From: Bacteroidota bacterium
GTDB lineage: Bacteria > Bacteroidota > Bacteroidia > B-17B0 > Aurantibacillaceae
Assembly: GCA_021156365.1 (NCBI GenBank)
Contig: JAJNDK010000003.1
Location: 62,001 to 126,000, forward strand
Reading direction: 5' to 3'
DNA: 64,000 nucleotides
Part shown: positions 1-64,000 of the stretch, in pieces
Position numbering within the stretch: the first letter of the stretch is position 1
Layout of the letters: each line of letters begins with the position of its first letter
The notes under the pieces: generated by a model
Databases searched by the model: none
Told to the model about the DNA's origin: nothing
What the model saw: the letters and a program-made list of their open reading frames with translations, nothing else
Position numbers and translations under genes: made by a program

Positions 1-1
1 G

Positions 2-3000
2 AATGTGAACGGAAATGGTTGGGTTAGCAGTTTAACTGTAACAGCGGGACAGCACTATTATTTATTGATCAATGAGTGGTCACCCAACAACAGTACTTTC
101 TCCCTGGACTGGACAGGTACGGCAGGTATCGGTACCTCACCTCCACGAACGGAAATTGCGGGGCTTAATTATTCCAATACAACTTATTCTGTTTGTCAGA
201 ATGGGTCTGTAACTATCAATGCGGCCGGAACACTCGGAAATTATTCATGGTGGACCGCAGCATCAGGCGGTACGCAATTAGCGACCGGAGCTAATTATTC
301 GCCATCTACCGCGACCGTAGGATCAACAACTTATTACTTACAAGTGTCAACAACAAGTGGTTGTACATCAACACGTACCCCAATTCAGATCACTGTAACA
401 GCAGCTCCGACTATGACAAGCTCCGGCTCTGCATCTGTTTGTAGTGGTAATGCTGTGAACTTCAACTTAACAAGCAGTCTTGCCTCAACCTATAGCTGGA
501 CCCCTGTTGCCAATGGCAACGTTACGGGTGAAGCGAATGGTACCGGAAATGTCATCAACAATACTTTAACTTCTTCTACCGGTAACATAGAAACGGTAAT
601 ATACAGTGTGGTTCCTACTTCCACTTCAGGAAGCTGTGCAGGCACCGCTCAATCGGTAACGGTTACTGTAAATCCAAGCCCTACTGTGAATGCCATCAGC
701 AACCAATCCGTTTGTGGTGGCGCTCCTGTGACTGGTGTAACGTTTGGATCCACGCCGGCAGGTAGTACCTATACCTGGAACAATAATAATACAGGGATAG
801 GTCTGGCGGCAAGTGGGTCAACCAACATCGCCGGTTATACTGCTCCGGTTGTATCTTCCACACAGGCAGCAACAATAACAGTAACACCTTCTTTATCCGG
901 ATGTGCCGGTACAAGCTATACATTCGCTATTACGGTAAACCAGGCACCGGTTATTACGACCATGTCGAACATTACAACAGCCTGTGCGGGATCTACGGTT
1001 ACAGTTCCTAATTTTACAGTTACTCCGGCCGGATCTGTGAGCTGGACAAATAACAATACCGGTATTGGATTAGGAGCAAGCGGTAGCACCAACATCGGAA
1101 GCTTTACGGGTTCTGCAGGTACTGCAACGATCACCGTAAATGCAACTTCAGGATCCTGCTCGACGAGCACACCTACACAATTTGCTATCACTGTAAATGC
1201 GCTTCCGGTTATTACCGCGATGTCAAATATTAATGCCTGCGGTGGAAGTGCGGTTACTGTTCCTGCCTTTACGGTTACTCCTGCTACAACAGTTAACTGG
1301 AGCAACAGTAGTACAGCTACGGGTCTTGCTTCAGTGAACGGAACGGGAAGCATTCCAACCTTTACGGCGACTTCGGTTACAACAGCTACAACCAGTGTGA
1401 TCACATTGAACTCCAGTGTTTCAGGCTGTGCAGCTACGCCGCAGAACTTTACCATAACAGTGAACCCAACTCCTGTCATTAGTACAATGCCGAATGTGAG
1501 TGCATGCAGCGGCGCACCGGTTGCGGGTATTACATTCACGATTACTCCTTCTGCTACACCAAGCTGGACCAATAATAATACAGCTGTTGGTATATCAGGA
1601 AGTGGCACCACTAACATAGCAGGTTATACTGCTCCTGTAGTAGCCGTTCAAACCGTGGCAACGATGACGGTAAACGCTTCCATCGGATCCTGTAGCGCAA
1701 CTCCACGTACGTTTAACGTAACGATAAATCCTACCCCAACGATTAGTTCCATGGGTAATATCACTGCCTGTGGTAATAGCCCGGTTTCAGTTCCGGCATT
1801 TACGGTAACACCTACAACCACGGCTACCTGGACAAACAATAATACCGGAACGGGTTTAAGCTTAACCAACGGAACGGGAAACATTTCCGGATTTACTTCT
1901 GCAAATGTTGGAACCGCGACGACAAGCACAATTAGTGTGAATGCAAGTCTTTCGGGTTGTACTGCAGGTACACAATCATTTACAATTGTTGTCAATCCGG
2001 CTCCGACCATTTCGGCTGTTTCAAATATAACTGCCTGTGGAGGAACACCTGTAGCTGCAACTAATTTTATCGTCAATCCGGGTGGAAGCGCCACATGGAC
2101 CAATAATAATACCGGAACGGGAATGAATGGAAGCGGCTCCGGGAATATTCCATCTTATACTGCCCCTTCCGTGAGTTCTGCTGCTACAGGAACCGTGACC
2201 GTTAGCGCTTCTTTAGGAGCGTGTAATGCTCCTCAGATAACTTTCCAGGTAACGATAAACCCGACACCAGTAATATCATCCATGTCGAATATTACGGCCT
2301 GCGGTAATACAGCTGTTTCAGTTCCTGCATTTACAGTTACTCCTTCTATGTCTGCTTCGTGGACGAATAATAATACAGGTACCGGTTTGGCTCTGGGTAG
2401 CGGAACAGGTAATATCAGTGGATTCACTTCTGCCAACGTTACTTCTTCCGTAACAGGTACGATAACGGTAAATGCTTCTGCAGCCGGTTGTAATGCTAAT
2501 CCTCAATCATTCAATATCACGGTTGATCCTACGCCTTCGATAGCCGCTGTTTCCAATCAAACGGTTTGTTCGGGCGCTACGGTGAATGCAGTCTCTTTCA
2601 GCACAACTCCTTCTTCGGGTGTAGGTATCAACTGGATCAATTCCAATCCTTCGATAGGTTTGGCAGGCTCCGGGTCTTCCAGTCCGATCAATGGTTTCGT
2701 TGCTTCAACAGTGGTCACACAACAACAAGGTATTATCACAGCAACTCCTACTTTAGGTTCCTGTGTAGGTTCAGTTCGTACATATACTGTAACAGTTAAC
2801 CCGAATCCTTCTATCACCTCAACAGGAACGGTTGCACCGTCCAATTGCGGAGCTTCTACAGGTTCTATCACAGGTGTAACAGCAACCGGCGCTCCTACAC
2901 TTTCTTATTCATGGAACAGTGGGACAGCACAGCCTACTCCTGATATCACCAACGTTCCTGCAGGTCCTTATAACCTTGTAGTAACGGATGGAAATGGTTG

Positions 3001-5986
3001 TACTACCAGCTCAGCATTCTCTATTGGAAATCCTGGTGCTCCTACAGCTCCTACATTAAGTATCAACAACGCTGCTATCTGTGAGGGTGGTTCCACAACT
3101 CTATTCATCAATAGCCCTGTAGGCGGGACCGTATATAACTGGACAGGACCTACCGGATCTTTGGGTGCAGGAACATCTATTAATGTTACAAACGCAACTT
3201 TGGCTGACGGAGGAAATTATACAGCTTCTGCTACTGCAGCAGGATGTACAGGTGCACAGTCGGCAGCTACCGTATTAACAGTAAATGCAAACCCGATACC
3301 TCAGATCACTCCAACATCTTCTTCATTCTGTTCCGATGCAGTCATCGTTATCAGCGCTGCTACTTCCAACCCTGGTGGTACTGCAACGATCCCTGCAAAC
3401 GGATACCAGTGGACATTAGGCGGGTCTCCTATTCCGGGAGCAACTTCTTCAACGTATACTGCAACAGTTGCGGGTACATATGGGTTAACCATTACCAACT
3501 CAAACGGATGTTCTGCCAGCGCATCTACGACTACTGCCCTGAGCACTTATTCAGAGCCTGTTCTCAGCGCGGGAACTGCTACGATCTCCAATTCAAATTG
3601 TGTTACACCAAGCGGAAGTGTTGCGGGTGTTGGCATTTCCGGCGGAACTGCAGGATATACCTATACCTGGTATAATGCTTCTTCTACCGTGATCTCTTCT
3701 TCTACTACAACAGCTGATATCGATTCTATTGCAGCCGGAAACTATACGTTAATTGTAGTTGATGCCAATGGATGTAATGATACGATCACTGCGGCTATTA
3801 ACAATAACAACGCACCAGGCGCTCCTACTGTGAACGGAACAAATCCTTCCAATTGCACAGGAAGTCCGATAAGCCCGATCACTATGACAGGCTCAGGTGG
3901 AACGATCACCTGGTATGCCGATGCAGGCCTCACAAGTGTTGTGAGTACGTCTAACCCATATACACCAACAACGACTACCACACATACATTATATGTAACA
4001 GAAACAGTCACCGGATGTGAGAGTGCTTCCACACAGGTGGTTGTGACGGTGAATCCTACGCCTGCTGCTCCTACAGCAACGGGAGCTTCCTATTGTACAG
4101 GCCAGACAGTGGCTGATTTAACGGCTGCCGGAACAGGAGGAACGATCAACTGGTACAGCGACGCAGGTTTAACAAGCGTTGTTGGAACAGGTTCTCCTTT
4201 TGCTTCTGGTGTAACGAGCACTACCGTATACTATGTAGCTGAAACAGCGCTGGGTTGTACAGGCGCAGCTACTCCTGTAACGATCAATATCAATACACCT
4301 CCGAACATTAACGTAACAACGATCAATATCGACTCCGCGTCCTGCGGTGGTGTAACTGACGGTAATATTACCGGAATAGTAGTGGGTGGAACACCTACTT
4401 TCACATATGTCTGGTCAAACGCCGGAGGAACTGTAAGCAGTTCTACAAGCACACCTAATTTAGTGAACCAGGCTGCAGGTACTTATACGCTTACCGTAAC
4501 GGACGGAAATACCTGTACCTCTTCTTTTGGACCGGTAACTCTCGTTTCCACATCTGTGCCTCCGACTCCTGTATTTGTTACAACAAGTGATACGGTTTAT
4601 TGTACCGGTGATGCAGTAACTGCTTTAACAGCCAACGCAAGTTCAGGTAACGTGTTCTGGTATTCGGATGCGGGCCTTACCAATCAGATCGGTGCAGGAA
4701 GTACATTCACTCCGACAGGTATCACTTCTAACACTACCATTTATGTAGTAGCCAATAACAGCAGCTGTCTAAGCTCCGCTGTTCCGGTTAGCATCACATT
4801 CAACCCACTGCCTTCTGTAGGAGCTAACAGCCCGAGTACATGTGCAGGCGGATCTGTAACACTGAACGGTACAGGTGCTGCGACATACTCATGGGACGGT
4901 GGCGTTACGAACGGTGTGGCATTCACTCCTGGTTCAAGTGGTAACTATATTGTAACAGGAACAGATGTTAACGGTTGTGTAAATACAGCTACAGTAAGTG
5001 TAACAATAAATACGGCTCCTACTGTGGGCGCTACACAAGGTAGTACTGCAGCTACCTGTGCAGGAGGAACAGTTACACTGAACGGAACAGGAGCATCTAC
5101 TTACACATGGAATAATGGTGTTACAAATGGTGTTGCATTCACTCCTGCAGCAAGCGGTAATTATATTGTGACAGGAACTGACGGAAACGGCTGTACCAAT
5201 ACCTTCACAGTTGCAGTTACAGTAAATACGATCCCTACAGTAGATGCAGGAGCAACAACTGAAACGATTCCTTGCGGAAGTACAAACTTTGTACTGCCTG
5301 CAGCAACAACCAGCGCTGCTTCTCCTGTATATGCATGGTCAGGACCGAATGTGGTAGCGAACGGAACAACGGCTACTCCTACGATCGGTGCAGCGGGTGT
5401 GTACATCGTGTTGATCACAGATGGTGTAACAGGCTGCTCGGCACAGGATCAGATCACTGTGGTAAGCAATACGGTAGTAGCAGATTTTACGCAGGATGTG
5501 ACTACCGGTTTCAGCCCGCTTACAGTTAGCTTCACTAATCAAAGTGTAGGTGCAACTACTTATGGCTGGACCTTTGGTGATGGAAACAGCACATCTGCTA
5601 CACACCCAAGTAATACGTTTACGGGAATGGGTACCTACCAGGTAGTATTGTATGCATTCTCTAATGGTTGCCAGGACAGTGCTTCTGTAACGATCATCGT
5701 AAATGATAATTCTTCGATCATTATCCCGAATATCTTCTCTCCAAATGGTGATGATATAAATGATGTATTAACGATCGAAAGCACCGGTATCGAAGAAATG
5801 AATATCGATATCTTCAATCGCTGGGGCCAAAAAGTATTCGTGATCTCCGGACCGGGGCAAACCTGGGATGGTAAGCTTGCGAACGGAACAGATGCTGCGG
5901 AAGGAACTTATTTCTATATCCTGAGAGCGGTTGGTTACGATAAAAAAGAATATGAACAACAAGGTCCGGTGATGCTCGTTAAGTAA
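2..5986 (+). CDS. Giant Ig-repeat surface adhesin with PKD and CHU_C-type T9SS C-terminus (5' end missing)
   Basis: The frame is open to the window edge, so the N-terminus and signal peptide are missing; the first possible start (GTG at 5) is probably internal. About 1,990 residues are visible. From about residue 130 to 930 there are roughly nine Ig-like repeats of 80-90 residues, each with a Cys near the start (ACGG or ACGN), a WTNNNTG core and an ITVNPTP linker. Degenerate GC-rich Ig/SprB-like repeats follow. A PKD domain (YGWTFGDGN) lies near 1825-1900. The last 90 residues (PNIFSPNGDDINDVL, then FNRWGQKVF) are the gliding-motility-associated CHU_C domain that in this family directs T9SS export and surface anchoring. 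Composition is rich in Thr, Ser, Gly and Asn. It is probably an adhesin or a cell-surface filament; the ligand is unknown. Confidence 0.9.
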   Translation, partial: NVNGNGWVSSLTVTAGQHYYLLINEWSPNNSTFSLDWTGTAGIGTSPPRTEIAGLNYSNTTYSVCQNGSVTINAAGTLGNYSWWTAASGGTQLATGANYSPSTATVGSTTYYLQVSTTSGCTSTRTPIQITVTAAPTMTSSGSASVCSGNAVNFNLTSSLASTYSWTPVANGNVTGEANGTGNVINNTLTSSTGNIETVIYSVVPTSTSGSCAGTAQSVTVTVNPSPTVNAISNQSVCGGAPVTGVTFGSTPAGSTYTWNNNNTGIGLAASGSTNIAGYTAPVVSSTQAATITVTPSLSGCAGTSYTFAITVNQAPVITTMSNITTACAGSTVTVPNFTVTPAGSVSWTNNNTGIGLGASGSTNIGSFTGSAGTATITVNATSGSCSTSTPTQFAITVNALPVITAMSNINACGGSAVTVPAFTVTPATTVNWSNSSTATGLASVNGTGSIPTFTATSVTTATTSVITLNSSVSGCAATPQNFTITVNPTPVISTMPNVSACSGAPVAGITFTITPSATPSWTNNNTAVGISGSGTTNIAGYTAPVVAVQTVATMTVNASIGSCSATPRTFNVTINPTPTISSMGNITACGNSPVSVPAFTVTPTTTATWTNNNTGTGLSLTNGTGNISGFTSANVGTATTSTISVNASLSGCTAGTQSFTIVVNPAPTISAVSNITACGGTPVAATNFIVNPGGSATWTNNNTGTGMNGSGSGNIPSYTAPSVSSAATGTVTVSASLGACNAPQITFQVTINPTPVISSMSNITACGNTAVSVPAFTVTPSMSASWTNNNTGTGLALGSGTGNISGFTSANVTSSVTGTITVNASAAGCNANPQSFNITVDPTPSIAAVSNQTVCSGATVNAVSFSTTPSSGVGINWINSNPSIGLAGSGSSSPINGFVASTVVTQQQGIITATPTLGSCVGSVRTYTVTVNPNPSITSTGTVAPSNCGASTGSITGVTATGAPTLSYSWNSGTAQPTPDITNVPAGPYNLVVTDGNGCTTSSAFSIGNPGAPTAPTLSINNAAICEGGSTTLFINSPVGGTVYNWTGPTGSLGAGTSINVTNATLADGGNYTASATAAGCTGAQSAATVLTVNANPIPQITPTSSSFCSDAVIVISAATSNPGGTATIPANGYQWTLGGSPIPGATSSTYTATVAGTYGLTITNSNGCSASASTTTALSTYSEPVLSAGTATISNSNCVTPSGSVAGVGISGGTAGYTYTWYNASSTVISSSTTTADIDSIAAGNYTLIVVDANGCNDTITAAINNNNAPGAPTVNGTNPSNCTGSPISPITMTGSGGTITWYADAGLTSVVSTSNPYTPTTTTTHTLYVTETVTGCESASTQVVVTVNPTPAAPTATGASYCTGQTVADLTAAGTGGTINWYSDAGLTSVVGTGSPFASGVTSTTVYYVAETALGCTGAATPVTININTPPNINVTTINIDSASCGGVTDGNITGIVVGGTPTFTYVWSNAGGTVSSSTSTPNLVNQAAGTYTLTVTDGNTCTSSFGPVTLVSTSVPPTPVFVTTSDTVYCTGDAVTALTANASSGNVFWYSDAGLTNQIGAGSTFTPTGITSNTTIYVVANNSSCLSSAVPVSITFNPLPSVGANSPSTCAGGSVTLNGTGAATYSWDGGVTNGVAFTPGSSGNYIVTGTDVNGCVNTATVSVTINTAPTVGATQGSTAATCAGGTVTLNGTGASTYTWNNGVTNGVAFTPAASGNYIVTGTDGNGCTNTFTVAVTVNTIPTVDAGATTETIPCGSTNFVLPAATTSAASPVYAWSGPNVVANGTTATPTIGAAGVYIVLITDGVTGCSAQDQITVVSNTVVADFTQDVTTGFSPLTVSFTNQSVGATTYGWTFGDGNSTSATHPSNTFTGMGTYQVVLYAFSNGCQDSASVTIIVNDNSSIIIPNIFSPNGDDINDVLTIESTGIEEMNIDIFNRWGQKVFVISGPGQTWDGKLANGTDAAEGTYFYILRAVGYDKKEYEQQGPVMLVK

Positions 5987-6018
5987 GCATAAGCAGACCT
6001 TTCAATAAAAACAAAAAA

Positions 6019-6051
6019 GCCCCCTGACGATCCCGTTAGGGGGCTTTTTTT
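6019..6051. terminator. Bidirectional rho-independent terminator
   Basis: An 11-bp stem (6019-6029 with 6034-6044, one G-T pair) has a 4-nt loop. It is flanked by an A run on the left and a T run on the right, so it can end both the adhesin gene and the converging acyl-CoA reductase gene. Confidence 0.9.
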
Positions 6052-6070
6052 ATACTACAAATTCTACTCT

Positions 6071-7120
6071 TTACAGGGTGTTGAGAAATGCGATCACGTC
6101 TACACCATCTGCATAATCAAAGAATCCGGGGCACTGGCTCTGTCCGAAACCGATCGTGCTTACTTTTTCGAATGGTGCTTTGGAAACGATGCATTGCAAT
6201 TGCTCCGAATGAGCAAGCAGAAATTTTTCCACTTCGGGCAGCGAAGTATACGTGTCGTAGAGGATCACACCCACGGGAGAAGACAGACTCTCGGTATCCT
6301 GTTTGATCACTACGAAATTATTGTCCAGGAATTTTTGTTGTGTCATCAGGTAAATAGCACGATTGTACTCGTAATTGTTGCCATACTTTTTATTATCGAT
6401 GACTGCACCGAAGGAAAAAATACTTTCGAAAAAACCGTCCATAACATAACCTTCGGGCACGAACAGCTTGGACACATTTCTGCAGCCCAAACCATAATAA
6501 TCAAATACATCATGTCCCAGGGCTGCCAGCTCTCCGGTAGTTTCAGTACCCGTCAGAACGGCTACCGAATTCCGGTTCTTCCGGATGATATGCGGGTATT
6601 TACCAAAATAATAATTGAAATAGCCGGCGGAGTTATTACTTCCCGTTGCAATAACAGCATCAAAATTACTGAGCCTGTTTTCGGCATAAGCGATCTGATC
6701 TGCAAAACCGGGTTCTATCTTCAGCAGGATCTCCATCAAAAAGGGGATCAGGATCGTATCATCCGAAGAAAGCTTGATCAATGCCTTGTGTCCGCATAAC
6801 AATACGCAGAGAAGGTCATGGAACCCAACGGCCGGAATATTACCTGCCATGATCAGGGCAATTGTTTTTGCCTGCTGATCTTTGTTTGTTTTTTTCAGAG
6901 CTTTTTCCAGTTGTGCCGGCTCCAGTATTTGCGTAATGCCTGTTAGTGCGAGGCGTGTGTTTTCCTCAGTGAACCATCCGTTATACAAAAAAGCATCATG
7001 GATCTTTGCGTTCAGCACATCAAAGGTATCGTTCATTACATGGGCCTTATTTCCGCTCAGGTAATCGTTGAGGTAATCACGTAATTGAACAAAGGAGTTC
7101 AGTCGCTGTTTAGGACTCAT
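6071..7120 (-). CDS. LuxC-like acyl-CoA reductase
   Basis: This 349-residue protein matches the Bacteroidota branch of the LuxC/acyl-CoA reductase family in the aldehyde dehydrogenase fold. These enzymes reduce acyl-CoA or acyl thioesters to aldehydes with NAD(P)H. Visible landmarks are MAGNIPAVGFHD at about 91-102, ATGSNNSAG around 158-166 and YGLGCRNVSKLF at about 209-220, where Cys213 is the probable catalytic nucleophile. No luxAB, luxD or luxE lies nearby, so bioluminescence is not implied. The gene is divergent from a ferredoxin gene with about 118 bp between them. Substrate is unknown; a role in wax, alkane or quinone-side aldehyde chemistry would be a guess. Confidence 0.8.
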   Translation of the reverse strand: MSPKQRLNSFVQLRDYLNDYLSGNKAHVMNDTFDVLNAKIHDAFLYNGWFTEENTRLALTGITQILEPAQLEKALKKTNKDQQAKTIALIMAGNIPAVGFHDLLCVLLCGHKALIKLSSDDTILIPFLMEILLKIEPGFADQIAYAENRLSNFDAVIATGSNNSAGYFNYYFGKYPHIIRKNRNSVAVLTGTETTGELAALGHDVFDYYGLGCRNVSKLFVPEGYVMDGFFESIFSFGAVIDNKKYGNNYEYNRAIYLMTQQKFLDNNFVVIKQDTESLSSPVGVILYDTYTSLPEVEKFLLAHSEQLQCIVSKAPFEKVSTIGFGQSQCPGFFDYADGVDVIAFLNTL

Positions 7121-7201
7121 TTTTATCTTTAATTAAGAAAAATTGGACAATCACCGGATCGTAAAAACATACAAATCAGGGAATTTATGCCTGTTTCTTT
7201 G

Positions 7202-7209
7202 TATATTTG
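7202..7209 (+). promoter_or_regulatory. Bacteroidota -7 promoter element for the ferredoxin gene
   Basis: TATATTTG fits TAnnTTTG and ends 29 nt before the ATG at 7239. No clear -33 TTTG is seen. Confidence 0.6.
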
Positions 7210-7238
7210 CACAAAATTTCGACAAAAGTAGCGTAAAA

Positions 7239-7589
7239 ATGGCAATTATAATTACAGATGAATGTATAAACTGCGGAGCGTGTGAGCCTGAATGCCCTAA
7301 TAATGCAATTTATGAAGGTGGAGCAGAATGGCGTTTTTCTGACGGAACCACCCTGCAGGGGCCATTCCAAGGGAAAAACAGCGGTCTGGATGTGGATGCT
7401 GCAGAACCGCAAACGCCGGTATCAATGGATCTGTATTATATTGTTGCCGATAAATGCACGGAATGTGTAGGTTTTCACGATGAGCCCCAGTGTGCAGCTG
7501 TTTGCCCGGTAGATTGTTGTGTGGACGATCCGGATAACAGGGAAACGAAAGAGGACTTGCTGGAGAAAAAAGCAAGCATGCATCTTTGA
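7239..7589 (+). CDS. 2[4Fe-4S] ferredoxin
   Basis: This 116-residue ferredoxin carries two [4Fe-4S] binding sites. The first is C9-x2-C12-x2-C15-x3-C19 ([11 protein letters not shown]); the second spans CTEC to [10 protein letters not shown] with an insertion between its first cysteines, as in the Bacteroidota/Azotobacter type I family. I chose the ATG at 7239 because the family begins with MAIIIT directly before the first cluster and a -7 promoter box lies just upstream; a longer reading from 7143 would start before the promoter. It is divergent from the acyl-CoA reductase, a pairing that could reflect shared redox metabolism, though this is inference. It transfers low-potential electrons in the cytoplasm. 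Confidence 0.9.
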
Positions 7590-7597
7590 TCTGAAAC

Positions 7598-7963
7598 TTA
7601 TTTCCAGAATTTCCAATCCCATTTATATTCTTTAAAACCGAGGTAAACACCATTTGCTTCCGTTTTTAACGGATAGGTGCGTCCTGCATCCGCTACACCG
7701 CTTAATGCTCTTCCTGTTTCAAGACTGAAATGATAACGATGCAGGGGACAGACAATACTGTTGTGCTCATCGTTGCAATAACCAAAACTAAGGGAGGCTC
7801 CATTATGCGGGCACTTGTCCTGGATGGCAAAAACACCTTTGGAAGTATGTGCCAGGCAGATCTTTTTGCCTTCTACTACGATCGTATTGATCTTCGAGCG
7901 GGGCACAAATTTTTCCAGGGCTTCCGGATGATCAAATATTTTTACCCAGCGGATCTCCTCCAT
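7598..7963 (-). CDS. Rieske [2Fe-2S] ferredoxin-like protein
   Basis: This 121-residue single-domain Rieske protein has the two cluster motifs C51-P-H53 and C72-P-L-H75, which supply two Cys and two His ligands. There is no signal peptide or membrane anchor, so it is a soluble cytoplasmic type similar to NirD or dioxygenase ferredoxins. Its start overlaps the 3' end of the upstream rhomboid gene by 32 bp, so the two are very likely co-transcribed. It converges on the ferredoxin gene with an 8-bp gap. The redox partner cannot be told from the context. Confidence 0.85.
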   Translation of the reverse strand: MEEIRWVKIFDHPEALEKFVPRSKINTIVVEGKKICLAHTSKGVFAIQDKCPHNGASLSFGYCNDEHNSIVCPLHRYHFSLETGRALSGVADAGRTYPLKTEANGVYLGFKEYKWDWKFWK

Positions 7964-8765
7964 CGTTTTCTTTTTTGGGAAGGTAAGTATAATTCACCGT
8001 AAACGGATTATCAGAAGTGTTCCTGTAGACCTCTGCATCTTTTTCTTCTCCCGTGTTTTTTTTCAGTGGATTCCCGTTCTCGTCTACCAGCCAGTAGGGA
8101 TTGGATTCGTCCACATCGGTATCGTTGTTCACATCCCATGAGTACTCGGGTTTTTGTATTCCCTGTTTTTTATACAACCAGGCCAGCGAAGTGCCAACCA
8201 AAAAACCGAACAGATGGCCTTCCCACGAAACATTGTCTCTTTTACCGATAATATGGATGGCGCGCTGAAATTCGACCGGGAAGATCCCCCAGATCACCGT
8301 ACCGTATAGGAATGTGACAAGCAGGGAAACACCGAACAACATCCTGTTCTTACGAATAATACCTGAAAAGAAAAGAAAACCTGCGAGGCCGTATACCACA
8401 CCACTTGCCCCGATATGATAAGAAGTGTGTTCTCCGCGCAGCAGGTCGCTTAGCAGCCACACCAAAGCCGAAGAGCCAAAATAGATGATGAAAAAAACTT
8501 TGTAGGCGATCTCTTTGTAATAATAAAAAAGCATGGTTCCCAAAATCAACATCGGAAACGTATTGGAAAGTATGTGACGGAGATCGGCATGCAGAATTGG
8601 CGTAAAAAGAATACCGGAGAGGCCGCTTAAGCTCATTGGTGTCAGGCCGAAACGGTAGAGTGAGAGTTTGTATTGCTGATCGTAATAAAACACAGCCCAT
8701 GTAACAAGGAGGAACAAAAGCGGGAACAGGCTGCTGTTTATAAACGTATGATTTTTAGTATTCAT
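7932..8765 (-). CDS. Rhomboid family intramembrane serine protease
   Basis: The 277-residue membrane protein has about six hydrophobic helices in residues 10-195 and a hydrophilic C-terminal tail. The catalytic dyad is visible as Ser121 in GASGVVYG and His184 in WEGHLFGF; His64 and Asn68 in DLRHILSN match the oxyanion-hole helix 2 motif. Rhomboids cleave transmembrane segments of substrates inside the membrane. The tail from about 200 to 277 is polar and low in complexity. The 3' end overlaps the Rieske gene, so the two form a small operon. The substrate is unknown. Confidence 0.88.
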   Translation of the reverse strand: MNTKNHTFINSSLFPLLFLLVTWAVFYYDQQYKLSLYRFGLTPMSLSGLSGILFTPILHADLRHILSNTFPMLILGTMLFYYYKEIAYKVFFIIYFGSSALVWLLSDLLRGEHTSYHIGASGVVYGLAGFLFFSGIIRKNRMLFGVSLLVTFLYGTVIWGIFPVEFQRAIHIIGKRDNVSWEGHLFGFLVGTSLAWLYKKQGIQKPEYSWDVNNDTDVDESNPYWLVDENGNPLKKNTGEEKDAEVYRNTSDNPFTVNYTYLPKKENDGGDPLGKNI

Positions 8766-8872
8766 TGCCTCCCTGGTAACAAATAATGTGCAAGTATGAA
8801 ATTACGTACAATTTGGCAGGCCCACCGGAAATAATTGTTTGTCCGGTCGTTTTATTTTATAAATTCGTGAAT

Positions 8873-9904
8873 ATGAAGGAAAATACAAAGAAGCCATCGA
8901 TCGATGATATAGCCAAGAGCCTGGGAGTTTCTAAAACTCTCGTTTCTATGGTTATTAATAATAAAACCGAGAAGTATGGCATAAGTGAGAAAACCAGGAA
9001 AAGGGTAGAGGAGAAGATAGCAGAGCTTGGTTTTATGCCAAATAAAGCGGCAAGAAGGCTCCGGACAGGCAAATCCTTTTTGATCGGTGTGATCGTCCCT
9101 GATATCTCCAATCCTTTTTATTCGAAGATCATCCGCATCATTGAAGACAAGGCCCAGCTGGATGGATACAATCCTATGATCTGCAGCTCTGATGAAGACT
9201 CAGAAAAAGAGCTGAACCTGATCAAAATGCTGATGGATTCACAACAGGTGGATGGCTTGATCCTTAGCTCCACGCTTGACAATGCAGCCAAACTGGATTT
9301 CATTACCAAAAGAGGTTTTCCCTGCGTGCTGATCGACCGGGTGCTGTCGGGTTCCAACATGCCCTCCGTAAGTGTGGATAATGAGCAGGCTGCTTATACG
9401 GCTACCGAATCGATGATAAAGTCAGGTTGCAAAACTATCGCTCTTTTAACGATATCTCCCGGTTATATAAGTACGATAAAAGAACGGAAGCAGGGTTTTG
9501 CAAGGGCACTGGAAGTGCACGGATTATCTTTCACGGAGAAAAATGTGATTGAGATCCCTTTCCAGGATATTAAGAACTCGGTGTATGAGAACCTGGATAC
9601 CTTGCTAAAAAAAAACAAGATCGACGGGCTTTTTGCCGCCAATAATAACATCGCGCTTGCCTGCATGGAGTATTTCAGCGAAAAGAAACTGAAAGTGCCG
9701 GAGCAGCTAAAATTTATCAGTTTTGATGATATCGATGTGTTCCGTTTTTCGGCTCCTACTATCTCTGCGGTGGAACAACCGGTGGAAGAGATCGGTTCCT
9801 GGTCCTTTAAAGTATTGAAGGATCTGCTCGAAAACGGTACAAATGCCCCGAACAAAGCGAAAATATCCCTGCCAACCCGTTTCATTAAAAGAAAGTCCGG
9901 GTAA
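8873..9904 (+). CDS. LacI-family transcriptional regulator
   Basis: This 343-residue protein has an N-terminal LacI helix-turn-helix (SIDDIAKSLGVSKTLVSMV, about 9-27), a hinge near 50-60, and a periplasmic-binding-protein-like effector domain (IGVIVPDISNPFYSKI onward). The ATG at 8873 sets the helix-turn-helix at the usual distance from the N-terminus; the longer frame from 8786 adds a non-homologous leader. A weak -7-like TAAATTCG lies at 8860-8867. LacI members normally repress sugar-uptake genes and respond to a sugar. No sugar-use genes are adjacent, so the target is unknown. Inverted repeats just downstream (9937-9971 and 9968/10032) are possible operators. Confidence 0.88.
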   Translation: MKENTKKPSIDDIAKSLGVSKTLVSMVINNKTEKYGISEKTRKRVEEKIAELGFMPNKAARRLRTGKSFLIGVIVPDISNPFYSKIIRIIEDKAQLDGYNPMICSSDEDSEKELNLIKMLMDSQQVDGLILSSTLDNAAKLDFITKRGFPCVLIDRVLSGSNMPSVSVDNEQAAYTATESMIKSGCKTIALLTISPGYISTIKERKQGFARALEVHGLSFTEKNVIEIPFQDIKNSVYENLDTLLKKNKIDGLFAANNNIALACMEYFSEKKLKVPEQLKFISFDDIDVFRFSAPTISAVEQPVEEIGSWSFKVLKDLLENGTNAPNKAKISLPTRFIKRKSG

Positions 9905-9936
9905 AACCTGCCATTTCAATTTAATGCCAGCTCCAG

Positions 9937-9971
9937 ATTTATTAACAAAAATGTTAAATTTGTTAATAAAT
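9937..9971. repeat. 13-bp perfect inverted repeat downstream of the LacI-type gene
   Basis: ATTTATTAACAAA (9937-9949) is exactly complementary to TTTGTTAATAAAT (9959-9971) across a 9-nt spacer, which itself creates an alternative TTAACA/TGTTAA pairing. It could be an operator or an AT-rich terminator for the regulator gene. No T run follows, so an operator is a fair alternative. Confidence 0.55.
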
Positions 9972-10078
9972 GGGAATTGTTTCCACAACTTATTTCGCTT
10001 AGCCCCGTAGAATCATCTAAGAGGGTATTTTAATTCCCATTTGTTGGTAAAAAGCAGTCGATTAACCATAATTAATAC

Positions 10079-10108
10079 TTGCTTTTCTGGCGGAGAATCT
10101 TATTTTTG
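10079..10108 (+). promoter_or_regulatory. Bacteroidota promoter for the M23 peptidase gene
   Basis: TTG at 10079-10081 and TATTTTTG at 10101-10108 are separated by 19 nt and match the -33/-7 pattern. The predicted start of transcription is about 45 nt before the ATG at 10158. Confidence 0.65.
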
Positions 10109-10157
10109 CAAAATTCTTATTGGCCGGAGTTTGTTTTAATTAGCAAAACTATTAAAA

Positions 10158-11153
10158 ATGAAAAAAATAATAGGACTTAGTTTGTTGTTTTTGCTGGTTG
10201 GAGCGAGCCTGTTTGCCGGCATTGACGACAAAAAGAAAAAGAAAGGCGCTAAGAAAAAGCCTCATAAAACAGTGAAGGTTGTAAAACCGGCAGCAAAAGA
10301 GCTAAAAAAAGACGATTCGACCACTATTGTTATCAAGGATGATGTTTTCATGGATTCGGTAGACTCCCTGTTGATGTTCCCATCTCATGATTTGTATGGC
10401 AGCTGGGATACATCACTCATTCATCCGTATTTATTCGATCAGCATTTCACTTCCGATTCATCTACTGTTTATCTGCTTGACGACTGGAGCTGTGGATTTA
10501 GCGTGCCTTTCAAAGGACCTATCACATCCGGATTTGGTTGGAGACGTCGCCGGCCGCATTACGGAACGGATATCAATCTTGAAACAGGGGATACGGTAGT
10601 AGCAGCATTCGACGGCAGGGTACGTATTGCAAAATTCAATAAAGGCGGATATGGTAATGTAGTGATCATCCGTCACAACAATGGCCTTGAAACGGTATAC
10701 GGACATTTATCAAAGCTCCTCGTAGAGCCCGGAACAGAAGTGACTTCGGGAACAGTGATTGGTCTTGGAGGTAATACAGGCCATTCGTACGGAAGTCACC
10801 TGCATTTCGAGATGCGTTTCCTCGGGCGTGCATTGGATACGGAAGATGTGGTCGATTACGAAAAAGGTGAAGTGAAAAACTCCGCTCTTGTATTGTACAA
10901 AGAAGATTTTGCCGATAAATATGATCTGCGTGCCATCCACGCTCACAACAGTAAAACTTCCAGATCACACACCACTTCCAAATCGGCTGCTATTGCCGGT
11001 AAGTCTTCCAAAGGAAAGGTAGTGGTTGTAAAAAACGGTGATACACTCGGAAGGATCGCACAACGCAATCATACCACCATAGCTGCGATCTGCAAAAAGA
11101 ACGGTATTAAGCAAACCAAGGTATTACAGATCGGTATGCGATTGAAAGTATAA
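10158..11153 (+). CDS. M23-family cell-wall endopeptidase with LysM domain
   Basis: This 331-residue exported protein has a signal peptide (1-20), a Lys-rich linker (24-60), a peptidase M23 domain (about 118-225) and a C-terminal LysM domain (288-331). Zinc ligands and catalytic residues are visible as H134-x3-D138 (HYGTD) and H214/H216 (SHLHFE). M23 enzymes cut peptide cross-links in peptidoglycan, and LysM binds the glycan strands. The order M23 then LysM is common in Bacteroidota. The gene has its own promoter and terminator, so it is a single transcription unit. A role in septum remodelling or wall turnover is likely. Confidence 0.9.
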   Translation: MKKIIGLSLLFLLVGASLFAGIDDKKKKKGAKKKPHKTVKVVKPAAKELKKDDSTTIVIKDDVFMDSVDSLLMFPSHDLYGSWDTSLIHPYLFDQHFTSDSSTVYLLDDWSCGFSVPFKGPITSGFGWRRRRPHYGTDINLETGDTVVAAFDGRVRIAKFNKGGYGNVVIIRHNNGLETVYGHLSKLLVEPGTEVTSGTVIGLGGNTGHSYGSHLHFEMRFLGRALDTEDVVDYEKGEVKNSALVLYKEDFADKYDLRAIHAHNSKTSRSHTTSKSAAIAGKSSKGKVVVVKNGDTLGRIAQRNHTTIAAICKKNGIKQTKVLQIGMRLKV

Positions 11154-11171
11154 AAAAACAAAATTTTTCAG

Positions 11172-11224
11172 AAGCCGTCCTTTCTTCATCAGGCTCAGAA
11201 TGACGAAAGGACGGCTTTTTTGTT
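11172..11224. terminator. Terminator hairpin carrying a dispersed-repeat sequence
   Basis: A 13-bp stem (11172-11184 with 11205-11217) is followed by a T run. The 20-nt loop together with the stem reads, on the minus strand, CGTCATTCTGAGCCTGATG and then GAAGAAAGG. This resembles an intergenic repeat I have seen in many Bacteroidota genomes. It ends the M23 gene. Confidence 0.75.
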
Positions 11225-11293
11225 GATAACAAGCGTTTTCCCGCATTGAGAAGCCCAACCATCGGGACAAAAGTTTTCGTAATTTTGGGGTCA

Positions 11294-12208
11294 ATGAAAA
11301 TGCACAAAACTTCACTGAAATATTTTTACCTGGGAATGGCCGTATTGTTGTTTGCTACCTGCAAAAAAGAAACATCCAACCCACCGCCTTCCGACACGGA
11401 AACCACTACTTCCTATACGCATTCGTATTTTGAAAATGCATCAGGTGATGTTGATCTGATAGGCGATCAGGCGGGCAACCAGGACACCGTTCATTCTCTT
11501 ACTACCTACAAAATAGTTAATCCGGGAGTGTTTTCGCCTCTGAGTGCATGTGCTACGATAAATGTACAGAGATCCGATACGAGCAATACAGATACCTTAA
11601 CAGTTGATTTCGGAAGCACCAACTGCATCTGCAGCGATGGAAAGATCCGTATGGGGAAACTGCAGTATATATACGCTGGCGGTAAGCATTACAGGGATTC
11701 AGGTCTTGTGATCACCTGCAACCTTGTCAACTATTCGGTTGAAGGAAATGTAATGAATGGTGTAAAGAACATTACTAACCTTGGTATGAATGCAGCAGGC
11801 CATCTCACCTGGTATATTTCTGAATACCTGGTCATCAATAAAGCGAACGGTGGCGGAAACCTGACATGGAATGCCGCTAAAAGCAAAGAGCTCCTGAATA
11901 CCGCTAATGTGTATACGGGACCTTCCACTCCGATAAACTGGCTGCAGGCAAAAATAGCCATTGGTGGAACAACCAACGGCACCCTGGAAACAGGGGTTTC
12001 ATTTACAGCCAACATAATAAGTCCGCTTGTAAGAGATTTCAGCTGTGCTCCGAGTCCTTTGTTTCAGCACAGGCATCCTTTCATCAAAGGCGCGATAAAC
12101 CTTACACCTGCTGCCAAACCTGTCAGGATCATTGATTTTGGGAGTAGCACCTGCGATTTTGCTGCTACGATCAAACTGGAAGGCGTTTTATATACTTTCG
12201 GCATCTGA
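11294..12208 (+). CDS. Exported lipoprotein, paralogue A of a tandem pair
   Basis: The protein has 304 residues if started at the ATG at 11294, which lies 6 nt after a -7-like TAATTTTG (11280-11287); the ATG at 11300 is also possible. The signal peptide ends in a lipobox with Cys23 (LLFATC), so the mature protein is a lipoprotein. The linker after the Cys is Thr/Ser/Pro rich. The body is beta-rich with conserved blocks shared with the next gene: GDQAGN, TYKI.NPG, DTLTVDFGSTNC, GGKHYRDSG, NYSVEGN and a C-terminal RHPFIKG. I recognise no named domain. It is probably an outer-membrane lipoprotein of unknown function. Confidence 0.75.
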   Translation: MKMHKTSLKYFYLGMAVLLFATCKKETSNPPPSDTETTTSYTHSYFENASGDVDLIGDQAGNQDTVHSLTTYKIVNPGVFSPLSACATINVQRSDTSNTDTLTVDFGSTNCICSDGKIRMGKLQYIYAGGKHYRDSGLVITCNLVNYSVEGNVMNGVKNITNLGMNAAGHLTWYISEYLVINKANGGGNLTWNAAKSKELLNTANVYTGPSTPINWLQAKIAIGGTTNGTLETGVSFTANIISPLVRDFSCAPSPLFQHRHPFIKGAINLTPAAKPVRIIDFGSSTCDFAATIKLEGVLYTFGI

Positions 12209-12282
12209 GTTATTTTTTCGCCCGGTTTTAAACCTTGTGATCGTTTAAGTGTCCTATCTGCACTCAAACAAAATCATAAGCC

Positions 12283-13191
12283 ATGAAAGCTTCAAAACTA
12301 ATCGTACTTATTTCTTCAATTTTGGTGGTAAGCAGCATCACTGTTTCCTGTAAAAAAGACAAAAAAGAAGATGTAACGGATTCCGACACCTCTGCTGCTG
12401 CCGATCATTCTTACGTAGAGAACCTTTCCAATGATATGGATAATATCGGCGACCAGGCAGGAAATTCCGCTTCGGGCTCTTCGCTTTCTACCTATAAGAT
12501 CATAAATCCCGGGAACTCCTTGCTAAGCACCTGTGCGGTCGTTTCGGTATTCCATGCAGACAGCACCAATTCGGACACGCTCCTGGTCGATTTTGGCGCC
12601 ACTAATTGTGTTGGAAATGACGGACGGGTACGTAACGGGCAAATACGTTACGTATATAGCGGTGGTAAACACTACAGGGATTCGGGTATCGTAATTACGG
12701 TAACGCCGATCAATTATTCAGTAGAAGGTAATCAGGTGTCAGGGACCAAAACCATTACAAACAAAGGGCGGATCAGTAACGGCAATTTTGTGTGGGAGAT
12801 CAGCTCGAACCTGAGCATTGTAAAGGCAAACAACGGTGGCACTCTTACCTGGTCCTGCTCACGCACCAAGACACTGCTGAATACAGCTTCTGTATACAGT
12901 GGCCCCGCTGTTCCGATCAACTGGCCACAGGCAAAAATTGCTATTACCGGCAATGCGACCGGAACTTCTGCGGCAGGTAACAGTTACACTGCTTCGATCA
13001 CCAATGCCCTGATCCGCGATTTCACCTGTTCGCCAAGTCCGGGGAATCCGCACAGGCATCCTTTTATCCAGGGAACATTTGATTTCACTCCTTCCGGGAA
13101 AGCCACACGCACTGTTGATTTCGGTGCAGGAACCTGCGATATGGCCGCAACTGTGACCATCAATGGAAACACCTATAACATCATGCTATAA
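12283..13191 (+). CDS. Exported lipoprotein, paralogue B of a tandem pair
   Basis: A 302-residue protein with the same layout as the gene before it: signal peptide, lipobox with Cys23 (TVSC), charged linker, then a beta-rich body. Conserved blocks shared with the neighbour include NIGDQAGN, TYKIINPG, DTLLVDFGATNC, GGKHYRDSGIVIT, NYSVEGN and RHPFIQG. The pair clearly arose by tandem duplication, and similarity runs along the full length. The 74-bp gap has no obvious promoter or terminator, so co-transcription is possible. A terminator follows at 13216. Function unknown. Confidence 0.75.
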   Translation: MKASKLIVLISSILVVSSITVSCKKDKKEDVTDSDTSAAADHSYVENLSNDMDNIGDQAGNSASGSSLSTYKIINPGNSLLSTCAVVSVFHADSTNSDTLLVDFGATNCVGNDGRVRNGQIRYVYSGGKHYRDSGIVITVTPINYSVEGNQVSGTKTITNKGRISNGNFVWEISSNLSIVKANNGGTLTWSCSRTKTLLNTASVYSGPAVPINWPQAKIAITGNATGTSAAGNSYTASITNALIRDFTCSPSPGNPHRHPFIQGTFDFTPSGKATRTVDFGAGTCDMAATVTINGNTYNIML

Positions 13192-13215
13192 ACCTGCTGA
13201 TTTTGTAATGTTAGT

Positions 13216-13249
13216 ACCGGTCTTTCCGGGAGGGAAGGCCGGTTTTTTT
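13216..13249 (+). terminator. Rho-independent terminator after the lipoprotein pair
   Basis: Stem 13216-13227 with 13233-13243 (one bulge and one G-T pair), loop of about 5 nt, then seven T. Confidence 0.8.
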
Positions 13250-13293
13250 ATGAATAGTCGGAAGATGGCGCTGAAACCCCGGAAGTTTAGAAA

Positions 13294-13680
13294 TTAATTC
13301 AGTTTCCCTGGTGTGATCAATTGGAATTCCGGGATAATTATCTGGAAAAGCTGCTCGTTCACGAGATTTTTTACGAGATAGGTGCCGCTCATCTTGCCCA
13401 TTTCGGTTACGAGGTTGCAGCCGGAAGAATAGGTGAACGATTCGTTGGGGGCAATAACCGGTGTTTCACCTATCACTCCTTCGCCTTCCACTTCGCGGTG
13501 TTCGCTGTTACTGTCGAAAATATGCCAGTGGCGGCGCAGCAGCTGAACGGTAAAATCGCTTTTATTTTCAATAGTGATGGTGTACATGAAAACATAGCTA
13601 TGGTACATCGGGTTGGATTGCTCCTCCAGATATTGTGGTTTTACTGAAACCTCGATCCCTTTTGTTTCTGCTTTTACCAT
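13294..13680 (-). CDS. apaG: ApaG-family protein
   Basis: This 128-residue protein is the normal length for ApaG and shows the family core: YTITIENKSDFTVQLLRRHWHIFDSN, followed by EGEGVIGETPVIAPNESFTYSSGC and GTYLV. ApaG has an Ig-like/fibronectin-type III fold. The older name links it to cobalt and magnesium efflux, but its molecular role is not settled; the fold is also used as a protein-binding domain in some F-box proteins. It is a soluble cytoplasmic protein. It stands alone, convergent with the lipoprotein gene and divergent from rpsA. Confidence 0.92.
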   Translation of the reverse strand: MVKAETKGIEVSVKPQYLEEQSNPMYHSYVFMYTITIENKSDFTVQLLRRHWHIFDSNSEHREVEGEGVIGETPVIAPNESFTYSSGCNLVTEMGKMSGTYLVKNLVNEQLFQIIIPEFQLITPGKLN

Positions 13681-13826
13681 ATTGGATACAAAAATAAGCT
13701 ACCTAAAAATACGAATAATTATGCCAGAAAAATTCTATAAAATAGTTATTAATTCACTGGAAATCAGTATTATAAATATTTTTCCATTTTTCACACTTTT
13801 TTTAAGGTAAAACGTCCTGCTCTTCG

Positions 13827-13834
13827 TATATTTG
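13827..13834 (+). promoter_or_regulatory. -7 promoter element of rpsA
   Basis: TATATTTG matches the Bacteroidota -7 element. It lies 97 nt before the rpsA ATG, which leaves a long leader for this phylum. Confidence 0.65.
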
Positions 13835-13931
13835 TAGCCCGTTTTTGCTAAGGAGAAACGGGGCTATAATTTAAAAGTCTAACCACTTCAGACTTTCCTT
13901 ACGCAAGGCCTGGATACAATTTTTAGAAAAA
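13835..13931 (+). promoter_or_regulatory. Structured rpsA 5' leader (candidate autoregulatory RNA)
   Basis: The leader can form three hairpins in series: 13835-13844 with 13856-13866 (10 bp, one bulge), 13875-13880 with 13890-13895 (6 bp, 9-nt loop) and CCTT 13897-13900 with AAGG 13905-13908. The loop of the first contains AAGGAG. S1 represses its own translation in proteobacteria; a similar role here is inference. Confidence 0.5.
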
Positions 13932-15704
13932 ATGGCAGAAAAAACTGCAGAAGTAGGAACAGCTGATTTTGACTGGTCAGCTATCGGTAAAAAACAGGAT
14001 CAGTATTCTTCGGAAGACAGATCGAAATTAGAAGACCTTTACGGAAAAACATTAAAAACGATCGATGATCTTCAAACCATTGAAGGTACCGTAGTGGCAA
14101 TGAACAACCGTGAGGTAGTTGTGAACATTGGCTTCAAATCGGATGGTGTGATCTCTTTATCAGAGTTCAAATACAATCCTGATCTGAAAGTGGGTGACAA
14201 AGTGGAAGTGTTTGTTGAAAATCAGGAAGACAAATTAGGTCAGCTGTTGCTTTCTCATAAAAAAGCACGTGCCAACAAAAGCTGGGATCGTGTTAACGAA
14301 GCGCTTACAGGTGATGAGGTTATCAAAGGGTACGTTAAATGCCGTACCAAAGGAGGTCTTATCGTGGATGTATTCGGTATCGAAGCATTCTTACCGGGAT
14401 CTCAGATCGATGTTAAACCGATCCGTGATTACGATATCTATGTTGGTAAAACAATGGAATTCAAAGTTGTTAAGATCAACAACGAATTTAAAAACGTAGT
14501 TGTTTCTCACAAAGCGCTTATCGAAGCTGAGATCGAGAACCAAAAACGTGATATCATCTCTAAACTGGAAAAAGGACAGGTATTACAAGGAACAGTTAAA
14601 AACATCACTTCGTATGGTGTATTTATTGATCTTGGTGGTGTTGATGGTCTTATTCACATTACAGATCTTTCATGGGGCCGTATTTCTCACCCTGAAGAAA
14701 TCGTTAAGCTGGATGAGCCGATCAATGTGGTTATCCTTGATTTCGATGATGAGAAAAAACGTATCGCATTGGGTCTGAAACAACTTTCTCAACATCCTTG
14801 GGAAGGTCTGAATGCTGACCTGAAAGTGGGTGATAAAGTAAAAGGAAGAGTAGTAGTATTGGCTGATTACGGTGCTTTCGTAGAGATCGCTCCGGGTGTT
14901 GAAGGTCTGATCCACGTTTCAGAAATGAGTTGGAGCCAGCACTTACGCACTGCGCAGGATTTCGTAAAAGTAGGTGATGAGGTGGAAGCAGTTGTGCTGA
15001 CCCTTGACCGCGAAGAGCGCAAAATGAGCTTAGGTATGAAACAACTGACTCCTGATCCTTGGGCAGGAATCATTGACAAATACTCTAAAGGAAGCAAACA
15101 CACAGGAACTGTACGTAACTTCACCAACTTCGGTGTATTCATCGAGCTGGAAGAAGGAGTTGACGGTTTAGTGCATATCAGCGACCTTTCCTGGAGCAAA
15201 AAGATCAAACATCCATCCGAATTCTGCAAAGTAGGAGACAAAATGGAAGTTGTAGTACTGGAGATCGATGCGGAAAACCGTCGTCTGAGCTTAGGTCACA
15301 AACAACTCGAAGATAATCCTTGGGATGTGTTTGAAACTGTATTCACCGAAGGTTCAGTTCACAAAGGAACAGTTACTTCTATCAGCGATAAGGGAGCCGT
15401 TATCGGTCTTACTTATGGAGTAGAAGGATTCTGCCCTGGAAAACACCTTGTGAAAGCAGATGGATCTACTGCTAAGATTGAAGAAGTTCTTGACTTCAAA
15501 GTGATCGAGTTTGGAAAAGATGCGAAAAAGATCATTGTTTCCCATGCTCGTACACACGAAGAAGCGAAAGAGAACGAAAGAGCAGCAGATCGTGAAGAAA
15601 CCAAAAAAGCCGTTAAAAAGGTGAAAGAGAACGTAGAGAAAACCACCCTTGGTGATATCTCCGCTTTGTCTGATCTGAAAGACAAATTAGACGGTAAAAA
15701 ATAA
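13932..15704 (+). CDS. rpsA: 30S ribosomal protein S1
   Basis: A 590-residue protein with six S1 (OB-fold) domains in tandem, which is the full-length S1 type. The last four are the easiest to see: GTVKNITSYGVFIDL (about 217), GRVVVLADYGAFVEI (about 302), GTVRNFTNFGVFIEL (about 390) and GTVTSISDKGAVIGL (about 477), each followed by a GLIHISDLSW-type strand in three of them. S1 binds mRNA on the small subunit and helps initiation, which matters in a phylum that scarcely uses Shine-Dalgarno pairing. No purine-rich site precedes the ATG, only an A/T-rich stretch. The C-terminus is Lys/Glu rich. The gene is monocistronic, with its own promoter and terminator. Confidence 0.97.
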   Translation: MAEKTAEVGTADFDWSAIGKKQDQYSSEDRSKLEDLYGKTLKTIDDLQTIEGTVVAMNNREVVVNIGFKSDGVISLSEFKYNPDLKVGDKVEVFVENQEDKLGQLLLSHKKARANKSWDRVNEALTGDEVIKGYVKCRTKGGLIVDVFGIEAFLPGSQIDVKPIRDYDIYVGKTMEFKVVKINNEFKNVVVSHKALIEAEIENQKRDIISKLEKGQVLQGTVKNITSYGVFIDLGGVDGLIHITDLSWGRISHPEEIVKLDEPINVVILDFDDEKKRIALGLKQLSQHPWEGLNADLKVGDKVKGRVVVLADYGAFVEIAPGVEGLIHVSEMSWSQHLRTAQDFVKVGDEVEAVVLTLDREERKMSLGMKQLTPDPWAGIIDKYSKGSKHTGTVRNFTNFGVFIELEEGVDGLVHISDLSWSKKIKHPSEFCKVGDKMEVVVLEIDAENRRLSLGHKQLEDNPWDVFETVFTEGSVHKGTVTSISDKGAVIGLTYGVEGFCPGKHLVKADGSTAKIEEVLDFKVIEFGKDAKKIIVSHARTHEEAKENERAADREETKKAVKKVKENVEKTTLGDISALSDLKDKLDGKK

Positions 15705-15785
15705 TCGAAAAACGCCTCAGGTACATTTTTGGGTTTGTACGGAGGATTTACTAAAGACTAACGCCATGGTTTTTAGTTTTTCGAG

Positions 15786-15817
15786 ACCCCTTTCCTTACG
15801 CGGAAAGGGGTTTTTTT
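15786..15817 (+). terminator. rpsA terminator
   Basis: A perfect 10-bp stem (15786-15795 with 15802-15811), a 6-nt TTACGC loop and a T run. Positions 15790-15801 repeat a 12-mer of the rpsA leader (13893-13904). Confidence 0.9.
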
Positions 15818-15851
15818 ATGGCCGGTTTCCAAAATTTCACTGGCATGGTTT

Positions 15852-15881
15852 TTTGTTAATTAGAACAAAACCTTATTTTTG
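15852..15881 (+). promoter_or_regulatory. Bacteroidota promoter directly before a start codon
   Basis: TTTG (15852-15855) and TATTTTTG (15874-15881) are 18 nt apart, a near-consensus pair. The -7 box overlaps the upstream TTG codon at 15879, so translation must start further down, most simply at GTG 15891. Confidence 0.75.
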
Positions 15882-15890
15882 CATCCCCGC

Positions 15891-16592
15891 GTGAAAGAGA
15901 CATTTGTTGACATATTTGGAATTCATATCCAGGAGCCGGTTACCATCTTTACCAACCTCCTCATCACCCTCACGGGGGTATGTATGTATTTCAAACTTCG
16001 GAGACATGCACCAAAGGCTACGTTGAACCGCTACTGGCGATTATTTTTCCTGTTTTTCGGCTTAAATGCTGCAGTTGGTTTCATCACCCATGGGTTCAAA
16101 AGCTATTTCGCCGGGGAGGCATTTTACTACGTATTCCTGTGTATGAACCTGGCGAGTGTGCCTATTACATTTTTTCTGCTGAAAGCGGATGTGGAAAATA
16201 CGGAGCTAAAGCAGGATGTGAAAAAAAATCTGAATATTGTTATTTTCGTCGCTTCTGCCATATTTGTAATTATAACCGTACTGACGAATACATTTGGGGT
16301 GGTAAAGATCAGTGCCGGTATTTCTATATTGACCACTATTGTCGTTCATATGTATACCCAGCGCAAAGGGTATGCAGGAAGCGGGGATATTGCATTTGGA
16401 TTTGGATTTTCCATACTTGCCCTGATCGTTCATGGCGCCAGGCTGTCCGTTTCAGAATGGTTCAATTTCAAGGACATCAGCCATGTGATCATGATCATCA
16501 GCTTGTTCCTTATCTATAAAGGAGTGGTAAAGAGGGTGGGAATTAAAAAAGAGGCGATTCATGGAGTTCCCTCATCTGAATCGGGAAACTAA
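15891..16592 (+). CDS. Polytopic membrane protein with conserved-looking His residues, function unknown
   Basis: A 233-residue protein with about seven hydrophobic segments and short loops. Possible intramembrane or interface histidines occur in GFITHGFK, VVHMYTQ, IVHGARLS and DISHVIMI. This His pattern in a seven-helix protein recalls the CREST superfamily (alkaline ceramidase, PAQR), but I see no firm signature; DUF6962-type proteins are another possibility. Start choice: the TTG at 15879 lies inside the promoter -7 box, so GTG 15891 is preferred, giving a nearly leaderless mRNA. It is a single gene with its own promoter and terminator. Confidence 0.7.
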   Translation: MKETFVDIFGIHIQEPVTIFTNLLITLTGVCMYFKLRRHAPKATLNRYWRLFFLFFGLNAAVGFITHGFKSYFAGEAFYYVFLCMNLASVPITFFLLKADVENTELKQDVKKNLNIVIFVASAIFVIITVLTNTFGVVKISAGISILTTIVVHMYTQRKGYAGSGDIAFGFGFSILALIVHGARLSVSEWFNFKDISHVIMIISLFLIYKGVVKRVGIKKEAIHGVPSSESGN

Positions 16593-16600
16593 ACAAAAAA

Positions 16601-16633
16601 GCACCCTGACGATTATCTGTCAGAGTGCTTTTT
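16601..16633. terminator. Bidirectional terminator
   Basis: Stem 16601-16610 with 16619-16628 (one mismatch), 8-nt loop, A run before and T run after. It separates the membrane-protein gene from the converging ccm operon. Confidence 0.85.
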
Positions 16634-16654
16634 AGAATATAATGTTGTTTCAGA

Positions 16655-17044
16655 TTAAACTCCCGCTACCTGCTTGCCGTCATTGTATTTGCTCGGGCAT
16701 TTCATCAGGATCTCATTCGCATGAAAATCCCCTTCGTGCATTTTTCCAATGATCACGATCTGTTCCGAACGCTCAAAATCCTGTGGTTTGGTTTTGTGCA
16801 GCACTACTTTTTTCTCTTCACCGTTGTTGTCGATCATATAAAAGACAAACTCATCCGCATCTACAACCGGGTTGTATTCCGTTGGTTTTTCTTTATTCAG
16901 TTTTCCAACTACATGGAATTCCGAGCCCGGATTTTTTTGTGCCTCCGCAAAGTCCGCATAGGTACTGGTGTTCCCGAGTGTAGTGATCAATGCCCCAATG
17001 GCAACAGCAATGATAATGATCAGTATAATATGTATTTTCTTCAT
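16655..17044 (-). CDS. ccmE: Cytochrome c maturation heme chaperone CcmE, CxxxY variant
   Basis: This 129-residue protein has an N-terminal membrane anchor (about 4-22) and a periplasmic OB-fold domain (VVGKLN, FYMIDNNGEEKKVVL, IVIIGKM). CcmE receives heme from CcmABCD and hands it to the CcmF ligase. The classical heme-binding residue is His in a HxxxY motif. Here the motif reads C116-P-S-K-Y120, the CxxxY form known from Desulfovibrio-type and archaeal CcmE. It is the last gene of the ccmBCDE operon and starts one base after ccmD ends. It matches the usual length for the variant. Confidence 0.9.
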   Translation of the reverse strand: MKKIHIILIIIIAVAIGALITTLGNTSTYADFAEAQKNPGSEFHVVGKLNKEKPTEYNPVVDADEFVFYMIDNNGEEKKVVLHKTKPQDFERSEQIVIIGKMHEGDFHANEILMKCPSKYNDGKQVAGV

Positions 17045-17045
17045 C

Positions 17046-17285
17046 TTACTTTTTTTCTTTTATAGCTTCTTCTAATTTTTTTATCTTACGTTCGATAGTG
17101 AACAGGTAAATGGCAATCCCGATAAATATAATGCTTACAACTCCTATCACTACATAGATCTTTCCTTCGGCATAAAAACCATCGGCCATCTGCACTTTCC
17201 CCTCATCGAAAGGTGCCTGCGAAAATGCCGTAGCAGTGAGTAGTACAAAACATGTCAGCAGTATTGATTTAAACCGTTTCATCAT
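17046..17285 (-). CDS. ccmD: CcmD-like small membrane protein
   Basis: A 79-residue protein with an N-terminal hydrophobic segment that looks like a signal peptide (SQA at 22-24), a short polar region and one transmembrane helix (about 43-64), followed by a charged tail (ERKIKKLEEAIKEKK). Bacteroidota CcmD-family proteins have this form. CcmD stabilises the CcmC-CcmE heme-loading complex. Assignment rests on position between ccmC and ccmE and on shape, not on strong sequence motifs. It overlaps ccmC by 17 bp. Confidence 0.75.
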   Translation of the reverse strand: MMKRFKSILLTCFVLLTATAFSQAPFDEGKVQMADGFYAEGKIYVVIGVVSIIFIGIAIYLFTIERKIKKLEEAIKEKK

Positions 17286-17940
17286 ATAAGATCTTTTTTG
17301 AAAGCACTTCTATTCGTATTTTCACCTGCGCTATCCAGGCGCCCATCAGCATCCAGGCGATCACTGCCGGGTAAAAGACCATGCGCATGGTACTGTCTAG
17401 GTCATACGAGTTGAAACCAGGATTGCCGCCATTGCCGGGATGCAGGGATGCCTGCATGCGTGGAAGCACCATGATAAAAACGATCATCATCACATACGCA
17501 AAAACGTTGTAAATAGCAGAGATCCGTGCTTTTTTCTGCTCGTCCTCAATGGAAGAGCGAAGGATAAAATAAGCCGTATAGATAAGGAAAGTAATAGCCA
17601 CGCCGTTCAGCTTGGTATCGGTGGTCCACCAGGTTCCCCAGGTGTAGCGTGCCCAGAGCATACCCGTGAGAATACCCAGTATGCTGAATATGATCCCTGT
17701 ATGAGCAGTTTGTACTGCAATGATATCGTTTTTTATCCGGCTCTTACCCAGATAACGGATACTGGAATAAACAGATACCGACATCAGCAGCATCATGGCA
17801 AACCAGATAGGAACGTGGAAATATAAATTACGGATGGTTTCGTTGAGAATAACACGGGCCGGAACAGGTAACAGAAAACCGGCAACAATGGTGTATAAAA
17901 CCAATAGCACTGCCAATATTTTCCACCAGTTCTTAGCCAT
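17269..17940 (-). CDS. ccmC: Heme-handling membrane protein CcmC
   Basis: A 223-residue protein with six predicted transmembrane helices. The tryptophan-rich WWD-type motif WGTWWTTD at 101-108 and flanking histidines His42 (YFHVP) and His167 (SLHPG) are the hallmarks of CcmC/CcsA heme-handling proteins. CcmC presents heme to CcmE on the periplasmic face. It lies 3 bp after ccmB and overlaps ccmD, so the whole set is one operon. No ccmF or ccmH is in this window. Confidence 0.92.
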   Translation of the reverse strand: MAKNWWKILAVLLVLYTIVAGFLLPVPARVILNETIRNLYFHVPIWFAMMLLMSVSVYSSIRYLGKSRIKNDIIAVQTAHTGIIFSILGILTGMLWARYTWGTWWTTDTKLNGVAITFLIYTAYFILRSSIEDEQKKARISAIYNVFAYVMMIVFIMVLPRMQASLHPGNGGNPGFNSYDLDSTMRMVFYPAVIAWMLMGAWIAQVKIRIEVLSKKILYDETV

Positions 17941-17943
17941 TTT

Positions 17944-18603
17944 TTAGTCGCTCCAAAGGTACGGAAATAACAGATAGGATAATGCGCCTACAATAATGTT
18001 TAACAGTAATAATACCAATAAATACTGGCTGCAAACCGAAAAGGCCAGCCCGTCGATGGCATATTTGGAAACCTTGATGGCCACCAGTAAAAGCGGTACG
18101 GTGAGCGGAAAGCTCAGAATAGCAGTTAAGGTGAAGCTACCCCCGGCCTTGATCGAAATACCTGCCATCAGGGTAAGAATGGAAGAAAAGCCAAAAGAAG
18201 CCAGAAAAAGCACCAAAGAAAATACCCCCAGATCCTGCACCGGGCTCCCGATAAAAACCGAAAAAAGAAATAAAGTGACGAAGCTGACCACCGTTAGCAG
18301 GATGGAATTGTAAACGATCTTGGACAAGATCACAGTCCTGGGGTTGTAAAGGAAATAGTTATACAACATCCGGCCTTTCTGCTCATTCAAAAAACTCTTG
18401 GAAACCGTAATGATAGCGCCAAACAGCAAAATGATCCAAAATAAGGCATTCCAAAGGGATGGCTCGATGATGTGCTGAAAAGCAAGATAACTGATGAAAA
18501 CGGTAGAGAGTACAAAAAGAAGGATGCCGTTAATGGCCGTTTTTTGCCTGAATTCGATATCGAACTCTTTTTTAAGTAATAATATAAAATGATGGAAGTT
18601 CAA
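17944..18603 (-). CDS. ccmB: Heme exporter membrane subunit CcmB
   Basis: A 219-residue, six-helix membrane protein of the CcmB family (FHHFILLLKKEFDIEFRQ N-terminus and long hydrophobic segments). CcmB forms the membrane part of the CcmAB ABC transporter that drives release of heme-loaded CcmE. Start choice: the open frame runs further to 18942, but that extension encodes repeat DNA, while TTG at 18603 gives the standard family N-terminus and length and lies 7 nt after a -7 promoter box (18618-18611). The ATPase gene ccmA is not in the window. First gene of ccmBCDE. Confidence 0.88.
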   Translation of the reverse strand: MNFHHFILLLKKEFDIEFRQKTAINGILLFVLSTVFISYLAFQHIIEPSLWNALFWIILLFGAIITVSKSFLNEQKGRMLYNYFLYNPRTVILSKIVYNSILLTVVSFVTLFLFSVFIGSPVQDLGVFSLVLFLASFGFSSILTLMAGISIKAGGSFTLTAILSFPLTVPLLLVAIKVSKYAIDGLAFSVCSQYLLVLLLLNIIVGALSYLLFPYLWSD

Positions 18604-18610
18604 AGCAGGG

Positions 18611-18618
18611 CAAAAATA
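18611..18618 (-). promoter_or_regulatory. -7 promoter element of the ccmBCDE operon
   Basis: TATTTTTG on the minus strand ends 7 nt before the TTG start of ccmB. The mRNA would have almost no leader. Confidence 0.6.
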
Positions 18619-18650
18619 GGGATTAATTAATGAAATGCGGGAAGGTCTGC

Positions 18651-18870
18651 CGCAGATTTTCACAGATTCTGCAGATATGGACATCGAAGGATGTTTCACG
18701 CGTTGTGTCGCGCAGAGGCAGAGAGCGCAAAGGATTAAGAGGGAATGAAGATTTATGCTCCGGGGTAAATTTACTATGCCCAACAACAAACTAAATATTC
18801 TCTCACCTTCAGCCGACTTTGCGCTCTCTGCGTCTTTGCGAGAGCTTTGGTGACACTGCAACATTGCATG
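18651..18870. repeat. Gene-free stretch with dispersed palindromic repeats
   Basis: The 330 bp between ccmB and the esterase holds no gene. At 18651-18676 lies a CGCAGATTTTCACAGATT-type unit that recurs at 55555-55579. At 18711-18733 and 18817-18840 two inverted copies of CTTTGCGCTCTCTGC with near-matching flanks face each other across about 84 bp. Both sequence types resemble intergenic repeats I have seen in many unrelated bacterial genomes. They make the upstream extension of the ccmB frame spurious. Confidence 0.65.
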
Positions 18871-18933
18871 GAAGGCAGCCTGAATTAACTTAGTTTTAGA
18901 TAAATTCCTCCTGAATTTTGTATCTTTATCTAT

Positions 18934-20076
18934 ATGAAACACATGTTTTTTGGCTGGATAGCCGTTTTTTTACTGCCACTGTTGGCACCCGCGCAAACGA
19001 CTGTTTCGGGAAGTTTTGTATACGGCGGCAATACACGCACCTATCGTGTTTATGTACCGGCTGTTTACAATGTGTCCACGGCGGTACCGCTCGTCCTCAA
19101 TCTTCATGGCTACGGATCGGATAACCTCGAACAGGAGTTGTATGGCGATTTCAGGGATATAGCCGATACTGCCAATTTCATTATCGTACACCCCAATGGA
19201 ATGATGGATGGCTCAAGCAACCAGTACTGGAACGCATTCAGTTATCCTGCCCCATCGCCCAACGACCTGGGGTTTCTTTCCGCACTCATCGATACCATCA
19301 AAGCAAATTACACGATCGATAATAATGCCATATACAGCACAGGTATGAGCAACGGAGGTTTTATGAGCTACGATCTGGCTTGCGGCCTCAGTAATAAAAT
19401 TGCAGCTGTAGCTTCCGTTACGGGCAGCATGATCCCATTCCATATGAATACCTGCTCGCCTTCGCATCCAATGCCTGTGATGCAGATCCATGGAACGGCA
19501 GATGCAACGGTTCCATATGCCGGAGGCAGCACTTTTGTTCACATCGATTCTCTCGTAAAACATTGGGTTCAATTCAATAATTGTTCATCAACACCTGTTA
19601 CAACTGCAGTACTGAACATTGATCCTACAGATGGCTGTATGGCCACGCATTACGTATACAACGGAGGTGATGCGGGTTCTACGGTTGAATTTTTTAAGGT
19701 GCAGGGCGGAGGTCATTCCTGGCCGGGTGCTATTGTTAACATCAATATCACCTGCATGGATTTTGATGCAAGCGTAGAGATCTGGCGTTTTTTCAGGAAA
19801 TACCGCCTGAATAATCTTACGGGAGTGAAAGAAAGCAAACACGAGCCATCCTCATCATTTACGGTGTATCCGAACCCTTCTTCCGAAAAATTTACGCTTC
19901 GTTTTCCGATGGCAGGCAAAAAGATAATTCGTTTGCGGAATGCAATGGGACACACCATTCAGCAGTTTGAAACTTCTGCTTTTCAGGCAGAGATCAAAAT
20001 CGCAGACGTAGGTATGTACCTCCTGAGTGTACAAAGTGGAACTACATTTTATACACAGAAGATCGTTAAGGAATAA
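18934..20076 (+). CDS. Secreted CE1-type esterase (polyhydroxybutyrate depolymerase-like) with T9SS sorting domain
   Basis: A 380-residue protein with a signal peptide (1-20), an alpha/beta-hydrolase domain of the LpqC/poly(3-hydroxybutyrate) depolymerase or feruloyl-esterase type (about 22-290), and a C-terminal T9SS type A sorting domain (about 305-380; VYPNPSSEKFTLRF and LLSVQSG). The nucleophile is Ser139 in GMSNGG, the oxyanion region is NLHGYGSD, and GGGHSWPG holds the likely catalytic His. The enzyme should be exported across the outer membrane and act on an ester such as a polyester or esterified plant polysaccharide; the substrate is not determined. Three bases separate it from the next gene. 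Confidence 0.85.
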   Translation: MKHMFFGWIAVFLLPLLAPAQTTVSGSFVYGGNTRTYRVYVPAVYNVSTAVPLVLNLHGYGSDNLEQELYGDFRDIADTANFIIVHPNGMMDGSSNQYWNAFSYPAPSPNDLGFLSALIDTIKANYTIDNNAIYSTGMSNGGFMSYDLACGLSNKIAAVASVTGSMIPFHMNTCSPSHPMPVMQIHGTADATVPYAGGSTFVHIDSLVKHWVQFNNCSSTPVTTAVLNIDPTDGCMATHYVYNGGDAGSTVEFFKVQGGGHSWPGAIVNINITCMDFDASVEIWRFFRKYRLNNLTGVKESKHEPSSSFTVYPNPSSEKFTLRFPMAGKKIIRLRNAMGHTIQQFETSAFQAEIKIADVGMYLLSVQSGTTFYTQKIVKE

Positions 20077-20079
20077 CAA

Positions 20080-20493
20080 ATGAAAAGCATTTTCTTAGTT
20101 CTGTTACTACTCACATTTATAAAAGCGACTGCACAGAAAAGCAATGTGCCGGCGGAAGATACAACCATTTATACTGTTGTGGATACAATGCCGGGGTTTC
20201 CCGGAGGAACAAAGGCCCTCATGGAATATATGCGGAATAATATTATTTACACGGGGCAGGATGAAGTCTGCGGTTGCTCGAAGATCCGGCTTCAGTTTAT
20301 TGTAAATAAGCAGGGAAAAGTTATTCAGCCGAAAGCCTTTGCACATCCCTATGGAGAATGTGCAAGCCTCGATAATTTTCTCCGGTCAATAGAAAAGAAA
20401 TTAGTGGAAATGCCGGACTGGACTCCTGGCAAAAGCGACGGAAAGCCTGTAAATGTCAGGTATAATTTGCCTATGTATATTAAGTTTCAATAA
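20080..20493 (+). CDS. Small exported TonB-C-terminal-like protein
   Basis: A 137-residue protein with a signal peptide (1-18, ending TAQ) and a domain resembling the C-terminal part of Bacteroidota energy transducers (MPGFPGGTKALMEYMRNNI, then IRLQFIVNKQGKVIQPK and WTPGKSDGKPVNVRYNLP). The usual TonB membrane anchor and proline-rich spacer are absent, so it is a periplasmic stand-alone domain and may not transduce energy. Three cysteines (EVCGCS and GECAS) are a further difference from typical TonB. It probably shares a transcript with the esterase. Confidence 0.7.
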   Translation: MKSIFLVLLLLTFIKATAQKSNVPAEDTTIYTVVDTMPGFPGGTKALMEYMRNNIIYTGQDEVCGCSKIRLQFIVNKQGKVIQPKAFAHPYGECASLDNFLRSIEKKLVEMPDWTPGKSDGKPVNVRYNLPMYIKFQ

Positions 20494-20522
20494 CCTTGAT
20501 CCGATAACAACATAGATCAAGG
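20494..20522. terminator. Weak hairpin between convergent genes
   Basis: CCTTGATC (20494-20501) pairs with GATCAAGG (20515-20522) across a 13-nt loop. No T run follows, so termination is only possible. The rest of the gap to 20623 shows nothing further. Confidence 0.35.
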
Positions 20523-20623
20523 GTATCTTATAAAAATAGTTAACCAAGCGATCGTCATTTATCCGGGCCGAATAATTGTTTGCAGTATATAGTATATTCC
20601 TATAGCAGGGAAGTGTCTTTTAA

Positions 20624-21550
20624 TTACGGACAGTAATAAAAAGGGAACACCGTTTCATACGAATAATCCTGTACCGAGAACGATTTACTGCTCACCTTCG
20701 CCATGTTGAACCAGCCTACAGCCCGTGGTGCATTGCCTACCGGTTTGATATTGGTACGTAAATTTTCCGGAGTGGTGGCAAACAATCCTGCCTGGCTGTT
20801 GTTGATCTGCGTATACATCTGGTAGAGGTACTCGTATGATTCTTTATTCAGCGAATGCACTTCTGCCGTGTAGGTATCATTCACCTGCAGCGGTTTATCG
20901 AAAGGAAGCACCGTGAAATAAGCTACCGGTGGAATAAAGCACAGACCATCCGTTGATTCGCCTCCACCTGCATCTTCGCTGATGTTGATCACATTCGACT
21001 GGTTGTAGAGCACACCGTTGCGGTATGATTTTATCCAGTAATAATCACGTTTCGGACCCGGGATGTCTTTCCCGAACAACCATACCGCGTATCCTTCCAG
21101 CTCACCGGAGGCAAAATCTTTTACCTGGTCATACCCGACTGTATCAATCGTAGTGGTCCTGTTGAGGGTAGAAAGGGCGCTATAGGAATTTCCCTGCCAG
21201 GCAATACTGAGCTGATACTGGTGTGTTTCCACGGCAAGTGTATCGCCGGTAGCTGGCGTGAATTCATAATTGCCTGTACCGATGTTTTGATTGAAGGTAT
21301 ACTGTTTGCCATTGCTGAGGTCCGTAAGGATCACAGTGGCGCCATTGGCAGTAGGTGTGCGGTTCGGATCGAACACCGGGACAGTAGTGGTCAGACGCAC
21401 GGTTTGTGTTCCGGGCAGATCATTGATCCACGCATCCACTACCAATAATGTTTCCCCTTCGGGTACATCTACCTGAACTACTTTTTGGCAGGAGCTGAGT
21501 ACGATGGCTGTAAAAAGAAATAAGCCGGCATATTTTATTGTTTTCATCAT
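20624..21550 (-). CDS. DUF4249 outer-membrane lipoprotein
   Basis: A 308-residue lipoprotein with Cys21 in LSSC and the DUF4249 pattern: LLVVDAWINDLPGTQTVRLT near the N-terminus, VILTDLSNGKQY, and YYWIKSYRNG in the middle. DUF4249 proteins are coded next to TonB-dependent receptors in Bacteroidota and probably act as the receptor's surface lipoprotein partner. Here it starts 2 bp after the receptor gene ends, so the two are co-transcribed. The substrate of the pair is unknown. Confidence 0.85.
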   Translation of the reverse strand: MMKTIKYAGLFLFTAIVLSSCQKVVQVDVPEGETLLVVDAWINDLPGTQTVRLTTTVPVFDPNRTPTANGATVILTDLSNGKQYTFNQNIGTGNYEFTPATGDTLAVETHQYQLSIAWQGNSYSALSTLNRTTTIDTVGYDQVKDFASGELEGYAVWLFGKDIPGPKRDYYWIKSYRNGVLYNQSNVINISEDAGGGESTDGLCFIPPVAYFTVLPFDKPLQVNDTYTAEVHSLNKESYEYLYQMYTQINNSQAGLFATTPENLRTNIKPVGNAPRAVGWFNMAKVSSKSFSVQDYSYETVFPFYYCP

Positions 21551-21552
21551 GC

Positions 21553-23916
21553 TTAGAAATTAAAATTGTAAGTAACTGCAGGAACAAAGGTGCCTAACAC
21601 AGAATAACGAACAGCTTCTGTTTGTGTTGGGTTATCCTTGTTCGGACGGAAAAAGATCGTAAAGGCATTTTGGCGGTTGTACACATTGTAAACACTGAAT
21701 ACCCAACTGCTTTTGAATTTCCTGTTCTCGTTTTTCTTCGGAGTAAGCGTAGCCGAAATATCCAGTCGGTGATAAGCAGTGTTGCGGAAGCTGTTACGTT
21801 TTTCGGTTGTGTTGTCTGTTACAGTGTATCCCTGCACTTCGTATTTTACATTCGGGAAAGTGGCAGGTGTTCCGCTCATCAGCACAAAGTTGGCAGCGAA
21901 AGACCAGCGCTTGCTCAGTTCATAAGCCGTCGTAATGTTCATGTTGTGTGGCCGGTCATAACGCGAGAAATACCACTCGTTCTTGCTCAGCCCTTCTACC
22001 TTTCGTTCCGTACGTGCAAGTGTGTAGCTGATCCAGCCGGTGAATTTACCTTTATTCTTTTTGATGAACAGCTCCATGCCATACGCACGGCCTCTTCCCT
22101 GCAGGAGGTCTCCCTCAATGTATTTATTCAATAGCAGATTCGAATTATCGATATAATCCAACTGGTTCTGCATGTCTTTATAATAGACCTCTACGGATGT
22201 TTCAAACATATTGTCTTTGAAATTCCGGAAGTAACCCAATGCTACCTGGTCCGAGATCTGTGGCAGGATGTTGTTGGTAGCCGGTGTCCAGATATCCAGT
22301 GGAGTAGCAGCTGCCGTGTTGGAAACGAGGTGCAGGTACTGTGCCATGCGGTTGTAGCTGGCTTTTATGGAGCTTTCATCTGTCAGCTCGTACTTCATTG
22401 ATAAGCGTGGTTCTATATTTCCATATTGTTTGATCGTTTTTCCGGCAGCATACATGGTTTCTTCTTTCAGTCGTTTCCTGTAGTTTGGGATCGTGTCGTA
22501 ATAAGAATAAGCGGTTCCTTTGCCCATGTAGTTGAACATGCTGTAGCGCAAACCGTATTGCATGGAGAAACGTTTCCCGAACTTCTGCTCATTATCAATA
22601 TAGATGGCACTTTCCAGACCGTATTTGGTTTCTAGCCCGAGCTCCGATTTTAGCCCCTGGGCATTGGTCACTACGGCTTTGCCGGGTTTAAAATTGTAGT
22701 AGATTGCCTGTCCTCCGAAATGCATGGTATTGTTCTGGTTCAGGTAATAGGTAAAATCCGGTTTGAGGCTGTAATTGATGATATTCGATTTCCAGTCGAA
22801 AGCAGTATTGTCATTTTCATTTTTGAAGCCAATGAAATAATTGTAATTACTGTAGTACAGTGTAGTGTTCAGGAATAATTTTTCTCCAAAAATGTGATTC
22901 CAGCGGGCAGTGGCGGTCGAATTACCCCAGTCGAAGCGGAAACCTGCCCCGAACACATCCTGGCCAAGGTAACCGCTCAGGAATACCTGGTTCTTTTTAT
23001 TGATGCGCCAGTTCACTTTACCCGTAAGATCATAGAAATAGAATTTTACATCTTTGAGCTCCGGCATTCTTTGCTTAATAATGGGCTTTGCAAGCACGTC
23101 GATATAGCTCCGTCTGCCGGCAAGAATGAAGGAAGCTTTGTCTTTTTTGATAGGACCTTCGATAGAGAAACGGCTGAAAATTGTTCCGATCCCACCATTG
23201 AACTCAAATTTTTTATTGTTCCCTTCTTTCATCCGGATGTCGAGCAAAGAAGAAATACGTCCGCCGTAGGGGGCCGGGATCCCGCCTTTATAGAGCTTCA
23301 CATCCTTCACTGCATCCGGATTAAATACCGAGAAAAAACCGAAGAGGTGAGAGGAGTTGAACACTGGTGCCTCATCCAGCAGGATCAGGTTGCCGTCTAT
23401 ATTTCCGCCACGTACGTTGAATCCCCCGCTTCCTTCACCAACCGTGGTTACGCCCGGCAGGAGCTGTATGCTTTTCACTACATCCACTTCACCCAGGAGG
23501 GCCGGTATCTTGGAGATCTGTTTGATGTCAAGCTTGGCAACGCTCATTTCCATAGATTTCACATTCGCATTTTCTTTTTCGGATGAGATCGTTACTTCGT
23601 TCAGTGTTGTTTTTTCATCCTCTGTGAGTTCCACATCCAGGCTGGTATTTTTATCGAGGTCCAGTTCCTTGACTATCTGCGTATACCCGATATACGAAAA
23701 GATGATCGTGTTTTTTCCTTTTGGCAGGGTGAGTGAATAGAAGCCATACACATTGCTGGTGGTAGCGATGGTAGTACCTTTCAGATATACATTGGCACCG
23801 ATCATCGATTCGCCGTTCCCACCGTCTTTCACAAAACCGCTTAGTGTCACTTTTTCCTGGCCCAGAACAGAGCAGCTGATCAGTAAGGCAGTAAACAGGT
23901 AAATAAATTTCTTCAT
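21553..23916 (-). CDS. TonB-dependent receptor with carboxypeptidase-like N-terminal domain
   Basis: A 787-residue outer-membrane receptor. It has a signal peptide (1-19), a carboxypeptidase-regulatory-like domain (about 24-105: SGFVKDGGNGESMIGANVYLKGT), a plug domain (about 115-230: LPGVTTVGEGSGGFNVRGGN, LLDEAPVFNSSHLFG) and a beta-barrel ending in an aromatic residue (TYNFNF). The family imports large or scarce nutrients through the outer membrane using TonB energy. At about 790 residues it is shorter than glycan-importing SusC proteins (about 1,000) and matches the DUF4249-linked group. A -7 element lies upstream at 23945-23938. Confidence 0.92.
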   Translation of the reverse strand: MKKFIYLFTALLISCSVLGQEKVTLSGFVKDGGNGESMIGANVYLKGTTIATTSNVYGFYSLTLPKGKNTIIFSYIGYTQIVKELDLDKNTSLDVELTEDEKTTLNEVTISSEKENANVKSMEMSVAKLDIKQISKIPALLGEVDVVKSIQLLPGVTTVGEGSGGFNVRGGNIDGNLILLDEAPVFNSSHLFGFFSVFNPDAVKDVKLYKGGIPAPYGGRISSLLDIRMKEGNNKKFEFNGGIGTIFSRFSIEGPIKKDKASFILAGRRSYIDVLAKPIIKQRMPELKDVKFYFYDLTGKVNWRINKKNQVFLSGYLGQDVFGAGFRFDWGNSTATARWNHIFGEKLFLNTTLYYSNYNYFIGFKNENDNTAFDWKSNIINYSLKPDFTYYLNQNNTMHFGGQAIYYNFKPGKAVVTNAQGLKSELGLETKYGLESAIYIDNEQKFGKRFSMQYGLRYSMFNYMGKGTAYSYYDTIPNYRKRLKEETMYAAGKTIKQYGNIEPRLSMKYELTDESSIKASYNRMAQYLHLVSNTAAATPLDIWTPATNNILPQISDQVALGYFRNFKDNMFETSVEVYYKDMQNQLDYIDNSNLLLNKYIEGDLLQGRGRAYGMELFIKKNKGKFTGWISYTLARTERKVEGLSKNEWYFSRYDRPHNMNITTAYELSKRWSFAANFVLMSGTPATFPNVKYEVQGYTVTDNTTEKRNSFRNTAYHRLDISATLTPKKNENRKFKSSWVFSVYNVYNRQNAFTIFFRPNKDNPTQTEAVRYSVLGTFVPAVTYNFNF

Positions 23917-23937
23917 AGTTTTTGTTTATTTCGCCTG

Positions 23938-23945
23938 CAAAACTA
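23938..23945 (-). promoter_or_regulatory. -7 promoter element for the receptor operon
   Basis: TAGTTTTG on the minus strand, 21 nt before the receptor ATG. Confidence 0.55.
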
Positions 23946-24078
23946 TGGAAACTTTTTGTTCTTCAGGAGTTTCCGGCAGGCTATTTACCACCACTCGCCG
24001 CTTTTAACATTCTTTGTACAGTAGGCGAACGGTAATGATAAATCAATATTGGGTGAATTTTTAATAGCTTTTAATATC

Positions 24079-24115
24079 TTTTGTTGAATGCAAGCCGGAA
24101 AACCACTTAATTTTG
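24079..24115 (+). promoter_or_regulatory. Bacteroidota promoter of trxB
   Basis: TTTTGTTG (24079-24086) and TAATTTTG (24108-24115) are about 21 nt apart. The -7 box ends 27 nt before the ATG at 24143. Confidence 0.65.
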
Positions 24116-24142
24116 CACACTTATAATTTTGAAAAACGTTTT

Positions 24143-25090
24143 ATGAGCAATCCAATAGAAAAAGTAAGTTGTTTGATCATCGGTTCAGGGCCTGCCGGAT
24201 ACACCGCTGCTGTTTATGCGGCACGTGCAGGACTAAAACCACTTTTATATACAGGTATGCAGCCGGGTGGCCAGCTTACCATCACTACAGAGGTAGAGAA
24301 CTACCCGGGCTACCCAAAAGGGATCCAGGGACCGGAAATGATGGAAGATTTTAAAGCCCAGGCAGAGCGTTTCGGTACCGATATCCGTTTCGGCTATGCA
24401 AGCAAAGTAGACTTTAAAGGGCCGGTGCATAAAGTGTGGATAGATGAAACAACAGAGATCCATGCGGATACGGTGATCATTGCCACAGGAGCTTCAGCCA
24501 AGTGGCTGGGACTGGAAAGCGAACAGAAATACAATGGCTTTGGAGTATCGGCCTGTGCGGTGTGCGACGGCTTTTTCTTCAAAGGGCAGGATGTGGCGAT
24601 CGTAGGTGCAGGCGACACAGCTGCCGAAGAAGCCACTTATCTTGCCAAACTTTGTACAAAAGTATATATGATCGTGCGGAAAGGTGAAATGCGTGCCAGC
24701 AAAGCTATGCAACAACGTGTGCTGAATACGCCCAACATCGAGATCCTGTGGAATTCGGAAACAAAAGAGATCCTTGGTACTGATAAAGGAGTGAACGGTG
24801 CGATCATCAGCAATATCAAAACCGGTGAAGACCGTAAGATCAATGTACATGGGTTTTTCATTGCCATCGGGCATACACCGAACACCCAGATCTTCAAAGA
24901 CTGGATAAAAATGGATGATCAGGGTTATATTGAAACAATACCCGGAACCAGCAAAACCAATATCCCGGGTGTTTTTGCAGTGGGCGATGCACAGGATAAA
25001 ATATATCGCCAGGCAGTGACGGCAGCGGGCAGCGGTTGCATGGGAGCCCTTGATGCAGAACGGTATCTGGCGGAACATAATATCCACTAA
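24143..25090 (+). CDS. trxB: Thioredoxin reductase (NADPH)
   Basis: A 315-residue flavoprotein, the usual TrxB length. It has the FAD-binding GSGPAG at 14-19, the redox-active C138-A-V-C141 (CAVCDGFF), the NADPH-binding GAGDTAAEEA and the C-terminal VFAVGDAQD FAD motif. It reduces thioredoxin with NADPH in the cytoplasm. The ATG at 24143 was chosen because the promoter -7 box sits at 24108-24115 and the N-terminus MSNPIEKVSCLIIGSGPAG is typical; the longer frame from 24113 begins inside the promoter. Single gene. Confidence 0.96.
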   Translation: MSNPIEKVSCLIIGSGPAGYTAAVYAARAGLKPLLYTGMQPGGQLTITTEVENYPGYPKGIQGPEMMEDFKAQAERFGTDIRFGYASKVDFKGPVHKVWIDETTEIHADTVIIATGASAKWLGLESEQKYNGFGVSACAVCDGFFFKGQDVAIVGAGDTAAEEATYLAKLCTKVYMIVRKGEMRASKAMQQRVLNTPNIEILWNSETKEILGTDKGVNGAIISNIKTGEDRKINVHGFFIAIGHTPNTQIFKDWIKMDDQGYIETIPGTSKTNIPGVFAVGDAQDKIYRQAVTAAGSGCMGALDAERYLAEHNIH

Positions 25091-25202
25091 CAGGTCTTTT
25101 ATAAAAGATAGGTGTATCGCTTATTGGGTGTGGTGAAGCTCCTGGTTTTTTGATACCTCTTTCTGAAAAATCGTTATATTTACTACAAAATAAAATAGCT
25201 TT

Positions 25203-25934
25203 TTGAAACGCGCTACCCTTTTCATATTCCTGTTTTGCAATGCATGGTTCTGTGCTGTTTCACAGCCCCCGTTCGGTGATCAGGTGCCGCAGCTGAAGCG
25301 CTACAACCCAACGGATATCATTGATCCGGAGTACGGCATCGAGATCTATAACAACCTGATCTTTAACCTCGGTGGCGATTCGGTACGGTATGGAAAAAAA
25401 GGATACAACGTCCAGGGATGGATGGAAGATTTTTATGTGGATGGAAGCATACTTCACAAAGGCTTTTATGAGGATGGTCAGTTAAAAGCATTCAAGAATT
25501 TTTACCCGAACGGTGTATTGGAGCGCTCCTTCCGGATCATGGACATGAAGCATTGCGAAATGGTTTGTTATTACCAGAGCGGGAAAGTCAAATCGGAGAT
25601 CATTTATTACGAATCCAATACACAAAAGCAAACGGATTATTTTCCCAGTGGTGTTATCTCTTATGCAGAGGAAAATGAAAAGAACAATGAATTCCTCTAT
25701 AAAAGAAATTCATACAAGGAAGACGGTTCTCCTGTGATCATATTTGAAATAACTGACAAAAAGAAACGGCTTTACCTGCACAAGGAATTCCATGAGAACG
25801 GAAAAGTGAAGGAAGAAGGCGGTATGAAGTTTACGGCAGGTGATTATGTAAAAGAAGGTCCATGGACATTCTATGATGAGAACGGAAATGTAACAAAAAA
25901 GGAGAAATACCATAACGGTTCCCTAACTGACTGA
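25203..25934 (+). CDS. Exported MORN-like repeat protein
   Basis: A 243-residue protein with a signal peptide (MKRATLFIFLFCNAWFCAVSQ) that fixes the TTG at 25203 as start. From about residue 85 to the end it consists of short repeats of the type YYQSGKVKSEIIYY, KEFHENGKVKEEGG and FYDENGNVTKKEKY. These are the MORN_2 or YwqK-like toxin-antitoxin repeat motifs seen in many Bacteroidota secreted proteins. The antitoxin label given to this family is not meaningful here, as no toxin is present. It probably acts in the periplasm or at the outer membrane. Function unknown. Confidence 0.75.
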   Translation: MKRATLFIFLFCNAWFCAVSQPPFGDQVPQLKRYNPTDIIDPEYGIEIYNNLIFNLGGDSVRYGKKGYNVQGWMEDFYVDGSILHKGFYEDGQLKAFKNFYPNGVLERSFRIMDMKHCEMVCYYQSGKVKSEIIYYESNTQKQTDYFPSGVISYAEENEKNNEFLYKRNSYKEDGSPVIIFEITDKKKRLYLHKEFHENGKVKEEGGMKFTAGDYVKEGPWTFYDENGNVTKKEKYHNGSLTD

Positions 25935-25973
25935 GCTGCCTGACACCTATCTTCGCGTATTCCGGATTTTTAT

Positions 25974-26004
25974 TTTTGTATTCCTGTTTTTTGGCTTAAT
26001 TTTG
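25974..26004 (+). promoter_or_regulatory. Bacteroidota promoter of the PD40 protein gene
   Basis: TTTTG (25974-25978) and TAATTTTG (25997-26004) are 18 nt apart. The -7 box ends 30 nt before the ATG. Confidence 0.7.
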
Positions 26005-26034
26005 GTACTCGCCAAGCCACCCTAAAAGAATTAT

Positions 26035-27621
26035 ATGTCAAAAAATCTACTTGTCCTGTTCGTAAGTGTCTTATTGCTTGTATCGGATTTAACAAAAGCC
26101 CAGGGCGATGATGCCGTTCTCACCAAATCCGATCCGAAGGAAGCGGAAAAAAAGCTGATCGCAGGAAATTACGATGAAGCCTTGGATGACTTTTTGAGCT
26201 TGCATGAAAGCGATCCGTCCAATGATAAATATACTTATAACATTGCTGTTTGTTACCTGAACATAAACGGGAATAAATCCAAAGCCATTCCTTATCTCGA
26301 AAAAACCGTTCGTTATCCGAAGCACGATCCGAATGCAGAATACCTGTTGGGGCGGGCATACCATTATGCCAATCGTTTTGACGATGCGGTAACCTCTTTC
26401 AATAAATTCAAAACTACCGGAAAAGGAACGGCTGAGAACCTGAAGGATGCCGATCACCAGATCCAATACTGCCTCAATGCAAAGGAGCTGATGAAATTCC
26501 CGGCTGATGTGAAATTTGAGAACTTAGGTGGCAATGTGAATTCCGAATACGGCGATCATTTTCCCTTTATTCCTTTTGATGAATCCTTTGTGATCTTCAA
26601 TACCAATCGCCCGGAGAAAAATGCTTACAAAGAAGAGAATGGCGATTATAAAAACTCTATTTATGTTTCGGAAGTAAAGGATGGAGAATACCAGAAAGCC
26701 TACCTCATAGGTACGCCTATCTGTAAGGGAAATACAGGCGAAGAGGTGATCGGTCTCAGCGCAAACGGTAAAACCATGCTGATCTATATGAAGGATCCGA
26801 AAGGAGCAGGCAATATTTATATTTCCGAAAAAGACGATGCGGGTAATTTCAGAAAACCCGTACTGCTCGATAAGAATATCAATACACCTTCCGATGAGAT
26901 CGCTGCTTCCCTCACTGCTGAGGGAGATATGATCTATTTTGCCAGCAACCGCGCAGGTGGTCTGGGTGGAATAGATATCTATATGAGCCGCAAACAGCCG
27001 AACGGCAGCTGGAGCGTCCCGATGAATATGGGACCTATTGTAAACACACCTTATGATGAAGATTTCCCGAATATCTCACAGGATGGAAAAGTATTGTTCT
27101 TCAGTAGCAAGGGCCACACTTCCATGGGCGGATATGATATTTTCAAAGTGAGCTACAACGACGAAACATCAGCATGGGAGAATGCAAAAAATATCGGCTA
27201 CCCTGTGAATACAACCGGTGACGATATGAATTTCCGTTCTTCGAAAAATGCGCGTTACGGATACATTTCTTCCCTGCGCGAAGGCGGTATGGGTGATTAT
27301 GATATCTACCGTGTGATCTTCAACGATGTGGAACCTGAGCTCAGTGTACTGAAAGGAAATGTATTGTCGGAAGACGGCACGCAGATCAATTACCCCGATG
27401 TATTAATGTCCGTTACCAATAATAAAACCAAAGAGCTGGTAGGGACCTACCTTCCGAATTCAAACACGGGCAAATACGTGATGATCCTTCCTCCCGGCGA
27501 TTATACAATGGAAGTGGAGATCTACGGATTTATCATTGCCAAAAGGAAACTGGAGATCAAAGACAAGATCTCTTACCAATCGGAGATCGAGCTGGATCTG
27601 AAATTGCAGGTGCAGAAGTAG
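26035..27621 (+). CDS. Exported TPR and PD40 (WD40-like propeller) protein
   Basis: A 528-residue protein with a signal peptide (1-22), two or three TPR-like helical repeats (about 32-150), a beta-propeller of PD40 repeats (about 165-425; FIPFDESFVIFNTNR, YFASNRAGGLGGIDIYMS, LFFSSKGHTSMGGYDIF) and a carboxypeptidase-regulatory-like or Ig-like C-terminal domain (about 440-528). This layout is that of PorE/PorP-partner and OmpA-type periplasmic proteins in Bacteroidota, but the C-terminal OmpA peptidoglycan-binding domain is absent. It may be an envelope scaffold related to T9SS accessory proteins; that is inference. Confidence 0.8.
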   Translation: MSKNLLVLFVSVLLLVSDLTKAQGDDAVLTKSDPKEAEKKLIAGNYDEALDDFLSLHESDPSNDKYTYNIAVCYLNINGNKSKAIPYLEKTVRYPKHDPNAEYLLGRAYHYANRFDDAVTSFNKFKTTGKGTAENLKDADHQIQYCLNAKELMKFPADVKFENLGGNVNSEYGDHFPFIPFDESFVIFNTNRPEKNAYKEENGDYKNSIYVSEVKDGEYQKAYLIGTPICKGNTGEEVIGLSANGKTMLIYMKDPKGAGNIYISEKDDAGNFRKPVLLDKNINTPSDEIAASLTAEGDMIYFASNRAGGLGGIDIYMSRKQPNGSWSVPMNMGPIVNTPYDEDFPNISQDGKVLFFSSKGHTSMGGYDIFKVSYNDETSAWENAKNIGYPVNTTGDDMNFRSSKNARYGYISSLREGGMGDYDIYRVIFNDVEPELSVLKGNVLSEDGTQINYPDVLMSVTNNKTKELVGTYLPNSNTGKYVMILPPGDYTMEVEIYGFIIAKRKLEIKDKISYQSEIELDLKLQVQK

Positions 27622-27637
27622 CAGTCAATTCTACTAA

Positions 27638-28087
27638 ATGGATTTTACAACGTTAGCCGAAATAGTATTAATTAGCTGGATTCCGATTCTTTTCTTTTTC
27701 ACGCAAAGAATATACAATAGTAAAAAGACTATCTTTTTTATTTTTTGGGCTGCATTAGTTGTGTTTTTTATTCTCGGGGTATGGTATCATTTTCTTATCC
27801 AGATATGGATGGTCTTGCTCTACGCTATTTATGCGATCTGGTTGTTTCTTATAAGGCTGGCCTATAAAAAACTGAATAGATTGTTTGTCGGGAAAAAATG
27901 GATAGATAAGGAATACGGGGAGAAGGATTTTACATTTGTTGTTATTAGCAAAACCGGGAGAGATATCTGGAATGCAAAAGCAGCTCTCCGTCCTACCTGG
28001 TTGGACCGTGCAGCAAGCATTTCGATAGTTATTGTTCCTTTGATTATTTTATTGCTGGTAATGAACACTATGCCTCCCGGCCGCTAA
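27638..28087 (+). CDS. Small membrane protein, unknown
   Basis: A 149-residue protein with a hydrophobic segment at 5-22, a hydrophobic hairpin at 31-75 and another at about 128-144. The segment between (76-127) is basic and polar (KKWIDKEYGEKDFTFVV). No motif is recognised. It lies 16 bp after the PD40 gene and is likely on the same transcript. Its base composition is more AT-rich than the neighbours, which fits a fast-evolving membrane protein. Confidence 0.6.
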   Translation: MDFTTLAEIVLISWIPILFFFTQRIYNSKKTIFFIFWAALVVFFILGVWYHFLIQIWMVLLYAIYAIWLFLIRLAYKKLNRLFVGKKWIDKEYGEKDFTFVVISKTGRDIWNAKAALRPTWLDRAASISIVIVPLIILLLVMNTMPPGR

Positions 28088-28168
28088 AGATGCTGATTTT
28101 GCAGGATTGTCCCAAAAAATGACTATCTTTCCTATTTACCACTTCATTGTTCATTAAAAACCGACTCC

Positions 28169-28471
28169 ATGACGAAAGAAGAAGCGATCATCGAACTTAA
28201 AGCTTATAAAAAATATGAGCTGAAGAAGCTGAAACTGAAGGATTCGGAAGATGAATACGAAACGGTGGAGCAGGTTTTTGTCGGACCTCAAAGTGCAGCA
28301 ACCTTCCGGGAGTTTTATAAGATCTTTGTAAAAGGCGACAAATCCCCGACTATTATCAATTTCTTTTCCGGTTCCAACATGGCTATTTATTTCCTGATCG
28401 GCTCCGGCGACGAAAGCGATCCATCTTGCATATCGCTGGATCTTTTTCTGCAGACCTACGAGACGGATTAA
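28169..28471 (+). CDS. Small hypothetical protein
   Basis: A 100-residue soluble protein beginning MTKEEAIIELKAYKKYELKKLKLKDSE without a signal peptide. Residues 30-60 are mixed (VEQVFVGPQSAATFREFYKIF). I recognise no domain. The ATG at 28169 follows a -7-like TATCTTTC at about 28124. The coding reading is supported by good codon use and an ATG, but the gene is short, so some doubt remains. Confidence 0.5.
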   Translation: MTKEEAIIELKAYKKYELKKLKLKDSEDEYETVEQVFVGPQSAATFREFYKIFVKGDKSPTIINFFSGSNMAIYFLIGSGDESDPSCISLDLFLQTYETD

Positions 28472-28512
28472 CAAACATGTCCGAAGTACTTCCGGAGCGA
28501 ACTCCTTTTTAC

Positions 28513-28539
28513 TTTGTAAACACATATTTAGTATTTTTG
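28513..28539 (+). promoter_or_regulatory. Promoter of the TPR kinase/LytTR operon
   Basis: TATTTTTG at 28532-28539 with TTTG at 28513-28516; spacing of 15 nt is shorter than usual. The ATG follows 55 nt after the -7 box. Confidence 0.55.
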
Positions 28540-28594
28540 TGTCCGATTATCAGTGACTGCAAACCCCAACAGTACATTTTATTTTGAACTAACT

Positions 28595-30538
28595 ATGAAA
28601 CGGGTTTTCGTTTTTTTTCTGCTTTTTATTGCCTGGACTTTAAATACCTGGTCGCAGGAATCGGCTACTGATTCTTTGGAGCTGATTTTAAAGACCACGA
28701 AAAATGACACTACCCGGATCAGGATACTTGGAGAGCTTTCGGAAGTGTGCGAAGAGGAGGATATTTTAAAATATGCTGTAGAATGCTCCTCGCTCTGTGA
28801 AAAAGCCCTTTTGTCGGGACAGAAGCCCCGGCAGTTCTACTTAAAAAACCTGTCGGGCAGTTTGAATAATATCGGGTATTATTATTCAATACTGGGTAAG
28901 AAAAAAAAATCCCTGGAAAATTATGAGCGGGCACTTCAGATAGATGAACAATTAGGTGATAAGAAAAACATTGCTATTCAGCTGAACAATATTGCGGTCA
29001 ATTTGTTTGAGCAGGGAGATTTTTCACAGGCCCTTGATTATTTTTACAGGGATCTGAAAATGCAGGAACAAATCGGGGATAAAAAAGGTATGGGGTTTTC
29101 CCTGAATAATATAGGGTATGCCTACGCCAATCTGAACGAATATGATAAAGCGCTTGAATATTACAACCGGGGTTTAAAAGTGTGCGAAAGCATAAACGAT
29201 AAATCCGGTATGGCACAGACGTTTCACAATACAGGGCTCATTTATGATATGCTTAAAAAGGATGTAAAGTCACTGGGATATTACAACCGGAGTCTCGCTT
29301 TATATGAAGAGCTGGGGGATGAATTGGGAATATGCACTTCGTTGGGGGCAATAGGCAGCGTATATGCCGATCTTGGAAATTATGACAAAGCCCTTGAATG
29401 CCTGTCAAGGGGACTTAAGATCTCAGAAAAACACGGATATAAAAATGTAAATGCCCAATGCCTGTTTTATACGGCTGAGGTTTTTATAAGACAGGGAAAA
29501 TTTTCCGAGGCATTGCCATATGCCAAACGAAGCCTCGAATTGTCGGAGGAAGTTGGTATGACCAAAGAAACAGGCTCGGCTGCCAGGGCGCTGCGAACCA
29601 TTTATGCAAAGCAAAATAGATTCAAAGAGGCTTACAATATGTTCAGGCTCGAAGTACAGATGAGCGATAGCGTGGTCAATGAAGCAAACCGAAAAGGGGC
29701 CATCCGGCAGGAATTGCAGTATGAGTATGAAAAAAAGGAGCTGCAGACCAGCCTGAAACAGGAAAAAGAACTGTCTCGTATCAAATTGGAAAATCAACGG
29801 AAAATCACGCGCCGGAATATCTGGATGTATGTGCTTATCTCGCTGGCTGTTATCTTAGGACTGAGCATTTTTTACCTGTATAAATTCTTCCGGCAGAAAA
29901 ATATCATCAATGCCGGCCGGAACAACGAGCTGCGACAAAAGCTACTATTGAGCCAGATGAACCCGCATTTTATTTTTAACTCGGTCGATAATATCCAGAG
30001 CCTCATCCATGGCAAACAGGACAAAGAGGCGATCAGCTACCTCTCTAAGTTTTCCAAACTGACACGGCAGATCCTCGAGAACTCAACCGAAAATCACATT
30101 ACCCTGGATGAAGAGCTGAGCATGACTGAAAATTATCTCAACATCCAGCAATTGTTATACAACAATAGTTTTACTTTTGAAATAGAGATGGATCCATCCA
30201 TCAATAAAGAGAATACTTTGATCCCGCCGATGCTGACACAACCCTTCGTGGAGAATGCAATTAAGCACGGGTTAAAAAACGGGAAGGAAGGCGGATGGGT
30301 GCAGGTCAGGTTTTACATGAAAGAGCAATCCCTGTTTTTTGAGGTCAATGATAATGGCTCCGGACTTGCAACAAAAGAGCAGAATGGGCATAGATCCATG
30401 TCGACCCGTATTGTATTGGAAAGACTGAATAACAATGCCAAAAAGCCTGTTTCGATCGATACTCAAAACAGGATGGAGAATAATATAATCAAAGGAGTCA
30501 CGACGAAGTTCGAAATACCCTACATTTGTGAAGATTAA
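28595..30538 (+). CDS. TPR-containing sensor histidine kinase (LytS/YehU type)
   Basis: A 647-residue protein with a signal peptide or signal anchor (1-20), six to eight TPR repeats (about 75-390; SLNNIGYAYANLNEYDKALEYYN), a coiled region, one transmembrane helix (about 408-425), then a His_kinase domain with LLSQMNPHFIFNSVDNIQSL, whose His is the phosphorylation site, and a HATPase domain (PMLTQPFVENAIKHGL, NDNGSG). The TPRs face the periplasm, so it may sense protein partners there. The ATG at 28595 starts a clear signal sequence; the longer frame from 28553 does not. It is followed after 9 bp by its LytTR regulator. Confidence 0.88.
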   Translation: MKRVFVFFLLFIAWTLNTWSQESATDSLELILKTTKNDTTRIRILGELSEVCEEEDILKYAVECSSLCEKALLSGQKPRQFYLKNLSGSLNNIGYYYSILGKKKKSLENYERALQIDEQLGDKKNIAIQLNNIAVNLFEQGDFSQALDYFYRDLKMQEQIGDKKGMGFSLNNIGYAYANLNEYDKALEYYNRGLKVCESINDKSGMAQTFHNTGLIYDMLKKDVKSLGYYNRSLALYEELGDELGICTSLGAIGSVYADLGNYDKALECLSRGLKISEKHGYKNVNAQCLFYTAEVFIRQGKFSEALPYAKRSLELSEEVGMTKETGSAARALRTIYAKQNRFKEAYNMFRLEVQMSDSVVNEANRKGAIRQELQYEYEKKELQTSLKQEKELSRIKLENQRKITRRNIWMYVLISLAVILGLSIFYLYKFFRQKNIINAGRNNELRQKLLLSQMNPHFIFNSVDNIQSLIHGKQDKEAISYLSKFSKLTRQILENSTENHITLDEELSMTENYLNIQQLLYNNSFTFEIEMDPSINKENTLIPPMLTQPFVENAIKHGLKNGKEGGWVQVRFYMKEQSLFFEVNDNGSGLATKEQNGHRSMSTRIVLERLNNNAKKPVSIDTQNRMENNIIKGVTTKFEIPYICED

Positions 30539-30547
30539 AATGCAAGC

Positions 30548-31294
30548 ATGTTAAGAGCGGTTGTCATCGACGATATAGATACTATCAGGAACAAGAATAT
30601 AGACCTGATCAAAGAGTACTGTCCGAATGTAGCCATTATGGCCGAAGCCAACGACGTAAAATCAGGAATAGAGGTAATAAAAAAATACCTGCCCGATCTG
30701 GTTTTCCTGGATGTGGAAATGCCTGATGGGACGGGTTTCGACTTATTGCAACAATTGAAGCCGATCAATTTCAAAGTTATTTTCATCACAGGTTTCCAGG
30801 ATTTTGCCATAAAGGCTTTCAGGTTCAGTGCTATTGATTATTTATTAAAACCCATCGAGCCTTCCGATCTGATAGAAGCAGTAAAAAAGGCGGAAGAAAC
30901 GCTGAGCAAAGAAATGCTGGAGCTGAAATTCGCCAGCCTGTTTACCAATATCGAGCGCCCTAAGGATTTGCAGAAACTTGTTTTAAAGACCACTGATAAG
31001 CTCTATTCGGTGAATATACAGGACATTGTGCATTGTGAAGCTGACCGGAATTATACTACTTTTTATTTTACCGATGCGTCCAAATTGGTTGTATCCACCA
31101 CACTGAAAGAGTATGAAACACTCTTATCACCATTTGGGTTTTTCCGCCCCCATCAGTCGCATCTGATCAATATGCTGTATTTCGATCACCTGGTGAAAGC
31201 AGATGGGGGAACGATCGTTATGAAGGATAAAACAAAGGTGCCTCTTGCTACCCGCAAAAAAGAGGAGTTCCTGGCTTTGCTCGACAGGCAATAA
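30548..31294 (+). CDS. LytTR-family response regulator
   Basis: A 248-residue regulator with an N-terminal receiver domain (LRAVVIDDIDTIRNKN; phosphoacceptor Asp in DLVFLDVEMPDG; conserved Lys in YLLKPIEP) and a C-terminal LytTR DNA-binding domain (about 140-245: IQDIVHCEADRNYTTFYF, FFRPHQSHLINM). It pairs with the upstream TPR kinase, 9 bp away. The AlgR/LytR class binds direct-repeat sites upstream of target genes. The target is unknown, but envelope or surface genes are common targets in this phylum. Confidence 0.93.
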   Translation: MLRAVVIDDIDTIRNKNIDLIKEYCPNVAIMAEANDVKSGIEVIKKYLPDLVFLDVEMPDGTGFDLLQQLKPINFKVIFITGFQDFAIKAFRFSAIDYLLKPIEPSDLIEAVKKAEETLSKEMLELKFASLFTNIERPKDLQKLVLKTTDKLYSVNIQDIVHCEADRNYTTFYFTDASKLVVSTTLKEYETLLSPFGFFRPHQSHLINMLYFDHLVKADGGTIVMKDKTKVPLATRKKEEFLALLDRQ

Positions 31295-31369
31295 ATTCAT
31301 TTTTTTAATTTTTCTGACTTGTTGAAGGAAATGGCTCGTTTAAATTATTCTATTTAGTTAATACAGATG

Positions 31370-31633
31370 CTGTCCGGTCGATCACGCCCTGGCGTGAGCG
31401 AGTCATTTACTAATTGAGGCAGAGGGTCAGATTTTTAATTGGATCTTCTTTGAGGAAAGTACTGTGGTGTTCGCGAAGCCTCGCGAGGGACCCATGTAAA
31501 TAATTCTCCGACATGGTCTCTCCCGATAGCTATCGGGAGTCCCGATGCTGTATTTAAGATCAGAGCTATAAAAAAATGAAAAACATTCTCCGTTAGGAAA
31601 GGGTCTCACGCTATGGCGTGATCGACTTGACAG
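31370..31633. mobile_element. 264-bp element with 29-bp inverted ends (possible MITE or dispersed repeat)
   Basis: The 611 bp between the LytTR gene and the lipoprotein gene hold no supported gene. Positions 31370-31398 and 31605-31633 are inverted repeats matching at 25 of 29 positions (left arm starts CTGTCCGGTCGATCACGCC). Inside lies a perfect 20-bp palindrome at 31520-31539 centred on GATAGCTATC, and a 34-codon minus-strand frame at 31410-31514 with no recognised product. No transposase is present, so if mobile it is non-autonomous. A longer minus-strand frame across the region (31427-31828) is not convincing. No flanking target duplication is obvious. Confidence 0.5.
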
Positions 31634-31814
31634 ACTGGGAAGTGATAGCATTCTACCTATAAATATCAGAATTTGATCTAACCTTTTCCCCAAGCAATAC
31701 TTTTCAAATGATTTTCCGTACTTCCCGGAAAATCGGATATTCATTCGTATGCTCCGGATATTCAGGAGAAGGCAACGAATGTTCATATGCTGTAATGGAG
31801 TTCGAACTTGCCTG

Positions 31815-31822
31815 TACTTTTG
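31815..31822 (+). promoter_or_regulatory. -7 promoter element of the lipoprotein gene
   Basis: TACTTTTG, 83 nt before the ATG at 31906; the leader between them is unremarkable. Confidence 0.45.
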
Positions 31823-31905
31823 CTGCACAAAATCGGAATCGCGACGTTATCGAAGAGCCAGAGCGAAAAGAAAAATAATTAATAAGTTAAACCAATTAAT
31901 AAAAA

Positions 31906-32511
31906 ATGAAGACAACAGCAGGCAATTTATCAAAGGCAAAAAATATTTTTATCGGTGGATGCGCAGCAGCGTTTATGCTGATGAGCTGCGGAAGCAGCAG
32001 TGAAGCAACCCCGGTTACAGGTACCGACACAGCGGCAACGGTAAGTGCAGAAAGCAAAATGGACGAAACACATTTCAAAATGACGGACCTCGTTGACCTG
32101 GATCTCAGTTCTTACGGCATTCCCCTGATCACAAAAGCGCCAAAAGGCTCTAAAGTAATGAAGTACGAAGTGAGCGGTGAGATCTGCGTATACGGCGGAA
32201 AATTCTTCAAAACCACTTTTTCGTCAATGGAAGGAACCATTGACGAAAATCTTCCTGATATGAAAACAATAACAGGTGATAAAGAACTCAACCCGGGCTT
32301 TGATAAATTTGAAGTGGAAGACAAGAACGGCTTTTTGAAAAAGAACACAAAAGGAGAGCTTGCTTTTTTATACTATGTTGAAGTAAACGGAGCTTCCTAT
32401 ATGATAAAAGAAGGAATGCCTTTTGATATCTCACCGGATCAGTTTACAGATTACGGAACAGAAGATGTGAAACTGATGTATGAAGCAGCGAAATCAACCA
32501 TAGCGAAATAA
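31906..32511 (+). CDS. Predicted lipoprotein, unknown
   Basis: A 201-residue protein with a signal peptide and lipobox Cys28 (MLMSCGSSS), an Ala/Thr-rich linker (30-50) and a compact domain from about 52 (FKMTDLVDLDLSSYGIPLITKAPKGSKVMKYEV). A similar signature (Y.IPLTIKAPEGA) occurs in other Bacteroidota lipoproteins of unknown role. It is a single transcription unit with its own promoter and terminator. Probably in the outer membrane inner leaflet or periplasmic face. Confidence 0.75.
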   Translation: MKTTAGNLSKAKNIFIGGCAAAFMLMSCGSSSEATPVTGTDTAATVSAESKMDETHFKMTDLVDLDLSSYGIPLITKAPKGSKVMKYEVSGEICVYGGKFFKTTFSSMEGTIDENLPDMKTITGDKELNPGFDKFEVEDKNGFLKKNTKGELAFLYYVEVNGASYMIKEGMPFDISPDQFTDYGTEDVKLMYEAAKSTIAK

Positions 32512-32552
32512 ATTTGCTAAAACCCAAATGAATCGATGCTATGTTTGGAAAA

Positions 32553-32579
32553 AGGCTGCTACCCGAGCGGCTTTTTTTT
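32553..32579 (+). terminator. Rho-independent terminator
   Basis: An 8-bp stem (32553-32560 with 32566-32573, two G-T pairs), loop ACCCG, then a run of T. Confidence 0.75.
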
Positions 32580-32667
32580 ATTGTAAATGGCTGGCAGATA
32601 TTATTTTAATTTTTTTGACAAACTGAAAATACCTTAAATATGGTATAAACAGGCCTTTTTATCTCCG

Positions 32668-32675
32668 TACCTTTG
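32668..32675 (+). promoter_or_regulatory. -7 promoter element of feoAB
   Basis: TACCTTTG ends 5 nt before the feoA ATG, so the transcript should begin at or next to the start codon. Confidence 0.6.
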
Positions 32676-32680
32676 TTCTG

Positions 32681-32908
32681 ATGGATACCATGGCAGATTT
32701 GCAACCCGGAGATAAAGCGACTATTGTTAGTTTCACTGACGATGAATTGTCTTTAAAATTATTGGAAATGGGCTGTATTCCCGGTGAAGAGATCATTTTC
32801 AAAAAAAAAGCCCCGCTTGGCTGCCCTGTATCCATTGAAGTTGCCGGATATTTGCTAAGTTTGCGAAAAGCCGAAGCAGCTACCGTTATTGTAAATTGTG
32901 GAAAATAA
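32681..32908 (+). CDS. feoA: Ferrous iron transport accessory protein FeoA
   Basis: A 75-residue SH3-like FeoA protein: DLQPGDKATIVSF, LLEMGCIPGEEIIFKKKAPLGCPVSIEVAGYLLSLRK and a hydrophobic end. FeoA works with FeoB in Fe(II) uptake, probably as a regulator of the pore at the cytoplasmic side. ATG 32681 gives a leaderless mRNA; ATG 32690 (MADLQPG) is an alternative. It overlaps feoB by 11 bp, which suggests translational coupling. Confidence 0.93.
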   Translation: MDTMADLQPGDKATIVSFTDDELSLKLLEMGCIPGEEIIFKKKAPLGCPVSIEVAGYLLSLRKAEAATVIVNCGK

Positions 32909-34952
32909 TTCTTCAAATCCTTCTTCTCCAGACAGTCTCCAAACCATTGCTCTTGTTGGGAATCCCAATGCGGGCAAATCCACCCTGTTCAATGCCCTGA
33001 CCGGCCTTAACCAGAAAACAGCCAATTTCCCCGGTGTTACCGTAGATAAAAAATCAGGATTTTTCCGGATCAAAAACGAAATTTCTTTTACTTCCTACCG
33101 ATTGGTAGATCTTCCGGGCACCTATTCACTGTATCCCAAATCACTGGATGAGCGTGTGACGGGCGAGGTGCTGCTCGATAGAAAAGGGATCGATTATCCC
33201 GATCTCATTATTGCGGTTGCTGACTCCACCAACCTGAAACGGAACCTCCTGCTCATCACACAGCTGATCGACCTGCAGATCCCGATGGTTTTGGTGCTTA
33301 ACATGGCAGATGAGGCGAAGAAGAATGGCGTTCTCATCGATACACAACTGCTTGCGGAAGAACTGGGAATTGCCGTAGTGGAAATGAATTCGCGCAAGGG
33401 AGTGGGAGTGGAGGAATTGAAGCAATTGATAAAGACAGTTGCTGTTCCAAAAAAGAATTTCATAGCGCAGGTTGGAGAGGAATCTTACGCAGCTTATCTG
33501 CAGAAACAACTGCTGTCGGAAAACTCAGCAGATAAGCAGCTGGAGCGATCGGAGGCAAAAGAGACACTGGCGCGGTATTCCAAAATAAAAGAATTGATCG
33601 CACGCACTGTTCGTTACGAAGGCAAAGCAAAAGTGATCGAGCGCAGCGACCGGATCGATAAAATGATCACACATCCTTTGATGGGGTTCCTGATCTTTTT
33701 AGGCGTTTTGTTCATCGTATTTCAAACGATCTTTTTTGTGGCGGAGTTCCCGATGACCTGGATCGAAGACCTTTTCGCCTGGTCCGGAAATCATCTGACT
33801 TCATTGCTGCCGGAAGGATTCCTGAACGACCTCCTGGTAAAAGGGATCTGGGCAGGCTTAAGTGGTGTGGTGGTGTTTGTTCCGCAGATCGCCTTATTAT
33901 TCGCATTCATCAGCCTGTTGGAAGACAGCGGTTACATGGCGCGTGTGAGCTTTATGATGGATCGGCTGATGCGGCAGGTAGGGCTGAACGGCCGCTCTGT
34001 TATTCCTTTGATCAGTGGTGTGGCCTGTGCGGTTCCTGCTATTATGGGAACACGTACCATCAGTAACATGAAAGAACGGATGATTACGATCATGATCACC
34101 CCGTTGATGAGCTGTTCGGCACGGCTTCCGGTATACACCTTGCTGATCTCATTATTAGTGGACGATGGAGAAGGTAGTGGATTTTTCAATCGCAAAGGTC
34201 TGTATTTGTTTATGATGTATTTGCTCGGGTTCGTGATGGCTATGCTCGTAGCTCTTGTAATGAAGTTTATACTGAAAGCAAAGGAACGTTCATTCTTTAT
34301 CATGGAATTACCGGTCTATCGTCTTCCGCAGCTGAAAACCGTATTGATCACAATGTACATCAAAGTGAAGGTATTCCTCTGGGATGCCGGAAGAGTGATC
34401 ATCGTTGTTTCGATCGTACTGTGGCTGTTAAGCTCGTATGGTCCTTCCGGTCGGTTTGAGGCGATCGATGCAAAATACAATGCCCTGATCGAACAATCGG
34501 ATAGCCTGCAAAAAGATTCACTGAATACCCTTATGGCTTCCGAAAAACTGGAAGCTTCCTTTGTGGGCATTATAGGTAAAGGCATAGAGCCTGCCATTCG
34601 TCCGCTTGGGTTCGACTGGAAGATCGGGATCTCTTTGATCACATCGTTCGCGGCACGTGAAGTATTTGTAGGCACGATGGCAACGATCTATAGTTCCGGT
34701 GATGATGAAAATACGTTAAGGATCCGCGACCGCATGCGTGCGGAGATCAATCCTGCCACCGGCAAAAAACGCTATGACGAAGCGGTATGCTGGAGCCTGA
34801 TGATCTTTTATGCTTTTGCCATGCAGTGTGTAAGTACCCTGGCTGTAGTGTTCCGTGAAACAAAATCCTACAAATGGGTTTTCATCCAGTTCCTTTATAT
34901 GAGCGTGCTGGCCTACGTGGGGAGCTGGATCACGTATTCCATTCTTTCTTAA
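32898..34952 (+). CDS. feoB: Ferrous iron transporter FeoB
   Basis: A 684-residue protein with an N-terminal G domain (G1 GNPNAGKST at 21-29, G3 DLPGTYSL, G4 LNMADE), a helical spacer, and a membrane domain with Gate motifs (CAVPAIMGTR and the second near TSFAAREVF). FeoB imports Fe(II) across the inner membrane. It starts at GTG 32898 inside the 3' end of feoA. Length fits compact FeoB of Bacteroidota; the C-terminal FeoC-like or long cytoplasmic extension seen in others is lacking. Confidence 0.96.
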   Translation: MENNSSNPSSPDSLQTIALVGNPNAGKSTLFNALTGLNQKTANFPGVTVDKKSGFFRIKNEISFTSYRLVDLPGTYSLYPKSLDERVTGEVLLDRKGIDYPDLIIAVADSTNLKRNLLLITQLIDLQIPMVLVLNMADEAKKNGVLIDTQLLAEELGIAVVEMNSRKGVGVEELKQLIKTVAVPKKNFIAQVGEESYAAYLQKQLLSENSADKQLERSEAKETLARYSKIKELIARTVRYEGKAKVIERSDRIDKMITHPLMGFLIFLGVLFIVFQTIFFVAEFPMTWIEDLFAWSGNHLTSLLPEGFLNDLLVKGIWAGLSGVVVFVPQIALLFAFISLLEDSGYMARVSFMMDRLMRQVGLNGRSVIPLISGVACAVPAIMGTRTISNMKERMITIMITPLMSCSARLPVYTLLISLLVDDGEGSGFFNRKGLYLFMMYLLGFVMAMLVALVMKFILKAKERSFFIMELPVYRLPQLKTVLITMYIKVKVFLWDAGRVIIVVSIVLWLLSSYGPSGRFEAIDAKYNALIEQSDSLQKDSLNTLMASEKLEASFVGIIGKGIEPAIRPLGFDWKIGISLITSFAAREVFVGTMATIYSSGDDENTLRIRDRMRAEINPATGKKRYDEAVCWSLMIFYAFAMQCVSTLAVVFRETKSYKWVFIQFLYMSVLAYVGSWITYSILS

Positions 34953-35018
34953 AAAAACAACCTGAAAAACAGTGATTTATGTGTTTTATAAGAAAATTCT
35001 TTTCGCATTGAATTAATT

Positions 35019-35034
35019 ATCGTAATTTTACGAT
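35019..35034. promoter_or_regulatory. ArsR operator 1, overlapping the arsR promoter
   Basis: Arms ATCGTAA and TTACGAT flank a TT spacer. The site overlaps a -7-like TAATTTTA (35023-35030), 8 nt before the arsR ATG, so binding would block transcription. Confidence 0.75.
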
Positions 35035-35038
35035 TGAT

Positions 35039-35368
35039 ATGGGAGCGACAAAAACAGAAGAATTTACGGTAAAGGACAATAAAATTGCAAAGTATGCAAA
35101 GGCTCTGGCACATCCTGCCCGTATTGCCATTTTGCAGCTATTGATCAAAAAACAGGCATGTATTTGCGGAGACATCGTGGACGAGTTACCGCTCTCACAA
35201 AGCACCGTTTCCCAGCATTTAAAAGAGCTGAAAGAAGCCGGCCTGATCAAAGGAGATATTGAAGGAACAAAAGTTTGTTACTGTATAGACGAGAAAGAGT
35301 GGAAAATCGCTAAAGAGTATATGGATTCCTTTTTTGTCTCCTATACAAATAAAGGTAAATGCTGTTAA
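35039..35368 (+). CDS. arsR: ArsR-family metalloregulator
   Basis: A 109-residue winged-helix repressor. It carries KALAHPARIAILQLLIKKQACICGDIV and the recognition helix LSQSTVSQHLKELKEAGLI. CxC (ACIC) and a C-terminal CC (NKGKCC) are the probable As(III)-binding thiols. ArsR releases DNA when it binds arsenite or antimonite. Matching operators lie directly before this gene and before the next one, which supports self-repression and control of the cluster. Confidence 0.92.
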   Translation: MGATKTEEFTVKDNKIAKYAKALAHPARIAILQLLIKKQACICGDIVDELPLSQSTVSQHLKELKEAGLIKGDIEGTKVCYCIDEKEWKIAKEYMDSFFVSYTNKGKCC

Positions 35369-35394
35369 TGACCTAAAAAAATTTACAAATATAT

Positions 35395-35410
35395 ATCGTA
35401 ATATAACGAT
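35395..35410. promoter_or_regulatory. ArsR operator 2
   Basis: ATCGT and ACGAT arms around a 6-nt AATATA core, the same 16-bp length as operator 1. It sits in the 64-bp gap between arsR and the DUF6428-like gene, so the rest of the cluster may have its own repressed promoter. Confidence 0.7.
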
Positions 35411-35432
35411 TTAATAATCTAAAAAAGCAACA

Positions 35433-35906
35433 ATGAAACTATCAGAAATTAAACAACACCTGCAAACGGCAGACGCCGTGAATTTTCAATTACCCGATGG
35501 ATCTTTTGTGCCTGAACATTTTCACGTAACAGAAGTGGGCATTGTAGACAAACACTTTATTGATTGCGGCGGTACGGTAAGAAGGGAAAAGGCTGCCAAC
35601 TTCCAGTTATGGAATGCCAACGATACAGATCACCGCTTAAAGCCCGGTAAACTACTTAATATTATTTCCCTCTCGGAAAAGGTACTGGGCATTGAAGATT
35701 ATGAAATAGAAGTTGAATACCAATCCAATACCATTGGCAAGTATGGAATTGATTACGACGGTAAAAACTTCCTGCTCATTGCCAGAAATACAGCCTGCCT
35801 TGCAAGTGATACTTGTGGTGTTACAGATGAGAAACAAAAGGTGAAATTATCGGATTTGGAAACTACGGGCAAAGCCTGCTGCACACCAGGCGGCGGATGC
35901 TGCTAA
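35433..35906 (+). CDS. DUF6428-like ars-cluster protein with Cys-rich tail
   Basis: A 157-residue soluble protein. The N-terminal 100 residues (LPDGSFVPEHFHVTEVGIVDKHFIDCGGTVRREK) match a family found beside arsenic genes in Bacteroidota, which I recall as DUF6428. The C-terminus is CCTPGGGCC, with DTCG before it, likely metal-thiolate ligands. His30 and His32 (EHFHV) and Cys46 could form another site. The role may be arsenite buffering or delivery to the transporter; this is inference from position and cysteines. Confidence 0.7.
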   Translation: MKLSEIKQHLQTADAVNFQLPDGSFVPEHFHVTEVGIVDKHFIDCGGTVRREKAANFQLWNANDTDHRLKPGKLLNIISLSEKVLGIEDYEIEVEYQSNTIGKYGIDYDGKNFLLIARNTACLASDTCGVTDEKQKVKLSDLETTGKACCTPGGGCC

Positions 35907-35916
35907 TTAAACTTAT

Positions 35917-36531
35917 ATGTACGCTTCAATAAAAAACTATTGTACTGAACTTTTAAAAGAGTTCAGTACAATTTCACCGGAAAGAAAACTGTTACTCGAA
36001 AAAATAGCGGTATATATAAATTCAAAATCGTCAGCTCACAAGCCAGTAAATCTCGTTTACATTTGCACACACAATTCACGTCGCAGCCACTTTGGGCAAA
36101 TATGGGCAAAGGTGGCAAGTGAGTATTACAACATACCGAATATGCATACATTTTCAGGAGGTACGGAAGCAACCGCGTTCAACATTCATGCTATCAATGC
36201 GCTGAAACGGGTCGGGTTCAATATTAGGCCTGTCAATATTGAAAAAAACGCCTTGTACCATGTGTTCTACGACGATCAGCAAACTCCTGTCGAGTGCTTT
36301 TCAAAAGTGTACGACGATCCGAAAAATCCTCAATCGGAGTTTGCTGCTATTATGACCTGTGGTGATGCGGAAGAAAACTGCCCTTTTATCCCTGGTGTAG
36401 AGCTGCGCATAGGGACAACCTACGACGATCCGAAAGTCTTTGATAACACTCCCTGGCAGGATGAAAAATACGATGAACGGTGCAGGCAGATTGCATTGGA
36501 AACCTTATATGTATTTTCAAAAACAAAGTAA
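35917..36531 (+). CDS. Arsenate reductase-like low-molecular-weight phosphatase
   Basis: A 204-residue protein with a phosphatase P-loop of CX5R type, CTHNSRRS at about 50-57, in place of the CTGNSCRS of thioredoxin-coupled ArsC. The last third has DPKNPQSEFAAIMTCGDAEENCPFIPG, with two Cys that could be the resolving thiols of an arsenate reductase (Cys-x6-Cys spacing). The family reduces As(V) to As(III). It is coded 10 bp after the DUF6428-like gene, which supports the ars assignment. A phosphotyrosine phosphatase role is the alternative. Confidence 0.8.
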   Translation: MYASIKNYCTELLKEFSTISPERKLLLEKIAVYINSKSSAHKPVNLVYICTHNSRRSHFGQIWAKVASEYYNIPNMHTFSGGTEATAFNIHAINALKRVGFNIRPVNIEKNALYHVFYDDQQTPVECFSKVYDDPKNPQSEFAAIMTCGDAEENCPFIPGVELRIGTTYDDPKVFDNTPWQDEKYDERCRQIALETLYVFSKTK

Positions 36532-36656
36532 GGTGAAAAGCAATCCCCAGGCAGGGATTTTTACGTTACATGGAATACAGGGCCGAAAAGCTGGTTTAAT
36601 CAGTATTACTTGAAATTGACCCGGATTAACCAACCGGACTTTAGAAAACAGAAAGA

Positions 36657-37304
36657 ATGAGAAAATACATTGCCGAAATAATAGGAACATTTGCCCTTGT
36701 GTTTTGTGGCACGGGCGCTATCGTTATCAATCAACAAACAGGCGGCGTCATAACACACGCGGGGGTAGCCGTAACCTTCGGCTTAATCGTTTCCGCCATG
36801 ATCTACGCGCTTGGGGATATTTCGGGGGCGCACCTGAACCCGGCAGTTTCTATTGCATTTTGGGTGGCAAAACGATTTCCTGCAAAAGAACTTGTGCCTT
36901 ATATTCTAAGTCAGGCTATCGGGGCTTTCATTGCAAGCGTAGCCCTTAAATTTCTTTTTCCTACAAACGAAACGTTAGGTTCGACACTACCCGCAGGAGC
37001 TGCCATGCAATCTTTTGTACTGGAACTGATCTTAACCTTTATACTCATGTTCGTAATAATTCATGTGGCAACGGGTAGTAAAGAGCAGGGAATGTTTGCG
37101 GGACTGGCTATTGGTTCAGTAGTGCTTTTAGAGGCCATGTTTGCAGGGCCGATCTGTGGCGCATCTATGAACCCGATACGATCTATTGCCCCGGCGATTG
37201 TTTCGGGGCATACGGAACATTTATGGGTATATATCAGCGCACCCATTTTAGGAGCAGTAATCGCCGTATTCAGTTGGATGATTTTAAAACAAAAGGAAAA
37301 TTAG
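36657..37304 (+). CDS. MIP/aquaporin family channel of the ars cluster
   Basis: A 215-residue protein with six transmembrane helices and two half-helices. The first NPA motif is intact (SGAHLNPAVS); the second reads NPI (GASMNPIRS) with the usual Arg after it. ars-linked aquaglyceroporins such as AqpS pass arsenite out of the cell after ArsC reduction, which replaces an ArsB pump. No arsB or acr3 is present here, so this channel is the likely exit route. The change of Ala to Ile in the second motif may narrow or alter the filter. A 125-bp gap separates it from the phosphatase gene. Confidence 0.88.
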   Translation: MRKYIAEIIGTFALVFCGTGAIVINQQTGGVITHAGVAVTFGLIVSAMIYALGDISGAHLNPAVSIAFWVAKRFPAKELVPYILSQAIGAFIASVALKFLFPTNETLGSTLPAGAAMQSFVLELILTFILMFVIIHVATGSKEQGMFAGLAIGSVVLLEAMFAGPICGASMNPIRSIAPAIVSGHTEHLWVYISAPILGAVIAVFSWMILKQKEN

Positions 37305-37305
37305 G

Positions 37306-38130
37306 ATGAAAGCAAAAAAATCTTTTTGGACTTCAATAACTGGCGGAGTAACATCGGCAGCTCCAATTCTTTTATCATGCTGCAAAAGCGGGGCGTGTGT
37401 GGGAGTATGCGCCAGCCCGGTAGCTTCCCTGTTTGGGGTATCTTCGGCAAGTATAGCCAGTTCACCTTTAGTAAGCGCGTTAGAACCGCTTTTAATAGCT
37501 GCCAGTGCTGTTTCTTTTACGATTTCCTACTATTCCCTCTACGTGTTGCCAAAACTAAACTGCAACACACCGGGAAGCTGCGCGTGTGAACCGACCGCCA
37601 AAGAAAAGCGCAGAGTGAAGATCAACAAGGCTGTATTTTGGATTGGCCTTATGCTCAGTATTGGTTTTTTAAGCTATTTTGAAATAACAAAATACCAACA
37701 AGCAACAGCGTCTGCAGAAACTGAAGGTTCTCCTTCGGGTTGCACTCCAGGGGAATGTTCAGATGTAGCCGAAACGGATAGCACGGCTACTTGTGATTCG
37801 ACTTCTACGTGCTGTTCATCAAATAATATTTCAACAATTGAACTGGTTTGCAAATTGACCAGTTCTGAACTCCGGGAACGGAACGAAACAGTGATCGCAG
37901 AGCTGAAAACGCTGGTGCTGGAGAAAAAGGAATTGGAAAACGGTTATTCATTTAAATTCTCCGGGAACGATAAAATGATCGACCTGCTGACTGATTTTGT
38001 AAAAAGCGAACGGGAGTGCTGTGACTTTTTCGTTTTCAATATAAACGTAAAGAACAAAGAAACGATCTGGTTCGATATCACAGGTCCGGAGGGAGCAAAA
38101 GATTTTATCTCCACGGAGATGGAATTATGA
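37306..38130 (+). CDS. Cys-rich two-part membrane protein (MerT-like front, ECC-motif soluble tail)
   Basis: A 274-residue protein starting one base after the aquaporin stop. Residues 1-130 hold three hydrophobic helices. Cys sites lie at CCKSGACVGVC near the first, NCNTPGSCAC in the loop between and CTPGECS after the third. This recalls MerT-type thiol-based metal transporters. A Thr/Ser/Cys linker (CDSTSTCCSS) joins it to a soluble C-terminal domain (about 185-274) with LTSSELRERNETV, an amphipathic stretch and ERECCDFFVFNI, a vicinal CC motif. I know similar ECC-containing small domains from mer/ars clusters. The fusion suggests binding at the membrane and cytosolic hand-off of As(III) or a related thiophilic ion. 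The mechanism is unproven. Confidence 0.65.
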   Translation: MKAKKSFWTSITGGVTSAAPILLSCCKSGACVGVCASPVASLFGVSSASIASSPLVSALEPLLIAASAVSFTISYYSLYVLPKLNCNTPGSCACEPTAKEKRRVKINKAVFWIGLMLSIGFLSYFEITKYQQATASAETEGSPSGCTPGECSDVAETDSTATCDSTSTCCSSNNISTIELVCKLTSSELRERNETVIAELKTLVLEKKELENGYSFKFSGNDKMIDLLTDFVKSERECCDFFVFNINVKNKETIWFDITGPEGAKDFISTEMEL

Positions 38131-38145
38131 CCGATCTTTTGAAGA

Positions 38146-38994
38146 TTATTTCTTAAAAAAATTCGTATCCAGAAAAGCAAAGATCTCATCAAAATGTTTC
38201 AATGGTTCTGCATGTTTTCCTTCTACAGGAATATGTTTGTAGATATATCGGAATTTTCTTTCGGCAAGTCGCTCCATCATTTTTTCACACATTGGTGTGG
38301 AAGGGCAGATCTCATCTTTAGTAGCGGAGAGTAGTAAAACGGATCCCCTGATCTTCTCTACCGGAATTGCCGCTTTTTTTGCAGCTATTGTATCTTTCAT
38401 CATGATCTCAAATGTTGCACGCAGATTACCTTTCATCAGTGGCGGCACTGCTTCTTCCGAAAGAGGAACAAAAGGGAGCTCTTTACCTTTGAACGACCAG
38501 GCCGAAGTGCTGAAATGCATTGTATGCCCGGGAAAGGCTACATTGCTGGGAACAATGGCAACCACACAGCTGATATCGCTGTAATAGCTTGCCAGTAATA
38601 GAGCGAGGTCTCCACCTCTTGAACCACCAACAATGGCAATTTTTTTCTTATTTATTTTCGGATTTTTAATTGCAGTAAGTATGGCATCATGTACTTTATC
38701 AATAGCGATCTTATTAAGTGTATCCGGAGCGCCTTTGGCATTGAAATACCCGATGGCTAAAAAAGCATAACCCTTTTCAATGAAGCTATCCCGTGTTTTT
38801 TTCCAGTAATCGCTGGCCCAGGCATTGCCCCCTTCCGATCCGCCAAGACCCACTACCAATGGCTGGTTATTTCCTGTTCCGGTATATAAAATACTGTTAA
38901 TTCCGGGAGTATTCAGCTCCTGCGAAATACCGGCCAGATTAAAAAGAAGGAAAAGACTTGTAATGATTACAGCAAGAGAATTTGTTTTACGCAT
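38146..38994 (-). CDS. Exported alpha/beta hydrolase (BAAT/dienelactone-hydrolase-like)
   Basis: A 282-residue protein with a signal peptide (1-24, ending ISQ). The alpha/beta-hydrolase core has the nucleophile in GGSRGGDLALLLASYY, an Asp in LLSATKDEICPS and His in GKHAEPL near the C-terminus, completing a Ser-Asp-His triad. The BAAT acyl-CoA thioesterase C-terminal family has this arrangement. I chose the ATG at 38994 because it opens the signal peptide; the frame extends 10 codons upstream. The gene converges on the ars cluster end. Substrate unknown. Confidence 0.8.
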   Translation of the reverse strand: MRKTNSLAVIITSLFLLFNLAGISQELNTPGINSILYTGTGNNQPLVVGLGGSEGGNAWASDYWKKTRDSFIEKGYAFLAIGYFNAKGAPDTLNKIAIDKVHDAILTAIKNPKINKKKIAIVGGSRGGDLALLLASYYSDISCVVAIVPSNVAFPGHTMHFSTSAWSFKGKELPFVPLSEEAVPPLMKGNLRATFEIMMKDTIAAKKAAIPVEKIRGSVLLLSATKDEICPSTPMCEKMMERLAERKFRYIYKHIPVEGKHAEPLKHFDEIFAFLDTNFFKK

Positions 38995-39032
38995 ATGGTT
39001 GTTTTGATCCCTGCAAATATGCATACAATCAG

Positions 39033-39053
39033 TGTAAGTATACTTGACTTACA
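39033..39053. promoter_or_regulatory. Candidate operator between hydrolase and Crp-like genes
   Basis: TGTAAGT and ACTTACA form a perfect 7-bp inverted repeat with a 7-nt spacer, 39-59 bp upstream of the hydrolase ATG. The length resembles a Crp/Fnr dimer site, and a Crp-like gene ends 31 bp away. Confidence 0.45.
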
Positions 39054-39083
39054 TCAAGAAATATAAATTCCGGGAGCCTGGCC

Positions 39084-39647
39084 TTATTTTTCTGCCCTGA
39101 TCCTGCTGAGTGTTTCGGGACTTATTCCGAGGTAGGAAGCGATCATGTGCAGAGGGATGCGGTGATAGATATCATGGTACACGCTGCGGAAATGATCGTA
39201 TTTCTCTTTTGCCGAAGCAAAACGCATGGAAGTTACCCGTTCGAGCAGGTGACCTACAAGCGTGCCCATCGACAGGCGTGCATACCGGTCCATTTCGGGG
39301 AAAGTATTGAAGAGAAAAACAAGATCGTCCACATGCAGACGGAATACCTTTGTTTCTTCGATGGCATCTATGTAGTATACATCGATCTTCCGCTGCATGA
39401 AGCTGCGGGGCGAATTGCTCCACTCACCTTCGCAACCAAAATATTCCGTTATCTCCTTTCCGTCTTTCACAAAATAGATCCGTAGCAACCCTTTCTGAAT
39501 GAAGAAACTTTCCGTGCAAATGGTCGATGCATCGTGAACCAGTTCGCCTTTTTTAAAAGTATGCAGCTTCACACGGGCAATGATTTCCTTCGTGAGTACG
39601 GGGCTCAGTTTGATGTATTGTGAAAAATGTGCGAGTACTTCATCCAT
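39084..39647 (-). CDS. Crp/Fnr-family transcriptional regulator
   Basis: A 187-residue protein with a cyclic-nucleotide-binding-like beta-roll (about 25-115: KGELVHDASTICTESFFIQKGLLRIYF, DGKEITEYFGCEGEW), a dimer helix and a C-terminal helix-turn-helix (RIPLHMIASYLGISPETLSRIRAEK). The typical cAMP-binding RxS site is absent, and there are no Fnr cysteine motifs, so the signal is unknown. It is the common short Bacteroidota type. It precedes the hydrolase gene on the same strand and may control it through the inverted repeat at 39033. Confidence 0.88.
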   Translation of the reverse strand: MDEVLAHFSQYIKLSPVLTKEIIARVKLHTFKKGELVHDASTICTESFFIQKGLLRIYFVKDGKEITEYFGCEGEWSNSPRSFMQRKIDVYYIDAIEETKVFRLHVDDLVFLFNTFPEMDRYARLSMGTLVGHLLERVTSMRFASAKEKYDHFRSVYHDIYHRIPLHMIASYLGISPETLSRIRAEK

Positions 39648-39670
39648 GATCGAAGATGCCGGATCGGTTT

Positions 39671-40168
39671 CTATTTCTTTTCGTATTCATTCACCATTTT
39701 GATGAAGTCTTTGGTAATGTCATTGGGCAGCGTTACCGAAAGCTGGTAGTGTTTTATTTCCCAGGTAGCGTTTTTTCTGTGTAATACACCTGAGGAACGG
39801 CAAACACCCATCCAGGTATCCAGCAATTCATCGAACCATGCATATTTCCCATCTTCCGAAAAATAAACATTCCGGCTTGTTGCTTTGAAATCCCACGCTT
39901 TTCCTTTGTCGAAAAAAGGTTTGGACCATTTTTTAAATTCATCCCGCTTCCAGAGCTCCGATTTATCCGTTCCGATATAGATCCCATCCGGAGCCATCTT
40001 GCTGAAGTATACGGTATCGGCATTGGCAGCATCCTGATGCCATTGATCCATAAAAGCATTGACTTCTTTTGTAACATTCACTTCCACTTTTGATGCCGTC
40101 GTTTTTTTCGATTGAGCGAAGGAGACTGCGCTGAGTGATAAAAGAAGGATAAAGGATAGATATTTCAT
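39671..40168 (-). CDS. Exported SnoaL/DUF4440-like protein (NTF2 fold)
   Basis: A 165-residue protein with a signal peptide (1-18, SFAQ) and an NTF2-like domain: NAFMDQWHQDAANADTVYFSKMAPDGIYIGTDKSELW, then WAFDELLDTWMG-type strands. The fold family covers ketosteroid-isomerase-like, SnoaL-like and DUF4440 proteins that are secreted in Bacteroidota and often have no known substrate. It lies 23 bp upstream of the Crp-like gene on the same strand. Confidence 0.78.
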   Translation of the reverse strand: MKYLSFILLLSLSAVSFAQSKKTTASKVEVNVTKEVNAFMDQWHQDAANADTVYFSKMAPDGIYIGTDKSELWKRDEFKKWSKPFFDKGKAWDFKATSRNVYFSEDGKYAWFDELLDTWMGVCRSSGVLHRKNATWEIKHYQLSVTLPNDITKDFIKMVNEYEKK

Positions 40169-40202
40169 GGTTCTTTTTTTAAATTAGTTTTTTCATTTGC
40201 GT

Positions 40203-40652
40203 TTATTCGGTTGTTACTCCAAGGGCTTTGGCCACTTCGAAAAAGAACAAACCTGTTTCCTTGTCCTTTTTTACACCGATTCCGTAATAATACAAACGCC
40301 CGAGCTCCTGGTGTGCCTGTGCATCGCCACAAATTGCTGCCTGCAGGTAATGGTTAAAGGCCTTTCCTTCGTTCTTTGTTACGCCTACACCCAATTCATA
40401 GCTTACTGCCAGGTCGAAAAAGGCTTCGTGAATGTTCTGCAGGGATGCGGTCTTCCAGTGCTCGATACCTTTTTTCCGGTTTTGCTTAAATCCGTTAATA
40501 CCGTGGAAATACCAGGTGCCGATGGCATAGATCGCATATCCATAGCCCATTTCTGCCGATTTACTCATGTCCTGTATAGCAGTGAGGACATTCGGTTTTT
40601 TCTTTTGAAGCTCTTTAGTAGCTTTTTCAAATAATGCTTTTGCACTTGCCAT
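40203..40652 (-). CDS. Sel1-like repeat protein
   Basis: A 149-residue protein (from ATG 40652) with Sel1/TPR-like helical repeats: AEMGYGYAIYAIGTWYFHG, EAFFDLAVSYELGVGVTKNEGKAFNHYLQAAICGDAQAHQELGRLYYYGIGV. Such repeats bind proteins. The frame is open to 40724, but a -7-like TACTATTG at about 40692-40685 lies inside that extension, so ATG 40652 is preferred. Cytoplasmic; partner unknown. Confidence 0.7.
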   Translation of the reverse strand: MASAKALFEKATKELQKKKPNVLTAIQDMSKSAEMGYGYAIYAIGTWYFHGINGFKQNRKKGIEHWKTASLQNIHEAFFDLAVSYELGVGVTKNEGKAFNHYLQAAICGDAQAHQELGRLYYYGIGVKKDKETGLFFFEVAKALGVTTE

Positions 40653-40776
40653 TTTGTGTACTTTAATTAGACGATCTGTTTGAACAATAGTAGTGAAATT
40701 GTAACTTTTGTACAACTGTTCCATTATATTTATTTTAATTGAGAATGTCTATATTTAACAGTGTAAGCCAAAAACC

Positions 40777-41463
40777 ATGAAACACAGATCCTTCCTTATC
40801 GTCCTGCTTTTCCTTGCCACCACAATGGCTTTTTCTCAAACCCTGAAACCCACTGCCACTATGGCCTTGCTGCAGGGTGTTGTAAAGAATTTTAAAAACA
40901 AGGTGTTGCCCAAAGAAAAAATACTTCTTATCGATACCAAAACCAAAAAATCCTATTCGGTAAATACAGATGCAGCCGGCAAATTTGAAGTGCTGGTTCC
41001 TGTGGGAGCGATATACAGCCTGCAATACAAGAATTTTACAGCGGATGTTGAGTATACAAAAATGGAATTACCTTCCGATCCGGATGCTACGTATGAGGTA
41101 GAGATCAAGATAGATCCACCAAAGGATTTTACATTGGAGAATGTGTTTTTCGACACCGGAAAAGCTACCCTGAAGCCCACATCCAACAAGGCTCTTACAG
41201 ATCTTGTTGAGATACTGAAGCTGAAAAACACGATGGTGGTGGAGATCCAGGGACACACGGATAATGTGGGCAAACCGGAAGATAACCTGAAGCTGTCCCG
41301 GGAACGGGCGGAAGCAGTGAAGAACTTCCTCCTCTCCAAAGGCATTGAAGCTACACGGGTTACAGCAAAAGGATACGGTGATACGACACCGGTTGCCGAT
41401 AATTCAACAGATGCCGGAAAAGCCAAAAACCGGCGCACCAGCCTGAAAGTGATCAAAGAATAA
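40777..41463 (+). CDS. OmpA-family lipid-free envelope protein
   Basis: A 228-residue protein with a signal peptide (1-20, AFSQ), a carboxypeptidase-regulatory-like beta domain (about 30-105) and an OmpA C-terminal domain (about 115-226). The latter has FFDTGKATLKPTSNKALTDL, IQGHTDNVGKPEDNLKLSRERAEAV and GYGDTTPVADNSTDAGKAKNRRT, with the peptidoglycan-contacting Asp and Arg. No N-terminal beta-barrel and no lipobox are seen, so it is probably a periplasmic peptidoglycan-bound protein. Divergent from the Sel1-like gene. Confidence 0.88.
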   Translation: MKHRSFLIVLLFLATTMAFSQTLKPTATMALLQGVVKNFKNKVLPKEKILLIDTKTKKSYSVNTDAAGKFEVLVPVGAIYSLQYKNFTADVEYTKMELPSDPDATYEVEIKIDPPKDFTLENVFFDTGKATLKPTSNKALTDLVEILKLKNTMVVEIQGHTDNVGKPEDNLKLSRERAEAVKNFLLSKGIEATRVTAKGYGDTTPVADNSTDAGKAKNRRTSLKVIKE

Positions 41464-41470
41464 GCAGACT

Positions 41471-41866
41471 TTACGGGATCCTTCTTGTGTAGACCCATGC
41501 CCAGCGAATAAGAACGAGCTGCAGGGGAAGACGGGCGATCATAAGCCACAGCATCGGATCGCCTGCTTTGTAATAATTAACCGCCATTTGAATATTTGCC
41601 GGAAATACGGCAATGAGCAGCAGGATAATACCCCAGGCAGCAAATCGCCTGCTCCGGAATGGAAGCAGCAGTATACCGAAAAGGATCTCACCGGCTCCGC
41701 TTATGTAATTCAGGAGTTCGGGAGCTGCAAGAAAATCCGGAATGATAGCAAGGTATCCATTCGGATGAACAAAATGATTGATCCCGGCTACGAGGTAGAT
41801 CAATGCCATCAGGTACAGGAAAAACCTGAAACGGATTGTGTTTTCGTTGGATCTGCTTCTATACAT
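41471..41866 (-). CDS. DoxX-like membrane protein
   Basis: A 131-residue protein with four hydrophobic helices. FLYLMALIYLVAGINHFVHPNGYLAIIPDFL and GAGEILFGILLL fit the DoxX/DoxD-like group. These small membrane proteins have ill-defined redox or quinone-related roles. It converges on the OmpA gene with a 7-bp gap and diverges from the TPR-phosphatase gene. Start at ATG 41866; the basic N-terminus (MYRSRSNENTIRFRF) fits a cytoplasmic leader. Confidence 0.72.
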   Translation of the reverse strand: MYRSRSNENTIRFRFFLYLMALIYLVAGINHFVHPNGYLAIIPDFLAAPELLNYISGAGEILFGILLLPFRSRRFAAWGIILLLIAVFPANIQMAVNYYKAGDPMLWLMIARLPLQLVLIRWAWVYTRRIP

Positions 41867-41946
41867 ATTCCTCTAAAGTACATCCTTTCCCTGACTTTCC
41901 GATCTGCCGGAGAATTCGTATTTTAGTACGACCAATACATACCATT

Positions 41947-43851
41947 TTGTCGAATCAAAAAATACCGGATACGGATATAACGAAAGAAGAACAGATCGCC
42001 TATATAGATGCCATAAATGCAAAAGTATGGCTCATGCGGGGAAGTGGTTACGAACCGGATTTTGATCCGATGAAAGCGGTGGAAAATATCCGTGAATTGT
42101 CTTCCATTATCGGGTATGAGGATGGCCTGGCAAGAAGTACACTCAGTCTCGGGATGGGGTATTATATTATAGAGCATAACATTCCTCTTGCTCTCGAATA
42201 CATAACTAAAGCGCTTGCTTTATTCAGGAAGGCCGATAACAAAAAATGGATAGCCAATGGGCTCCTTACGCACGCTATTATTCAGAACACTGCCGGTAGC
42301 AAGGAAGAGGCACTGTATCATGCGCTCAGGGGCATCCCTTTTTATGATGACGAAAAGGAATGGGATTCGGATGCAGTCATGGGTTTTTATGTGACGGGCA
42401 CGATATACAAGGATTTAGGGAAGCTGGAAGAAGCCGAAAGGTATTACCTGCGCGGTACTCCTATTCAAACTCCCCAATCGGATATGTGGAAGGGCAGGAT
42501 CTATTCGGCGCTTTCGGGTATCTACACCATGCAGGAAAAATATGAACCGGCCATTGAAAATGCAGACAGGGGACTGAAATTGCTGAGGGAGAGCAATAAT
42601 ACTATTGCCGAAAGTCGTGCGCTGACTGAAATAGCGCTGATCTATAAAAAACAGAAAAAATATCCGGAGGCCCTGGACTATTTTTTTCAGGGGCTTGGCA
42701 TCCGTGAAAAATTGCCAATGCGTCAATTCGAAATGGTCAGTCTTATCGAGATTGGGTCCCTGTATTGTGAAACAGGTGAAGACACGAAAGCAATAGAATA
42801 CCTGCGCCGTGCTGAAACGATCGCTACGGAAATAAAGCATGAACCTCAGTTGGCAAAGATCTGCCGTGACCTTGGGAATGCATATAAGAAGCTAAGCAAT
42901 CACAAGCAGGCACTTGACTATTACGAAAAGTTCATGCAGGTGAGGATGAAGCTCAACAACGAGGAAACGGAACGGAAAATTGCAGATGCACAAACAAGCG
43001 CTTTAAAAGAAAAGGAAGAAGAGATCGAACGGCTCCGGAATGTAGAGTTGAAACATGCATATGAAATAATATCTAAAAAGAATAAAGAAGTAACCGATAG
43101 CATCAATTACGCAAAACGTATCCAGCAGTCGATATTACCCCCGGACTCCCTGTTACATCAATACCTCGACAACTATTTCCTGTTGTTTAAACCGAAAGAT
43201 ATTGTAAGCGGTGATTTTTACTGGGCGCTTCATAAAACGGTCACCGGCCCTGACAGACAGGAAAGAGAGCTGTTTTATGTGGCTGTGGCAGATAGTACGG
43301 GACATGGAGTTCCCGGGGCTTTTATGAGCTTACTGAACATCACCTTCCTGAATGAGGCAGTCAATGAAAAAAACATCACAGAACCAAATGCGATCTTCGA
43401 TCATGTGCGTAAGCGTTTGATAGAAACGATTTCCGGTGATGGTGGCCAGGACGGAATGGATGGTATCCTTGTGTGCGTGGATTGCGCAAGCGGAAAGATC
43501 AGTTACGCTTCGGCAAACAATGCACCTGTCCTGATCAACGGTTCGGGGATCACCCATCTTCCTGCTGACAAAATGCCGGTTGGCAAAGGCGAAAGAACGG
43601 AAGGATTTAAGCTCTATTCTGCTGACACAAAAAAAGGCGATATGCTGTATTTGTACACGGACGGATATGCCGATCAGTTCGGCGGCCCGAAAGGAAAAAA
43701 ATTCAAGTACAGGCAGCTGGATGAATTACTTCAATCCAATCATCAGTTACCTCTGAAAGAGCAATCCGGTATTTTAAATCAAACCTTCGAGAACTGGAAA
43801 GGTAGGCTGGAACAGATAGATGACGTTTGTATCATAGGCATTCGGCTATAA
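41947..43851 (+). CDS. TPR protein with SpoIIE-type PP2C serine phosphatase domain
   Basis: A 634-residue protein (TTG at 41947). Several TPR repeats fill about 60-345 (YFLRGTPIQ-like helices, ALDYFFQGLGIREKL, ALDYYEKFMQVRMKL). A coiled coil follows (about 350-400: KEKEEEIERLRNVELKHAYEI), then a SpoIIE/RsbU PP2C domain (about 420-634: SGDFYWAL, VAVADSTGHGVPGAFMS, DGYADQFGG). Metal-binding Asp residues sit in those motifs. In Bacteroidota such proteins act as phosphatases in partner-switching-type signalling. No transmembrane helix or signal peptide is seen, so it is cytoplasmic. The longer frame from 41836 overlaps the divergent DoxX gene region and lacks TPR character, hence the TTG choice. 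Confidence 0.8.
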   Translation: MSNQKIPDTDITKEEQIAYIDAINAKVWLMRGSGYEPDFDPMKAVENIRELSSIIGYEDGLARSTLSLGMGYYIIEHNIPLALEYITKALALFRKADNKKWIANGLLTHAIIQNTAGSKEEALYHALRGIPFYDDEKEWDSDAVMGFYVTGTIYKDLGKLEEAERYYLRGTPIQTPQSDMWKGRIYSALSGIYTMQEKYEPAIENADRGLKLLRESNNTIAESRALTEIALIYKKQKKYPEALDYFFQGLGIREKLPMRQFEMVSLIEIGSLYCETGEDTKAIEYLRRAETIATEIKHEPQLAKICRDLGNAYKKLSNHKQALDYYEKFMQVRMKLNNEETERKIADAQTSALKEKEEEIERLRNVELKHAYEIISKKNKEVTDSINYAKRIQQSILPPDSLLHQYLDNYFLLFKPKDIVSGDFYWALHKTVTGPDRQERELFYVAVADSTGHGVPGAFMSLLNITFLNEAVNEKNITEPNAIFDHVRKRLIETISGDGGQDGMDGILVCVDCASGKISYASANNAPVLINGSGITHLPADKMPVGKGERTEGFKLYSADTKKGDMLYLYTDGYADQFGGPKGKKFKYRQLDELLQSNHQLPLKEQSGILNQTFENWKGRLEQIDDVCIIGIRL

Positions 43852-44374
43852 ATGTTTTATACACTTCCGTTTTTTTCTTTCTGAAAATAGCAGGGCAGAG
43901 GTAAACGATCAGGAAACACATCCAAATCGTTTCTAAATACCATACATGGGCAACGGTTTCGCGGGAGAAATGCGGAAGGAGCAGGTATACAAAGTGCAGG
44001 ATTGGAAAAGAAAGCAGGATCAGCTCCGTTCTTTTCTCACTCGGTGATCTCAGTGAATCGATGATAAGGCAAAGAATAGTAAATGAAAATGTTCCGATCA
44101 GAACAGGTGTTGGAAGCGGCCAGGTCATGATCAGGAAAACACATTCTATCACCAGTGCAAATACAGCTACCAGGCACAGACGCTGCAATTTTCCGGAGGC
44201 CCGAAAACTTTGATACACGAGGATATAGATCAGGATAGCGGACTTTATAGCATCTGCATTCAGTCTGGGAATGCGCGCCTGGAAAAGGATGCGTGCTATG
44301 CAATAGAAGAATACAAAGCTAAAAAGTACCAGTAAGGTTTTCAAATAACGTTCCCTGGTAAATTCTAAAAACAT
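43832..44374 (-). CDS. Membrane protein, unknown
   Basis: A 180-residue protein with about five hydrophobic helices (LLVLFSFVFFYCIARIL, AILIYILVYQSF, LCLVAVFALVIECVFLIM, VLIGTFSFTILCLII and IWMCFLIVYLCPAIF). No motif is recognised. It overlaps the 3' end of the converging TPR-phosphatase gene by 20 bp and follows the VF530 gene after one base, so the two are on one transcript. Confidence 0.6.
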   Translation of the reverse strand: MFLEFTRERYLKTLLVLFSFVFFYCIARILFQARIPRLNADAIKSAILIYILVYQSFRASGKLQRLCLVAVFALVIECVFLIMTWPLPTPVLIGTFSFTILCLIIDSLRSPSEKRTELILLSFPILHFVYLLLPHFSRETVAHVWYLETIWMCFLIVYLCPAIFRKKKTEVYKTFIAECL

Positions 44375-44375
44375 G

Positions 44376-44600
44376 CTATTCTTTTTTCTGAATGGTTTCT
44401 ATGTACAGCGTTTCTACTTTTTTTCGTGCCCAGGGTGTTTTCCTCAAAAAAGTGAGGCTCGACTTTATGCTGGGATCCACCGCAAAACAATTGATCCGGA
44501 TCCTGCGGTCCAGCTCTTCCCATCCATAGGTTTCGAGCAGGAATTCCAGTATCATTTGCAATGTTTTTCCATGCAGCGGATCTTTTTGCACTTCTGTCAT
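44376..44600 (-). CDS. VF530-family DNA-binding protein
   Basis: A 74-residue protein matching the VF530 family: DPLHGKTLQMILEFLLETYGWEELDRRIRINCF, then DPSIKSSLTFLRKTPWARKKVE. The family is named for a Vibrio protein with a four-helix DNA-binding fold; it is widespread and its role is unclear. Length is complete for the family. Upstream partner of the membrane protein gene at 43832. Confidence 0.85.
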   Translation of the reverse strand: MTEVQKDPLHGKTLQMILEFLLETYGWEELDRRIRINCFAVDPSIKSSLTFLRKTPWARKKVETLYIETIQKKE

Positions 44601-44750
44601 AACGTGATTTTGGAATAAAGATACAGGTTATTTCAGGAGCTGCTCTCCCGGTTTGTTATAATATCTTAAATGGTCTTTCGGCCGGAAATTTTATGTTTAT
44701 TTTGAACCTGTCCTTTTTCTACGTGTATAATACATAAATAACAACCGCAC

Positions 44751-45917
44751 ATGAAACAACTCATTATTTATAGTACCGCCCTTTTACTGTCGTTGCCGGC
44801 ACTTGCGCAAAAACCTGAAAAAATTCTCGGAAATGCCAGGGTGCAAAAACCCATCAGTTATTATAAACAACAGTCTGCTGCATGGAAAAAAGTAGTGGAC
44901 CAGGAGCCAAAGAATGCCGATGCCTGGTACAATTATTTTTATGCCAACCGGACCCTGTTTTTTAATGACACTACCGACAAGCGCACGGACGACGCAAAGG
45001 AAGCCGTTATACAAGGGATCATAAGCGAAATGGGTAAGCAGATCCCGGATTCGTATGAGTACAACCTTTGTAAGTTTACGGCTGGCGGTAATGATCCAAA
45101 GCTCCTGCCTTACCTCAAAAAGGCTGCGGTCTTAGGAGAAAAGCGGACCGAGCATCTTGATTTTATGATCAATATTGCAGAGATGGAGCGTAATATTCCC
45201 GACCGCGATCTGTATGCCCGCAAAAAATTCGAGGCCGGCCTGATCTCTACGGGCATGATGTATTACAATTACAATGTGCTTATGGGACTGGCGCTCAATG
45301 CCATACTTATCACGAGTGGCGACAACGATACCTACCCTGTTTGGATACTCCAGGCACAGGGCATCCGCAAGGATGTTACAGTGATCAATACCTCTCTTGT
45401 GCATATTGATGAGTACCGCGAAAAACTTTTTAAGGAGCTTGAACTGGAGAATAAAGCATCTTTTAAACAAAAGGACACACTAACCGAAGCGGAGTACAAA
45501 GCCTTTAATAACAACATCATTGGGTATATAACAGGGAACGGGAAGAACTACCCGGTATATGTGGCATTAACCACTGCAGGCTGTAAAACCTTTGTAGAAA
45601 AGGTGGAAGAGGATCTGTACCTGACTGGGCTTGCGTATCAATATAGTAAAAGCACTCTGGACAATGTAGCGCTGATGAAAAAGAATTTCGAGCAAAATTA
45701 TGCACTGGATTATATTGATAAACCGTTTTACCGGGATATTGCCCCGGAGATGGTAAGCCTGATCAATGGCAACTACGCAGTACCTATGCTCAAACTGTAT
45801 GATCATTATAAAATGGCAGGTGATAGCCAGAAGGAAATATGGATAAAGAACAAATTGCTTGCTATTAGTAAGGAAAGTGAATACGGAGACGAAATAAAAA
45901 AACATCTTTCCGAATAA
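44751..45917 (+). CDS. Exported protein related to the soluble tail of DUF2723 proteins
   Basis: A 388-residue protein with a signal peptide (1-19, ALAQ). The middle (about 165-215) reads LALNAILITSGDNDTYPVWILQAQGIRKDVTVINTSLV in two blocks; the core GDNDTYPVW followed by QAQGIRKDVTVIN is the C-terminal motif of DUF2723 membrane proteins (the protein O-mannosyltransferase-like family). Here there are no transmembrane helices, so only the soluble part is present. The N-terminal part has TPR-like spacing (AWKKVVDQEPKNADAWYNYFYANRTLF). It is probably periplasmic. Function is unknown; a link to surface glycan work is inference. Confidence 0.7.
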   Translation: MKQLIIYSTALLLSLPALAQKPEKILGNARVQKPISYYKQQSAAWKKVVDQEPKNADAWYNYFYANRTLFFNDTTDKRTDDAKEAVIQGIISEMGKQIPDSYEYNLCKFTAGGNDPKLLPYLKKAAVLGEKRTEHLDFMINIAEMERNIPDRDLYARKKFEAGLISTGMMYYNYNVLMGLALNAILITSGDNDTYPVWILQAQGIRKDVTVINTSLVHIDEYREKLFKELELENKASFKQKDTLTEAEYKAFNNNIIGYITGNGKNYPVYVALTTAGCKTFVEKVEEDLYLTGLAYQYSKSTLDNVALMKKNFEQNYALDYIDKPFYRDIAPEMVSLINGNYAVPMLKLYDHYKMAGDSQKEIWIKNKLLAISKESEYGDEIKKHLSE

Positions 45918-45934
45918 TCTTCTCTATCTCCTGA

Positions 45935-46495
45935 ATGAATAACACCCAACGGACAGACGAAGAGCTTATGGCTCAGGTAGTGCAGGGCGATCGTATGGCA
46001 TTTGAAATGCTGTACGATCGTTATTTTGACAAACTTGTATGGTTTGCCCGTGGATTTATGGACGATCTGCAGAAAGCAGAAGACCTGGTACAGGAAGTAT
46101 TCATAAAGATCATAAAAAGACCCGAGCTGTTCGATACGGATAAAAAATTCTCTACATGGATCTATACTGTTACAGGGAATGTGTGCAGAAACGCTTTACG
46201 CGACGAGCAGAACCGGCACCGCCTGATGGAAGAACAAATAAGACCCGTACATGAAAACAGTACGGTCATCCATCATCAGGCAGACTACCACTTACTGAAA
46301 GAACGTATTAAGAAAGTATTGGAAACACTAAGCAATAAAGAACGGAATATATACCTGCTCCGTTTCGAACAAGAGCTGAGCATCCGGGAAATAGCAGAGA
46401 TTATGGACATTCCGGAAGGCTCAGTAAAATCGGGTATTTATTATTTATTGAAAAAATTCAGCAATCATTTAAAAGAATTCATGCATGAAAACTAA
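45935..46495 (+). CDS. ECF-type RNA polymerase sigma factor
   Basis: A 186-residue sigma-70 family member with region 2 (YDRYFDKLVWFARGFMDDLQKAEDLVQEVFIKIIK) and region 4 (LSNKERNIYLLRFEQELSIREIAEIMDIPEGSVKSGIYYLLKKF). Regions 1 and 3 are absent, as in ECF factors. The next gene overlaps by 11 bp and carries one transmembrane helix, which fits an anti-sigma partner. Targets are unknown; the Bacteroidota ECF groups mostly serve envelope stress or nutrient uptake. Confidence 0.93.
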   Translation: MNNTQRTDEELMAQVVQGDRMAFEMLYDRYFDKLVWFARGFMDDLQKAEDLVQEVFIKIIKRPELFDTDKKFSTWIYTVTGNVCRNALRDEQNRHRLMEEQIRPVHENSTVIHHQADYHLLKERIKKVLETLSNKERNIYLLRFEQELSIREIAEIMDIPEGSVKSGIYYLLKKFSNHLKEFMHEN

Positions 46496-47123
46496 TCCCG
46501 GAGAAATTCCATCAATCGTATTCGACTGGCTGAAAGAACAAGAGTTTGCTTTATTGAATGCGGAACAACAGACAGAGGTACTCCGCTATTTTTCGATGGA
46601 GGAATACAACGAACTGCACCAGGCCCTGAGAGAAGTGAGGCAACATTCTCCTGCCATTTCTTCCGGGAAGGAGAAGAGGAAGACGGTACTGCTGGAAGCT
46701 TTTGATAAAGAGCATCAAAAACCTGCAGCAAGCATTTACCGGCTCCGACCGGCTCATTTTATGAGAGCTGCCGCTGCCTGTGTGTTTTTTGTAGCAGGCT
46801 GGCTGGGTTATGACTTTCTTCACAGTGATAAAACCCTTTCTGAAAAGATCGTTGAGATCAGGGACACCTTGTACATTACAAAAGAAATAGCCGCTTTACC
46901 ACAAAAAGTGCGAGATACGGTATATGTTTATCGAACAGGGAAAAGCAAGGCAACGAAGACTATTCCAAAAAATGGTACACCGGGGAGCATGGATGTATAC
47001 GCACCGATCAATGATATGAATGTGGTTTCCGTAAAAGAATTCGGAAGTACGCTGAACGCATCAAAGGGTAATAGCCTGAAAGATGACAGCCTTGTAAAGA
47101 AATTTTCTTTTGTTACTTTATAG
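46485..47123 (+). CDS. Putative anti-sigma factor (single-pass membrane protein)
   Basis: A 212-residue protein that starts inside the sigma gene. A soluble N-terminal part (1-85), one transmembrane helix (about 91-108: FMRAAAACVFFVAGWLGYDF) and a periplasmic Lys/Ser/Thr-rich C-terminal region (110-212). This topology and coupling are those of ECF anti-sigma factors. The zinc-binding HxxxCxxC motif is absent, so it belongs to another class. Its last 11 bp overlap the converging nuclease gene. Confidence 0.75.
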   Translation: MKTNPGEIPSIVFDWLKEQEFALLNAEQQTEVLRYFSMEEYNELHQALREVRQHSPAISSGKEKRKTVLLEAFDKEHQKPAASIYRLRPAHFMRAAAACVFFVAGWLGYDFLHSDKTLSEKIVEIRDTLYITKEIAALPQKVRDTVYVYRTGKSKATKTIPKNGTPGSMDVYAPINDMNVVSVKEFGSTLNASKGNSLKDDSLVKKFSFVTL

Positions 47124-47910
47124 GAGATTGTTTTCCGAAAGCGGTATTTAGAACAGCTGCCAGCCGCAGACCGCCCCGGAGCAACTGATCTTCAATGATC
47201 ACCGTATTTTTATCGATGTACTTTTGATCCAGTGTTTTATTTTCAAATTTGTAGACCTGTGGGAGATAAGATCTCGATTCTTTCATCCACTGCATCACAT
47301 CAATACCCCGGATCTTTTTTAATTTACCCTTAGAGAGTTTTTTACATTTAGCCTCTACTGTATCGTATGTAATATTTTTACTTTCGATGATCTCCGAATC
47401 CCAAACAGAATGGAGATTTTTCTTCTTTCCGAGATAATCTACTTTGACGTCATTTCCGCCCTTGTCTTCGCCATAGCCTACATGCAGCGGCTGGTGCATG
47501 TCGCCAATCAGGTGGAAGAGTAATTTTAATTGCATGTTGATCTCCTCTGCGCCTGATTTTTTATGATTCATTAATTGGTTGATCGCATTTTCCACCTGTT
47601 TCACGACATTATCTAATGCATCGTGATCATCTGCAGTAGTGAATACGTATGTTTTATCTTTTTCTACATTTATATAATGCCAGGTCTTCATATAATCATA
47701 GGTTTTATCCTTGCGTACATCATCCATCCAGGTAGCAGCGTCCTCGAAGCTCATATCACCAAGATATTTTTGTACAGAATCCAATACGCCCGGCTCCAGG
47801 TGCGCTTTCGCGATCTGTGCTACTATATGATGCCCGGTTTTTCCCCATGCAAAGGAACGCTCAGGAAATACGAAAAGTAATACGAATGAAATGAGAAGTA
47901 GTTTTTTCAT
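47113..47910 (-). CDS. Secreted S1/P1-type nuclease
   Basis: A 265-residue protein with a signal peptide cleaved before Trp22 (SFA-WGKTGHH), which makes the new N-terminal Trp a zinc ligand, as in P1 and S1 nucleases. Other ligand-type residues: H27/H28, DDVRKDKTYDYMKTWHYIN, the LLFHLIGDMHQPLHVG block and HSVWDSEIIE. These enzymes cut single-stranded DNA and RNA and remove 3'-phosphate from nucleotides, using three zinc ions. It probably scavenges nucleic acids in the periplasm. Its start codon overlaps the stop of the DUF2238 gene upstream by 4 bp. Confidence 0.9.
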   Translation of the reverse strand: MKKLLLISFVLLFVFPERSFAWGKTGHHIVAQIAKAHLEPGVLDSVQKYLGDMSFEDAATWMDDVRKDKTYDYMKTWHYINVEKDKTYVFTTADDHDALDNVVKQVENAINQLMNHKKSGAEEINMQLKLLFHLIGDMHQPLHVGYGEDKGGNDVKVDYLGKKKNLHSVWDSEIIESKNITYDTVEAKCKKLSKGKLKKIRGIDVMQWMKESRSYLPQVYKFENKTLDQKYIDKNTVIIEDQLLRGGLRLAAVLNTAFGKQSPIK

Positions 47911-48512
47911 GCCTGTAAAGTTAGTCTTTTGATCTGTTTATCCTGCCATTTCGAAAACAGGATCAATGAAGTGGTGGCCCCTAACATCGCACAAAGCATA
48001 TCCGATTGAGTATCCCAGGCATATCCCTGTGTACCAAGGAATGCATCAGCACCTTCACCGCTCATTTCGGCAACTGCCCATTCCAATAGTTCATACATTG
48101 CGCTGATGCCCGTGCAGAAAAACACAATGATAACAGATAACCACATTCCTCTTTTTACAACGGCTTTACGTACGAATACTTCCCGGATAATGATGGCCGG
48201 AATAAAGCCCTGGGCAATGTGTCCGAGCTTATCATAATTATTTCGCGCGTGGCCAAAATACTCTTTAATAGCATTGAACCAGGGTACTTCAGCATAGGTG
48301 TATTTTCCTCCCACGAATAAAATGATGCAATGGATCAGGATCAGCGTGTAGGTAATATCCGTCAGAGGAAATTTCTTATAGGTAAAGACTAAAACACCGA
48401 AAGCAATAAAGCCCGGAAATACTTCCAGGAACCAGGTAAAATAATCGTGCGGGTTTATCGCAGACCAGATGAGGGTGAGGAAGAAAACAGAGATCAGTAT
48501 GATGTATTTCAT
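47907..48512 (-). CDS. DUF2238 (YjdF-type) inner-membrane protein
   Basis: A 201-residue polytopic protein with five to six helices. LILIHCIILFVGGKYTYAEVPWF, RNNYDKLGHIAQGFIPAIIIREVFVRKAVV, YELLEWAVA and GYAWDTQSDM are the conserved DUF2238 blocks, with many acidic and His positions in the membrane. Function is not known. It is translationally coupled (overlap ATGA) with the nuclease gene downstream. Confidence 0.85.
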   Translation of the reverse strand: MKYIILISVFFLTLIWSAINPHDYFTWFLEVFPGFIAFGVLVFTYKKFPLTDITYTLILIHCIILFVGGKYTYAEVPWFNAIKEYFGHARNNYDKLGHIAQGFIPAIIIREVFVRKAVVKRGMWLSVIIVFFCTGISAMYELLEWAVAEMSGEGADAFLGTQGYAWDTQSDMLCAMLGATTSLILFSKWQDKQIKRLTLQA

Positions 48513-48552
48513 GCAATAAAGATAGACATTTCGTTCGTGTACAATAATTTAT

Positions 48553-48560
48553 TAAATTTG
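48553..48560 (+). promoter_or_regulatory. -7 promoter element for the HigA-like fragment
   Basis: TAAATTTG, a full match to TAnnTTTG, 6 nt before the ATG at 48567. Confidence 0.5.
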
Positions 48561-48566
48561 ATTATT

Positions 48567-48707
48567 ATGAATTTGGAGGTTATCAATACAGAGAAAGAAT
48601 ACTTGTCTTGCCTTGGTAAGATAAATGACTTATTTGATAGAAAAGTAAAACCAAATTCTCCGGAAGGCAAAAAGCTGAAGACTATTTTATTGCGGGTTAA
48701 ACAATAG
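48567..48707 (+). pseudogene. Truncated HigA-like antitoxin fragment
   Basis: The 46 residues (MNLEVINTEKEYLSCLGKIN, then LFDRKVKPNSPEGKKLKTILLRVKQ) resemble the N-terminal start of the HigA/HTH-type antitoxin family, whose members begin with a TEEDY..AL..I..LFD...GTPEGDEL pattern. The reading then stops; the helix-turn-helix domain that should follow (about 60 more residues) is missing, and no HigB toxin lies beside it. A good -7 promoter precedes the ATG. It is either a decayed module or a small independent protein. The longer frame from 48447 runs over the opposite gene and is not real. Confidence 0.55.
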
Positions 48708-48738
48708 GAGGATTTACATTTTGTTGTTCCGAATCGGA

Positions 48739-49596
48739 TTACTTCTTCAGATCATTAAAATGTATATAATCATATTCCGGTGTACAGTTCAAAAACTGAT
48801 CCAGGAGTGCAATATGACCCGCACCGAATAATACAAGTACCCTATCCTTTGGAGACGTGGTAATCATTTGAATATTTCTGAAAATACGCAAATTCCTGCT
48901 GTACCAATAGGTGGTCAGCGCATCCACACCTTTGTACCCGGGTAATTTGAAATCGCCCAGGAGATAAGCGCCATAATCGCGTTGTAAAGCTTTAGGCGAA
49001 TTCTGGTATTTAAACCAGTCCAGCAATGTCAGATCGTTTTGCAGTTTGGTCGTATAGTCAAAATATTCATAGTACCTGTTGCTTTTTTTAAAAGCATAAT
49101 CCTGGAAAATACTGTCAATGTATGGTTTAATGATCGCTGAATCTCTATTAAGCACAATAGCATCCGCAAATGAATGAACGTCAACGGAGTACACGGTATC
49201 CAGGTTAAACCGTTTCATCAGGCGGAATGCTATCTGCTGGATCTCATCGCCCGTAAGTTCCTTTTTACCGGAAGTATAGTCACGGTATTTCTTCATGGCA
49301 TTCCATTTTGGCTTAGCTTCTATGCAGATCTTAGTAGGTTTGAACAAAGCAATGTAATCAAGAAGTGCTTTTACTTCCGCCTGTTTTTTTTCGGACAATA
49401 TATCTATTTGCTGATCTTTTTCAATTTTTACAGCGTCCAGGTTATAATACTCAAAATGAAAGGTGCCGACCAGGAATATTTTAGGCAAACTGTCTTTGGA
49501 AGGCATCAGTATAGCATCCGGGTCTTTCGGTTTTTGCGCTTGTATAGTACTTACTACTAAAAGCAAAAACGCGAACAGGTAAATTTTCTTTATCAT
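48739..49596 (-). CDS. DUF5694-family exported protein (TraB/EreA-like fold)
   Basis: A 285-residue protein with a signal peptide (1-20, IQAQ). FLVGTFHFEYYNLD near residue 40 and LVLFGAGHIALLDQF near 260 are the paired GT(F/K)H..E and GAGH motifs of DUF5694 and related TraB/PrgY/ChaN-like proteins, with conserved His and Glu that may bind a metal. The region between is helical. Function is unknown. Probably periplasmic. A single gene with a 180-bp gap from the SMC operon. Confidence 0.8.
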   Translation of the reverse strand: MIKKIYLFAFLLLVVSTIQAQKPKDPDAILMPSKDSLPKIFLVGTFHFEYYNLDAVKIEKDQQIDILSEKKQAEVKALLDYIALFKPTKICIEAKPKWNAMKKYRDYTSGKKELTGDEIQQIAFRLMKRFNLDTVYSVDVHSFADAIVLNRDSAIIKPYIDSIFQDYAFKKSNRYYEYFDYTTKLQNDLTLLDWFKYQNSPKALQRDYGAYLLGDFKLPGYKGVDALTTYWYSRNLRIFRNIQMITTSPKDRVLVLFGAGHIALLDQFLNCTPEYDYIHFNDLKK

Positions 49597-49719
49597 AATA
49601 AACGTTTATCCAAAAATAGAAATTTCCCGGTGTTATTATAGTGCCGTTTGGAGGTATAAAAAAACGTTTTATGGGTAAGAAACTGCAGACTACCCATGGA
49701 CTTCGTCCCAAATAATAAA

Positions 49720-49747
49720 AGAGCCGCAGACATATATCCGCGGCTCT
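49720..49747 (-). terminator. Terminator of the SMC-type operon
   Basis: An 8-bp stem (49720-49727 with 49740-49747), 12-nt loop, followed on the minus strand by TTTATTATT. It lies 30 bp after the operon's last stop. Confidence 0.8.
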
Positions 49748-49776
49748 GATTATTAATTTCACTGGCTTTACGAAGT

Positions 49777-52700
49777 CTACGCTTCCACTTCCGTCACAAT
49801 ACTCGGGAAGATCCGTACGTTTCCATCTTCTTCTCTTCTGAACTGGTAGGTGTATTTGTAATGACTTTCCAATCCGCTTTTGTTTGGCAGACCGTTGATC
49901 ATCATAATATTCCTGTTCTTCGCAAATTTCAAAAGCTCTTTCAGGTAATGGGCAGAGATCTGTCCTACCTCGTCGATGATACAATGTACTTTGAAGGCCT
50001 TGGAGCTTCTGTGCGAGGATTCCTTGATGAATACGTGTAACAAAGTGATGTAAATGATCGCTTTTACGAGGATATCCGTTCCGGTACTTCCGATACTGTC
50101 GATCTTGTGTGTCCAGCCGGTCTCGTTCATACCTTCCTTGATGTTGAACTTCAGCTCGAAAAGGTCCTGCAAACGGATCTCTTCCTGCTCCTGCTCCTTG
50201 ATAGACAGACGAAGGTTTTCCAGCAATTTCACTGCACGGTTGTTGATTTCTTTATTCTTACCTCCGGTTGCATAATCGGTATTGAACAATCCTTCTCCGT
50301 AGAATACACCGTGCTCGTCTTTGAACTCCTCGATCTTCTTGAGCATTTTATATACCTTGTTGTCTGATTCTTCCAGCTTGATCTTAATGAACTCGATCAG
50401 CTTGCTCTCCTCGAATTCCGCTTTTTTGAAATCGTCTGCAATGAGCGTGATGATGTGCTGGATCTTTTCCTGTTGCCCGCTCAGTTCTTTCACTTTGCTT
50501 GCGATACTGTCCGTTACCAGACCGATCTGCGTAGCCGTTTCTGCGATCGACAATTCGATCTTGTTCTCATGAATAAAATTGGAAACGTTTTGTGCAAAAC
50601 GCTCGTATTCTGCCTGCGACGCGTCATTCCGGATCATGAAGTTGAAGTGATTGTCCATACGGAACTTACCTGCAAATTCATTTACATAGCGCTGGAAAGC
50701 ACCGTATTCTTCATTGAAATGCGAGTCATTCTTTAAGAGCTGTGTACAGAGGTCCATTACCGAGTAATTGGTTTTCTTCGGCTCTGCACGCTCGATCACA
50801 TCTTCGTATTTGTTGTAAACCGGTGTTTCGCGGAAATTCTTTGTAAAGTAATTGATCCCGTTGTTGAACTCGATCAGCTCTTCATCAAAGCTGCGTTTTT
50901 GTTTACGCAGCTCCATGTTTTTCAGGTTGAATTTACGGTTCGCTTCTTCTAACTGGTTATTCAGCTCCTGCGAGGATTTCATGTATTCCTCTTTTTTCTG
51001 GATCAGGTCCGGCAATTTATCGAAGAGCTCGCGTTTGTCTTTCAGGTAATCGTTTACGATCTGTGAGTATTGTTCGATCTCCTTGATGTCCTCCTGGATC
51101 TGTTTGATCTTTTTGTCTACTTCTTTTACCTGTTTGCTGTCAACACCTTTTGATTTGAAAGAAGTTTCTTTTTCTTCGTTCATTTCTTTTTCCTTGGCAT
51201 CGAAGCTGGCAACGGTCTTGTCCTTTTCGGTTTCGATGTCTTTGATCTCCGCTTCCTGTCTTTCTTTCAGGTCGGCGATACGATCCAAATGATAGGCACG
51301 CAACTGTTCGAACTGCAGGTTGAAGTCATTGAGCATATTGTTTTTCTTCTTATTCAGAATACTCAGCTCTTCTTCTACGAGGTTAAATTTATTGCGGTTT
51401 CCGGATAAGGATGCTTCGATCTCTTCGCTGGCTTTTTGTTTCCAGTCATCGAGTTCCAGCATCAGTTTTTTCTCGCGTTTTTCAGCCAGCTCGAGCGAGT
51501 AGGAGAGAACCTTCACATCTTCTTTCAGCTCTCCCAACTGTTTCCCGTACCGATCGGCAGCAAGCATTTTCTCTTCGTTGTTGCTTACCTGGAATTGGTT
51601 CAATGAATCTTCCAGCTCGCGGATCTGGGCAAGCAGCTCATTTTTTGCTCCCTGGTATTCTTCCAGCGATTTGGAAACGATGTTCACGCTATCCAGTTTC
51701 AGGCTCACACCGTATAAGGAGTTGATTACTTCTTTTTGAACTTCCGGTTCCAGATCGGTACGGAATAAAATATCCTCGTTACAAACTTTCCCGATCGTAT
51801 TGTGCCAGTCTTTGATGTTCCCTTCTAAAAAGCCATACAAGGCGCCATCCTGCACTTCCAGCTTGCCTTCGATCTCTTTGATCTCCGTTTTCTTTTTGAT
51901 GATCTCGTTGTTGACCTTTGTTACCTGGTTAGCCAATGAGCTCTTGATCTTCGCTTCTGTTGCTTCCCATTCTTTTTGTAAGGTCTGGATAAGATTGCTT
52001 TTGATCGCTTTCTCCGAACGGTTCTTATAGGTAACGGCGCGCAATTCGGCAAGCTCCGTTTCGAGCTGTTTGATCTCTGCTTCGTAGAAACGGGTGTTGC
52101 GGATCACTTTTTCTTCGGATTTCAGCTCGTTGAACTCAATTTGTTTGGAAGTGATCTCTGCCGAAGCGTCTGCCAAAGCATCTTCACGGCGTTGTTTCAG
52201 CTCGTTCTCCTTTTTATTGAGCTCGTTTTTAGCTAATAACTGGCGCTCGTTATAATCATTGAAGATCGTGCTGGTCTTTGCATTGATGTTGTTAATATAG
52301 GAACCGCGCTCGTTTTTCAACTGCTCCATTAGGGTAGAATACTTCAGCTCGATGCTGGACACGTTACTTGTAAGCGTTTCGTATTCCTTACGCGCCATGT
52401 TCAGCTCTACCTGCAACTGCTCACGCTGTTTGTTTTTTTCTACTGCATCTTCAATATTCTGCGACTGGTATTCTTTCAGTTTTTTGTTGGCTTCGCGGAT
52501 CGTACGGTCATAATACCCGATCTCTTCGCGGATGTCCTGTTGTTTGCCTTCAATATGTTCTTTTTGCGCATTGTGCTCATTTTGCAAGGTGTCCAGCTCT
52601 TCTTCTTTTTGTTTGGACGCATCACGGATGGACTCGTTCTGCACCTCTGCATATTTCAGACTGCTTCCTAATTTGTCCGCCATTTCGAGCTGCGAGCCTT

Positions 52701-53460
52701 TCAGCATTTTTACCTGGTCGAATTTCTTATCGATCAGTTCGATCAGTTGCTGCGTCTCTTTTTTCAGATAGGTCTCGATATCCGTGTATTTCTCATTGAA
52801 CTGGCGCAGCTGGCGCTCTACCTGCTCCAGCTTGATACTGGTACTTTCGGAAGAAAGTGAGTTGGCAATAAAGTCCTTGATAAAACGGGAGTCGATCGAG
52901 GATTTTGAAGAAAGGAAAACGTTGGTGATCGATTTCGGGATGTTCTGATATTTCTCATTTCCACGAAGGATGTGGAACTTGCTCAGCATTTTATCCGTTT
53001 CGGTTCCATACAGGATGTTACGGTACCGCTCGAAGGTATCGATCTGGTTACTGTAATAGATCCCGAATTTATCGAGTTTTTTTAATACATCACCGATCTT
53101 CAGAGCCTCATCATTTTCGTTAAAGAAGAAATCCGGGTTGTAAGGTGAATCCACAAAACGGAAGTTCAGCTTGTGGTGACGGTAGATGATGACAAAGAAG
53201 TTTTTTTCCTCCGTCGCCACTTCATATACGAGGAATGAGTTTTCGTAACGGAAATAATGCTCTTCAAATGGCTTCTGGGATGCAGAGATCCCCAGACCAC
53301 GGCTGTTGGCGCTGTAGAAGAAAAGGATGGCGCGTTGTAAAGAAGTTTTACCGAAATTGTTCGTCCCCACAAAACAAGTGTTCCCACTCATTTCCACATC
53401 TGCGTATTTGTTCGACGCGATGTTGATCATTACAATCCGGTTTAATATTCTGTGTTCCAT
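49777..53460 (-). CDS. MukB/MksB-like SMC ATPase
   Basis: A 1,227-residue SMC-type protein. The Walker A box is VGTNNFGKTS (31-40) at the N-terminus, the signature-like stretch SIGSTGTD is at 1122-1129, and the Walker B CIIDEVGQ is at about 1160-1167. Long coiled coils run about 190-490 and 600-1020, with a small break near 530-600 (FLEGNIKDWHNTIGKVCNEDILF) that is a candidate hinge. The order ATPase-head, coil, hinge, coil, head is that of SMC proteins, with the heads as in MukB. It is the last of three coupled genes whose first two look like kleisin and KITE subunits. Function is probably DNA loop or chromosome organisation, or plasmid exclusion; see findings. Confidence 0.8.
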   Translation of the reverse strand: MEHRILNRIVMINIASNKYADVEMSGNTCFVGTNNFGKTSLQRAILFFYSANSRGLGISASQKPFEEHYFRYENSFLVYEVATEEKNFFVIIYRHHKLNFRFVDSPYNPDFFFNENDEALKIGDVLKKLDKFGIYYSNQIDTFERYRNILYGTETDKMLSKFHILRGNEKYQNIPKSITNVFLSSKSSIDSRFIKDFIANSLSSESTSIKLEQVERQLRQFNEKYTDIETYLKKETQQLIELIDKKFDQVKMLKGSQLEMADKLGSSLKYAEVQNESIRDASKQKEEELDTLQNEHNAQKEHIEGKQQDIREEIGYYDRTIREANKKLKEYQSQNIEDAVEKNKQREQLQVELNMARKEYETLTSNVSSIELKYSTLMEQLKNERGSYINNINAKTSTIFNDYNERQLLAKNELNKKENELKQRREDALADASAEITSKQIEFNELKSEEKVIRNTRFYEAEIKQLETELAELRAVTYKNRSEKAIKSNLIQTLQKEWEATEAKIKSSLANQVTKVNNEIIKKKTEIKEIEGKLEVQDGALYGFLEGNIKDWHNTIGKVCNEDILFRTDLEPEVQKEVINSLYGVSLKLDSVNIVSKSLEEYQGAKNELLAQIRELEDSLNQFQVSNNEEKMLAADRYGKQLGELKEDVKVLSYSLELAEKREKKLMLELDDWKQKASEEIEASLSGNRNKFNLVEEELSILNKKKNNMLNDFNLQFEQLRAYHLDRIADLKERQEAEIKDIETEKDKTVASFDAKEKEMNEEKETSFKSKGVDSKQVKEVDKKIKQIQEDIKEIEQYSQIVNDYLKDKRELFDKLPDLIQKKEEYMKSSQELNNQLEEANRKFNLKNMELRKQKRSFDEELIEFNNGINYFTKNFRETPVYNKYEDVIERAEPKKTNYSVMDLCTQLLKNDSHFNEEYGAFQRYVNEFAGKFRMDNHFNFMIRNDASQAEYERFAQNVSNFIHENKIELSIAETATQIGLVTDSIASKVKELSGQQEKIQHIITLIADDFKKAEFEESKLIEFIKIKLEESDNKVYKMLKKIEEFKDEHGVFYGEGLFNTDYATGGKNKEINNRAVKLLENLRLSIKEQEQEEIRLQDLFELKFNIKEGMNETGWTHKIDSIGSTGTDILVKAIIYITLLHVFIKESSHRSSKAFKVHCIIDEVGQISAHYLKELLKFAKNRNIMMINGLPNKSGLESHYKYTYQFRREEDGNVRIFPSIVTEVEA

Positions 53461-53490
53461 GTTATGTTATAAAATTTCGTTGCTTAAAAA

Positions 53491-54132
53491 TTAGTTGTAG
53501 ATGATGCCGCCCGCAGGTTCTGTCCCGCTGTTGCCGGTATCTTCGTAGATAGCGATGGAATTTACGATATCCATCAGGTACGTATAGGAATCCAGGACTT
53601 TGTAAGTTTCACTTTCTTCGTCCTCGCGTTCCAGGAAGGAATCACGTGTCATCAGGTCACAGATCTCGCGTACTTTATTGCTCAGTGTTTCCGAACGGTA
53701 GAGCGGGATCTTTTGCAGTTTTTGTTTCAAACGCACATTCGCATTACACTCTTCTGCAATTTCGCTTGGGCGGAAACGGGAACCGATCGTGATCTTGTTA
53801 TCCATGGAAGCGAAGAGATCAATGATGTCGATATATTTTTCGAAGCTCTCTAATTTTTTTTCGATCAGGCTGTTTGCTTCATCGATCTTCGCGAAATAGA
53901 AAAAGTTATTTCCCCGCTCGATATTGTATCTGATCACGTTGAAGTAGGCCTGAAGGTTATCGAAATTCTCCGGGTTATTGATCACATCGTACAGGCGGTT
54001 CATCCCGTCTTTGGTCCCGTTGCTGGAAATGAAATGCCCGCGCGCCATGATCGCAAAGATGTCATGCGTTTGTTTCGGTAGCTTCACATTGGTACTGATA
54101 TTACCTCCGGTATTGTTATTGGTGTTTTCCAT
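53491..54132 (-). CDS. MukE/MksE-like subunit
   Basis: A 213-residue protein with a disordered Asn/Thr/Gly start (1-20), then KQTHDIFAIMARGHFISSNGTKDGMNRLYDVI and NLQAYFNVIRYNIERGNNFFYFAK, which look like the tandem winged-helix pattern of MukE-type KITE proteins (a G-FIS start, and a length-matched second helix). Acidic C-terminus. Location between the kleisin-like and SMC-like genes supports the call (12 bp from the first, 30 bp to the second). Sequence similarity is too low for certainty by eye. Confidence 0.65.
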   Translation of the reverse strand: MENTNNNTGGNISTNVKLPKQTHDIFAIMARGHFISSNGTKDGMNRLYDVINNPENFDNLQAYFNVIRYNIERGNNFFYFAKIDEANSLIEKKLESFEKYIDIIDLFASMDNKITIGSRFRPSEIAEECNANVRLKQKLQKIPLYRSETLSNKVREICDLMTRDSFLEREDEESETYKVLDSYTYLMDIVNSIAIYEDTGNSGTEPAGGIIYN

Positions 54133-54144
54133 TTCGTATCGGTA

Positions 54145-55389
54145 TTAAGCGGTTGCTTTTTTGGTCTCTTTTTTCTTTGGTTCTTTTTTCGGCAGGATGA
54201 TCGTGTATCCCAGACGTTTTTTTATTTCATTCACTTCGTAATCGTGATACCCCAATCGGTATTTGAATTCGAAATTCTTTTCGTATTCCAGGACTATTTC
54301 CACGAACAAGGTAATGCGCTCTTCAAACGTAATGGTGCCCACTGCTTTCGGAAATTTGTAGGCAACCAAAAATTCAAATAAATTATGTTTCTGTTGTGAT
54401 AAAAATTTATCTACCAGCGCGGAAACATCCAATCGCAGCGAATTCTCTATTTGTACATCCTTGAAATTCCCGGCCATCTTGTCTGCCATACGGCGTGCCA
54501 TCAGGCGGGTGATCTTGTATTTTTCGGCTACACGTCCGCAGAGCATATACCCGTCATCCGTATACAGGAAATCGATCGGGATCTTGGTACGTGGTGTTTT
54601 GTGATTGTTGAAACCGATCGGGTTGATAAGCTGCACTACTTCCCTGAAATTGGTCCGGTAATGCAATTCCCCGCGATCTTTCACCTCTTTCAGCTGCTGC
54701 ACTTTTTTGTACACATCTAACTGGAACTGGATCTTGTTGATGTAATCCGTAATGTCGGTCTGGATCTCGATAAGGAAATCGAGGTTTTCGATCAGTCCGG
54801 ATTTCAGTGAGGCAACAATGGAATACAATTCAAGATCGTTGGTGATATTGAAAAGCAAACGTGTTTCTTCGATCACATCTTCTGCTTTCCGGATGAACTC
54901 GATGATCGTATCACGTTTGGTACGGTAATCATCGAGCTTTTGCAGCTTGATTCGGTAATTACTTTCGTTCTTGTAGGTATCATCCACATTTTTCTGCAGC
55001 TTGATGATCTCGCGTGTGATAGCGGTATTGATACGTTTCAGGTATTTTTTGATCGAGCGCAGGAAGCGGTTCTCTTTGCCTTCCGAGTAGTATTTGATGT
55101 GACGGTTCAGCTCATTGAGGTAATCGCTGATGAAGCCCGGCGTTACTTCTCCGATCTCCATAAAGTCCTCGAACATGGCGATCACCGAATCGTTCACACT
55201 CACAATATTCTGATATTCGTACAATACCTCGTAGCTGATCAGCTTCTGATACTGTTCCGGTGTAATATCGTCCCTGCTCAACAGTTCAGTCACAGTAATG
55301 CTGTCCCGGTTACCAAAAAGGTACTCGATCACATTACGATTGTAATAAAGCTGAGTTAATAATTCTTTTACATTCAACTGTAAACCCAT
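54145..55389 (-). CDS. MukF/MksF-like kleisin subunit
   Basis: A 414-residue protein, the first gene of the operon. It starts with a winged-helix-like region (ELLTQLYYNRNVIEYLFGNRDSITVTELLSRDD), continues with long helices (about 90-240), and ends with a second winged-helix-like region (GRVAEKYKITRLMARRMADKM) and a Lys-rich tail (PKKEPKKKETKKATA). Kleisins of the MukF class bridge the SMC heads through N- and C-terminal winged helices joined by a helical middle. The assignment is by operon order and shape. The 5' gap of about 300 bp holds a repeat and no gene. Confidence 0.6.
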   Translation of the reverse strand: MGLQLNVKELLTQLYYNRNVIEYLFGNRDSITVTELLSRDDITPEQYQKLISYEVLYEYQNIVSVNDSVIAMFEDFMEIGEVTPGFISDYLNELNRHIKYYSEGKENRFLRSIKKYLKRINTAITREIIKLQKNVDDTYKNESNYRIKLQKLDDYRTKRDTIIEFIRKAEDVIEETRLLFNITNDLELYSIVASLKSGLIENLDFLIEIQTDITDYINKIQFQLDVYKKVQQLKEVKDRGELHYRTNFREVVQLINPIGFNNHKTPRTKIPIDFLYTDDGYMLCGRVAEKYKITRLMARRMADKMAGNFKDVQIENSLRLDVSALVDKFLSQQKHNLFEFLVAYKFPKAVGTITFEERITLFVEIVLEYEKNFEFKYRLGYHDYEVNEIKKRLGYTIILPKKEPKKKETKKATA

Positions 55390-55537
55390 GTTTTACGGCA
55401 GTTTTAACTCTGAAAGATACAATTATGACATGGGTCGGGAAAGCAGGGTTATTAACAAAAAAGCAACAATTTCCGGGCTTTTCCGGGCCTTTTTGTAATG
55501 TGCTGAAAAACAATCCGGAGATTGTTAATTAAAAGTT

Positions 55538-55683
55538 GAAAACCCGAGTGCAGACGCAGATTTCACGGATTTCTCAGATTATTGAGGTGAAATTTGTGGA
55601 ATTGTCATTTTTGTTCAGAACAATCCGCGAAATTAAATCTGAGTCGTTTATCTGCGCCATCTGCGAAATTCGTGTCTGTTTTC
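55538..55683. repeat. Imperfect palindromic repeat (gene-free stretch)
   Basis: The arms start GAAAAC (55538) and end GTTTTC (55683) and carry CGCAGATTTCACGGATT (55555-55571) and AATCTGAG, CTGCG and similar units in reverse. The CGCAGATTTCACGGATT unit recurs at 18651. The stretch codes for nothing I can support. It looks like a dispersed intergenic repeat able to fold into a long imperfect hairpin. Confidence 0.6.
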
Positions 55684-55695
55684 AAGCACCAAAAA

Positions 55696-56292
55696 TCATG
55701 AGGGTGGGGTATTCAGCCTTAGCTTTCCGAAAAATTCTTCTTTGCTGAATTCCTTTACCGAACCGGGAATAAAATCTGGTAAATGCATATCTTCCATCGA
55801 AATCCGGATCAGCCGCATCGTCTGGTGGCCAATGACGGCGGTCATTTTGCGCACCTGGTGAAATTTTCCTTCGTACAACACCAGCTCGATCCAGGTGGTC
55901 GCAAAATGGGTTCCTACCGGGTGTGCCCGTGGCGGAAGGTTTTCAGGGGCAGGGATGATCTTTGCCTCGCAGGGAAGTGTTATGTAATCCAAATTCTCCA
56001 GCCTTATGGGAACGCCTTTTTGCAAGGTATCCAGGCTCTCCTGTTCCACAGTTCCATGCACCTGCACCCAATACACCCGCCGGTGTTTTTGTGAGGGATG
56101 CATCAGCAATGCCGTTACCGATTTGTCATTTGTTAGCAAAAGCAATCCTTCCGTATTGTCATCGAGGCGTCCCAACGCATGCGTGCCTTCCGCAAAAACA
56201 TATTCAATTTGTGCAAGCGTACGTTTTTTCTTTACCGGCACGAATTGCGACAACATTTTGTAAGGCTTGTAAATGGCATAGTAACGGTGCAT
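55696..56292 (-). CDS. RsuA/RluE-type pseudouridine synthase
   Basis: A 198-residue protein that is the catalytic domain alone, without an S4 domain. The active-site Asp44 sits in GRLDDNTEGLLLLTND, and KHRRVYWVQVHG, plus GKFHQVRKMTAVIGHQTMRLIRISM, are the other RsuA-family blocks. RluE, with the same size and a similar start (YKPYKMLSQF), modifies 23S rRNA position U2457 in E. coli; RsuA acts on 16S rRNA. The precise target site here is not known. Downstream of the antiporter gene on the same strand with a 16-bp gap. Confidence 0.88.
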   Translation of the reverse strand: MHRYYAIYKPYKMLSQFVPVKKKRTLAQIEYVFAEGTHALGRLDDNTEGLLLLTNDKSVTALLMHPSQKHRRVYWVQVHGTVEQESLDTLQKGVPIRLENLDYITLPCEAKIIPAPENLPPRAHPVGTHFATTWIELVLYEGKFHQVRKMTAVIGHQTMRLIRISMEDMHLPDFIPGSVKEFSKEEFFGKLRLNTPPS

Positions 56293-56308
56293 GCGGAGGA
56301 AGAGGGAA

Positions 56309-58462
56309 TTAATTGTCTTTCTTAAATATCCCGGTGATCTTATCTTTTACCTTAATGATCTTATCTACACTTTCCTGGACTGTAACCGAAGTGACATCGT
56401 TGTATTGATTGCCGGACAGGGTGTCCATAGCTTCCGGGTAAAAAACGATAAAACTGCAGTATTCAAAATTCTTGTGTAATTCACGTGGCAGGTTATCAAT
56501 GTGATAGTTGTATGAAACGGTTTGTTTGCGGGCATTCAGGATAATATACAGCTCATCGTTGTTATGGTGGTTGTCCAGGAAGCTCATCTCCTCAAAGGAT
56601 TCTACAGGCACATACTTATACATATCGCCGGACTTGTCATTGATGTTCAGCTGGAATTGCACTAATGTTTTGTCCTCACCATACAAAAATGCTTCATTGC
56701 CTACCTGCTTCAACACCCGGTTAATTTTCAGACAGGTGCGTTTGAAATTCTTTTCCAGCTCGGCGTTGGGAGTAAGTACTACGATCACGTTCTTAAAAGA
56801 ATTCAGGGGCTGAACGATCTTGGATACGACCACCAATTGCTCGGTTTTGTCCACTAACTGTTCGGCTTTCGAACCGAAGATGAAATTCGAAGAATGCGCA
56901 GCCGTTTGATAACCCAATACGATATCTGAAATGCCGTATGCTTTGGCAGTTCTCACGATCCCGTCGGTAATGTTCAGATCTACTTTACGGAGGATCTCCA
57001 CTTTTTTATCTACAGCGGCTACCTGCTCTACAATATTTTCCAGTGTGCGTTTGGAATTGTTCCAGTGCATATCTGCATCGGTATCATCATCCACAATCGA
57101 GAGCGGGAAGATCGCTTCATTCGAGCGTTGGTTCTTTATCAGCAGTGCCAGTTCTATCAGCCTGCTTATACTATCAGGATTGGTGATCGGAACAAGGATA
57201 CGTTCCGGACGTTTCTCCGTTTTTGTATCTTCTTTGTCTTTTTCGGTGATCGCTAATTCACGTGCGGCCCGTTCTGTTACAAAAGAGCTGACAAGGCAGG
57301 TGATCAGGATGAGTATGATCGTTCCGTTGATGACGTTCTTATCGAAGAGTCCGATGTCGAAGCCTACTTTAATAACCGCAAGTGTAGCTGCAGCATGTGA
57401 AGCGCTAAGACCAAAGATGATCCGTGTTTCGGCTTTGGAAAATTTGTAGAAAATACCGGTGAGCTTGGCAGCAAGGTATTTGGTGAGCAGTGCTACAAAA
57501 CTGAGGATCCCTGCAAAGATAAGCGCTCCTGTTCCCGTAAAGAACAATCGTATATCCACCAGCATGCCGGCGCTGATGAGGAAGAAAGGAATGAACAGGG
57601 TATTACCGATAAACACTACACGGTTCATCAAAACGGAATTGTGCGGGATCACACGATTCAGGGCCAGACCTGCAAGGAAGGCACCGATAATAGGTTCTAC
57701 ACCGGATACTTCGGCAGAAAAGGCAGCAAGAAATACAACAGCCAGCACATAAATATATTGTGAACTGCCCTGTCCTTCGAGGTTGCGAAAGAACCAGCGT
57801 GTAACGATCGGCAAAATATAGAGCGTGCCGACAACTAGCGCCGCCAGCAGAACGATCGTTTTGATCCAGAACATCGGGCTCAGTTCATTTTCCACCACAT
57901 TGGTGATAATGCCTAATAAAATAAGTACGGCAGTGTCTGTAATGATCGTGCCTCCGAAGGTAAGCTGTACCGCACGGTTTTTCACTACCCCCATGCTGCT
58001 TACGATCGGGTAGCTGAGCAGCGTGTGGGTAGAGAACATACTTGCCAGTAACACAGCCGCCCAAAATTGAAAATGAAAGATATACGTACAAACGAGAAAA
58101 CCGATAATAATAGGAATGAAAAAGGTTAAAGCTCCGAATACCATGCTTTTTGAGCGGTTCTGCCGGAATTCCTGCATATCGATCTCCAGCCCCGCAAGGA
58201 ACATAATATATAATAAGCCTGTTTTACTGAAGAGCTCGAAACTGGTTGTTTTATCGATCAGGTGAAATGTGTTGGGTCCTATGATAACACCCGCCAGGAT
58301 AAGACCAATGATGCCCGGGATCTTGAAGCGTTTGAAAACAAGCGGGGCAAAAAGAATAATGAGCAGGACAACAGAAAGGATCAATACAGGGTTCGTAAAG
58401 GGAATCTGGCCTTTTAAAAATTCTTTCACCCAATTGATAAGGTTCTGTACTGATTCGCCCAT
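56309..58462 (-). CDS. CPA2-family cation:proton antiporter with USP-like C-terminus
   Basis: A 717-residue protein with twelve to thirteen helices in residues 10-390 (PGIIGLILAGVIIGPNTF, YIMFLAGLEIDMQEFR, GVEPIIGAFLAGLALNR) of the KefB/GerN/NapA-type CPA2 family. A cytoplasmic region of about 300 residues follows, with a universal-stress-protein-like fold (RPERILVPITNPDSISRLIELALLI, DIVLGYQTAAHSS). It should exchange Na+ or K+ for H+. The ATG at 58462 was chosen because a -7 promoter box ends 6 nt upstream; the ATG at 58471 lies inside the box. Confidence 0.9.
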   Translation of the reverse strand: MGESVQNLINWVKEFLKGQIPFTNPVLILSVVLLIILFAPLVFKRFKIPGIIGLILAGVIIGPNTFHLIDKTTSFELFSKTGLLYIMFLAGLEIDMQEFRQNRSKSMVFGALTFFIPIIIGFLVCTYIFHFQFWAAVLLASMFSTHTLLSYPIVSSMGVVKNRAVQLTFGGTIITDTAVLILLGIITNVVENELSPMFWIKTIVLLAALVVGTLYILPIVTRWFFRNLEGQGSSQYIYVLAVVFLAAFSAEVSGVEPIIGAFLAGLALNRVIPHNSVLMNRVVFIGNTLFIPFFLISAGMLVDIRLFFTGTGALIFAGILSFVALLTKYLAAKLTGIFYKFSKAETRIIFGLSASHAAATLAVIKVGFDIGLFDKNVINGTIILILITCLVSSFVTERAARELAITEKDKEDTKTEKRPERILVPITNPDSISRLIELALLIKNQRSNEAIFPLSIVDDDTDADMHWNNSKRTLENIVEQVAAVDKKVEILRKVDLNITDGIVRTAKAYGISDIVLGYQTAAHSSNFIFGSKAEQLVDKTEQLVVVSKIVQPLNSFKNVIVVLTPNAELEKNFKRTCLKINRVLKQVGNEAFLYGEDKTLVQFQLNINDKSGDMYKYVPVESFEEMSFLDNHHNNDELYIILNARKQTVSYNYHIDNLPRELHKNFEYCSFIVFYPEAMDTLSGNQYNDVTSVTVQESVDKIIKVKDKITGIFKKDN

Positions 58463-58468
58463 ACAAAA

Positions 58469-58476
58469 CAAAGGTA
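58469..58476 (-). promoter_or_regulatory. -7 promoter element of the antiporter gene
   Basis: TACCTTTG on the minus strand, ending 6 nt before the ATG; a leaderless mRNA is likely. The rest of the 293-bp divergent gap to rmlA shows no other clear element. Confidence 0.6.
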
Positions 58477-58755
58477 GTGAAAAGGAACGGAAAAAAGGCT
58501 GAATAATGCTGTTATAAACGCCTACTGGTGTACTTAATTCCTACCGTTTGACATAGATTCCGGTTTCCAAGGGGCAGTATCTTCCCTATACACTCCTTTG
58601 GTATATTATCTTCCGATAAAGGAGGAGTTTTTACAAGCCTGCATACAGGCTGCAAGCAATTTACCATAATTACAAAATACCCGAAATAACTTAGTTTTTA
58701 CGGTTTCTTTAATTTTTTTTACCTTCACGGTTTTAGTTTTATAAAGCACGCAGCT

Positions 58756-59613
58756 ATGAAAGGAATTATTTTGGCAGGAGGATCGGGAACCCGTTTGCAC
58801 CCGCTTACACTGGCTACCAGCAAACAGATGATGCCGGTTTACGATAAACCGATGATCTATTATCCGCTGTCGGTATTGATGATGTCGGGGATCAAAGAGA
58901 TTCTCATTATTTCCACACCGCACGACCTGCCTAATTTCGAGCGTTTGCTGGGCGACGGTACATCTCTCGGCTGTAAATTTACGTACGCGGTGCAGGAAGT
59001 TCCGAACGGACTGGCGCAGGCATTTGTGATCGGAGAAAAATTTATCGGTAATGATAAAGTTGCCCTCATCCTAGGAGATAATATATTTTACGGAGTAGGG
59101 ATGGGACGTATGCTACAGAAACTGAACGATCCGAAAGGCGGAATTGTTTTCGCCTATCACGTGAGTGATCCGGAACGTTATGGTGTGGTGGATTTTGATG
59201 ACAATAACAAAGTGTTGTCGATCGAAGAAAAACCGAAACAACCGAAATCGAACTATGCAGTGCCGGGCTTGTATTTCTACGACAATTCGGTAGTGGAGAT
59301 CGCAAAGAATCTGAAACCAAGTCCGCGCGGCGAATATGAGATCACGGATGTAAACAAAGAATACCTGAACAGAGGTGAGCTCAGCGTGAGTATTCTCGAC
59401 AGGGGAACTGCCTGGCTGGACACGGGAACATTTGCTTCCCTGATGCAGGCCGGGCAATTTGTACAGGTGATAGAAGAACGCCAGGGATTAAAGATCGGCT
59501 GTATAGAAGAAGTAGCCTATAAAATGGGTTTTATCAATAAAGAACAGCTGCATAAGATAGCGACTCCGCTTACCAAAAGCGGGTACGGTGATTATTTGCT
59601 AAAGCTGAAATAA
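58756..59613 (+). CDS. rmlA: Glucose-1-phosphate thymidylyltransferase
   Basis: A 285-residue enzyme, the normal RmlA length, with the nucleotide-binding [11 protein letters not shown] (8-18), [17 protein letters not shown] and the metal/substrate motifs LGDNIFYG and [20 protein letters not shown]. It makes dTDP-glucose from dTTP and glucose-1-phosphate, the first step to dTDP-rhamnose and other surface sugars. No rmlBCD genes are beside it. It is followed after 3 bp by the polyprenyl synthase gene, so the two are co-transcribed. Confidence 0.95.
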
Positions 59614-59616
59614 GAC

Positions 59617-60597
59617 GTGCAATCGTACAACCATTTATACCATTTACTGGAAACTTCGCTCAGGCAGATGAATGATTCGTTTGCGGCAGAGCCCAAAGAA
59701 TTATACGATCCGCAAAAATACATCCTTTCCTTAGGAGGTAAACGCATTCGTCCTTTGCTTGCACTTGTTGGTTGCGATCTGTTTGATGCGGATCCTTCGG
59801 AAGCATTGCATGCAGCGATGTCCGTAGAGCTTTTTCATAATTTCTCACTGATGCACGATGACATCATGGACCAGGCTCCGTTGCGAAGAGGCAGCACGAC
59901 CGTTCATGAAAAATGGAATACGAATATTGCCATCCTGAGTGGTGATGCCATGTTGGTAAAAGCCTATCAGTATCTTGCAAACAGCGGAAATGCGAAATTG
60001 CCGGAGCTATTGAAGCTCTTTAACAGAACGGCAATAGAAGTGTGTGAAGGGCAGCAGCTGGATATGAATTTCGAATCGCGCACGGATGTGACGATAGCTG
60101 AATACCTGCACATGATCACACTGAAAACGGCTGTTCTGCTTGGATGCAGCCTGCACATGGGCGCTATTGCCGCGAATGCAAGCCCGGACGATCAGCAGCG
60201 TCTGTATACTTTCGGGAAAGAGATCGGTATTGCTTTCCAGCTAAAGGATGATATACTCGATGTATATGCCGGCAACGAAAAGTTTGGCAAGCAGAGGGGT
60301 GGCGATATTATTTCCAATAAAAAAACCTTTCTCCTGCTTAAGTGCAGGGAACTTGCCAACGCAGAACAAAAGGCAGAAGTAAATAGCTGGCTCGAACGAA
60401 AAGATTTTGGCAAAACGGAAAAAGTACAGGCGATCAAAAAAATATATGAGCAGCTGAACATACAAACGATCAGTGAAGCTGAAGTACAGAAGCATTATAC
60501 AGCTGCCTTAAAAAATCTTGAGCCTGTAAGCTGCGATCCGCAAAAGAAAAAGGACCTGCTGCTCTTTGCCGAAAATCTGATGAATCGGGAGTATTAA
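59617..60597 (+). CDS. Polyprenyl diphosphate synthase
   Basis: A 326-residue all-helical prenyltransferase with the first Asp-rich motif HDDIMDQ at 80-86 (DDxxD) and the second, KDDILD, near 207-212. GGKRIRPLLAL (40-50) binds diphosphate. The family condenses isopentenyl diphosphate with an allylic primer; product chain length cannot be read from the sequence with confidence. Candidates are geranylgeranyl or longer-chain products for quinones. The start codon is GTG 59617. Confidence 0.93.
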   Translation: MQSYNHLYHLLETSLRQMNDSFAAEPKELYDPQKYILSLGGKRIRPLLALVGCDLFDADPSEALHAAMSVELFHNFSLMHDDIMDQAPLRRGSTTVHEKWNTNIAILSGDAMLVKAYQYLANSGNAKLPELLKLFNRTAIEVCEGQQLDMNFESRTDVTIAEYLHMITLKTAVLLGCSLHMGAIAANASPDDQQRLYTFGKEIGIAFQLKDDILDVYAGNEKFGKQRGGDIISNKKTFLLLKCRELANAEQKAEVNSWLERKDFGKTEKVQAIKKIYEQLNIQTISEAEVQKHYTAALKNLEPVSCDPQKKKDLLLFAENLMNREY

Positions 60598-60611
60598 ACT
60601 CAGGTACAAAA

Positions 60612-60674
60612 AGCCTACAAATAAAAAAAGATCCATACACCTGAGGCGTATGGATCTTTTTTTATTTGTAGGCT
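60612..60674. terminator. Bidirectional terminator with a perfect 27-bp stem
   Basis: Positions 60612-60638 pair perfectly with 60648-60674 across a 9-nt loop. The right arm includes the last codons of the convergent small gene at 60662. A and T runs inside the stem serve both directions. Confidence 0.85.
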
Positions 60675-60964
60675 CCCTTGGTTCTGCGGAGCTTCTTTTT
60701 TTCTTTCCGGATCTGTTTTTTCGCTTTCTTGTGCACCTTTTTAGCGTCTTTGTTGGACTCTTTGGTTGCGAGCTTTTTTGGTTTATTGGTATCGTGATCG
60801 ATATACGGATTGTAAGCGTCTTTGTTTTTCCGTTCCCTCCGACCACGATGTCTGTGTTTGTGCTTGTTCTTTCCATTGAACATTCCATCCTGCTGCGCTT
60901 CTGAAACTACAGGCAACAGAAACAGGCAGCTCAACAGGAGTATTTTAAACAGCGAAAATTTCAT
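60662..60964 (-). CDS. Small exported Lys/Arg-rich protein
   Basis: A 100-residue protein with a signal peptide (1-23, SEAQ) and a mature part dominated by Lys, Arg and His (HKHRHRGRRERKNKDAY, then KKVHKKAKKQIRKEKKKLRR). No domain is recognised. Such basic small proteins occur in Bacteroidota envelopes and may bind anionic polymers. Its last codons lie within a terminator stem (60648-60674). Confidence 0.65.
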   Translation of the reverse strand: MKFSLFKILLLSCLFLLPVVSEAQQDGMFNGKNKHKHRHRGRRERKNKDAYNPYIDHDTNKPKKLATKESNKDAKKVHKKAKKQIRKEKKKLRRTKGAYK

Positions 60965-61401
60965 TTCTCAAAAATAACGAAAAATAAAGAATAAGATACA
61001 TTTCCCTGTTTCAATGCAGACTGATTACCTATATTTCAACGTTTTTCATGGTTATTATGCAGTTAAGTGTGGAAAATCGCTCAATTTTTAGCCATATAGA
61101 TTCATAGTGAACGGGTTAGATCATGTGTGAGTGGCGCATAGTAAGCATAAGTACTATGGAAGCATCGCTTCCCCTATGTTTAACTCCTGCAAAATACCCC
61201 ATCGAAACTCAACTATATTTTTTCTATATTTCTATGTGCCTATGTGGTGAATTAGCAAAAGCCAGCATTAAACTATATTATGGCCTTTTTTATGAACAAT
61301 ACCGAAAAACGGATATAATAGATCGTAAAAGCCTGAACGTTTATAGTAAAAAGAAAACCCCGTTCGCAAGACGGGGTTTTTCTTTGCATTAATAGACTGA
61401 A
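60965..61401. other. Gene-free stretch
   Basis: 437 bp between the basic protein gene and the RND gene. It holds a short unit TTTCTATGTGCCTATGTGGTGAA at about 61229-61251 of the dispersed-repeat kind, and a terminator at 61354-61380. An 89-codon plus-strand frame (61123-61392) runs through the repeat and the terminator and is not supported. Nothing else is recognisable. Confidence 0.6.
61354..61380. terminator. Bidirectional terminator after the RND gene
   Basis: A perfect 10-bp stem AAAACCCCGT (61354-61363) with ACGGGGTTTT (61371-61380), 7-nt loop, flanked by A and T runs. Confidence 0.88.
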
Positions 61402-64000
61402 TTAAGCATCCAAATCGCCATAGTCCAGTTTCACTTTTTTGGTGCGCAGTATGATGCGCAATATGAGGATGAGGAAAGGCACATACATCAGCGCCTGCCC
61501 CATATCATAATGTTTCAGGATCACTTCAGAACGGCGTTTCAAACGTTCGCTCATCAGGTACATGGCCGGAACAACGATCAGGGTAATAACAGTAGCGAAA
61601 GCAAGACCAAAGATCATTGTCCAGGAAAGAGGACCCCAGAAAGCAACGTTATCACCGCCGAAATAGATATGTGGATTACCATGTGTAAGCAGGGCTTCGA
61701 AATCGATGTTCAATCCGACAGCCAAAGGTATTAAACCAAGGATAGCGGCTGTAGCGGTGAGGATCACAGGTGTCATACGTGTTCTGCCTGCTTCTATGGT
61801 AGCTTCCCATAACCGCATTCCCTGGTGTCGCTGCATCTCTGCAAATTCGATGAGGAGAATACCGTTACGTACCGCAATACCACCTAATGCGATGATACCC
61901 ACACCGGTCATTACGATACTCATGTCCATTTTGAAGATAGCAGTACCCAGCAGTACACCAATGATACTGAAGAAGATCTCCGTCATGATGATGAGTGGTT
62001 TTCCAAGTGCGTTGAATTGAAGTACGAGGATAAGCAACATTAAGCCAAAGGAGATCAGAAGTGCGCGTCCTAAGAATGCACCTGTTTCCGCCTGCTCTTC
62101 TCCCTGACCGCCAAACTTCACTTTTACATCGCCTGTAGGTACAAAAGTTTTGGCTGCTTTCTCCACTTTAGCTGCTACTTCAATTGCGTTAAAGTCTGAT
62201 TTTACATCCGAACCTAAAGTGATCACACGTTCATAATTCTTCCGGTTGATTCCACCATACGTATTGGTGTAATAGATATTACATACTGCCGAAATAGGAA
62301 TGGAACGAAGTACACCGCCCATATTCATATCCCTGAAGGTGATCTTCAGGTTTTTGATGGTCTCGATATTGATACGCTGATCGTATTGGTAACGAAGCTG
62401 AACAGGATACTCATCGTCCACATCCCTGAATTTGGTGGCTTCCGCTCCAAACACAGCTCCGCGGATCTCCATTGCCAGCTGGGCTGTAGAGATACCTTCC
62501 CTGTTCGCACGTTCCCTGTCGATATCGAATACGATCTCCGGTTTGTGGTCTTCCAGGTCTTTTTTCAGATCGACCACACCCGGTATCTTCTTGTTCTCAA
62601 GAAAACGTTCCAGGTTGTTGGCATTTTGGATCAATTCTTCCAGGTCGTCACCTGCCAGCTCAATGCTGATCGGCTTGCCTACCGGAGGACCTGATTGCTC
62701 TTTGTTTACAGAGATCTCGGCGCCCGGAATATTCCAGGCCAGGTTCTGGAGTTTTTGTAAGTAAACGGACGTGTTTTCTCCATTACGCAAACCAAAGCGT
62801 ACGAAGTTGATCGCGATCTTACCTCTGTTCGAATATTTATTCTGATCCTGGTCCTGCGGATCCGTCACACCCACAGTTACGTTGGTGATCACCGATTCCA
62901 CAACCGGGTTATTTTTTCCGATCACGGCATCCACTTTTTTCTCCACATCACGCATTACGCTATTGGTGTAGGAAGGATCGGTACCTTCAGGAAGTTTTAC
63001 ATATACGAAGACGTTATTCGGATCTCCTTCCGGGAAGAATACCACTTTAGGGCTCCGGACTGCAAACAGTACAATAGAGAAAATAAATATGGCAATGGTG
63101 AGTATAATAGGTCTCCATGGCTTTACCAGGTTCCATGTCAGGAATTTTGTATAGCGACGCTGAAAAGAGGGCCAGGCTTTGGTTTGCCACCATGCGATCA
63201 CTTTATACAGCACGAGTCGGTGAAATACCATAAACAGCGCAAGGAATATAACGAGATTACCTACCATAATGCTTCCTCCGAGGTAGGCGAGAATCGCTCC
63301 GCAAAGGTACACGATAAGTAGTCTGCGACCTTTTTTAGAGATCTTACCGTATTCTTTTACCTCCTCGTGATGAGGCTTCATAAAATCTACTGCGAATACA
63401 GGATTGATGATATATGCTACCAAAAGAGAAGCCATCAGGGAAATGATCAATGTGATTGGAAGGAAGAACATGAATTTACCGATGATACCTCCCCAGAAGG
63501 CAAGTGGAATGAAAGGTGCCAGTGTAGTGAGCGTACCGGATAATACAGGCAGGAAGACTTCACCTGCTGCCATCTTCGCGGCTTCCTTAATAGGCCGCTT
63601 CCCGTTGTCGAAGATCCTGTGTGTATTCTCGATCACCACGATCGCGTCATCTACCACAATACCAAGGGCAAGGAGGAAGGCGAACAGAACGATCATGTTC
63701 ATACTGAAACCGATGGCGGGCATGAACATAAAGGCAATGAACATGGAAAGCGGTACGGATAAAGCTACGAACAATGCATTGGTAACTCCCATGTAGAACA
63801 TCAGAATGAATGTTACGAGGATGAAACCGATGATGATCGTATTGATCAGGTCATGCAGTGTAACTTCTGTTTTGTCTGACTGGTCGCCGGAAATGGTTAC
63901 TTCCAGTCCTTCGGGAAATTCGGTTTTTTTCATTTCAGCGATCGCATCCTTGATCTTTTCGGAAGCTTCGATCAGGTTCTCACCGGAGCGTTTGATAATG
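61402..64000 (-). CDS. RND-family efflux transporter permease (5' end missing)
   Basis: 866 residues are visible and the frame is open to the window edge, so about 200-300 N-terminal residues lie outside. The family motifs are seen: LGIVVDDAIVVIENTHRIF in helix 4 (the proton-relay Asp pair), GIIALGGIAVRNGILLIEFAEMQR, and the porter domain DPSYTNSVMRDVEKKVDAVI. The SNFV/GGIVVR-type features fit the HAE1/AcrB or MdtF-like branch rather than a heavy-metal CzcA type, but the call is not secure. With a membrane-fusion protein and outer-membrane channel, not in view, it would expel drugs or other hydrophobic compounds. Confidence 0.9.
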   Translation of the reverse strand, partial: IIKRSGENLIEASEKIKDAIAEMKKTEFPEGLEVTISGDQSDKTEVTLHDLINTIIIGFILVTFILMFYMGVTNALFVALSVPLSMFIAFMFMPAIGFSMNMIVLFAFLLALGIVVDDAIVVIENTHRIFDNGKRPIKEAAKMAAGEVFLPVLSGTLTTLAPFIPLAFWGGIIGKFMFFLPITLIISLMASLLVAYIINPVFAVDFMKPHHEEVKEYGKISKKGRRLLIVYLCGAILAYLGGSIMVGNLVIFLALFMVFHRLVLYKVIAWWQTKAWPSFQRRYTKFLTWNLVKPWRPIILTIAIFIFSIVLFAVRSPKVVFFPEGDPNNVFVYVKLPEGTDPSYTNSVMRDVEKKVDAVIGKNNPVVESVITNVTVGVTDPQDQDQNKYSNRGKIAINFVRFGLRNGENTSVYLQKLQNLAWNIPGAEISVNKEQSGPPVGKPISIELAGDDLEELIQNANNLERFLENKKIPGVVDLKKDLEDHKPEIVFDIDRERANREGISTAQLAMEIRGAVFGAEATKFRDVDDEYPVQLRYQYDQRINIETIKNLKITFRDMNMGGVLRSIPISAVCNIYYTNTYGGINRKNYERVITLGSDVKSDFNAIEVAAKVEKAAKTFVPTGDVKVKFGGQGEEQAETGAFLGRALLISFGLMLLILVLQFNALGKPLIIMTEIFFSIIGVLLGTAIFKMDMSIVMTGVGIIALGGIAVRNGILLIEFAEMQRHQGMRLWEATIEAGRTRMTPVILTATAAILGLIPLAVGLNIDFEALLTHGNPHIYFGGDNVAFWGPLSWTMIFGLAFATVITLIVVPAMYLMSERLKRRSEVILKHYDMGQALMYVPFLILILRIILRTKKVKLDYGDLDA

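Follow-up and report, generated by a model that had tools for sequence, protein, structure and literature searches.

A nuclease-free MksFEB operon core to an order of Bacteroidia probably encodes a Wadjet-derived chromosome organiser

What is the function of a kleisin-KITE-SMC operon in a Bacteroidota genome, when no nuclease gene stands beside it? The preliminary description of the window, the whole 64,000-nucleotide stretch of DNA analysed here, offered two possibilities, either a divergent complex that organises the chromosome or an orphaned Wadjet relative. Our analysis supports both halves as one history: the trio is probably a Wadjet-derived complex of the MukBEF/MksBEF class, which would now be a housekeeping component and the only chromosome organiser of SMC-kleisin type in an uncultured order of Bacteroidia. 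The two halves were joined because of the Muk-type predicted folds, the MukB-like SMC, the lack of an adjoining nuclease, the core presence in the order and the Smc-ScpAB that went undetected save for one partial ScpB, and also because 14 of the 25 nearest loci outside the order's own type carry a JetD-like gene. The operon consists of the following features.

54145..55389, minus strand: mksF-like gene, kleisin of 414 aa with an N-terminal winged-helix region, a long helical middle and a C-terminal winged-helix-like region
53491..54132, minus strand: mksE-like gene, KITE subunit of 213 aa (Pfam PF21980 MksE)
49777..53460, minus strand: mksB-like gene, SMC-type ATPase of 1,227 aa (Pfam PF12128 DUF3584)
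49720..49747, minus strand: terminator-like hairpin, 29 nt past mksB, with 12 pairs (7 G-C) and a T-rich tail

The positions, strand and lengths of the three ORFs were confirmed as first described, and so were the 12-nt (54133-54144) and 30-nt (53461-53490) intergenic gaps. The operon seems to end at the hairpin, without a fourth gene. This hairpin is a pattern match only, one of 9 such sites in the region against a shuffle mean of 7.5, and it has the most pairs among the 9. Fewer promoter-like sites occurred than shuffled sequence gave (6 vs 10.4). The genes flanking the trio encode a pseudouridine synthase, a Na+/H+ exchanger, DUF5694 and DUF2238, and mksB has a single match in its own genome.

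The 213-aa protein matched the Pfam MksE profile at 1.8e-31 (110 bits; cut-off 27). Its AlphaFold model (pLDDT 84.0) was searched with Foldseek, and the top 16 matches were MukE- or JetB-length chains from MukE, MukEF, MukBEF or JetABC entries; in VIA, the model aligned with 3euh_E at Z 10.6 over 163 residues (rmsd 3.9). MksF showed no Pfam match over the cut-off, and its AlphaFold model is of middling confidence (pLDDT 74.4, pTM 0.41). The top 9 Foldseek matches of this model in the PDB were MukF-length chains from MukF, MukEF or MukBEF entries, with E-values from 2.1e-4 to 3.5e-2. Seven of the eight MukF-length chains in VIA begin within the first 8 residues, with 216-252 residues aligned, and these alignments are loose (rmsd 5.5-11.6). 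Among the other 42 VIA rows, one (7rdr_A) begins before residue 70 and the remainder cover the helices; unrelated helical bundles reach an equal Z against the helical part of MksF. Residues 322-400, the place of the C-terminal winged helix that would bind the SMC head in a kleisin of this type, are modelled as helices with two strands (pLDDT ~73-81). At the level of predicted folds, which best match MukF and MukE/JetB, the small proteins were confirmed as a MukF-type kleisin and a MukE-type KITE subunit.

MksB of the window's own type was present in 83 of the order's 87 genomes. All 62 good genomes (completeness of 90% or more, contamination of 5% or less) have it, and the four without it are 58-76% complete. 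The MksB copies are 57-94% identical across the order over most of their length. Between the window and a same-genus relative, the trio is 93-95% identical, and five common neighbouring ORFs are 66-86% identical. The comparison of the window's mksB with that of locus L099 gave a pN of 0.038 and a pS of 0.762, indicating strong purifying selection. In a survey of 59 own-type loci, representing 51 distinct ones, F, E and B all lay in one locus in 50 of the 51, and no other family occurred in more than 25. No conserved fourth gene emerged from these loci. An upstream glycosyltransferase, the commonest other family, was rejected for this position, being found in 25 of the 51 distinct loci and absent from the window, and so was an ORF of 331-354 aa without a Pfam match between mksE and mksB (11/51, absent from the window). 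Three genomes of the order have a second operon, ~30% identical, adjoining a JetD-like gene. Because the MksB of one second operon is 97.4% identical to a copy in another family, the nuclease-bearing version moves between families, whereas the window's version is core.

The absence of a JetD-like ORF adjoining the trio was confirmed with the JetD profile, which gave no match, within contig reach, in the window or in 83 further own-type loci (together 69 distinct ones); 73 of the 83 include 1 kb or more of sequence past the end of mksB. The window's own genome showed no JetD_C match over the cut-off (best E 0.15) and no DUF7281 match in a search that is not fully sensitive, as it missed the DUF7281-type genes of two genomes (G421 and G577). 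The JetD-like (DUF7281) gene of the 14 more distant loci encodes ~290 residues. In 12 of the 13 aligned cases it immediately follows mksB, often overlapping, and it lies 889 nt away in the remaining one (L090); the 13 aligned products have invariant E and GDxD residues. Four Bacteroides/Phocaeicola loci (L175-L178) have the trio without JetD, and no ScpA match was found in these four genomes, which are of uncertain completeness. A phylum-wide MksE search gave 42/296, and 12 loci were fetched from these 42 matches, eight of them from the class. Their SMC gene, where it is on the stretch, encodes ~1,056-1,171 aa (in one case the frame has 887 aa), and phmmer searches of these loci with the three proteins of the window gave no match. 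They were set aside as relatives; they look Wadjet-type by layout, and PADLOC identified JetC and JetD in one of them (L050).

In the trees, the clade of the window falls together with Cytophagales rows whose JetD state is mixed, and the JetD tree and the MksB tree have the same deepest split. The MksB tree, built with 12 own-type loci and with the split-frame rows (L163, L167, L168 and L095) left out, requires the JetD label to change about 5 times; L093, whose contig ends, was uncounted for JetD, and the JetD profile finds a partial JetD-like frame there. The tree rooted with eight of the fetched MksE-search loci as outgroup does not resolve the deep forks within the ingroup. These trees suggest that the JetD-like gene was lost in the window's lineage. 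It is conceivable, though rather doubtful, that Wadjet turned into a housekeeping condensin by nuclease loss repeatedly in Bacteroidota, at the base of the order and again in the Bacteroides/Phocaeicola loci.

An orphan Wadjet could still be defensive, either by trapping or compacting foreign DNA circles and leaving them uncut, or by recruiting an unlinked nuclease. The Smc5/6 complex has been proposed to act in the former manner. The JetD-like gene in 14 of the 25 more distant loci favours such a role, as does C. glutamicum MksBEFG, which acts on plasmids and not on the chromosome according to PMC10123090. However, presence in every good genome of the order is unlike the patchy occurrence of defence genes, it is the nuclease-bearing version, in three genomes, that moves between families, and the own genome yielded neither JetD_C over the cut-off nor, within the sensitivity of the search, DUF7281. 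We consider a defensive orphan unlikely.

A chromosome-organising role was viewed together with the distribution of Smc-ScpAB. ScpA was matched in 0/10 genomes of the window's family, the own genome included, and ScpB in 1/87 genomes of the order, being absent from the own genome. The sole ScpB match, in G577, is a partial 135-aa frame at a contig end and possibly comes from contamination. As for canonical Smc, the own genome contains 19 SMC_N matches, none in a frame longer than 943 aa; the six that were checked are RecF, RecN, two ABC transporters, one PtuA-like protein and one unassigned. Among the 295 sampled Bacteroidia, 238 had no ScpA match, although the ScpA and ScpB models can give false negatives for some genomes. 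A full-length relative of the window's MksB was present in 17 of the 295, and 10 of the 17 belong to the window's family. The 17 do not overlap with the 57 genomes that have ScpA. In the Cytophagales-type genomes with a relative of the complex, 9/9 keep ScpA. The 238/295 figure weakens a simple replacement of Smc-ScpAB in the order, and the loss may predate the order. Since ScpA went unmatched in most of the sampled genomes and the MksB relative is found in so few, the lack of Smc-ScpAB is not order-specific and, taken alone, does not require the complex; on the same counts, the proposal that all ScpA-less Bacteroidia use MksBEF of the window's kind was rejected.

The trio might instead be an accessory second condensin, like MksBEF in Pseudomonas aeruginosa, beside a divergent Smc-ScpAB that the models missed. 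The coexistence with ScpA in the Cytophagales-type genomes, the false negatives of profile models and the partial ScpB in one genome of the order are consistent with this arrangement. Nevertheless, it demands that two subunits plus the motor all went undetected, against the ScpB and ScpA counts in the order and family and the limit of 943 aa for SMC_N frames in the own genome, and we regard it as quite improbable.

The large subunit matched DUF3584 (MukB-like) with an E-value of 2.7e-69 and 234 bits. Its ATPase motifs stand at opposite ends of the long protein, as listed below.

53341..53367, minus strand: MksB Walker A GTNNFGKTS, residues 32-40; G32, G37 and K38 invariant in 25 aligned rows
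50074..50097, minus strand: MksB ABC signature region SIGSTGTD, residues 1122-1129; G1124, S1125, G1127, T1128 and D1129 invariant in 25 rows
49960..49980, minus strand: MksB Walker B IIDEVGQ, residues 1161-1167; D1163 and E1164 invariant in 25 rows

All three motifs were present as reported and in conserved columns, and Glu 1164 is presumed to be the catalytic residue. The Walker A box had been said to depart from the usual form, which was wrong: the P-loop consensus is GxxxxGK[ST], and since GTNNFGKT satisfies it, the box is an ordinary P-loop. Which residues stand between G and GK depends on the lineage, with NNF, NNY, NNM or NNS in this branch and QGV or QGA in the other. With regard to putative coiled-coil arms and a central hinge, residues 176-816 contain one proline (572), have a high E/K/Q/R/L content and include a better conserved patch at ~521-600. 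The head also gave a weak AAA_15 match (7.6e-6, under the cut-off), and the PADLOC AriA model matched residues 19-303 (E 5.7e-8); both may reflect just the common ABC-ATPase fold. These two matches are what a non-condensin coiled-coil ATPase (Rad50/SbcC type, for DNA repair or other) with two unrelated winged-helix neighbours could draw on, but this already disfavoured reading is hardly tenable against the DUF3584 match, the MukE and MukF predicted folds of the partners and the near-constant linkage of the three genes. The kleisin-KITE-SMC class proposed from gene order was thus borne out: the small proteins have predicted MukF and MukE folds, and the best match of the large one is a MukB-like SMC family.

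In the preferred reading, that of a housekeeping organiser derived from Wadjet, a hinge would join two MksB ATPases, the MksF kleisin would form a bridge between them, and MksE dimers would sit on MksF. By repeatedly binding and hydrolysing ATP, the complex would enlarge DNA loops along the chromosome, and loop growth would compact the chromosome and aid the separation of sister chromosomes. The N-terminal domains of MksF may pair two such units, like in MukBEF and JetABC. Without the JetD/MksG nuclease, loop extrusion would not finish in DNA cutting. The complex would have originated from a Wadjet-like four-gene operon that then lost the nuclease gene. These bacteria appear to have no other DNA-looping machine of the MukBEF kind. 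Counting against a chromosome role, MksB of C. glutamicum, a relative whose system keeps its nuclease, had no effect on chromosome organisation (PMC10123090).

Automatic annotation likely misses the trio, because NCBIfam gave no match to the SMC or the kleisin and just an irrelevant sub-cut-off match to the KITE subunit, and PADLOC gave the AriA match plus Jet models with E-values of 0.016-0.028. According to a review (PMC10586767, section 7), Wadjet defence systems may be the ancestors of MukBEF and MksBEF, an origin that it calls unresolved. Here, one order displays both ends, the core nuclease-free trio and its mobile nuclease-bearing cousin, and provides a natural series in which to study how a loop extruder that cuts DNA becomes a chromosome organiser. 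The trio is also relevant to how chromosomes are organised in Bacteroidia without Smc-ScpAB, a question raised by PMC10197239, which reports from Hi-C work on a Bacteroides a weak arm-alignment signal and no known condensin; the hosts of L175-L178 are relatives of that Bacteroides.

Among known systems, Pseudomonas aeruginosa MksBEF without MksG is likewise a kleisin-KITE-SMC trio with no nuclease. However, P. aeruginosa also has an SMC-family condensin (PMC7485682), whereas no Smc-ScpAB was detected in the window's genome and the window's trio is core to a whole order. Wadjet (JetABCD/MksBEFG) shares the predicted JetB-like fold of MksE (8as8_C) and the DUF3584-family SMC; unlike Wadjet, the trio has no adjoining nuclease gene, is core rather than patchy, and matched the PADLOC Jet models, from a library without cut-offs, just at E 0.028 (JetC1) and E 0.016 (JetB1), with no JetA. 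The four-gene Wadjet-like systems of Bacteroidota (L089, L091, L094, L153, L171 and others) have the same F-E-B order and an MksB 26-40% identical to the window's over the full length, but carry a DUF7281-type nuclease of 281-302 aa; they are shared between families and occur as the second copies in the three genomes of the order. E. coli MukBEF resembles the trio in the MukF and MukE folds (predicted here), the F-E-B gene order and the absence of a nuclease, and differs in phylum and in the size of MukB (1,486 aa vs 1,227 aa for MksB). In hhalign, matches to single E. coli sequences were weak (probabilities of 0.1% for MukF, 1.8% for MukE and 6.5% for MukB), as were those to single JetC sequences, and in the MukB alignment the two Walker B motifs fall opposite each other. 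By analogy, the best reading is that the window's trio parallels MukBEF in enterobacteria.

The three minus-strand ORFs of the preliminary description, a kleisin, a KITE and an SMC ATPase gene, were reproduced in position, length and spacing, with gaps of 12 nt between mksF and mksE and 30 nt between mksE and mksB. A terminator-like hairpin was found by pattern match 29 nt after mksB.

Features of the operon in the window
54145-55389, minus strand: mksF, 414-aa ORF (kleisin)
53491-54132, minus strand: mksE, 213-aa ORF (KITE)
49777-53460, minus strand: mksB, 1,227-aa ORF (SMC ATPase)
49747-49720: terminator-like hairpin, 12 pairs and a T-rich tail

The G+C content of the operon (0.435) equals that of the window. 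The operon is flanked on one side by a TIGR00093 pseudouridine synthase and a Na+/H+ exchanger, and on the other by DUF5694 and DUF2238 proteins. These flanks are syntenic in part with those of a same-genus relative (genome G590, locus L099), in which the trio is 93-95% identical and five common neighbouring ORFs are 66-86% identical. For mksB of the two loci, pN was 0.038 and pS 0.762; the silent sites are saturated, and therefore no ratio is given. The relative also has a DUF4143/AAA_14 gene (L099:2586-3755), placed between the pseudouridine synthase and mksF, that the window lacks; it is likely a recent insertion in the relative.

The 213-aa protein matched Pfam MksE (PF21980, 1.8e-31), and the 1,227-aa protein matched DUF3584 (2.7e-69), a family labelled MukB-like in PADLOC, while the 414-aa protein had no above-cut-off match in Pfam and none of the three had one in NCBIfam. 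The PADLOC scores were 5.7e-8 (AriA) and 0.028 (JetC1) for the SMC protein and 0.016 (JetB1) for the KITE protein. Sequence similarity of the trio to the E. coli Muk proteins is weak, and therefore the relationship to Muk rests on the Pfam profiles and the folds. AlphaFold models of MksE and MksF were built on alignments of 35 and 34 sequences, respectively. The MukE and MukF folds expected for the small proteins were recovered as the top Foldseek matches of both models: for MksE (pLDDT 84.0), the top 16 were chains of MukE/JetB length from Muk or JetABC entries, and for MksF (pLDDT 74.4, pTM 0.41), the top nine were chains of MukF length from Muk entries. In a second structure comparison, MksE gave a Z of 10.6 to 3euh_E (163 aligned residues, rmsd 3.9). 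For MksF, several unrelated helical bundles equalled the Muk chains in Z (13-14); seven of the eight listed Muk chains aligned from within the first 8 residues, over 216-252 residues with an rmsd of 5.5-11.6, whereas 41 of the other 42 rows began at residue 74 or beyond.

The ATPase motifs of MksB are invariant among 25 aligned relatives at G32, G37 and K38 (Walker A), at G1124, S1125, G1127, T1128 and D1129 (signature), and at D1163 and E1164 (Walker B). The Walker A box had been called atypical; this description does not hold, as GTNNFGKT fits the P-loop consensus GxxxxGK[ST]. The sole proline of residues 176-816 is at 572, close to a better conserved central patch, a pattern that coiled-coil arms and a hinge would give.

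The window's own genome (5.31 Mb, 23 contigs, 98.67% complete) has a single match to this MksB. In the window's order, which comprises one family in the genome collection used and includes many drafts, 83 of 87 genomes gave a match, among them all 62 with at least 90% completeness and at most 5% contamination; the four genomes with no match are 58, 73, 73 and 76% complete. In the sample of 295 Bacteroidia genomes, MksB was present in 10/10 members of the window's family, and a full-length relative in 17 genomes overall. Among named genome records, relatives of the window's own type (at least 57% identity) made up 65 of the best 80 of 506 relatives, and no cultured strain appeared among the titles of these 65. 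Comparison of 59 own-type loci with flanking sequence (51 distinct) showed that MksF and MksE share the locus of MksB in 50 of the 51, the exception being L131. Other genes intervene within the trio in two lineages. In 11 of the 51 loci (e.g., L102:4923-5924), mksE and mksB are separated by an ORF of 331-354 aa, and the one example tested had no Pfam match and a signal-peptide-like start. A Fic-domain gene lies between mksF and mksE at L085:12408-13757 and L117:3941-5290, both from the same genome.

ScpA was found neither in the window's genome nor in the other nine genomes that represent its family in the class sample; across this sample, it was matched in 57 of 295 genomes, with no match in 238. 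ScpB was detected in one of the 87 order genomes, where its 135-aa frame lies at the end of a contig. The window's genome has 19 SMC_N matches, all in open frames of 943 aa or less; of six checked, five were RecF, RecN, two ABC transporters and a PtuA-like protein (below cut-off), and the sixth had no family match at the threshold used. These results therefore indicate that no Smc-ScpAB was detected, which is short of proof of absence. The PtuA-like ATPase (L008:1219-2448, 409 aa; NCBIfam NF041760, below cut-off) is a possible defence gene. Eight genomes from four families of the class (L197, L199-L205) have partial MukB-like matches in open frames of 881-944 aa, which may represent a further short MukB-like system; at L072 and L073, similar matches are followed by an ORF of about 400 aa.

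The absence of a JetD-like neighbour, noted in the preliminary description, was confirmed using a profile of 13 JetD-like proteins, which found none in the window, in the 65 own-type loci (from the best 80 of 506 relatives) or in 18 further own-type stretches, together 69 distinct loci including the window. The sequence searched after mksB was at least 1 kb in 57/65 and 16/18 of them. JetD_C had no over-cut-off match in the window's genome. A search with DUF7281, the family of the JetD-like gene, matched one of the 87 order genomes and overlooked the DUF7281-type genes of G421 and G577, so that its negatives are soft.

In the loci of 25 more distant relatives, the JetD profile found a gene in 14 (L089-L095, L153, L163, L167, L170, L171, L226 and L227; L093 partial) and none in 11 (Sporocytophaga L150 and L168, Parachryseolinea L151, Chryseosolibacter L152 and L172, Dawidia L173, Phocaeicola/Bacteroides L175-L178, and L088). 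Pfam analysis of eight downstream ORFs from seven of these 11 loci detected no JetD-like nuclease. The JetD-like proteins match DUF7281, with weak matches to JetD_C and PADLOC JetD1, and have invariant E and GDxD residues, which we take to be a Toprim site. A DUF7281-type protein of 281-302 aa follows mksB at L226:12549-13403, L089:7336-8208, L095:7448-8302, L153:9671-10516 and others, and PADLOC barely scores the SMC and KITE proteins of the L089 operon; operons of this kind are probably a diverged Wadjet subtype. The nuclease-free mksF-mksE-mksB trio of Phocaeicola plebeius DSM 17135 and Phocaeicola/Bacteroides MAGs (L175-L178) is about 30% identical to that of the window; no ScpA match was found in these four genomes, and the trio is a candidate for the missing Bacteroides condensin.

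In a tree of 33 MksB proteins, all 12 own-type rows formed one clade (SH-aLRT 100), and the deepest split left this clade together with the Cytophagales rows, some of which have JetD and some of which do not. About five changes of JetD state are required on this tree. The tree of the 13 JetD-like proteins had the same deepest split (100/99). When a head-domain tree was rooted with eight Wadjet-type SMCs, whose branches are long, the own-type rows, the Cytophagales rows and L171 formed one clade (99/100), with the other deep forks unresolved; the root is therefore not on the own-type branch. These trees suggest that JetD was ancestral to the set, and would have been lost en route to the window's lineage. 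A second operon with a JetD-like gene, 30-31% identical, is present in G421, G577 and G625 of the order. Its MksB in G577 shares 97.4% identity with the one in G487, a genome of a different family, and therefore the second operon moves horizontally; the G421 copy of its mksB is broken into two frames.

We infer every functional step for the trio: its parts point to a MukBEF/MksBEF-type loop extruder, its distribution to a housekeeping role, and the lack of a nuclease to an action with no cutting. The most likely role would be chromosome compaction and segregation, as the order's only SMC-kleisin complex. Petrushenko 2011 is the founding MksB paper. A word search of the literature, with subscription journals mostly outside its coverage, found no mention of DUF7281, and broader searches with the same coverage gave nothing naming the present case among the matches listed. 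Word searches paired MksB with Bacteroidetes in one paper (PMC10197239), and with Bacteroidota in one other (PMC12153180), whose passages deal with other SMC groups. According to a review, Smc-ScpAB was apparently replaced by MukBEF in an enterobacterial ancestor. The window's trio would be a parallel case, and would add a Bacteroidota instance.
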